The position numbers were made by a program, and so were the translations under genes. A DNA stretch of 22,586 bases from a virus: positions 1 to 22,586 of IMG/VR virus record IMGVR_UViG_3300036766_000790; one strand, 5' to 3'. Below the pieces are notes generated by a model, which made no database searches, was not told the DNA's origin, and worked only from the letters and a program-made list of their open reading frames with translations. The stretch's first letter is position 1. Each line of letters starts with the position of its first letter. Below are positions 1-22,586 of this stretch, one piece after another.

Positions 1-488
1 CTTTGGTTCCTAATACCTTGTTTAAGAGCAACTTTTTGAGCCAATCCCAAAAGAGCGGTTCCGGATGATTGAAATTGTGCTGTTGATTCTCTCTCAGACC
101 CTCCCCATGGTAAGTACGACTTTAGGTGAGCCCCAATTCCAGCTTCTCCGGATTTCAACATATCGTCCATTTGATCTAGAATTTTTTCATAATCCTGATC
201 CTGAAGGGAATCGTCCTGTTTCTTTTTATTTAAATCAGCCGTTACTTTTAAAGCATTGATGGCATGTTCAATAGGAATGCCGCTCTGGATAACTTTTTGG
301 AAATCATCTTCTCCAATACCCGCCTGTTCAAAAAGAGGCGCTAACCCAGCTAATTGAGACTTTCTTTCCTTCTGCTCGAAATATTGCGCAATCCCCTGAT
401 TAAGCCCCTGTCCAAGGCCCCCACCAAGAGCAGAACCCAACTGTGAGCCGAAGGATGGATTTGCAGGAAGTACTTCTAGTCTTGGCAT
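1..488 (-). CDS. Putative ejection/internal virion protein, N-terminal part (runs off left edge)
   Basis: This is an open frame from an ATG at 488 that continues past base 1, so only about 162 N-terminal residues are seen. It begins MPRLEVLPANPSFGSQLGSA and has a glycine-rich segment (LGGGLGQGLNQGIAQYFEQ), then a charged helical stretch and a PWGGSE turn. The start lies 3 nt after the stop of the upstream gene, and a GGGTGAT ribosome-site-like stretch overlaps that stop, so the two are probably translationally coupled. The glycine/glutamine-rich start resembles that of the neighbouring protein. In short-tailed phages, genes in this place after the stabilisation and fibre genes often encode proteins ejected with the DNA; that role is inferred from position only. 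Similarity to a named family is not recognised. Confidence 0.7.
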   Translation of the reverse strand, partial: MPRLEVLPANPSFGSQLGSALGGGLGQGLNQGIAQYFEQKERKSQLAGLAPLFEQAGIGEDDFQKVIQSGIPIEHAINALKVTADLNKKKQDDSLQDQDYEKILDQMDDMLKSGEAGIGAHLKSYLPWGGSERESTAQFQSSGTALLGLAQKVALKQGIRNQ

Positions 489-491
489 ATA

Positions 492-1061
492 TCACCCTAA
501 TAATTTCCCAATACCCATGCCACCTAACCCACCTAACGCCTGTCCCCCGCCTCCAGACAATCCTAGCAAGAGCTGTTTCAAGAAACTCAATTGCTTAGGC
601 AAGAATGTTTGCGTTGTCTGACCCAATAGGTTCTGTAGATTGGAAAAACTAGATTCAGCTGCTCCGCCTTTGAGGCCTTCGAATAACTGAGCGAGCGTAT
701 CCTCTAATCCAGCACCTGCCTGTCCAAGACTCTGTTGAAATCCAGAACTCGATAAACCTCCCATCCCAGCGAATCGTTCCGCAATTTGAGGGACAGTATT
801 CTGTTGGAACTGATTTCTATAAGGCTGGGAGAACTTCTGAAACGCTTCTGGAGAGTCAGAAAGAAGACCGCTGTAATAAGAAGCCCCCTGCTGACCTAAG
901 GGCTGAAGAGCCTTCAATAGACTAGAGAAAGTCTGCTCTTGCTGAGGATTGAAAAGAGACATTCTGTTATATCCAGAGTCTTGAGGATCTCTAGAATCAC
1001 TAAAAGAGTCCGTCCTTTGCTGCGCCCTGTATGGCTGCATGGCCATGGTATTAAAACTCAT
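492..1061 (-). CDS. Gly/Gln-rich structural or ejection-like protein
   Basis: The product has 189 residues with a Gln/Ser/Asp-rich N-terminus, a central helical segment (YYSGLLSDSPEAFQKF and IAERFAGMGGLSSSGFQQ) and a hydrophobic, glycine-rich C-terminal tail (LSGGGGQALGGLGGMGIGKL). The tail could insert in or cross a membrane. Low-complexity Gln/Gly composition with an amphipathic end is common in phage proteins that leave the virion with the DNA, so an ejection or internal-core role is plausible but not shown. The start at 1061 is the first ATG; an alternative is the internal Met34 (MSLFNPQQEQ). The next gene starts 3 nt after its stop, which indicates one transcript. No named family is recognised. 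Confidence 0.75.
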   Translation of the reverse strand: MSFNTMAMQPYRAQQRTDSFSDSRDPQDSGYNRMSLFNPQQEQTFSSLLKALQPLGQQGASYYSGLLSDSPEAFQKFSQPYRNQFQQNTVPQIAERFAGMGGLSSSGFQQSLGQAGAGLEDTLAQLFEGLKGGAAESSFSNLQNLLGQTTQTFLPKQLSFLKQLLLGLSGGGGQALGGLGGMGIGKLLG

Positions 1062-1124
1062 ATTTTCACCTATTCTCAGAGTACGCGATTCAAGGAATTT
1101 CTTGAATATAGAATAAAAACGTCT

Positions 1125-1379
1125 CTAAAGAGAGTCCCCCCGCTTCCAATAAATGATCTCTATATCCGGTTTGACTCGCAACCCATCCCATCGATCGCCC
1201 GTCCACCAGCCTGGATACGTGCGATTGTTTTTAGCGCGTAGATAACACATGTCATATCGCATGGGCTTGAACTTCTCGGGATCGACCCAGCCGTCGAAAT
1301 CTTTTTCTACCCATTCGTATTTAAATGGCTGAGATTTCCCGTTGATTAGATAAAGACGTCCTACTTCCATCGGGCTCAT
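1125..1379 (-). CDS. Small conserved-looking hypothetical protein
   Basis: The product has 84 residues (MSPMEVGRLYLINGKSQPFK...), rich in Trp, Tyr and charged residues (for example YPGWWTGDRWDGL), which suggests a compact beta domain. The frame is open further upstream to 1409, but that longer start would overlap the end of the preceding gene. The ATG at 1379 lies 4 nt after the preceding stop and is preferred, although no clear Shine-Dalgarno sequence is visible and reinitiation is likely. It is part of the leftward late operon. Function is unknown; a 60-base gap with no gene separates it from the next frame. Confidence 0.6.
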   Translation of the reverse strand: MSPMEVGRLYLINGKSQPFKYEWVEKDFDGWVDPEKFKPMRYDMCYLRAKNNRTYPGWWTGDRWDGLRVKPDIEIIYWKRGDSL

Positions 1380-1383
1380 GATA

Positions 1384-1872
1384 TCATTGGAGCAAATATT
1401 CCAGCACAACGATAGAACTACTTAGCACAGGTGACGCGGCCCCATTGATGATAGTGATGTTTGTAGCGTCTACCTTGATCTCTATCTGCTGGTTCACCGC
1501 TGTGGCAGAGGCGTAGGGAATAGGGCGATAGTCCGAAGAAGCCGTGACCGCGGTGCCTGAAATGCTAGTGAACGCGGTGAGATTGGTGAGACCGTGAGCA
1601 GTAGTACTAGTCACTCCCGCTGCAATGGAACCAATGGAAAAGACTTTCCTAAAGGTCTGCCGAGCGCTTTGAGGATCTCCGACTACAAACCACTGTTGGC
1701 CGGTGACATTTTGCGTCAGATCGTATATACCCAGCTGACGTGCATTGACGTTGATTGCGATGTTGGTATAAGTGGACAAAAGCTTGATGCGCATCTGCTC
1801 GAAATCTTGAGGGAAGTAGATGCTCGTTGGGAGATATGGAGCAGATGAATTTGAGGGGGCGTTAGAACTCAT
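1384..1872 (-). CDS. Minor structural protein, decoration/fibre-type
   Basis: The product has 162 residues. The N-terminus (APYLPTSIYFPQDFEQMRIKLLSTYTNIA) is followed by a beta-rich region with the pattern TFRKVFSIG, TAHGLTN, PIPYASATA and NITIINGA, ending VVLEYLL. I recognise this general pattern (an RKV...HGxT...PxPYASA...VDATN core) from small virion proteins of short-tailed phages, where it looks like a fibre or capsid-decoration domain. The start overlaps the last 11 nt of the stabilisation-protein gene in another frame, so translation is coupled. The receptor-binding or decoration role is inferred from composition and place, not from a characterised homologue. Confidence 0.7.
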   Translation of the reverse strand: MSSNAPSNSSAPYLPTSIYFPQDFEQMRIKLLSTYTNIAINVNARQLGIYDLTQNVTGQQWFVVGDPQSARQTFRKVFSIGSIAAGVTSTTAHGLTNLTAFTSISGTAVTASSDYRPIPYASATAVNQQIEIKVDATNITIINGAASPVLSSSIVVLEYLLQ

Positions 1873-4126
1873 AGGAGAGCCTGCCAGAAGGAGCTACGTA
1901 GAGTAATAAGCCGTGGATGGCGACGTCGGAGGAGACAATATCCACGTCGCGCAGCTGGGAATCACTCCACGTGATCTGTATCTGGATAAACGATCCGTAG
2001 GCGTTCGGGAAGATCCGATGCCATGAGCGCACTTGAGGAGTTGAAAAGGAGGTGTTTTGCTCGGGATATAGGGGCAATAAGATAGGCCCTTCAGAGGACA
2101 TGTCGATCGACGTATCACTATCCAAGAGGATCTTTATTGCGATTTCTCCATTGGAAGTGTTATCGGCAAGGACTTCCAGTGTTTTGAAGGTCATTGAGGC
2201 GCCCTGCTCATAGAACGGATTGAACTCTTTGGTCTGGATGTTTATATGAGGAATCAGGGTTACGAGTCCTCCCCCCGTGTAGCCAGACATGCTACCTAGT
2301 GGAGTAATACCATCGGATTGAATTAACTGAAAGGTACTGGAACTGGTGACATCCACCGAATAGATCGTTCCATTCGCGGTGGTATATCCCGTCGCTGCAC
2401 TGATATAGACGTATTGCTTATCGAAGAAATTGTGGTTAGGAACGGTAACGGTTGTCCCCGACATGTTACTTATCTCTAGACAAGGACAGTTGAAGTTGAT
2501 GTCTCCGCCGTCGGACATTTGGCTAAGAACGAATACAAACCCTCTCTGATTCCCTGCGACCACGTTGGGGTATTTGGATGACTGATATCCAGAATTCCAT
2601 ACGATATCCATGGATTGCCATTCATTCTGCGGAGTCTGATTGAGGAGAGACCAATAAAGATCATTCACCCATTGCCAATAACCAAAACAGGTGAAGGAAT
2701 CAATGAACTCAGACCAAGAACCCTCTACATAGTTGTAGACCAAAACTTTTGTAGGATAGGTCACTCCGTAGGAATAATCTCCTATGTCTGGAATGGTCCA
2801 GTAGACTAATTGAGATGTATAGTCACGGATTCCATGGACTCGGTCTACGCCTTGATTGATGTTCTGGATCTTAAACACCTCGTCGGGGATCTTCTGATCT
2901 ACCCTGACAACGCTGACTGAATCCGTGGTTATGATCCCGTAATTCCCGATACCGAATACCCCGCTGTCGAAAGGAACAGTACTAAAACTGCTCTCCGTCC
3001 CGAGCTCGGTGTTGATCTTCTGGAAGAAGAAAGGGAAGGTTGCGTTTTCCGTATAGACCAGTTGATAGGTAGAGCGCTCGAAAAAGACAATAACGGTGTC
3101 CTTCACATACTCCACTCCGATAATCTGCTCCGCAGTGGGCGCATCTATATAACCACCGAAGCCGACGAGGTCGGATCGCCACGCGTTAGCCACATAACTG
3201 CCCGTAAAGTTCGTCGGTAAAGTATTTGTATAGAAAGGCGTTCCCACCTCGCACCAGCGTGCCCTCTGTTGATAGTTCTTGACCGAAGCATAGGCAGATC
3301 CTTCCCAAGTGTTAAACACGAGCAGACGGCCTTTGTAAGGCAAAATCGCGATACAGCCCATTAAATAGTTGGTAGAGTCCACAGGAGGGAGGAAGTTTAC
3401 CCATCCCTGGCCACTCTGATCTAACCAACGAATGCCATCGCCAGAAGAGGCCGTACTGGCCACTACGCTACTCTGGAATCCATAGATCCCATTCGAAGCC
3501 CACAGGCAGTTAGCGTAATTGACTGTCCAAAAGAAATTGTAGTCCGCTCCTGTCCATTCGAAGATAGTAGAGGTTCCTTTATAAGTATTCGACGCTAAAA
3601 AGTCTTGAGAAGCTACGTCGTAAAGATAACTATACTTAGTGTCGAATCCAACCAATAACTCATCATTGATGGTCAGGGTTTCTAGAACGCTCAACCCCAT
3701 AACGGAAAGACCTGGGTAATAGTAGACAGAAGCGTTGATAGTGGCACCTGTGATGGTCAACACTCCAGTACTCCTATTCAAAGTGGCAGCGCCTGTGCCA
3801 GAAGATAAAAGGGTAGCCGGAGCTCCTGCTGCACCGGAGTCGGTGAAGAATGTTGTACCTATACTAAATTGGGAGATGGTAGTTGTGATCGGGTTGTCTG
3901 GAAGCGTATAAGTGAGCGTCCCGGCTCCACTGGTAGTACCGATGAGCCACCGGAGACGACTGTTGCCAGTACCCAACTTCTGATAACCGGCCTTTCTTTC
4001 AATGCGGCCTCGGAAGAGAAGAGCATCCCGCATTACAGGGAATGAGTCGTTATTTAGAAGGAACGGTTTGCGATCCCTTCTAAGGCCCTCTTGCATATTT
4101 ACAATTGCGAAAGGAGCGCCGCTCAT
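1862..4126 (-). CDS. Large stabilisation/tail-hub-like structural protein
   Basis: The product has 754 residues and is the largest in the window. It begins MSGAPFAIVNMQEGLRRDRK with LLNNDSFPVMRDALLFRGRIERKAGYQKLG, an opening I associate with phage proteins that read 'define inputs, then a beta-propeller' and act like the packaged-DNA stabilisation/tail hub (P22 gp10-type) layer. The body is beta-rich with repeated aromatic strands (YGFQSSVVAS, GYWQWVNDLYW). Around residues 550-620 there is an inserted domain (VTVPNHNFFDKQYVYISAATG... FQLIQSD) that resembles the FCCH-like module seen in two neighbouring genes. The start is 2 nt after the previous stop. The propeller and gp10 analogy are inference; a fold comparison would settle them. 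Confidence 0.75.
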   Translation of the reverse strand: MSGAPFAIVNMQEGLRRDRKPFLLNNDSFPVMRDALLFRGRIERKAGYQKLGTGNSRLRWLIGTTSGAGTLTYTLPDNPITTTISQFSIGTTFFTDSGAAGAPATLLSSGTGAATLNRSTGVLTITGATINASVYYYPGLSVMGLSVLETLTINDELLVGFDTKYSYLYDVASQDFLASNTYKGTSTIFEWTGADYNFFWTVNYANCLWASNGIYGFQSSVVASTASSGDGIRWLDQSGQGWVNFLPPVDSTNYLMGCIAILPYKGRLLVFNTWEGSAYASVKNYQQRARWCEVGTPFYTNTLPTNFTGSYVANAWRSDLVGFGGYIDAPTAEQIIGVEYVKDTVIVFFERSTYQLVYTENATFPFFFQKINTELGTESSFSTVPFDSGVFGIGNYGIITTDSVSVVRVDQKIPDEVFKIQNINQGVDRVHGIRDYTSQLVYWTIPDIGDYSYGVTYPTKVLVYNYVEGSWSEFIDSFTCFGYWQWVNDLYWSLLNQTPQNEWQSMDIVWNSGYQSSKYPNVVAGNQRGFVFVLSQMSDGGDINFNCPCLEISNMSGTTVTVPNHNFFDKQYVYISAATGYTTANGTIYSVDVTSSSTFQLIQSDGITPLGSMSGYTGGGLVTLIPHINIQTKEFNPFYEQGASMTFKTLEVLADNTSNGEIAIKILLDSDTSIDMSSEGPILLPLYPEQNTSFSTPQVRSWHRIFPNAYGSFIQIQITWSDSQLRDVDIVSSDVAIHGLLLYVAPSGRLSYEF

Positions 4127-4128
4127 GA

Positions 4129-4731
4129 TTAGTCCTGAATCCTACCGATTGCCGTCCAAGCGATTGTTGTGGCATTTGTGGATCCCGAACTGCCTACTCG
4201 GCAGACTACGGAAAACCCACTCGTGGACAAGACAGCTGTGGTGATCACAAGGTTCCCCCCTACCGTACTTACGCCAGTTACAGAATAAAGAACTGTGTAG
4301 GCCTCAGGGAAGGTAATGGCCCCAGCAGAGGTGCTCGCAGTCACCCCACTGTACATAACGATCCGCTCTCCAGCAGTTGTGTAGAGGTTCACTTTATATA
4401 GAGTCCCCCCAGCAGAACCCCCATTAGTGGTCTCCGTGTAGGAGTTGCCGCTCAACTGATAGGTCGTGTTGCTGTCTGAGAGAGCGAATACCTGAGTATT
4501 ACTTGATGAATCATCCTTTGAGTAGACGATGGCTGTATCCGTCACGAAAGTAGGTGCTACAGTTTCCTTAATCAGGGTCGCTTTCTTATGGTATCCGTTG
4601 AGTGAGGCAGCGTTAAAGGCGGTATGATCTACGCCGAACTGCGTATTTAGTTGACCAAAGTTGGCTAGGATGTCCGCTTGGGATTGTGATAGAAGATCTG
4701 AGGCTGCTGGGATCGATGCATTATAAGACAT
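4129..4731 (-). CDS. Structural protein with beta-rich C-terminus (spike/fibre-like)
   Basis: The product has 200 residues. The N-terminus (MSYNASIPAASDLLSQSQADILANFGQLNTQFGVDHTAF) is a short helix-turn segment of the kind that anchors a phage appendage to the virion. The remainder is Ser/Thr/Gly-rich beta structure (LYKVNLYTTAGERIVMYSG, AYTVLYSVTGV) with a C-terminal IAWTAIGRIQD. An AAGG ribosome site lies about 7 nt upstream of the ATG. It is placed between the adaptor and stabilisation genes, so it is probably a head or tail appendage. I have seen similar start sequences in uncharacterised short-tailed phages but know of no demonstrated function. Confidence 0.7.
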   Translation of the reverse strand: MSYNASIPAASDLLSQSQADILANFGQLNTQFGVDHTAFNAASLNGYHKKATLIKETVAPTFVTDTAIVYSKDDSSSNTQVFALSDSNTTYQLSGNSYTETTNGGSAGGTLYKVNLYTTAGERIVMYSGVTASTSAGAITFPEAYTVLYSVTGVSTVGGNLVITTAVLSTSGFSVVCRVGSSGSTNATTIAWTAIGRIQD

Positions 4732-4745
4732 GTGTTAACCTTTTA

Positions 4746-5867
4746 TTAAAATCCGCTAAATAAGTTTCCGAATGGGTATTGAGGCGAGCCGCTCTGTTCT
4801 GTATAGATACTCGGCGCTCGTTCGCTTGTCTGCTGAACAATCGTTCGTCGCATTACTAGATTCATCTGCTCATCCAGGAGAGGCCGAAAACGTTGCATCC
4901 CTTCAAGATCGCCGTAGTCACTGAAGATCTTGTCTGCAGCGCCATAGGCGAGCAGTTGCCACCATTCATTGAGTTGGGGAGAATAGGTTCCCGCCGAATC
5001 GTTTAGAAAGGCTGTAGGAAGCTTGTAACACTCGAAGGACACGGTATATGCCTGATCAGGGACTGGGTAGACCAGGAATTGATCCTGATAGAAGGCTACC
5101 GACTGAGGTCTGGACGCTACATATGGGATGTACTGCACATTGATCGCATTGCCTGTAGGAATAGCCGCTGAGAAGGCAGTGATCGCTATCGCGCCTGTTA
5201 GGTAATTGATGGTGCCGCGGTATGTAAATCCAGTGCTGGCGGTGGTACCAGGATCTGTTGGAGAAATCAGGTGTCCTAGACCATCATCCACAAGGGTGAT
5301 GGAAGGTTCGATACCTGATGTAGCATCGGGAGCGCCTAGAGCAGAGACCATCACATTCCAATTCAATTGGCTAGCAGGCAAGATACCCGAGGAAATAGCT
5401 GTATTTGGATAGGCGTTCGCTGAATAGGCTCCCGGAGGATTAGGCTTGAACCCTGGCAAAATAGGGATATTAGTGAGGAATTCTCCCGTGTATGTGCCAC
5501 CTGAACCATCTGTGCCATCTCCGGTATAAACGCTCTCTTGCAAAAAGTTCAGTTGTGGGTTCACTCTAAAGAAGTTCTGACGAGACTGCGTCATATATGA
5601 CTGATATCCACCTATAAAAACCGGAGGCATAGAGGTGATATACATATCCGTAGGGAAGTCGTAGACGGGGATATTAGCAGTAGTCACGAACTCATAATTT
5701 ACACGAAGGCTCTCCATCCAGAGATGCTTGGGCATGTCGTAGAGATAGAAAGTGTTGATGTAGTTATCAATCTCATCATTAGAAATCTGAACTGAAGAGG
5801 GACGTGCAGTGATCCGACGAACCTTTGTCCGGATGTTGGCGAGGGTATGTGGGACAGTGGTAGTCAT
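4746..5867 (-). CDS. Head-tail adaptor (tail accessory factor-like) protein
   Basis: The product has 373 residues. The N-terminal region (LANIRTKVRRITARPSSVQISNDEIDNYINTFYLYDMPKHLW) is the helical 'count the binding positions' segment typical of phage adaptor/tail accessory proteins that dock under the portal. The C-terminal third (LNEWWQLLAYGAADKIFSDYGDLEGMQRFRPLLDEQMNLVMRRT) is helical and repeats that pattern, which fits the P22 gp4/adaptor class. A beta-rich segment of about 150 residues (from about 110 to 260) is inserted between the halves. The start directly abuts the stop of the preceding frame. Assignment rests on motif recall and gene order; the inserted beta domain is longer than I would expect. 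Confidence 0.7.
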   Translation of the reverse strand: MTTTVPHTLANIRTKVRRITARPSSVQISNDEIDNYINTFYLYDMPKHLWMESLRVNYEFVTTANIPVYDFPTDMYITSMPPVFIGGYQSYMTQSRQNFFRVNPQLNFLQESVYTGDGTDGSGGTYTGEFLTNIPILPGFKPNPPGAYSANAYPNTAISSGILPASQLNWNVMVSALGAPDATSGIEPSITLVDDGLGHLISPTDPGTTASTGFTYRGTINYLTGAIAITAFSAAIPTGNAINVQYIPYVASRPQSVAFYQDQFLVYPVPDQAYTVSFECYKLPTAFLNDSAGTYSPQLNEWWQLLAYGAADKIFSDYGDLEGMQRFRPLLDEQMNLVMRRTIVQQTSERAPSIYTEQSGSPQYPFGNLFSGF

Positions 5868-6230
5868 CTATCCACCTACGGGGGTTAGATTGTTCATTTC
5901 AGCGTTAACTAATGTAGAGGCGATCTCTCCCACAGGAATGCATTGGGGCTCTTGAAGAGTGCTTCCTGCACCTGTAAATGCTTCATAAGAAGTAGAGTCC
6001 ACATCAATCGAAAAAGTGGTAGTAGTCAGGACAGTGACTAAATAAACATTCCCTGCCACCTCAGGCATGCCAAAAGGATTGGCTATCTGCGGACTGACAG
6101 GGGGATAGAAAATCCTTACGTATAATCCATCCGAATAGTCGTGAGCTGACTCAGTAGTCACCACGGCTGGATTTGCCTGTGTGATACCGGTTACTATCTG
6201 GCTAATGGGTTGGAACGTAAGGGAGGTCAT
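5868..6230 (-). CDS. Small virion protein with FCCH-like beta domain
   Basis: The product has 120 residues consisting mainly of one module: ITQANPAVVTTESAHDYSDGLYVRIF, then NPFGMPEVAGNVYLVT and FSIDVDSTSYEAF. This order (VTT..AH.Y..G..VRI, GM.E..G..Y.V, F.IDVDS..Y.AF) matches the module seen near the C-terminus of the protein at 6776-7750 and recalls the ubiquitin-activating enzyme FCCH fold that phages reuse in structural proteins. Its ATG overlaps the stop of the upstream gene by 4 nt (ATGA), and its own stop abuts the next start. It is likely a head or neck decoration component; that role is inferred. Confidence 0.7.
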   Translation of the reverse strand: MTSLTFQPISQIVTGITQANPAVVTTESAHDYSDGLYVRIFYPPVSPQIANPFGMPEVAGNVYLVTVLTTTTFSIDVDSTSYEAFTGAGSTLQEPQCIPVGEIASTLVNAEMNNLTPVGG

Positions 6231-6724
6231 TTGAACATGTCCGCATTCACACTGTTTGTAGAACCGCCGAACTCCATAGACTGGAATCCGTATCGGCGCT
6301 TTCTCTTCTCTTGCGATACGATCGGATTGCCGTTGACGTCCATGATATGGGTATTAATAGGATAGGAACACGTACCCAGCTTTCCGCCGATCTTCTCTGC
6401 GGTAACATCAATCCCATTGAGGAAACGGGCGATGTAAAGGGGAACTTCGTATTCGACTTGATCCATCATTGCTTTCTGGAACTTGTGCCCAGGATACTTT
6501 TGAACTGTGACTGTGGCTGAAGTGCCAGGGGTCTCAAAGTTTTGAAAAACGCCTCGAACGGTTCGAAGTTCTTCCTTCATGAACTTCTCTAACTTTTCCT
6601 TTCCTTCGGCCTGTCTCATCTCTTTAGGAGTCTTGGTTTGAATAGTGCCTAGGGCATCTGCTGCCTTACTTTCTGTCTTTTGTGTCATACCTGATACCTT
6701 AACAGTTAATTTTTTAGTTGTCAT
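6227..6724 (-). CDS. Hypothetical structural-operon protein
   Basis: The product has 165 residues from the ATG at 6724 (MTTKKLTVKVSGMTQKTESK). The frame is open to 6748, but that longer start would lie inside the terminator hairpin at 6732-6759, so it is rejected. A Lys/Glu-rich N-terminal half (TPKEMRQAEGKEKLEKFMKEELRTVRG) is followed by a more globular half (YPGHKFQKAMMDQVEYEVPLYIARFLNGID) that ends in a basic tail (EKRKRRYGFQSMEFGG). It is the first gene after the terminator and is coupled to the next by an ATGA overlap. I do not recognise the family; a neck or head-completion role would fit its place. Confidence 0.65.
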   Translation of the reverse strand: MTTKKLTVKVSGMTQKTESKAADALGTIQTKTPKEMRQAEGKEKLEKFMKEELRTVRGVFQNFETPGTSATVTVQKYPGHKFQKAMMDQVEYEVPLYIARFLNGIDVTAEKIGGKLGTCSYPINTHIMDVNGNPIVSQEKRKRRYGFQSMEFGGSTNSVNADMFK

Positions 6725-6731
6725 AAGAATC

Positions 6732-6759
6732 AAAAAAAAGGGCCCCATTTCTGAGGCCC
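6732..6759 (-). terminator. Rho-independent terminator after the decoration-protein gene
   Basis: Read on the minus strand it is an 8-bp stem (GGGCCTCA with TGGGGCCC, one G.U) closed by a GAAA tetraloop and followed directly by eight T. It lies 17 nt after the stop of 6776-7750, which separates the scaffold/capsid/decoration transcript from the less abundant neck genes. Some readthrough is needed, because no obvious promoter is seen downstream. Confidence 0.85.
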
Positions 6760-6775
6760 CAACTTCATCTACAGA

Positions 6776-7750
6776 TTAAATAGAAACGCCCCGAGAAGCG
6801 ATCCACTGATAAAGAACGCCGCTCGTTTGAACGGTAGTCCCAACAGTAACCCCTGAGAGAGACTGATTGTCAGTCGCATCGTCAAGAAGGTTTGCATAAG
6901 TAGAAACTGCATCTTCTCCAACAGGAACTACCTGAGCAAAGGTTACGCCCGCAGCGGCAATAGCCGATGTTGGGAACGCAAACGCTGTAAAGGCAGAACT
7001 GTCGATATCTACAGTAATCGTGTTTGTTGTGGTATTAATAGCAGTAATATTGCCAAGAAGCCCGTTAATTTGAGTCATCCCGAAAGCGGAAGGCACATAG
7101 ATCCGCACTGACTGCCCTGCGGTATAACCGTGGGTTACAGAGAGTGTGATCACTGCGCTAGTCGCTACAGAGATCGCTGTGATATATCGGGAACGTGGAT
7201 AGTACCGTGAGGTCGCATTAATGATTCTATAAGAACCAGTAGTTGCGGCCGCAGCAAACCCGCTGCTAATCAAATAGGCCAACTGAAAACTTGTACTTGC
7301 AGAGATCGTACCAACGGTAAAATCCATACCAGAAAGTTGTTGCATGCCTGTCTGACCAAACAAACGAACCACGCTAGAGGCAGCTACTAGACTTGTAGTA
7401 GTGCCAGTAGCAACTACGGCTGGGCTAGCTTGCGTAACAGAAGTGGTAACCACAGACGATCCAATCGCTGTAGTCGCACTGTCTGATAGAAAGGTAAACC
7501 CACCCGAAGAAATGGTCGCCCCTGTGCCAAAAGTAGCCGCGCCACTGGTTTTAGGCCAGTAGTTCGCAGCGCCCGCAGGCATTGAGGAGGTTCCTACCGC
7601 ATACATCACATCGGTATTAGAAGCCGAAGACCCAAGGTCTGTGATGTTATACAGTTCAATCTTATTGTATCCAGAAGGAATGCTCAGGTTAAACTGAACC
7701 CCTGTGGAAGTAAACGTTCCGTTTACCATGGAGTGAATAGGTGAAGACAT
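6776..7750 (-). CDS. Probable capsid decoration/structural protein with FCCH-like repeats
   Basis: The product has 324 residues, Ala/Ser/Thr-rich and beta-rich, starting MSSPIHSMVNGTFTSTGVQF. Two related modules can be seen: TQASPAVVATGTTTSLVAASSVVRLFGQTGMQQLSGMDF (about residues 105-145) and ISVATSAVITLSVTHGYTAGQSVRIY followed by GMTQINGLLGNI and ITVDIDSSAFTAF (about 190-255). The second matches the module in the 120-residue protein at 5868-6230. A strong AAGGAG site lies 7 nt before the ATG and the gene follows the capsid gene by 10 nt. A terminator directly after it suggests expression at capsid-like levels, so a decoration or head-surface protein is likely. Function is inferred. Confidence 0.75.
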   Translation of the reverse strand: MSSPIHSMVNGTFTSTGVQFNLSIPSGYNKIELYNITDLGSSASNTDVMYAVGTSSMPAGAANYWPKTSGAATFGTGATISSGGFTFLSDSATTAIGSSVVTTSVTQASPAVVATGTTTSLVAASSVVRLFGQTGMQQLSGMDFTVGTISASTSFQLAYLISSGFAAAATTGSYRIINATSRYYPRSRYITAISVATSAVITLSVTHGYTAGQSVRIYVPSAFGMTQINGLLGNITAINTTTNTITVDIDSSAFTAFAFPTSAIAAAGVTFAQVVPVGEDAVSTYANLLDDATDNQSLSGVTVGTTVQTSGVLYQWIASRGVSI

Positions 7751-7760
7751 AATTTACTCC

Positions 7761-10177
7761 TTATGTGCTCAATGTGCAGCGTAGGTTGAACACCCATGTA
7801 TCGTTAGTGATACGGGGGACTTCAGCGAACTTATAGCCGACACTTGCGTTCAGAGCTAATGGACCATCATAAATGGGTGGTCTGTAGATGAACTGCGCAC
7901 TGTATGCATCCTGCTCGATAGCTGCAAATGCTTCACGGCCTGCAATAAAAATATTGTAGACAGTAGCACCTAACAGAGAGGCATCGATAGTCGATGACCC
8001 AATCGAAGAGAGCAAGAAGCGGACGTTAGCGACCGTTCCCCACTCCGCATCCAAGGTGGATTGCTGGTTTGGGTAATTCCATTTTTGGATGAACCCGTTT
8101 ACGTTGTCCAACTGACCAATTAAGTCAGTATGACCGAGGCCAAAATAGGCATCGCGTACTGGAGCTGTTCCAAAACGATCCTGACCTTCAACACCGGTCA
8201 AGAAGCTGTAGGCATTGTTGCCACGCAGCGTCTTGATTACGTTGTCGACGTCGGAACGGGTGATTTCCGTTGGGTTATCCAAGATCTGTTACTTGTATGA
8301 CCTAGACTACAAACATCTAGGCGAGGAAGCCTATTGCACTTCCCTCACTCAGTTACCTGAGTGTTCAGAGCACCGCATCCCCTTTCGGGGTCTTCTCGCT
8401 TGCTACGTTCAGGCTGAAAACGCTACTCTTTAAAAAGAATTTTATTTCTTCTTTCTTCGATAGCTATTAGACGGCCGTGAAAATCCTTCGATTCTTCTGA
8501 CCACTTTTCCCTGAATTCTTTCAAATCTCTCTCATATTTTTGAGAATCTGATCTAAGAGTTAAAAAAATTCCAACAAAAGTTAAAAACAAAATTAAAAAT
8601 TGACTCCAATCCACAATTACCTCGGAATCATTATATCAGTTTTGTTCTCATTTATCTATTTTTTCTTGCCCCTTGTTGTCCTAAGCTGCTAGGAGTTCCA
8701 AGTCAATTAGAGAAGATTTAAAGACGGCAATAAACCCATTTTGTCTACCGTCTGTACCGCCTGTGCAGTTGATGAACGATGATGTTGATGCCAACATGTC
8801 GCGCATTAACTGATCCTCTGTCTGTCTACAATCTGTTAACCCTCTTACGAGGAGACCGATCATTTCTGCCGATCTCTCTATGTTCCCATAGAGTTCAGAG
8901 CACCGCATCCCCTTTCGGGGTCTTCTCGCTTGCTCGTTTACGGTGGCTTTCGCCTTCCGCAGTGTTGTCCGTTCTGGACTTCCACCTCAACCAGAGAAGA
9001 TTTAATGTCGCCTAGCCATTAAGCGACACTCCCAAACGTTGGGAGGCTTCGTTTAATACCATTTCTGTTACTTTTATGACCTATTGCTAGGCGGGCCAAC
9101 CTCTTCGGATCAACCTCTCTATGTCTCCATAGAGTTCAGACTGTCGCATCCGCTTACGCGGCCAACACACTCAGTCGTTCACGGTGGACATTAATCTTGC
9201 TTTCATTTATTATCGTACCATAATCAACGTTAGGAGATATATGGCTAGGATAGTTCAATTTACCAAAGATCAGACCCCAACCCAACTTGCATACCTTGCG
9301 GGCATTGTTGATGGAGAGGGATGTTTTTACTTTGGGAAAGTCAAACAAGGAAGATATGGAAATGGAACGCAATGGCATTGCAAGCTTGCTGTTACAAGCA
9401 CAGACAAAGCGTTGACAGACTGGTTGAATGATCTTTTTGGAGGCACAAAAGAACAGCAGTATAGATACACCAGCAAAAAAGCTTTTGAACGACCCATACA
9501 TAGATGGGATGCTTCTGGTCTCATGCTGGACTATATCTGTCCTAAAATACTTCCTTTTTTGATCATTAAGAAACGCCAGTGTGAAACCATGATTGAAATC
9601 AGAAAAACATATGCAAATATAGGAAATCAACGTCTTTCCGACCAAGTTGTGGAGAAAAGAAATGAATTCCTTATAATTATGCATAATCTGAACTCTAGGT
9701 TCCATAGTCATCCTCTTAAGCAACATTAACACCTTCCGCCCTGTCACCCTCGGCTTTACGTTAGGGCTTCCAAGTCAATCAGTGTCGGTTTAAAGATCCC
9801 ATATTAAATTTAGGATCTTGGTTTTGGAGCGTTACTTGCTCATTGAGCAGTATATACGTCAATCACTCCAAATCACTTACGGCACGTTCCCTGCACTATG
9901 CAGCCAATTTTGAACCGTAAAAATCCATCGTCGCATCGATATTCACCGATGTCAGAGTTTGGGGAGGAGGGGTGATACCACTATTCCCCAGTGGTACTGG
10001 CGCGGTCGCCAGTGGGTTGTATCGTCTCATACGCAGCGTAGTACCGCCGTTCCGTGGCATGGCCTTAAGATCCGCAGGGATCTTGTGGATCATGTACGGG
10101 ACTGGAACCGAAAGCAGCTTAAAGGAAAAACTTTGCTGCACCGGCGCTGGTAAGACTGATGTCGTTGTAATAGACAT
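7761..10177 (-). CDS. Major capsid protein (N4-gp56 family), five exons split by four group I intron insertions
   Basis: The joined product has 316 residues from exons 10177-9914, 9859-9812, 9059-9022, 8828-8747 and 8279-7761. Reading on the spliced frame gives MSITTTSVLPAPVQQSF... DFYG / TYILLNEQVTLQNQDP / VLNEASQRLGVSL / RQTEDQLMRDMLAST... TGGTDG / DNPTEITRSDVDNV... and ends PRITNDTWVFNLRCTLST. I recognise this as the N4-gp56-type coat protein by PAPVQQSF, LKAMPRNGGTTLRMRRYNPL, LRQTEDQL and AQFIYRPPIYDGPLA. Every junction falls where the protein family is normally continuous, and each unspliced form meets stops at once. Exon 4 begins mid-codon (CT/T) but the frame is restored exactly. An AAGGA site lies upstream of 10177 and the scaffold gene precedes by 21 nt. 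Productive capsid requires splicing of all four insertions. Confidence 0.9.
8363..8404. repeat. 42-bp repeat shared by introns d and c (copy 1)
   Basis: This stretch is identical to 8893-8934 over 42 bp and covers the P8 hairpin and the flanking P7/S strand of the intron core. The rest of the two introns diverges, so this block is either under strong constraint or was recently copied between them. Confidence 0.9.
8423..8614 (-). CDS. Intron-encoded small membrane protein
   Basis: The product has 63 residues from a GTG at 8614, with GAGGT about 6 nt upstream. It has one N-terminal membrane segment (FLILFLTFVGIFLTL, residues 6-20) followed by a charged, coiled-coil-like cytoplasmic or periplasmic helix (KYERDLKEFREKWSEESKDF... 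IAIEERRNKIL). It lies on the splicing strand within the large loop of intron d and has no LAGLIDADG, GIY-YIG or HNH motif, so it is not an obvious homing endonuclease. Membrane topology resembles small phage accessory proteins (holin-like, exclusion or spanin-like), but nothing assigns it to any of these. It could be expressed from the unspliced transcript or from the excised intron. Confidence 0.55.
   Translation of the reverse strand: MDWSQFLILFLTFVGIFLTLRSDSQKYERDLKEFREKWSEESKDFHGRLIAIEERRNKILFKE
8829..9021 (-). ncRNA. Group I intron c in the capsid gene (193 nt, ORF-less)
   Basis: The exon end GTCGCT (9022-9027) pairs with the guide GGCGAC (9007-9012), with a U.G at the splice site. P10 is the guide-adjacent CTA pairing with TAG at the start of the next exon. 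The intron ends in G at 8829 (...AACAGATTG). Core elements read on the minus strand: GGC-GAAA-GCC peripheral hairpin, an R-like stretch ACCGTAAACGAGCAAG, P8 CCCC-GAAA-GGGG, P7 GAGC with GCTC, and P9 CTCTATG-GGAA-CATAGAG. It is the most compact complete-looking ribozyme here. Insertion is after the second base of Leu116, and splicing restores LGVSLRQTEDQL exactly. Confidence 0.9.
8893..8934. repeat. 42-bp repeat shared by introns c and d (copy 2)
   Basis: This is the second copy of the block at 8363-8404, in intron c. Intron b keeps the same layout (P8 hairpin CCGC-GTAA-GCGG at 9150-9161) but with different bases, showing that exact sequence is not required for the fold. Confidence 0.9.
9060..9811 (-). 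ncRNA. Group I intron b in the capsid gene (752 nt, hosts an antisense homing endonuclease)
   Basis: The exon end GATCCT (9812-9817) pairs with the guide GGGATC (9795-9800), with a U.G at the splice site. The guide-adjacent AATAT (9801-9805) pairs with GTATT at the start of the next exon (P10). It ends in G at 9060. The core shows R-like GTGAACGACTGAG and S-like GACAGTCTGAAC forming P7 (9172-9175 with 9139-9142), P8 CCGC-GTAA-GCGG (9150-9161) and P9 CTCTATG-GAGA-CATAGAG (9117-9134). The endonuclease gene is inserted in the loop that is a small GGC-GAAA-GCC hairpin in intron c, between GGTG and CACC strands. Confidence 0.9.
9241..9729 (+). CDS. LAGLIDADG homing endonuclease, encoded antisense to its host intron
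   Basis: The product has 162 residues. The signature helix LAYLAGIVDGEGCFYFGKV (residues 19-37) carries the LAGLIDADG-type motif with the acidic D/E metal ligands. Only one such motif is clear, so the enzyme probably works as a homodimer. The downstream beta region (WHCKLAVTSTDKALTDWLNDLFGG) and LDYICPKILPFLIIKKRQCE fit the family fold. The ATG at 9241 has AGGAG 4-5 nt upstream and is preferred over the longer frame from 9184. It runs on the plus strand while the intron and capsid gene run on the minus, so it cannot be translated from the capsid transcript and needs its own promoter. Its expected cut site is the intronless junction in the capsid gene. Confidence 0.9.
   Translation: MARIVQFTKDQTPTQLAYLAGIVDGEGCFYFGKVKQGRYGNGTQWHCKLAVTSTDKALTDWLNDLFGGTKEQQYRYTSKKAFERPIHRWDASGLMLDYICPKILPFLIIKKRQCETMIEIRKTYANIGNQRLSDQVVEKRNEFLIIMHNLNSRFHSHPLKQH
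9860..9913 (-). ncRNA. Mini group I insertion a: 54-nt P1/P10-only intron without a core
   Basis: This lies between capsid residues Gly88 (exon end TTTTTACGGT) and Thr89 (ACGTATATA). It is exactly 54 nt and holds in-frame TAG and TGA, so it must be removed or bypassed. The exon end TTACGGT (9914-9920) pairs with GCCGTAA (9877-9883) over 7 bp with a U.G at the splice site, as in the other three introns. ACGT just 5' of this guide (9884-9887) pairs with ACGT of the next exon (9856-9859) as P10. The insert ends GATTG, like intron c. A CTGCA-TAG-TGCAG hairpin sits in the P1 loop. There is no room for P3-P8, so self-splicing in cis is not expected. Confidence 0.75.
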
Positions 10178-10198
10178 ACTTAAGTCCTTGTTAAGAAC

Positions 10199-10906
10199 CT
10201 ACGCGCGCTTAATCGCTTCCTGCATCTCTTTCCACAACTGAGTTTTCAGTTCAGGAGTGAGACCATTTTCGAACAGGTGGGCGTTACCGATAGCGCTATT
10301 TCCGCGAGCGACCGCGTTGACTGAAACAGGTTTCTGAGAGTTTGCCGTCGCCTTCTGGTTTTCACGAGAAGGGATTGTGGCCTGCTGACCGATTCCCATT
10401 TTCTTCAATAGCTTATAGGCTGCGACCCCTTGCTGATACGGGTCTGGAGTATGCCGAAGAGTTTCCGCGAGCTCAGGCTCGGTTTGTTTCAATAACTCGA
10501 TATTCTCTTTCGTTACTACCTCAGCAAAGTCGGGGTGCTTTAGAACCAGTCGCTCATCGAGAGTCGATACTTCCTTCTGTTTGATATAGGATTCGAGGTT
10601 ACGGAGCTGTTTTTTCAGGTCCTTAACATGGCGACCTTCGACGATATCCTCGTCTTTGATGCCATAATCTTCTTCAACAGGAGGAGCACTTGTCTTTTTG
10701 AGAGAGGCCAGCTCTTCTTGCATTGCTCGGTTTTGCCGATCTAATTCCTTCATCTGTCTGTTAGCTTGAGCCCAGTTGTACGCTTGATCGTTGCGTGCCT
10801 CCTTGGCCTGTTCTACAGGAGAATCGGACTGGACAACTTCCGTTTCGGCAGCTGGAGCGACAGCTTGAGCTTGAGACTCTACACTCATGTTTTCCTCTTC
10901 GGTCAT
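10199..10906 (-). CDS. Capsid scaffolding protein
   Basis: The product has 235 residues and lies directly upstream of the capsid gene. It is acidic, Glu/Gln/Ala/Lys-rich and mainly helical: a disordered Ala/Glu/Val N-terminus, a coiled-coil segment (QANRQMKELDRQNRAMQEELASLKK, about residues 48-72), a middle section with LVLKHPDFAEVVTKENIELLKQTEPELAETL, and a basic helical C-terminus (LTPELKTQLWKEMQEAIKRA). This composition and position match phage scaffolds, whose basic C-terminal helix binds the coat protein. The start at 10906 has AGAGGAAC upstream; a second Met at residue 7 has a similar site. Assignment rests on composition and neighbours. Confidence 0.8.
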   Translation of the reverse strand: MTEEENMSVESQAQAVAPAAETEVVQSDSPVEQAKEARNDQAYNWAQANRQMKELDRQNRAMQEELASLKKTSAPPVEEDYGIKDEDIVEGRHVKDLKKQLRNLESYIKQKEVSTLDERLVLKHPDFAEVVTKENIELLKQTEPELAETLRHTPDPYQQGVAAYKLLKKMGIGQQATIPSRENQKATANSQKPVSVNAVARGNSAIGNAHLFENGLTPELKTQLWKEMQEAIKRA

Positions 10907-10948
10907 GTTCCTCTTTGCAGGGGCGAGTCTGCTTTACGCCTATAAGCA

Positions 10949-10984
10949 CAGTTGAGCCACTAACGTAGGCTAACGTATCAACTG
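10949..10984. promoter_or_regulatory. Candidate regulatory site between divergent transcripts
   Basis: A 7-bp inverted repeat (CAGTTGA at 10949, TCAACTG at 10978) encloses a direct repeat of CTAACGTA (10960 and 10970). It lies between the scaffold start (10906, leftward) and the plus-strand accessory island (from 11065), so it could control one or both. No convincing -35/-10 pair could be fixed by eye. Confidence 0.4.
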
Positions 10985-11064
10985 TATTTTTTACTTTATA
11001 GATAAGGCATAAAAGAGTCAAAAAAAGAGTTTAGATGTCTGTAAATGAGAGGAAGGGTATATTT

Positions 11065-11139
11065 ATGGATTACATGGAATTTTGGGGAATTCAAATAATA
11101 GAAATAGATCGTCATGGTAAAATTCGTTACGTAAGGTGA
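11065..11139 (+). CDS. Possible 24-residue peptide
   Basis: The ATG at 11065 follows a GAGGAAGG stretch by about 8 nt and encodes MDYMEFWGIQIIEIDRHGKI plus four residues. The frame is also open to an ATG at 11035 (34 residues). It is the first potential gene of the plus-strand island. The good ribosome site is the main support; the length is too short to judge by composition and no family is recognised. Confidence 0.3.
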   Translation: MDYMEFWGIQIIEIDRHGKIRYVR

Positions 11140-11168
11140 TTATGATTATCAATTGCTCTGAGGAAATA

Positions 11169-11402
11169 ATGAATGAATGGATAAAGATTGAAGACAAACT
11201 ACCTCCCCAAGCGGTTTATGTATTGGTGGCTCATTTCGACAACAGGGAAAAGGTTAAAATGTTCTTCATATGCATAGCCGAAAGAATCGGAGAATATTGG
11301 TATGAAGGCAAAGATGGGCAAGAGATTACTAGTGGTGGAAAGTACGGATACGTGACTCATTGGATGCAGTTACCTGACCTTCCTAAAAAGGAAGTGCAAT
11401 AG
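11169..11402 (+). CDS. DUF551-type small protein
   Basis: The product has 77 residues from the ATG at 11169 (MNEWIKIEDKLPPQAVYVLVAHFD), with AGGAA upstream; a longer frame from 11136 lacks this site. The pattern W-I-x-I-x-x-x-L-P-P near the N-terminus and Y-V-T-H-W-M-Q-L-P-D-L-P near the C-terminus is the DUF551 signature found in many phages and prophages. Its biochemical role is unknown. It is encoded against the direction of the surrounding structural genes, typical of an accessory cargo gene. Confidence 0.75.
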   Translation: MNEWIKIEDKLPPQAVYVLVAHFDNREKVKMFFICIAERIGEYWYEGKDGQEITSGGKYGYVTHWMQLPDLPKKEVQ

Positions 11403-11447
11403 AGCACAAAAAATCTGGAGAGAGTAGCGTAGAGTAAAGGAGGCCGC

Positions 11448-11822
11448 GTGATCCCTTTATCCCCTACCCTCAAGCTGCCCTTTGTCTTCAAAGAGTCCTG
11501 CAACTGCATGTGTTGCTACAACCAAGAACCTCACAAGTCTGATTCACCGGTCTACGTCAACAGAAACGGAGAGGTAAGCCTTCTAGAGAGCATGTACATG
11601 ACCCGAATGCGCTGGACCATCCAGAGAAGTCATTCCAACATCCTGAGACGAATCGAGCAGATTGTAGAGAACAATCAGGTCATGTTGGAGCAAATCACCG
11701 CATTTCTAGCCGATGAGAATATCCGTTTGTCGGGCGAGCATTACCTCACCGTACAACATATCGACAAGATCAATGAAGTAATAACAAGGGTTCTTTCTTC
11801 TGAGCATCTTGGCACCACCTGA
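11448..11822 (+). CDS. Hypothetical protein with N-terminal Cys cluster and helical C-terminus
   Basis: The product has 124 residues from a GTG at 11448, set by a very strong AAAGGAGG ribosome site 5 nt upstream. The N-terminus holds CNCMCCYNQ (residues 18-26), a possible metal-binding cluster. The rest is helical and charged (MRWTIQRSHSNILRRIEQIVENNQVMLEQI), ending near HIDKINEVITRVLSSEHLG. Its last 53 nt overlap the 3' end of the convergent gene at 11770-12246, an arrangement that allows antisense interference. No family is recognised. Confidence 0.65.
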   Translation: MIPLSPTLKLPFVFKESCNCMCCYNQEPHKSDSPVYVNRNGEVSLLESMYMTRMRWTIQRSHSNILRRIEQIVENNQVMLEQITAFLADENIRLSGEHYLTVQHIDKINEVITRVLSSEHLGTT

Positions 11823-12246
11823 CCAACTGAGGATCGTACAAAGCCCAGTTCTGCAGGATTGTAGAGATCTCTTGCTTTCCAGGAAGCGACCAGAGTAACT
11901 TTAACTCGGAACTGCTCTTATTAAACTCATAGACGGTGTGCATGTGATTGGGGAAGAGGTCGAGCATGGAATGCATGAGAGGCTTGCTCTGGCGAGCGAT
12001 GAAGTAATTACGCATCACGTTCAGGGCCCAAGGCTCCTTCTTATGCATTACTACGATATAAAACGGCGACTCAAGCCGTTTGATATTGGCCTCCAGAGTT
12101 TTTGCAATCTCCTTGGTATATTCATCGCCGTAATCGGATATGATCTCCCCGACTTGGACATCTGGTTGCTCTTTGCTCAGGATATCGTAGACGGATTCAC
12201 CGACCGATTTACTTTGCTCAGGCTCTTTTTGATAGGAAAATGACAC
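11770..12246 (-). CDS. Hypothetical protein of the late operon
   Basis: The product has 158 residues from a GTG at 12246 with AGGT about 6 nt upstream. The N-terminal third is acidic and helical (SVGESVYDILSKEQPDVQVG). The middle (ESPFYIVVMHKKEPWALNVMRNYFIARQSKP) and end (LLWSLPGKQEISTILQNWALYDPQLVRWCQDA) look globular. The segments ISDYGDEYTKEIAKTLEANI and MHKKEPWALNVMRNYF recall proteins found next to portal genes in related uncharacterised phages, but I cannot name a function. The 3' end overlaps the convergent plus-strand gene. Confidence 0.7.
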   Translation of the reverse strand: MSFSYQKEPEQSKSVGESVYDILSKEQPDVQVGEIISDYGDEYTKEIAKTLEANIKRLESPFYIVVMHKKEPWALNVMRNYFIARQSKPLMHSMLDLFPNHMHTVYEFNKSSSELKLLWSLPGKQEISTILQNWALYDPQLVRWCQDAQKKEPLLLLH

Positions 12247-12291
12247 TTATACCTGGCTATACATGCATATGTATTCCACATGCATATCTCT

Positions 12292-12423
12292 TCAATGTTG
12301 CAAATAGGGAGTCAATGGCTTGGTGGGAGCCATTTCTTTTGGAGTAGGTACTTTAATGCCTTTCTGCTTCATGACCGTCTTAGCGATCTTATAGGCCTTC
12401 CCACCTGGGCGCAGCATTGCCAT
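12292..12423 (-). CDS. Small basic protein
   Basis: The product has 43 residues: MAMLRPGGKAYKIAKTVMKQ followed by KGIKVPTPKEMAPTKPLTPY and LQH. It is basic and Pro/Lys-rich with AAGGA 5 nt upstream of the ATG at 12423. It fills the gap between two clear genes of the same strand, 11 nt after the upstream stop. Possibly a DNA-binding virion peptide; no family is recognised. Confidence 0.6.
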   Translation of the reverse strand: MAMLRPGGKAYKIAKTVMKQKGIKVPTPKEMAPTKPLTPYLQH

Positions 12424-12434
12424 ACTATCCTTAT

Positions 12435-12650
12435 TTATCGTTCGTTCTCATCAATTCCAGACACGTCAGAGACTGTGCAGGAAAAAGAATTGGGAACGCC
12501 ACTGCGGTATTTAGGACCAGCGAAGGGACGCATAATCGCCTGCTCGGGAAGATTGGCATAGGACCCTGTTCCCATGCGATGTTCCGGAGCAACCTGCTTG
12601 TTGTAATCATAGTTGGCGTTCTTTACAGAACCCACTCGCTTGGAGGCCAT
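12435..12650 (-). CDS. Small virion-type protein, paralogue-like to the next gene
   Basis: The product has 71 residues (MASKRVGSVKNANYDYNK...) with a strong AGGAGG site 5 nt before the ATG. The central GTGSYANLPEQAIM (residues 27-40) matches the pattern G-x-G-x-[FY]-A-N-[ML]-P-x-x-[VA]-x-M that also occurs in the adjacent gene at 12659-12874. The remainder is polar and probably disordered. The tandem placement just after the portal gene suggests a pair of head-associated proteins; function is unknown. Confidence 0.7.
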   Translation of the reverse strand: MASKRVGSVKNANYDYNKQVAPEHRMGTGSYANLPEQAIMRPFAGPKYRSGVPNSFSCTVSDVSGIDENER

Positions 12651-12658
12651 AAGTCCTC

Positions 12659-12874
12659 CTAGTGCTGATTAGACAGATTGCGACGAGTTTTCGCAGATGC
12701 TCTAGAATTTTCCGCGTCGATACGGGACATGTTGTCGTCTTCTACCATTGGACCGGCCTGACGGGAAGCGGGATATTTATCCATCTTCACGCCCTGTGGC
12801 ATATTGGCGAATTCGCCTTTGCCCCAAGCTCTTCCTTCTTTTTCCGATACACCGTGTTGTTGTGCTTTTGCCAT
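12659..12874 (-). CDS. Small virion-type protein with G-x-G-F-A-N-M-P motif
   Basis: The product has 71 residues (MAKAQQHGVSEKEGRAWGKG...), the same length as its neighbour. GKGEFANMPQGVKM (residues 18-31) is the shared motif. An AGGAGA site lies 4 nt before the ATG. The C-terminal half (DDNMSRIDAENSRASAKTRRNLSNQ) is charged and likely unstructured or helical. It starts 74 nt after the portal stop, with a promoter-like AT-rich motif between. I know of similar small proteins downstream of portals in uncharacterised phages but no function. Confidence 0.7.
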   Translation of the reverse strand: MAKAQQHGVSEKEGRAWGKGEFANMPQGVKMDKYPASRQAGPMVEDDNMSRIDAENSRASAKTRRNLSNQH

Positions 12875-12916
12875 AAATCTCCTATAGGTTGGCTTTCACT
12901 AACTGTACATCCTGAT

Positions 12917-12930
12917 AGTATTTATTTTAA
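12917..12930 (-). promoter_or_regulatory. AT-rich shared motif, candidate late promoter element
   Basis: On the minus strand this reads TTAAAATAAATACT. The same 14 bases occur at 19307-19320. Both sit just after the stop of one minus-strand gene and upstream of the next (43 nt before the ATG at 12874, 119 nt before the ATG at 19188). The motif could be part of a phage-specific promoter or a transcript end; two copies are too few to decide. Confidence 0.35.
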
Positions 12931-12947
12931 TGGTTTTCCACAAATCT

Positions 12948-14963
12948 TTACTGCGTCACAGTTTTTATATCGGATTTTTGCTCGGCTTTCTCGTCTTCTT
13001 GGAACATTTTAATCAGTTGAGCTACCTTGTGTAACTGATCTATATCTATGTTAATCAGTTCTTTAGCAGCTTTAATGCGGTCCAATGTGCCCGTGTCGCG
13101 ATCGTGTTGAGCCTGCGCCATACGTTCAACCGCAAGAGCCCTATTTTCTTCCACGCGAGATACTCGCTCGATGCCGAGCCCTTGATTAGCCGCAGCGCGA
13201 GCGTGCATATCCTGAATTTGAGCCTTGAGAAGCTCGATCTGAGTCTGCTGTTGCTGTTGAGCCATCTTAGCTTGCTCTTCCTCTTGTTTTCCAAGAGCCT
13301 CGATGAGATCGTTTTTGTTAGTGAGAGTTGATGTCTGAACAAGGATTGCTGCGGGGACTGGGACTCCGCTCTCTCTGAGTTGAAGTAATTGGCCAAATTC
13401 AAGTTGCCGCTGAGTAGAGGTATTAAGCCCCTCCTCGACAATAGCGTCATATCTACCGAATGCCCGGTTGTAGAACTCCGGAGTGGGTTCTTCCTTGATA
13501 ATACGCTTTACCTTGCCAGGAGTCCAATTTGCTTGCATGAGGTCGATCTCTAGCTGGCCTAGAAGCTTTGTGGCAAAGTCCAGGTTATCGAACAGGCCTT
13601 GGAGCGTCGTGAGGCCTGCTCCCTGACGGAGCATAGAGAGAACTCCCGCCTTATCATCTTGTGCAGAACCTAGAAGCTCCTCATTTACACCGGAGATCTG
13701 CTGGATCTCCTGGCCTAGAAGCTCGCTCAACTGGATCATAGAGGGAGGGATCTGCGCAGGCATGATCTTCTGTATATCTGTGGCGATATTCGCATTTGCC
13801 TTTAGAGCAAGTCCACGACCTTGGCCTTCCAGGAAGACATCCTTAGGATTGACTAGGGCATTTTCCTTATAGATCCATCCAGAATTTACCTGTGACTCAA
13901 GGATGTCTAACTCAATAATGCGACGACGATTATAGAGATACTGAGCATCACGAATGCCTCGCACAACGCCCTGAACGCGCCAGGGGAAATACGGGATCTC
14001 AGGCTGGTAATAAGCCCAAACAGGCACAAAAGGATAGCGATCAATGCCAAGGGGATTAGGCCCATGATACATCACTCGTCCTTGAACAACGATTGCCAAC
14101 TTGACCGTAGGTACGTCTTGGTCCAAGACCATGATGTTTGGATACATTCTATTAAATTCTGCCAGATCTTCATCTTGTCCTTTCCATTCCATTGTTTCGC
14201 CTGTCTGCGTATCGCATAACACCTTTTGCTTACGCATCGACAGGTACCAGAACTCATCATAGATGAGTAAATCTTGCATGCCATAATTGTAGGACTCTGG
14301 CATGAACTGAAATTTGCCGTCGCGATTGCCCCAGCCGCGCATATCTTGGATATCTTGCGAGCGGCCAGGAAGAAGCGCTTTTACCTGCTCGCGAGAGACA
14401 TACTTACGAGTCCAGACCGAATTGCAGTCGGACATATCCATCTTTTTGAAATAGGGATCTATAAGGTATCCATTGTAGGAAACGTTGTCTACGCAAATAT
14501 CCCCGTTGACGGGGTCTTTGCGGTAGTCCATCCAGACAGAGAGAAGGTTCATGCCGGAACAGACAGCGCCTCCGAAAGCATCACTAATCGTTTGCAGCGC
14601 GCCGCCATGCTCGTTTACGTGGAAGAGGCATTTGGTGAACTGGTCGGCCGTCTGCTGGGCGCTGCCTTCGATCGGGGTACAGAGGATGGACTTGCGGTGC
14701 TGCCTCTGATAACCGGTGATCATGCTGTGCACACGTCTTATCCGGTTAAAACTAAACTGGCGCTTACGGAATGCCGGCAAGTTGCCGTAGATATCGTTAT
14801 ACATGCTCTGATCACCAGCCAAGAAACGATTGTCTATGTCCGCCTCTGACCAAAACGACTGGTTGATCTGGATGTTTTTTGCGTATGTATAGTCCATCAA
14901 CTTAAGTATGTTATGGTCATTGTCCACGTAGAAGGACTCGGTCAGCTGAGGGAACATTGTCAT
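12948..14963 (-). CDS. Portal protein (P22-type)
   Basis: The product has 671 residues. Motifs of the P22-like portal class include the N-terminal AFRKRQFSFNRIRRVHSMITGY (residues 64-85), RYPFVPVWAYYQPE (309-322), VRGIRDAQYLYNRRRIIELDILE (334-356) and the highly conserved SGVNEELLGSAQDDKAGVLSMLRQGAG (424-450). A Gln/Glu-rich coiled coil (EEEQAKMAQQQQQTQIELL, 561-579) and a helical C-terminus would form the barrel region. It forms the dodecameric DNA channel at one capsid vertex and docks the terminase and adaptor. The start at 14963 has AGGAA upstream. Residues 409-466 have a recoded duplicate in the plus-strand island at 15505-15678. Confidence 0.9.
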   Translation of the reverse strand: MTMFPQLTESFYVDNDHNILKLMDYTYAKNIQINQSFWSEADIDNRFLAGDQSMYNDIYGNLPAFRKRQFSFNRIRRVHSMITGYQRQHRKSILCTPIEGSAQQTADQFTKCLFHVNEHGGALQTISDAFGGAVCSGMNLLSVWMDYRKDPVNGDICVDNVSYNGYLIDPYFKKMDMSDCNSVWTRKYVSREQVKALLPGRSQDIQDMRGWGNRDGKFQFMPESYNYGMQDLLIYDEFWYLSMRKQKVLCDTQTGETMEWKGQDEDLAEFNRMYPNIMVLDQDVPTVKLAIVVQGRVMYHGPNPLGIDRYPFVPVWAYYQPEIPYFPWRVQGVVRGIRDAQYLYNRRRIIELDILESQVNSGWIYKENALVNPKDVFLEGQGRGLALKANANIATDIQKIMPAQIPPSMIQLSELLGQEIQQISGVNEELLGSAQDDKAGVLSMLRQGAGLTTLQGLFDNLDFATKLLGQLEIDLMQANWTPGKVKRIIKEEPTPEFYNRAFGRYDAIVEEGLNTSTQRQLEFGQLLQLRESGVPVPAAILVQTSTLTNKNDLIEALGKQEEEQAKMAQQQQQTQIELLKAQIQDMHARAAANQGLGIERVSRVEENRALAVERMAQAQHDRDTGTLDRIKAAKELINIDIDQLHKVAQLIKMFQEDEKAEQKSDIKTVTQ

Positions 14964-14979
14964 GGGGCATTTCCTACTA

Positions 14980-14997
14980 GTAAAGTATTTGCTTTAC
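14980..14997. promoter_or_regulatory. Inverted-repeat operator candidate upstream of the portal gene
   Basis: GTAAAG and CTTTAC are separated by 6 nt (TATTTG). It lies 17 nt upstream of the portal ATG. The half-site also occurs in the palindrome upstream of the repressor-like gene (20764-20777), in the opposite arrangement, so the same regulator could act at both. The remaining portion of the gap 14998-15067 shows no gene. Confidence 0.35.
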
Positions 14998-15061
14998 AAT
15001 AACCTTTCGCCGGAATCCACACAATAAATGTGCACTTAGATATCCTAGGTATGGTAGAAAG

Positions 15062-15120
15062 AGAGCCGTGAACAGTTTTCCTCAACAAATGATCTTTTCC
15101 ATACTTTGCTTCGCGGCTCT
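15062..15120. repeat. 11-bp inverted repeat (hairpin with 37-nt loop)
   Basis: AGAGCCGTGAA (15062-15072) pairs with TTCGCGGCTCT (15110-15120) with a single wobble. It overlaps the start of a possible small membrane peptide and could act as a translational switch or a small structured RNA in the gap between portal and accessory island. Confidence 0.4.
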
Positions 15121-15154
15121 TTACGGTGTGCAATGCCTATGGATGGGAGTATGA
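15068..15154 (+). CDS. Possible 28-residue membrane peptide
   Basis: A GTG at 15068 opens a frame encoding MNSFPQQMIFSILCFAALYG and VQCLWMGV, a single hydrophobic segment. The ribosome site is weak (GAGAG close to the start). A second overlapping frame at 15162-15230 (MLVCFIASVSYTAYSEVKEWGW) also starts hydrophobic, like a small lipoprotein or signal sequence. Two tiny membrane-type frames in a row would fit a lysis or exclusion gene pair, but the length and weak start make this uncertain. Confidence 0.25.
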   Translation: MNSFPQQMIFSILCFAALYGVQCLWMGV

Positions 15155-15217
15155 GAGGGGTATGCTTGTCTGCTTTATCGCGAGCGTATCCTATACTGCG
15201 TACAGCGAGGTGAAGGA

Positions 15218-15508
15218 ATGGGGATGGTGAAAAAACCTAATATCGACACGAAGATTTTCAAGAGAGACGATCTCCCAGATCATGTGCTCGAGGAGATCAA
15301 TATTCTCACGGATGAGATTTTAAAGGTGGTTGTACCTACTTTGAAAAATGCGAACTCCATGAATAACGCGATGGCCTCCCTCACGTGGATCCTCTCACTA
15401 ATCGTTAAAAACTTCGTCGCGGAGGCTCACCAGCAAAAAACAGCTCTGAGGACTGCAGAGACTATCTTGAAGAACCTCGAAGAAATCGAACCCATTAGAA
15501 GAATATGA
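15218..15508 (+). CDS. Hypothetical protein, 3' end altered by an insertion
   Basis: The product has 96 residues (MGMVKKPNIDTKIFKRDDLP...) and is helical (ASLTWILSLIVKNFVAEAHQ, then TALRTAETILKNLEEIEPIRRI). GAGGTG lies 5 nt before the ATG at 15218; a second ATG at 15224 has AAGGA upstream and is equally likely. The last codons lie in the 26-bp direct repeat that borders the captured portal fragment. Without the insertion the protein would end ...EPIRRNG and its stop would overlap the ATG of the next gene (ATGGATAG). The insertion changes the end to ...EPIRRI. Function is unknown. Confidence 0.65.
   Translation: MGMVKKPNIDTKIFKRDDLPDHVLEEINILTDEILKVVVPTLKNANSMNNAMASLTWILSLIVKNFVAEAHQQKTALRTAETILKNLEEIEPIRRI
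15478..15503. repeat. 26-bp direct repeat flanking the portal fragment, left copy
   Basis: The same 26 bases occur at 15674-15699 and bracket the 170-bp portal-derived segment. The repeat belongs to the end of the upstream gene, so it looks like a target-site duplication or a template-switch footprint left when the fragment entered. Confidence 0.9.
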
Positions 15509-15846
15509 TTCAGCTTAGTGAACTCCTTGGTCAAGAGATCCAGCAGATCTCCGGAGTCAACGAAGAGCTATTAGGATCGGCTCAAGATGATAAAGCGGGT
15601 ATTTTGTCCATGCTTCGTCAAGGAGCTGGTCTGACTACTCTTCAAGGATTGTTTGATAATCTTGATTTTGCCACGAAGAAATCGAACCCATTAGAAGAAA
15701 TGGATAGAGGCTACCATCTAAATCGCGTGATGAAAAAATGTCCCGATTGCGGAGCCGATGTCGGAGAGACCCACAAAGATGGATGCGATAGACCTTTATG
15801 CTCCTTTTGCGAGGAGCCTAGAGCGTCTTGCGAATGCGAGGAGTGA
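15505..15846 (+). CDS. Chimeric ORF: captured portal segment fused to a zinc-ribbon protein
   Basis: The frame encodes 113 residues. Residues 1-58 equal portal residues 409-466 with one change (Val441 to Ile), yet by eye about 39 of 174 bases differ, nearly all at silent positions. Residues 59-65 come from the 26-bp repeat and residues 66-113 are the native small protein (MDRGYHLNRVMKKCPDCGAD...), which has Cys pairs C-P-D-C, C-S-F-C and C-E-C likely to bind zinc. The native start would be the ATG at 15700 or the one at 15730. The ATG at 15505 overlaps the stop of the upstream gene (ATATGA), so the fusion could be translated by coupling. A free portal segment could interfere with portal assembly; this is conjecture. 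Confidence 0.6.
   Translation: MIQLSELLGQEIQQISGVNEELLGSAQDDKAGILSMLRQGAGLTTLQGLFDNLDFATKKSNPLEEMDRGYHLNRVMKKCPDCGADVGETHKDGCDRPLCSFCEEPRASCECEE
15674..15699. repeat. 26-bp direct repeat flanking the portal fragment, right copy
   Basis: This copy is identical to 15478-15503 over 26 bp and is followed at once by the ATG of the zinc-ribbon gene (15700). In the fusion frame it is read as KKSNPLEE. Confidence 0.9.
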
Positions 15847-16001
15847 TGAAAGAAGATCATGACACCCACAAGAAAAAGTATTCGGAGCACTGGGACGCCT
15901 GGTACTGCGAAACATGCAACGAATGGCTCGAAGAGAATTGCGGTCAGATCAAATGCGAATTCTGCGCTATGCGCCCCGAGAAACCTAACAAAACAAAATG
16001 A
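15846..16001 (+). CDS. Small zinc-ribbon-like protein
   Basis: The product has 51 residues: MKEDHDTHKKKYSEHWDAWY, then CETCNEWLEENCGQIKCEFC and AMRPEKPNKTK. The two C-x-x-C pairs (21/24 and 37/40) are spaced as in a zinc ribbon. Its ATG overlaps the stop of the previous gene by one base (TGATG), so the small Cys-rich genes are translated together. Possibly a transcription or nucleic-acid-binding accessory factor; no family is recognised. Confidence 0.65.
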   Translation: MKEDHDTHKKKYSEHWDAWYCETCNEWLEENCGQIKCEFCAMRPEKPNKTK

Positions 16002-16023
16002 TTAATAAAGGAATTAAGTTATT

Positions 16024-16176
16024 ATGGAATGTATTGTTTACGAAATTCAAATGGACAGAGAATTCTTTTTAGACAAAATCATTCTGTTCCTCGAATATGG
16101 TGAGGCAACACAAGAAGAGATCCGGTACGTGATCACTGGCCTAGAACAACGTATGGCGCCATCGTCCAGCGGTTAA
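16024..16176 (+). CDS. Possible small protein overlapping tRNA-Glu
   Basis: The frame encodes 50 residues (MECIVYEIQMDREFFLDKII...QEEIRYVITGLEQRMAPSSSG). The first 44 or so look protein-like and helical, while the last codons lie inside the tRNA gene, so the 3' end is probably accidental or the tRNA arrived in the tail of the gene. An AAGGA lies about 11 nt upstream. Function is unknown. Confidence 0.45.
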   Translation: MECIVYEIQMDREFFLDKIILFLEYGEATQEEIRYVITGLEQRMAPSSSG

Positions 16177-16226
16177 GACCCCCGCCTTTCTAGCGGAGAA
16201 CCCCAGTTCGATTCTGGGTGGCGCCA
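16155..16226 (+). tRNA. tRNA-Glu (anticodon TTC)
   Basis: The cloverleaf is complete: acceptor GGCGCCA with TGGCGCC, D-arm with AGCGGTTAA, anticodon loop CTTTCTA between CCCGC and GCGGA (outer pair C/A mismatched), T-arm CCCAG-TTCGATT-CTGGG and discriminator A. No CCA is encoded. Phage tRNAs supplement host decoding or replace tRNAs cut by host defences. Confidence 0.9.
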
Positions 16227-16230
16227 ACAA

Positions 16231-16302
16231 CCCTTGGTAGCTCACCGGTAGAGCGCTTGACTGATAACCAAGCGGCAGCTGGTTCAATTCCAGCCTAAGG
16301 GA
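16231..16302 (+). tRNA. tRNA-Ile (anticodon GAT)
   Basis: Acceptor CCCTTGG pairs with CTAAGGG (one G.U), D-stem GCTC/GAGC, anticodon loop CTGATAA on a CTTGA/CCAAG stem with the inner A/C mismatch, T-arm GCTGG-TTCAATT-CCAGC, discriminator A. It starts 4 nt after tRNA-Glu and lacks an encoded CCA. The two are very likely cotranscribed and processed. Confidence 0.88.
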
Positions 16303-16307
16303 TATAC

Positions 16308-16330
16308 GTACGAAAACCGTATTTTCGTAC
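16308..16330. repeat. 9-bp hairpin after the tRNA pair
   Basis: GTACGAAAA and TTTTCGTAC flank a 5-nt loop (CCGTA). It follows tRNA-Ile by 5 nt and may mark the transcript 3' end or a processing site, although no T-run follows it. Confidence 0.55.
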
Positions 16331-16385
16331 ACATGCCTTGTAAAGCAACCAAAACGCATACATTTTTGCCCTGTATTACGACCAT

Positions 16386-16465
16386 TTTACCGGTAACGCA
16401 GTAAAATTACGGATTATTGTACGATTCGATGGAATTATGCATGATTTTACTGCGTTACCGGTAAA
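16386..16465. repeat. 22-bp perfect inverted repeat with 36-nt spacer
   Basis: The arms at 16386-16407 and 16444-16465 are exact reverse complements, centred on an ACCGGT core in each arm. It lies in the gap between tRNA-Ile and the 3' end of the large terminase gene (stop at 16477). It is longer than a usual terminator and lacks a T-run. It could be a convergent-transcript barrier, a protein-binding or recombination site, or a replication element; nothing decides between these. Confidence 0.85.
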
Positions 16466-16476
16466 TAACCAAAAAT

Positions 16477-18237
16477 TTAGAACGATGACCCATATGATTG
16501 AGGATCTTGGAAGAACCTTGGAAGAACCTTCCCATGTCCCCTTGACTCTGAATAAGCACGTTCAATATCTTGAGGAGATAGCGGAACGCCTGCACTCTCG
16601 AAGAAATGAGAAAAAATTGCATAACGAAGGGCGTCGCAGTTCTTAGTTATAATGCCATTTGCAACCATTGTCCCGTTTATTTTTGAGGCGAGACAGTAAA
16701 CATCTTCAAGGCCCCCTCTCTTTATCGACCTTATTTTTACGCCAAGAGGCTCGCTTAGAGCAGGATTTTCCACAGAATCTTCCTTTCGCATATTTATAGA
16801 GCAGTTGGTGGGACATGTATATACTACATCGCAAAGCGTCAATTGCTGCAGCTGGAATAGACCTCTCTGCGTCATCACCCGATGATCACCCGTAGCACGC
16901 AATACCTTTCCATCCTCCAATTCAAGTTCATAGATCTCGGCATTTTTTCTTGTTAAACAAGCGTTTAATCCTAAGTCACTTTCAATTTTATTTGTCTGTA
17001 GATTGTAATTTATCAATCCAAAGTGAAAGAATTCCGGAAAATGTATATCAGAAATAGGAACCTCACCGAATGAGAGAAGAATTTTTGTATCCCCCGTCAC
17101 ACAGGCGTGATCATTCTCCTTCAGAGGACGGTCAACACCCAGCTTATTGCTCTTCGGATCCCATACATAGCTCTGAAATTGAGCAACTGTATTCTTGCAT
17201 TGCCGGCATATCTTCAAGGTACCCTGAGTTAGATGCTGAGCTACTAGACGTATACCGTCTAGCACTTCGTTTTTTGCCTCGAACAAGCTGTCAATGTTAC
17301 GCTTGCCTAACTCTAGACGAAAGGATGCGGCGGAAGGGTCGATATATATGGCTTTGATCGGCTTCCACTTTAGGAATAGCTCCAAATCATTCGCGTACTC
17401 GTAATCGGTCTTCTGCCTCTGAGAGATCTTGGAGTCGAAGTAGTACTCGCTCTCCACCCACATGTTAGGCCAATGGTCATAGTTAATGCCTATGAGCACA
17501 CACGCGAAAGCATTAGAGGTTCCATAATCTATGCCTGCGATATAGTGAGTGGCTGGATGCGTTGGATAGTCGATGCAGTGGATTGAGGGATCGAAGAAGT
17601 CGTATACAGCCCCTTCAGCCTGCACCCACTTACCTTCGATGAACCGTTGATACCATAAACCGGAGTACTCTTGTTTGATCTGCTTGACGAATTCCCCGCT
17701 GAGGCTGGGGTTGTCCTCTATCTTAAACTCCCAGGTGAGGAGATCCAGGTCGGCGGCCCTATCGAGAAAGTCGCGTCTGAGCCAATGGTACGGGCTGTCT
17801 GGGTTTGTTGTGGCGAAAAGCTTGGCACCGGGGAGCGAGAGCCTGCTCAAGAGCATTTTGAAAAACGTCTCTGGGAGGAGTGTGGCTTCATCGATGTAAG
17901 CGCCTACAAAGGTACTTCCCCTTATCTTCCCTTCCGAGCGAGCATCGTTGGCGCTTACGACGTAGATTTTGCGCCCTAAAATCTCCATTTCCTGCTTGCC
18001 GATGTAGTATTTAACAAAATCGCCCAGTATATCTCTCATAGGATCGATTATATTGCGTGCGATAGTGTGGTTGGTGCGCCCCACCACTAGAAGCGGTCCT
18101 GGAGGCCCGAAACGGCAAAAATGGAGAAACCGCCATAAAGCAGCGTAAGACTTGCCAGATCGCACCGCTCCCTGCCATATATTGATACGAGCCTCGGCCT
18201 CTCGTATAGAGCGGACCTGTTTTTCCGACATATCCAT
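16477..18237 (-). CDS. Terminase large subunit with an in-frame intein
   Basis: The frame encodes 586 residues; without the intein (379-533) the mature protein has 431. The ATPase domain shows Walker A GAVRSGKS (23-30), Walker B VGAYIDEAT (111-119) and the coupling motif ATTNPDSP (142-149). The nuclease domain shows AGIDYGTSNA (234-243), AIYIDPSA (296-303) and the last metal-ligand motif DHA/CDALRY, which is split by the intein. The enzyme packages and cuts DNA at the portal. The start Met1 lacks a strong ribosome site; Met3 is possible. It sits downstream of the small subunit with a 218-nt gap. Nuclease activity needs intein removal, because the intein lies directly between the conserved His-Ala and Cys-Asp. 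Confidence 0.92.
   Translation of the reverse strand: MDMSEKQVRSIREAEARINIWQGAVRSGKSYAALWRFLHFCRFGPPGPLLVVGRTNHTIARNIIDPMRDILGDFVKYYIGKQEMEILGRKIYVVSANDARSEGKIRGSTFVGAYIDEATLLPETFFKMLLSRLSLPGAKLFATTNPDSPYHWLRRDFLDRAADLDLLTWEFKIEDNPSLSGEFVKQIKQEYSGLWYQRFIEGKWVQAEGAVYDFFDPSIHCIDYPTHPATHYIAGIDYGTSNAFACVLIGINYDHWPNMWVESEYYFDSKISQRQKTDYEYANDLELFLKWKPIKAIYIDPSAASFRLELGKRNIDSLFEAKNEVLDGIRLVAQHLTQGTLKICRQCKNTVAQFQSYVWDPKSNKLGVDRPLKENDHACVTGDTKILLSFGEVPISDIHFPEFFHFGLINYNLQTNKIESDLGLNACLTRKNAEIYELELEDGKVLRATGDHRVMTQRGLFQLQQLTLCDVVYTCPTNCSINMRKEDSVENPALSEPLGVKIRSIKRGGLEDVYCLASKINGTMVANGIITKNCDALRYAIFSHFFESAGVPLSPQDIERAYSESRGHGKVLPRFFQDPQSYGSSF
16639..17103 (-). other. Mini-intein in the terminase nuclease motif (155 residues)
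   Basis: The intein starts at Cys379 (block A CVTGDTKILL), has block B around ATGDHRVMT with the T-x-x-H residues (Thr449, His452), block F near EDVYCLAS and block G VANGIITKN, ending at Asn533 followed by Cys534 of the C-extein. No endonuclease domain fits between blocks B and F, so it is a mini-intein that cannot home by itself. The penultimate residue is Lys532 in place of the usual His, which in many inteins helps Asn cyclisation; some natural inteins lack it and still splice. Boundaries follow from DHA/CDALRY continuity. Confidence 0.9.
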
Positions 18238-18270
18238 GTTTATTCTTTTACTGGAATAGGAGTATTTCCT

Positions 18271-18414
18271 TTAAATACAGAAAGGATCCGGTAATGCATG
18301 CCAGTGGGTAACGTCTATACATGGATGGTCATACATTTTTGGATAATATTGCTTAAAAACGTCGTACCTTTTTGATAAAGTGCCAAAAACGCCCCCCCCC
18401 ACCTCCACGTTCAT
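18271..18414 (-). CDS. Possible 47-residue protein with a DUF551-like end
   Basis: The frame between the terminase genes reads MNVEVGGGVFGTLSKRYDVF, then KQYYPKMYDHPCIDVTHWHA and LPDPFCI. The ending D-V-T-H-W-x-x-L-P-D-P resembles the DUF551 C-terminus also present in the plus-strand gene at 11169-11402. The Gly run is coded by a tract of nine G (18392-18400), a possible slippage site. The ribosome site is poor. It may be a remnant of a longer gene. Confidence 0.35.
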   Translation of the reverse strand: MNVEVGGGVFGTLSKRYDVFKQYYPKMYDHPCIDVTHWHALPDPFCI

Positions 18415-18455
18415 TCATAACGTAGCACGTGCAGTCTTTTTCTGGTTTTTGTTTT

Positions 18456-18872
18456 TTATGAGGAGACTGGAGGCTTGATGATATTCAGAGTGGCATCGAA
18501 CTGCTCCGGAACTGCTGAAGCTTCCTTCTTCTCTTTGTCCCAATGGAACATGTTCCTCATGATCGTAGCCCAGGTATGTGGAGAAGTATTACCTTTAATT
18601 TCCCCTAAACTAAGTTTCTTTCCTCTTTCGAACCATAGTTTATAAGATGAACTATGTGACTTATCTTTCAAGAAGGACTGAAACTCCACAGGATTCTTTT
18701 CTATATAACGATCCATTGTTCTCCAACAACAATGGGAAGAGCCATTTTCATAAAACCAGGCTTCTTTTGGATAACCGTCTGCAATATGTTGGCAATAGGA
18801 TTCGTAGGCTTTGCGGCGTTCTTGCGGATCTTTAAGAGCCGTTCCATTGTCATTTCCTAAAAAAGCCGGCAT
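18456..18872 (-). CDS. Probable terminase small subunit
   Basis: The product has 138 residues. The N-terminal half (ERRKAYESYCQHIADGYPKEAWFYENGSSHCCWRTMDRYI) has the predicted helix-turn-helix layout used for recognising the packaging site. The C-terminal half has KLWFERGKKLSLGEIKGNTSPHTWATIMRNMFHWDKEKK, where the S-P-x-T-W-x-x-x-M-R-N-M-F-x-W-D-K pattern matches the oligomerisation end of small terminase proteins. It lies just upstream of the large subunit. Its ATG overlaps the stop of the previous gene (TAATG). Confidence 0.75.
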   Translation of the reverse strand: MPAFLGNDNGTALKDPQERRKAYESYCQHIADGYPKEAWFYENGSSHCCWRTMDRYIEKNPVEFQSFLKDKSHSSSYKLWFERGKKLSLGEIKGNTSPHTWATIMRNMFHWDKEKKEASAVPEQFDATLNIIKPPVSS

Positions 18873-19054
18873 TAGATCTCCATCTTTGCGGAGATGCGGA
18901 CATCGTCCACTTCCCCTTTAAAACAAGCACGGGCTTGGGATACATAATCCGCCAACATGGGTGAATCTTCAGAAAGCGTGAGGGCTTCGTAGACAAGGAA
19001 TTTGTGTGTGTAGGATTGCTCTGAGTTGGATACTTTCACAGAAAGTTCAATCAT
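18872..19054 (-). CDS. Small hypothetical protein
   Basis: The product has 60 residues (MIELSVKVSNSEQSYTHKFL...FKGEVDDVRISAKMEI). Alternating beta strands and a central helix suggest a compact ferredoxin-like or ubiquitin-like fold. Both ends overlap neighbouring genes (ATGA at 19054-19051, TAATG at 18872), so it is translated as part of a tight cluster leading to the small terminase. No function is recognised. Confidence 0.65.
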   Translation of the reverse strand: MIELSVKVSNSEQSYTHKFLVYEALTLSEDSPMLADYVSQARACFKGEVDDVRISAKMEI

Positions 19055-19188
19055 TTGTTCCTTTTCATGAGGGCTTTTTTACCGGCCTCGACTAAGCGGT
19101 CTCTAGCAGCATCTTTAGATAGGACCTTCTTGGTATCCTTCTCTAGACTCTTCTCTTTCTTGATAAGTTTCTTGTACGATTTGTCCAT
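19051..19188 (-). CDS. Small Lys-rich protein
   Basis: The product has 45 residues: MDKSYKKLIKKEKSLEKDTK, then KVLSKDAARDRLVEAGKKAL and MKRNK. It is highly basic and helical with a GGGAG ribosome site 5 nt before the ATG. Its stop overlaps the next start (ATGA). Similar tiny Lys-rich proteins are common in phage genomes and may bind nucleic acid. A 7-bp hairpin (GGGATGG at 19209, CCATCCC at 19226) lies in the upstream leader. Confidence 0.65.
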   Translation of the reverse strand: MDKSYKKLIKKEKSLEKDTKKVLSKDAARDRLVEAGKKALMKRNK

Positions 19189-19306
19189 AGTCTCCCTAGA
19201 CAAGCCATGGGATGGCCTTTTAGTTCCATCCCTACTTGCGCGCTACATGTCTGCACTTCGGGAGTGGCGACGTCGTGCACCCCGCAATTAGGATCTTATA
19301 CGAATA

Positions 19307-19320
19307 AGTATTTATTTTAA
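19307..19320 (-). promoter_or_regulatory. Second copy of the AT-rich TTAAAATAAATACT motif
   Basis: This copy is identical to 12917-12930. It lies 2 nt beyond the stop of the gene at 19323-19517 and upstream of the small-gene/terminase cluster that starts at 19188, with a leader of 118 nt that holds no convincing gene. It is a candidate late-promoter element. Confidence 0.35.
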
Positions 19321-19322
19321 AA

Positions 19323-19517
19323 TCAGGTTCCGAACATATCTGGTTGCGCAGAAGTAAGAGAGACGGTTTTTTTATCGTGACGCATGTAATAGACTGTCTT
19401 TAAAAAGGCCAGTTCGCGATGGAGGCGCATGATCCAGAGTTCCATCCTATAGATTTTCTTCTCCAGCGTCTCATCAAACATATCTAGTTGTTGCATTTTT
19501 TCCTCCAAATGAGACAA
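19323..19517 (-). CDS. Small coiled-coil protein
   Basis: The product has 64 residues (MSHLEEKMQQLDMFDETLEK...). The first 45 residues form an amphipathic helix (KKIYRMELWIMRLHRELAFLK); the end is TSAQPDMFGT. A GGAGG-type ribosome site precedes the ATG (GGAGGAAAAA). It starts the leftward run toward the terminases and faces the plus-strand gene at 19572. No function is recognised. Confidence 0.6.
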   Translation of the reverse strand: MSHLEEKMQQLDMFDETLEKKIYRMELWIMRLHRELAFLKTVYYMRHDKKTVSLTSAQPDMFGT

Positions 19518-19571
19518 TAGTGTAAACCTTTAAGCTTAAACCAACCACAGTAACAAATATTTTAGGAGTAT

Positions 19572-19862
19572 ATGGCAAAAAAACGAACTGCAGGACGTAT
19601 AGCGATAGAACCGACATTAGAGCGCCCATTGCGTTCTTATCGAATCGTCATCAGTCAGACATCGCATGCGGATATCTTGGCTAATGATGTTGATTTAGAA
19701 GATGACGGGATATTGATCTTCCGGCAAGAATACACCCCTGATTCTCATACAAGAGTTGTGGCGGGGTTCAAGGAGTGGATCACTTTTCTAGAGTCCGATC
19801 AACTCAAAGTAGTGAATGGGTCGCCTGCTGTAGAGCCTAGCGCTATAGAGTCTGCTGAGTAA
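19572..19862 (+). CDS. Hypothetical protein
   Basis: The product has 96 residues (MAKKRTAGRIAIEPTLERPL...). A basic N-terminus is followed by a beta-rich domain (SYRIVISQTSHADILANDVD, GILIFRQEYTPDSHTRVVAG) and an acidic tail. AGGAG lies 5 nt upstream of the ATG. It runs on the plus strand between two leftward clusters and ends at the bidirectional terminator, so it has its own promoter in the AT-rich stretch at about 19518-19560. No family is recognised. Confidence 0.65.
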   Translation: MAKKRTAGRIAIEPTLERPLRSYRIVISQTSHADILANDVDLEDDGILIFRQEYTPDSHTRVVAGFKEWITFLESDQLKVVNGSPAVEPSAIESAE

Positions 19863-19893
19863 AAAACCCCCCACTCGTGCGTCTGAGTGGGGG
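19861..19893. terminator. Rho-independent terminator between convergent genes
   Basis: A 9-bp GC-rich stem (CCCCCACTC with GAGTGGGGG) has an 8-nt loop. On the minus strand it is followed by a run of T (AAAAAA at 19861-19866 on the plus strand), so it chiefly ends the rusA transcript. It may also act on the plus-strand gene that stops at 19862. Confidence 0.85.
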
Positions 19894-19915
19894 TAAATTA
19901 AGCGGAGAGCAAAAT

Positions 19916-20065
19916 TTATTTGGAGGTTTTGTGAGCTTTATTCTTAGAGCGAGACTGGTGAAGAGCGATTGCTACCGCTTGTTTTTGGGGATATTTCCCT
20001 GTGGAGATGAGTTCAGAGACGTTTTCTCCGATGACTTTTTTGGATGTTCCTTTTTTTAGGGGCAC
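19916..20065 (-). CDS. Small DUF6496-type phage protein
   Basis: The product has 49 residues: [20 protein letters not shown], then [20 protein letters not shown] and KNKAHKTSK. The K-K-G-x-S-K-K-V-I...[10 protein letters not shown] pattern is that of a small basic protein widely found in phages (DUF6496-like by recall). It begins at a GTG that overlaps the last codons of rusA in another frame, so it is coupled to it, and it ends 23 nt before the terminator. Function is unknown; the basic nature suggests DNA binding. Confidence 0.75.
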
Positions 20066-20454
20066 GGTATCACCTTGATTATGGTCTTTGGAGACTCACT
20101 GTAGATTTTTTTGGCATTTATTTCTATCACTTGCGAGTCGTCTTCAAAAACAATGGTTTTGAGGCAGTCGCATAAAAATTTATTTAAATTGTCGACGTCG
20201 GGTTTTTTAATGTGATATACCATTCCGTTAAGCATTTGGGTGCGGATAGCTTTACGCGTGCTCGTTGGAATAGGTAGGTGATATTCGCATATGAGGCGGA
20301 CTGGGCCGGCGATAGGGTTTTGTTGGTTGAAATACGCTTTAATCTGCCACTGAGCATATTCACGTTCCTTTTGTTTGGGATTGTAGGCTCTGCGCCCGTA
20401 ACCTTGGTGAGCTGCCCAGGGAACGGGAGGGCCATCGATTTGTAGTAAAATCAC
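20056..20454 (-). CDS. rusA: RusA-family Holliday junction resolvase
   Basis: The product has 132 residues. The N-terminal strand [13 protein letters not shown], the basic middle ([15 protein letters not shown]) and the conserved [16 protein letters not shown] (83-98) with FEDDSQV (103-109) are those of RusA. Asp86, Asp88 and Asp105/Asp106 correspond to the metal-binding acids of the family. RusA dimers cut four-way junctions, which helps resolve replicating or recombining phage DNA before packaging, in line with the ERF/YqaJ genes to the right. It is followed by the overlapping GTG of the small basic protein. Confidence 0.9.
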
Positions 20455-20479
20455 GCCCCCCTTGATAGGACAGAAGATT

Positions 20480-20731
20480 TTATTTGTCTACAAGAACCTC
20501 CGATGGCTCTATCACGGGGATGTCGAATCCAAAATCCTGCATGGTTAGGGCTCCCCTACTTGTCTTGCATATTTTCCTAACCACGTCCTTCCTAAGGTTT
20601 TTGCCCTTAAGACCGCTGTAGATAGTGGGATGGGATACTTTGGCATGTACCGAGAATTGTAATCCTGTCTGGCGAATATCTAACAAATACCTTCCGAGTT
20701 TGGTACTTTCGTAGTCTATTTCTCCTTTCAT
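20480..20731 (-). CDS. Repressor-like helix-turn-helix protein
   Basis: The product has 83 residues (MKGEIDYESTKLGRYLLDIR...). Residues 12-56 fit an XRE/Cro-type HTH: LGRYLLDIRQTGLQFSVHAK, then VSHPTIYSGLKGK as the recognition turn and helix, then DVVRKICKTSRGAL. It is divergent from the recombination operon across an 82-nt gap that holds a palindrome (20764-20777), so it probably regulates that operon and itself. The short length and missing oligomerisation domain suggest a Cro-like or simple repressor rather than a cleavable CI. Confidence 0.75.
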   Translation of the reverse strand: MKGEIDYESTKLGRYLLDIRQTGLQFSVHAKVSHPTIYSGLKGKNLRKDVVRKICKTSRGALTMQDFGFDIPVIEPSEVLVDK

Positions 20732-20763
20732 TTATCTTTTCCTTGCGCAATTTTGTCTATGAT

Positions 20764-20777
20764 ACTTTACATAAAGT
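20764..20777. promoter_or_regulatory. Palindromic operator candidate in the divergent promoter region
   Basis: ACTTTA and TAAAGT form an inverted repeat with a 2-nt spacer (CA). It lies 33 nt upstream of the repressor-like start and 37 nt upstream of the first gene of the recombination operon. A TATGAT hexamer (20758-20763) directly adjoins it on the plus strand and could be a -10 element, so a bound protein would block it. Confidence 0.5.
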
Positions 20778-20813
20778 GTGAGAATATGCCATGATAGCAG
20801 GAAAGGAAATAAA

Positions 20814-20969
20814 ATGCAACTTGAAGAACAAGAAACGACAGAGATTTTTGATGAAGAGGTCCTGTCTGAAGAAGAAATGTTGGCAGAGCGTTTATATCTG
20901 TCCGGCAGAAACTGTCGCTGTGGCGACTGTATGTCCTGCTTGGGACTATCTTGGAAAGACTTTTTTTAA
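20814..20969 (+). CDS. Small acidic protein with a Cys cluster
   Basis: The product has 51 residues: MQLEEQETTEIFDEEVLSEE, then EMLAERLYLSGRNCRCGDCM and SCLGLSWKDFF. The acidic helical half is followed by C-R-C-G-D-C-M-S-C, a likely metal site. An AAGGAAA ribosome site lies upstream of the ATG at 20814, which is preferred over an in-frame GTG at 20778. It leads the plus-strand recombination operon and is 10 nt before the ERF gene. Function is unknown. Confidence 0.6.
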   Translation: MQLEEQETTEIFDEEVLSEEEMLAERLYLSGRNCRCGDCMSCLGLSWKDFF

Positions 20970-20979
20970 ATGAGGAATA

Positions 20980-21546
20980 ATGGAAAACAATAAACTAATC
21001 GAAGCACTTGTCAAAGCGCAGTTGGAGATCAAAGCTCCCGCCAAAGACAAGGTTAACCCCCGTTTCAAGACGGCGTATAGTTCTATCGACGCCATCTACT
21101 CCGCGGTAAATGAGCCGCTAGCTGCGCATGGCCTTAAGATCACGCACACTGTCGAGATGGTCGATGGGAAGCCTTGGCTACTCACAACCCTCCTTCACGT
21201 CAGTGGAGAGAAGCTAGAGAGCCGTCTCATGATGTTCGTGGAGGCGCAGACCTCTCAGGGGTTCGCTAGTGCTCTAACTTACTCAAAGAGATCTGGCGTA
21301 TCCATGTTGCTCGCATTATCTAGTGATACCGACGACGACGGTGAAGTCGCTACACAGGAGCAGGTGCAGGCAAAATTCGTTGGCCTAAATCTGGATCAAC
21401 AGACGGAGATTGAACAGTGGATTGATGGGGATAAAGAACTCATGAACCGCATCCTCACTGGATACAAGGTAAAAGGCCTCGCGGAAATAGCGGGTGGAGA
21501 GTTTCGGGCAATAGTAAATCGCCTTGAGCAAAGGAGAAAGCAGTGA
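20980..21546 (+). CDS. erf: ERF-family single-strand annealing protein
   Basis: The product has 188 residues. The ERF core is clear: NPRFKTAYSSIDAIYSAVNEPLAAHGL (about residues 26-52) and MMFVEAQTSQGFASALTYSKRSGVSMLLALSSDTDDDG (about 84-121), with the typical T-Y-x-K-R-x-x-x-x-x-L-L-x-L...D-D-D-G pattern. It forms rings on single-stranded DNA and anneals complementary strands in phage recombination and genome circularisation. The C-terminal part is helical and variable. Its stop overlaps the start of the YqaJ exonuclease gene (GTGA/ATG region), which fits a two-component exonuclease-annealase pair. Confidence 0.9.
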   Translation: MENNKLIEALVKAQLEIKAPAKDKVNPRFKTAYSSIDAIYSAVNEPLAAHGLKITHTVEMVDGKPWLLTTLLHVSGEKLESRLMMFVEAQTSQGFASALTYSKRSGVSMLLALSSDTDDDGEVATQEQVQAKFVGLNLDQQTEIEQWIDGDKELMNRILTGYKVKGLAEIAGGEFRAIVNRLEQRRKQ

Positions 21547-22382
21547 AAAGTATTGATCTAAAACAAGGGTCGCCTGAGTGGCTACTGTGGAGACGCGATC
21601 GTATCGGCAGCAGTGATGCTGCGGTGATCATGGGTAAGGGATACAAGTCCCTAGGACAACTGTGGGATGAAAAAATGATCGGGAAAGAGACTGTAAAAAG
21701 TGCGGCCATGCAGCGCGGCAACAACTTGGAAGAAGAAGCGCGTCGCACAGCCTCACAACTCTATTCGATGTCGTTCAAACCAGAGTGCTTCGAAAGTGAC
21801 GAGCATCCCTGGATGGCCGCCTCTCTCGATGGCTATGACAGCGTATCTAAAACGATACTTGAGGTCAAGACAACCAATCCAGACCGCTTTAGACATGTCC
21901 AGGCTGGATTCAGGCCGGAAGGGTGGGCTTGGCAGGTACAACACCAGATGGCAGTGACGGGCTCTCAAAAGGCCCTTATCTTCGTCTACAATGAGACGGA
22001 ATGGGTGGGGTACTATGTGGAGAGGGATGAAGTAGCGATAAGCGTCCTGATCGAGAAAGAAGAGGCTTTCCGCGCATCCATGTTATCTTGGGAGCGTCCG
22101 CAAGATCCACTTCCTGAAAGAACCGAGCCCCTGATTAAGGAGCTAGCTAGAAGATTGGCTGTCATCCGAGAGTTGATCAAGCATAACCAGGAGGTAGAGA
22201 AAGACTACCGTGCAGAACTCATCCAGTTAGCCGGAGAGAGCGACGGGTTCACTTGCGAGGGCCTGTCAGTCAGGAAGAGTTGGGTGAGGGGTCGTGTGGA
22301 CTACGATGCGATACCGGCCTTGGAAGGGGTGGATGTCGATGTCTACCGCACTCCAGGTAGGGAGCAGTGGACGATTAGGTAA
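21543..22382 (+). CDS. YqaJ-type (lambda exonuclease-like) recombinase nuclease
   Basis: The product has 279 residues. Signature elements are WLLWRRDRIGSSDAAVIMG (13-31), the Q-R-G-N-N-L-E-E-E-A motif (57-66), the catalytic LDG with Asp96 and ILEVKTTN with Glu107 and Lys109, and W-Q-V-Q-H-Q-M-A-V-T-G near residue 130. It degrades one DNA strand to expose ssDNA for the ERF partner, whose gene it overlaps by 4 nt. The C-terminal 100 residues include a helical RLAVIRELIKHNQEVEKDYR segment that may contact the annealase. The reading frame starts with a GTG at 21543. Confidence 0.9.
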   Translation: MKSIDLKQGSPEWLLWRRDRIGSSDAAVIMGKGYKSLGQLWDEKMIGKETVKSAAMQRGNNLEEEARRTASQLYSMSFKPECFESDEHPWMAASLDGYDSVSKTILEVKTTNPDRFRHVQAGFRPEGWAWQVQHQMAVTGSQKALIFVYNETEWVGYYVERDEVAISVLIEKEEAFRASMLSWERPQDPLPERTEPLIKELARRLAVIRELIKHNQEVEKDYRAELIQLAGESDGFTCEGLSVRKSWVRGRVDYDAIPALEGVDVDVYRTPGREQWTIR

Positions 22383-22414
22383 ATTTAAACAAGCTGCTAA
22401 GGACGATTAAATCT

Positions 22415-22454
22415 TACGAAAGGCAAAATTGCCATACGAAAGGCAAAATTGCCA
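22415..22454. repeat. Two perfect tandem 20-bp repeats, each with a hairpin
   Basis: The unit TACGAAAGGCAAAATTGCCA occurs twice without a gap. Within each unit GGCAA and TTGCC can pair around AA. It lies between the exonuclease stop and the transposon end and could be an iteron-like binding site, a regulatory element or insertion debris. Confidence 0.85.
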
Positions 22455-22478
22455 CACCAATACCAGATAGTGATTACT

Positions 22479-22498
22479 CCCCCGCCTAAAGGCGGAGG
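22479..22498 (-). mobile_element. End hairpin of an IS200/IS605-type element (probable omega-RNA 3' region)
   Basis: Read on the minus strand, an 8-bp stem (CCTCCGCC with GGCGGGGG, one U.G) with a TTTA loop overlaps the tnpB stop codon and is followed by GAGTAATCAC. Such a hairpin at the tnpB 3' end is typical of the right end of IS200/IS605 elements and of the scaffold of TnpB-guiding RNA. If so, the element ends near 22470 and the flanking bases just to its left on this map would be the guide segment. Confidence 0.65.
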
Positions 22499-22586
22499 CT
22501 TCTAGGGATTTCTCCCAGGCCATCTAATCCGAGGGCCAAAATATTCTGTGATGCGTTGAGATCCCTACTAACCTGGTAGCCACATA
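22486..22586 (-). CDS. tnpB: TnpB (IS605 OrfB) C-terminus, partial at right edge
   Basis: Only the last 32 residues are in the window: CGYQVSRDLNASQNILALGL then DGLGEIPRSLRL. The CGY end of the zinc ribbon followed by R-D-x-N-A-S-x-N-I, which carries the last RuvC Asp, is diagnostic of TnpB. TnpB is an RNA-guided nuclease that helps its IS200/IS605 transposon persist. The rest, any tnpA and the left end lie outside the window. Confidence 0.88.
   Translation of the reverse strand, partial: CGYQVSRDLNASQNILALGLDGLGEIPRSLRL

Follow-up and report, generated by a model that had tools for sequence, protein, structure and literature searches.

How did a piece of a portal gene come to lie, flanked by direct repeats, in the DNA of a phage that also carries an intact portal gene, and does it have any function there? 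The locus belongs to a tailed phage represented by a single metagenomic virus record of IMG/VR; the window, i.e., the whole stretch of DNA analyzed, is this 22.6 kb record (22,586 nucleotides). The piece is part of a plus-strand cassette with the order 96-codon gene, portal fragment, two small Cys-rich open reading frames (ORFs), and tRNA-Glu/tRNA-Ile. The coordinates are collected in Table 1.

Table 1. Features of the insertion locus, its surroundings, and interrupted genes (window positions, except in the last row).
Feature	Position	Strand	Basis or remark
Upstream small cargo gene, 96 aa	15218..15508	+	ORF list; 3' end is the source of the 26-bp repeat
Left copy of the 26-bp repeat, taken as the original, at the end of the upstream gene	15478..15503	+	Repeat search
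58-codon portal segment, residues 409-466	15505..15678	+	Codon alignment, DNA match, PF16510
DNA probably captured	about 15504-15673	+	Last bases of the segment (CGAAG) common to the right repeat
Right copy of the 26-bp repeat, taken as the duplicate, read in another frame	15674..15699	+	Repeat search
Zinc-ribbon-like small ORF, 48 aa	15700..15846	+	ORF list; fused 113-aa ORF is 15505-15846
Homologous segment in own portal gene, residues 409-466	13566..13739	-	Codon alignment, DNA match
Own intact portal gene, 671 aa, P22-like	12948..14963	-	PF16510, E 3.1e-80; about 250 bp from the cargo cassette
Cargo cassette between TerL and portal, ending in tRNA-Glu and tRNA-Ile	15218..16302	+	ORF list, tRNA search, relatives
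TerL	16477-18237	-	On the other side of the cassette from the portal
Apparent capsid exon 1, residues 1 to about 104	from 10177	-	Comparison with L170
Apparent capsid exon 2, residues 105-117	9059-9021	-	Comparison with L170; 39-nt exon
Apparent capsid exon 3, residues 118-144	8827-8747	-	Comparison with L170
Apparent capsid exon 4, residues 145-316	8279-7764	-	Comparison with L170
Portal interruptions in relatives	L050:1383-1558, L103:1957-2168, L127:8668-8891, L048:10174-10373		Same intron-like core, near residues 41-58, about 175-225 bp

The 58 codons of the segment specify the same residues as the phage's own portal at 57/58 positions, the one exception being a V-to-I change at codon 33, and 39 of the 174 bases differ (135/174 identical), so that 37/58 codons are changed. 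Five of the differences fall on first codon positions, none on second and 34 on third positions; 23 are transitions and 16 transversions. A chance likeness is excluded, since the two segments match as DNA within the record with E = 1.8e-36. In profile searches the segment aligned with positions 375-431 of the 594 positions of the P22-like portal family PF16510 (E 3.5e-9) and was also matched by phrog_156 (E 2.3e-7). It belongs to the family by these 58 residues, but with only 57 of the 594 profile positions it is not a second P22-like portal gene and encodes no ring-forming protein. The first-pass annotation, made from the sequence alone, had described a 58-codon portal fragment with one conservative change and about 39 altered bases, lying in frame with a downstream zinc-ribbon gene between two copies of a 26-bp sequence from the end of the upstream gene; its coordinates, counts and frame were all right, and both repeat copies are exact. 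Outside its view lay the placement of the portal gene on the opposite strand, by which the fragment is inverted relative to its parent gene, and the state of the silent sites described below.

The 26 exact nucleotides are the core of a direct repeat of 29 nt at 97% identity (15475-15503 / 15671-15699). The upstream gene ends AGA ATA TGA, and the ATG of the fragment overlaps that stop as ATGA; the piece itself starts one base before the natural Met codon. From this ATG the reading frame is open for 113 codons, crosses the right repeat in a frame different from that of the left copy and continues in frame into the zinc-ribbon ORF. With the insert removed (one repeat copy joined to the right flank), the upstream gene would end ...IEPIRRNG* and not ...IEPIRRI*, and its stop and the following start codon would overlap in ATGGATAG, in the usual manner of a phage gene junction. 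Because the insert-free reading restores this junction, we infer that the left repeat copy is the original and the insert the newcomer.

By the codon comparison, the silent sites of the fragment are completely randomised with respect to the own portal. Codons agree at 21/58 positions, the number expected from random back-translation with the codon usage of the window (21.6 ± 3.3), and fourfold sites are identical at 5/26, no better than between unrelated portals. Therefore, the fragment was not copied recently from the portal gene now present and almost certainly derives from another portal allele. Its silent codons are nearer to those of the relatives L118 (55%) and L170 (27/50) than to those of the own portal (19/55). 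At 0.38, third-position GC in the fragment lies below that of the own segment (0.60) and below expectation (0.53; P 0.014), a value as low as in 9% of same-sized windows in the phage's genes, which would fit a donor with other codon habits. For a long unchanged run of 20 nt (GAGATCCAGCAGATCTCCGG), no gene conversion is claimed, as it would arise by chance in about 8% of cases by a rough estimate (6 unchanged codons at 36%, 58 positions).

A protein preserved over scrambled codons is the ordinary state of this portal segment in the family, as was seen from a comparison of 124 distinct segments of relatives and the two of this phage. Several pairs of relatives with 56/58 identical residues share 28-33% of silent codons (28% for L051-L064, from whole portals), further pairs of whole portals combine a conserved protein with randomised codons (L126-L151, L083-L086, L115-L133, and L133-L151), and the portals of L033 and L026 have 57/58 identical amino acids at 77.6% nucleotide identity, the same value as between the fragment and the own portal. 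With 57/58 identity and fully saturated silent sites, the fragment and the own portal stand at the outer limit of the family: none of 3410 comparable pairs reaches 57, and 12 reach 55 or more. Deliberate recoding was thus rejected as the cause of the silent change, relatives showing the same pattern; ordinary purifying selection on a conserved portal segment accounts for it, and no special recoding is needed. The view that silent-only divergence reflects selection on the protein stands to this extent, but there is nothing special in it, since related IMG/VR portals behave likewise. More generally, silent-only copies that look 'recoded' can be the normal look of related portals in this conserved segment, which calls for caution.

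The repeats date the insertion. They differ at 0 of 26 bases versus 22% of bases in the portal segment, and at the divergence of the segment the chance of 26 unchanged bases would be about 0.001 (0.776 to the power 26). Because the repeats are identical while the segment is so diverged, the insertion is younger than the divergence; judging by these two figures, it is recent, far younger than the split of the two portals, and the divergence arose elsewhere. An old duplication in place, long kept by selection while its silent sites drifted, is hardly credible: silent-only change fits selection on the protein, but the repeats, of which one forms the end of a gene in its reading frame and the other is read differently, have stayed identical. 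The first-pass conclusion that the piece is no simple local duplication is supported, and so is a single, younger event for the insertion between the repeats.

A donor was sought in several collections. In the IMG/VR matches listed for the own portal and the fragment protein, no donor was present; the best protein match was 54/58, and the best DNA match was 84% over 125 bp. Among the searchable IMG/VR records, an exact 20-mer of the fragment retrieved no donor portal, a degenerate search for DNLDFATK at the fragment end retrieved nothing, and GQEIQQISGVNEELLG retrieved three contigs, none of them the donor. INPHARED phages yielded no donor portal, and none of 9 loci with a related portal in GTDB genomes was the donor. 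As records very close to the window may have been kept out of the searched sets, the absence of a donor is weak negative evidence. Of the proposed origin in a related phage, what holds is a source portal that was diverged but conserved in protein; the donor itself did not appear in IMG/VR, INPHARED or GTDB. Three of the 9 GTDB loci, L159, L162, and L163, were binned with Chlamydiota (Parachlamydia, Chlamydiia, and Simkaniaceae), hinting at environmental chlamydiae as hosts of this phage family, with the reservation that the bins may be wrong.

The source could also have been the phage itself, the piece being a fossil of its former portal allele, inserted by an inverted template switch within one genome, after which the resident portal was replaced by homologous recombination. 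In favour of this, a portal gene of opposite orientation lies very close to the piece (with the parent segment at a distance of about 2 kb), the protein of the piece is closest to the own portal (57/58, versus at most 54/58 for others among the matches listed), and the phage encodes ERF recombination functions. However, two events are required, and the own portal gives no sign of being a newcomer, its third-position GC being 0.54 versus 0.42-0.54 in the structural genes; we consider this history unlikely.

No second record with the junctions was found, and a 25-mer of the repeat occurs in no other searchable IMG/VR record. With a single metagenomic record at hand, one has to consider that a second portal allele from the same sample was built into the contig by chimeric assembly or as an amplification artefact. 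However, both joins would have to offer the assembler long shared words, and these joins share at most about 5 bp, as judged against the own portal. Moreover, a chimera would require two switches at a distance of 170 bp, with an exact return by 26 bp, and would have to prevail in the coverage. An artefact is accordingly improbable, even more so than a former allele.

Proteins of the upstream gene and the zinc-ribbon ORF have no relatives in IMG/VR, and the search for an empty site with a single 26-bp copy, suggested in the first-pass annotation, gave none at the base level in that collection. The closest phage found, L170, has a portal 70% identical to that of the window and a capsid protein 88% identical over the longest piece. 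In the same hotspot, upstream of the portal and, as in the window, on the opposite strand, it has a gene distantly homologous to the upstream gene (23/88 residues identical, 26%), which no portal piece follows. This arrangement agrees with a recent insert, at an identity (26%) too low for a base-by-base empty site.

The gap between TerL and portal is a hypervariable cargo hotspot. Opposite-strand genes of varying content occupy it in L159, L084, L114, and L003, and lie beside the portal in L170; because the gap is a hotspot in several relatives, an insertion is tolerated at this site. Among the hotspot ORFs, a metallophosphoesterase-like one in L170, an RNA-ligase-like one in L003, and a nucleotide-kinase-like one in L159 were recognized by eye. 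In the window, the upstream 96-aa gene had no Pfam, PHROG or NCBIfam match above the cut-off, and the zinc-ribbon ORF showed weak similarity to small Cys-rich mycobacteriophage proteins (E about 0.7). An opposite-strand cassette of small genes between TerL and portal, present in many relatives, resembles the moron or cargo genes between late genes of tailed phages, but a portal piece was not seen as a cargo gene in any other relative. Just downstream of the tRNAs, a 33-bp inverted repeat (16386-16465, 88% complementary, 14-nt loop) is possibly a two-way terminator between convergent genes. TerL itself contains a mini-intein (residues 379 to about 534, ending ...IITKN/C), recognized by its intein N-terminal region (TIGR01445, 39 bits versus a cut-off of 24.5).

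Does the piece recur? A full-length portal search of 168 related loci, which are not all distinct phages and mostly come with several kilobases of flank, found one portal in each and no second portal piece, so the piece is unique among the loci examined. Portal matches were split in four loci (L048, L050, L103, and L127), by insertions in one portal near residues 41-58. Breakage of these portals by captured portal pieces was rejected, the insertions being intron-like.

Similar interruptions were seen in the window itself. The major capsid gene (7764-10177, minus strand) appears in four exons that are contiguous in the intact gene of L170. Each of the three interruptions has a group I intron-like core (AACGACTGAGTG...GACAGTC and AACGAGCAAGCG...GTGCTC) with a covarying P7-like pairing; Rfam did not detect these cores. 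Inside the first interruption, on the opposite strand, is a LAGLIDADG-like ORF (9184-9729, plus strand; Pfam E 0.006, below the cut-off), and 26 related loci have similar ORFs, frequently in the capsid region on the downstream side of the portal.

No positive evidence of function was obtained for the portal piece. The own portal, modelled with AlphaFold at a mean pLDDT of 73, has helices at residues 407-424 and 438-479 with a low-confidence loop between them; the fragment starts near the beginning of the first helix and stops 13 residues short of the end of the second. In terms of this model, its right edge would ignore structure, as expected of a random breakpoint. The fused ORF may be translated; the 113-residue product was modelled with low confidence (mean pLDDT 48.5). 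The overlap of the start codon with the upstream stop and the common frame with the next gene are compatible with chance (a few percent to one in ten by a rough reckoning) and would also fit selection for expression.

The first-pass annotation had offered a dominant-negative role against a competitor or inert capture debris. In its fuller form the former would be a decoy kept by selection, the 58- or 113-residue product binding portal monomers of a competitor or a portal sensor of the host. The start-stop overlap, the open frame, the in-frame zinc-ribbon fusion, and the position in a cargo hotspot speak for it, but a protein equal to the own portal is expected to disturb the carrier as much as a rival, no relative among the 168 loci keeps such a piece, the piece ends mid-helix, its product is modelled poorly, and the insert is too young for an open frame to reveal selection. 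A decoy is therefore very unlikely: neither recurrence nor separate conservation was observed among these loci, and debris is the better of the two readings. No relevant paper on portal fragments as dominant negatives was found in the literature searched. Still more speculative is a selected, silently scrambled portal segment within a translationally coupled portal-zinc-ribbon fusion, which would hinder co-infecting relatives in assembling their portals or would occupy a portal sensor of the host, its scrambled codons protecting against inversion with the own inverted portal gene. Most likely, the piece is inert.

Known mobile elements do not describe the insert. A transposable element with target-site duplication was rejected: there is no inverted repeat at the insert ends and no recombinase inside, and the portal gene is the only other copy in the window. 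A homing intron, intein or endonuclease element was rejected as well, the insert consisting of portal codons only, with no Rfam match there.

We regard it as probable that a diverged portal segment, most likely that of a co-infecting relative, was captured illegitimately into the cargo hotspot, with a 26-bp target duplication. One illegitimate-recombination event would have brought about 170 bp of a diverged portal allele into the end of the small cargo gene and doubled 26 bp of the target in the process. Its most likely source is a related phage that replicated in the same cell and whose portal gene was copied. In line with such an event, the phage encodes an ERF recombinase and a YqaJ nuclease. 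The insertion probably proceeded by template switching or by the fill-in repair of a staggered break. A nascent strand would have quit the target after ...AGAAGAA and continued on donor portal DNA, from the Met409 codon as far as about codon 466; a short shared CGAAG would then have helped it back into the target, at a point 26 bp upstream of its exit. The right edge of the fragment coincides with the CGAAG that donor and target would share; as compared with the own portal, such sharing at the right join requires ACG AAG in the donor, and at the left join no more than one base beyond the segment is shared. The outcome would be a short ORF with its start overlapping the upstream stop, fused to the zinc-ribbon ORF, that most likely does nothing. 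Such capture would have parallels in mosaic phage genomes and in bacteria, in whose genomes about 10% of small variable segments are reported to be flanked by direct repeats (PMC2884548): there, as would be the case here, a short foreign segment enters, the joins need no homology, and direct repeats occur. Here, by contrast, the source gene and the site belong to the same phage family, and the 26-bp target duplication surrounds a scrap of a portal gene.

By itself, the captured portal piece reveals no new system. As a recent and clean trace of what is probably illegitimate recombination, it records a piece of an otherwise unseen portal allele, probably of a co-infecting phage. It also illustrates how scraps of genes, equipped with ready start codons, come into a cargo hotspot, as raw material for new phage genes.
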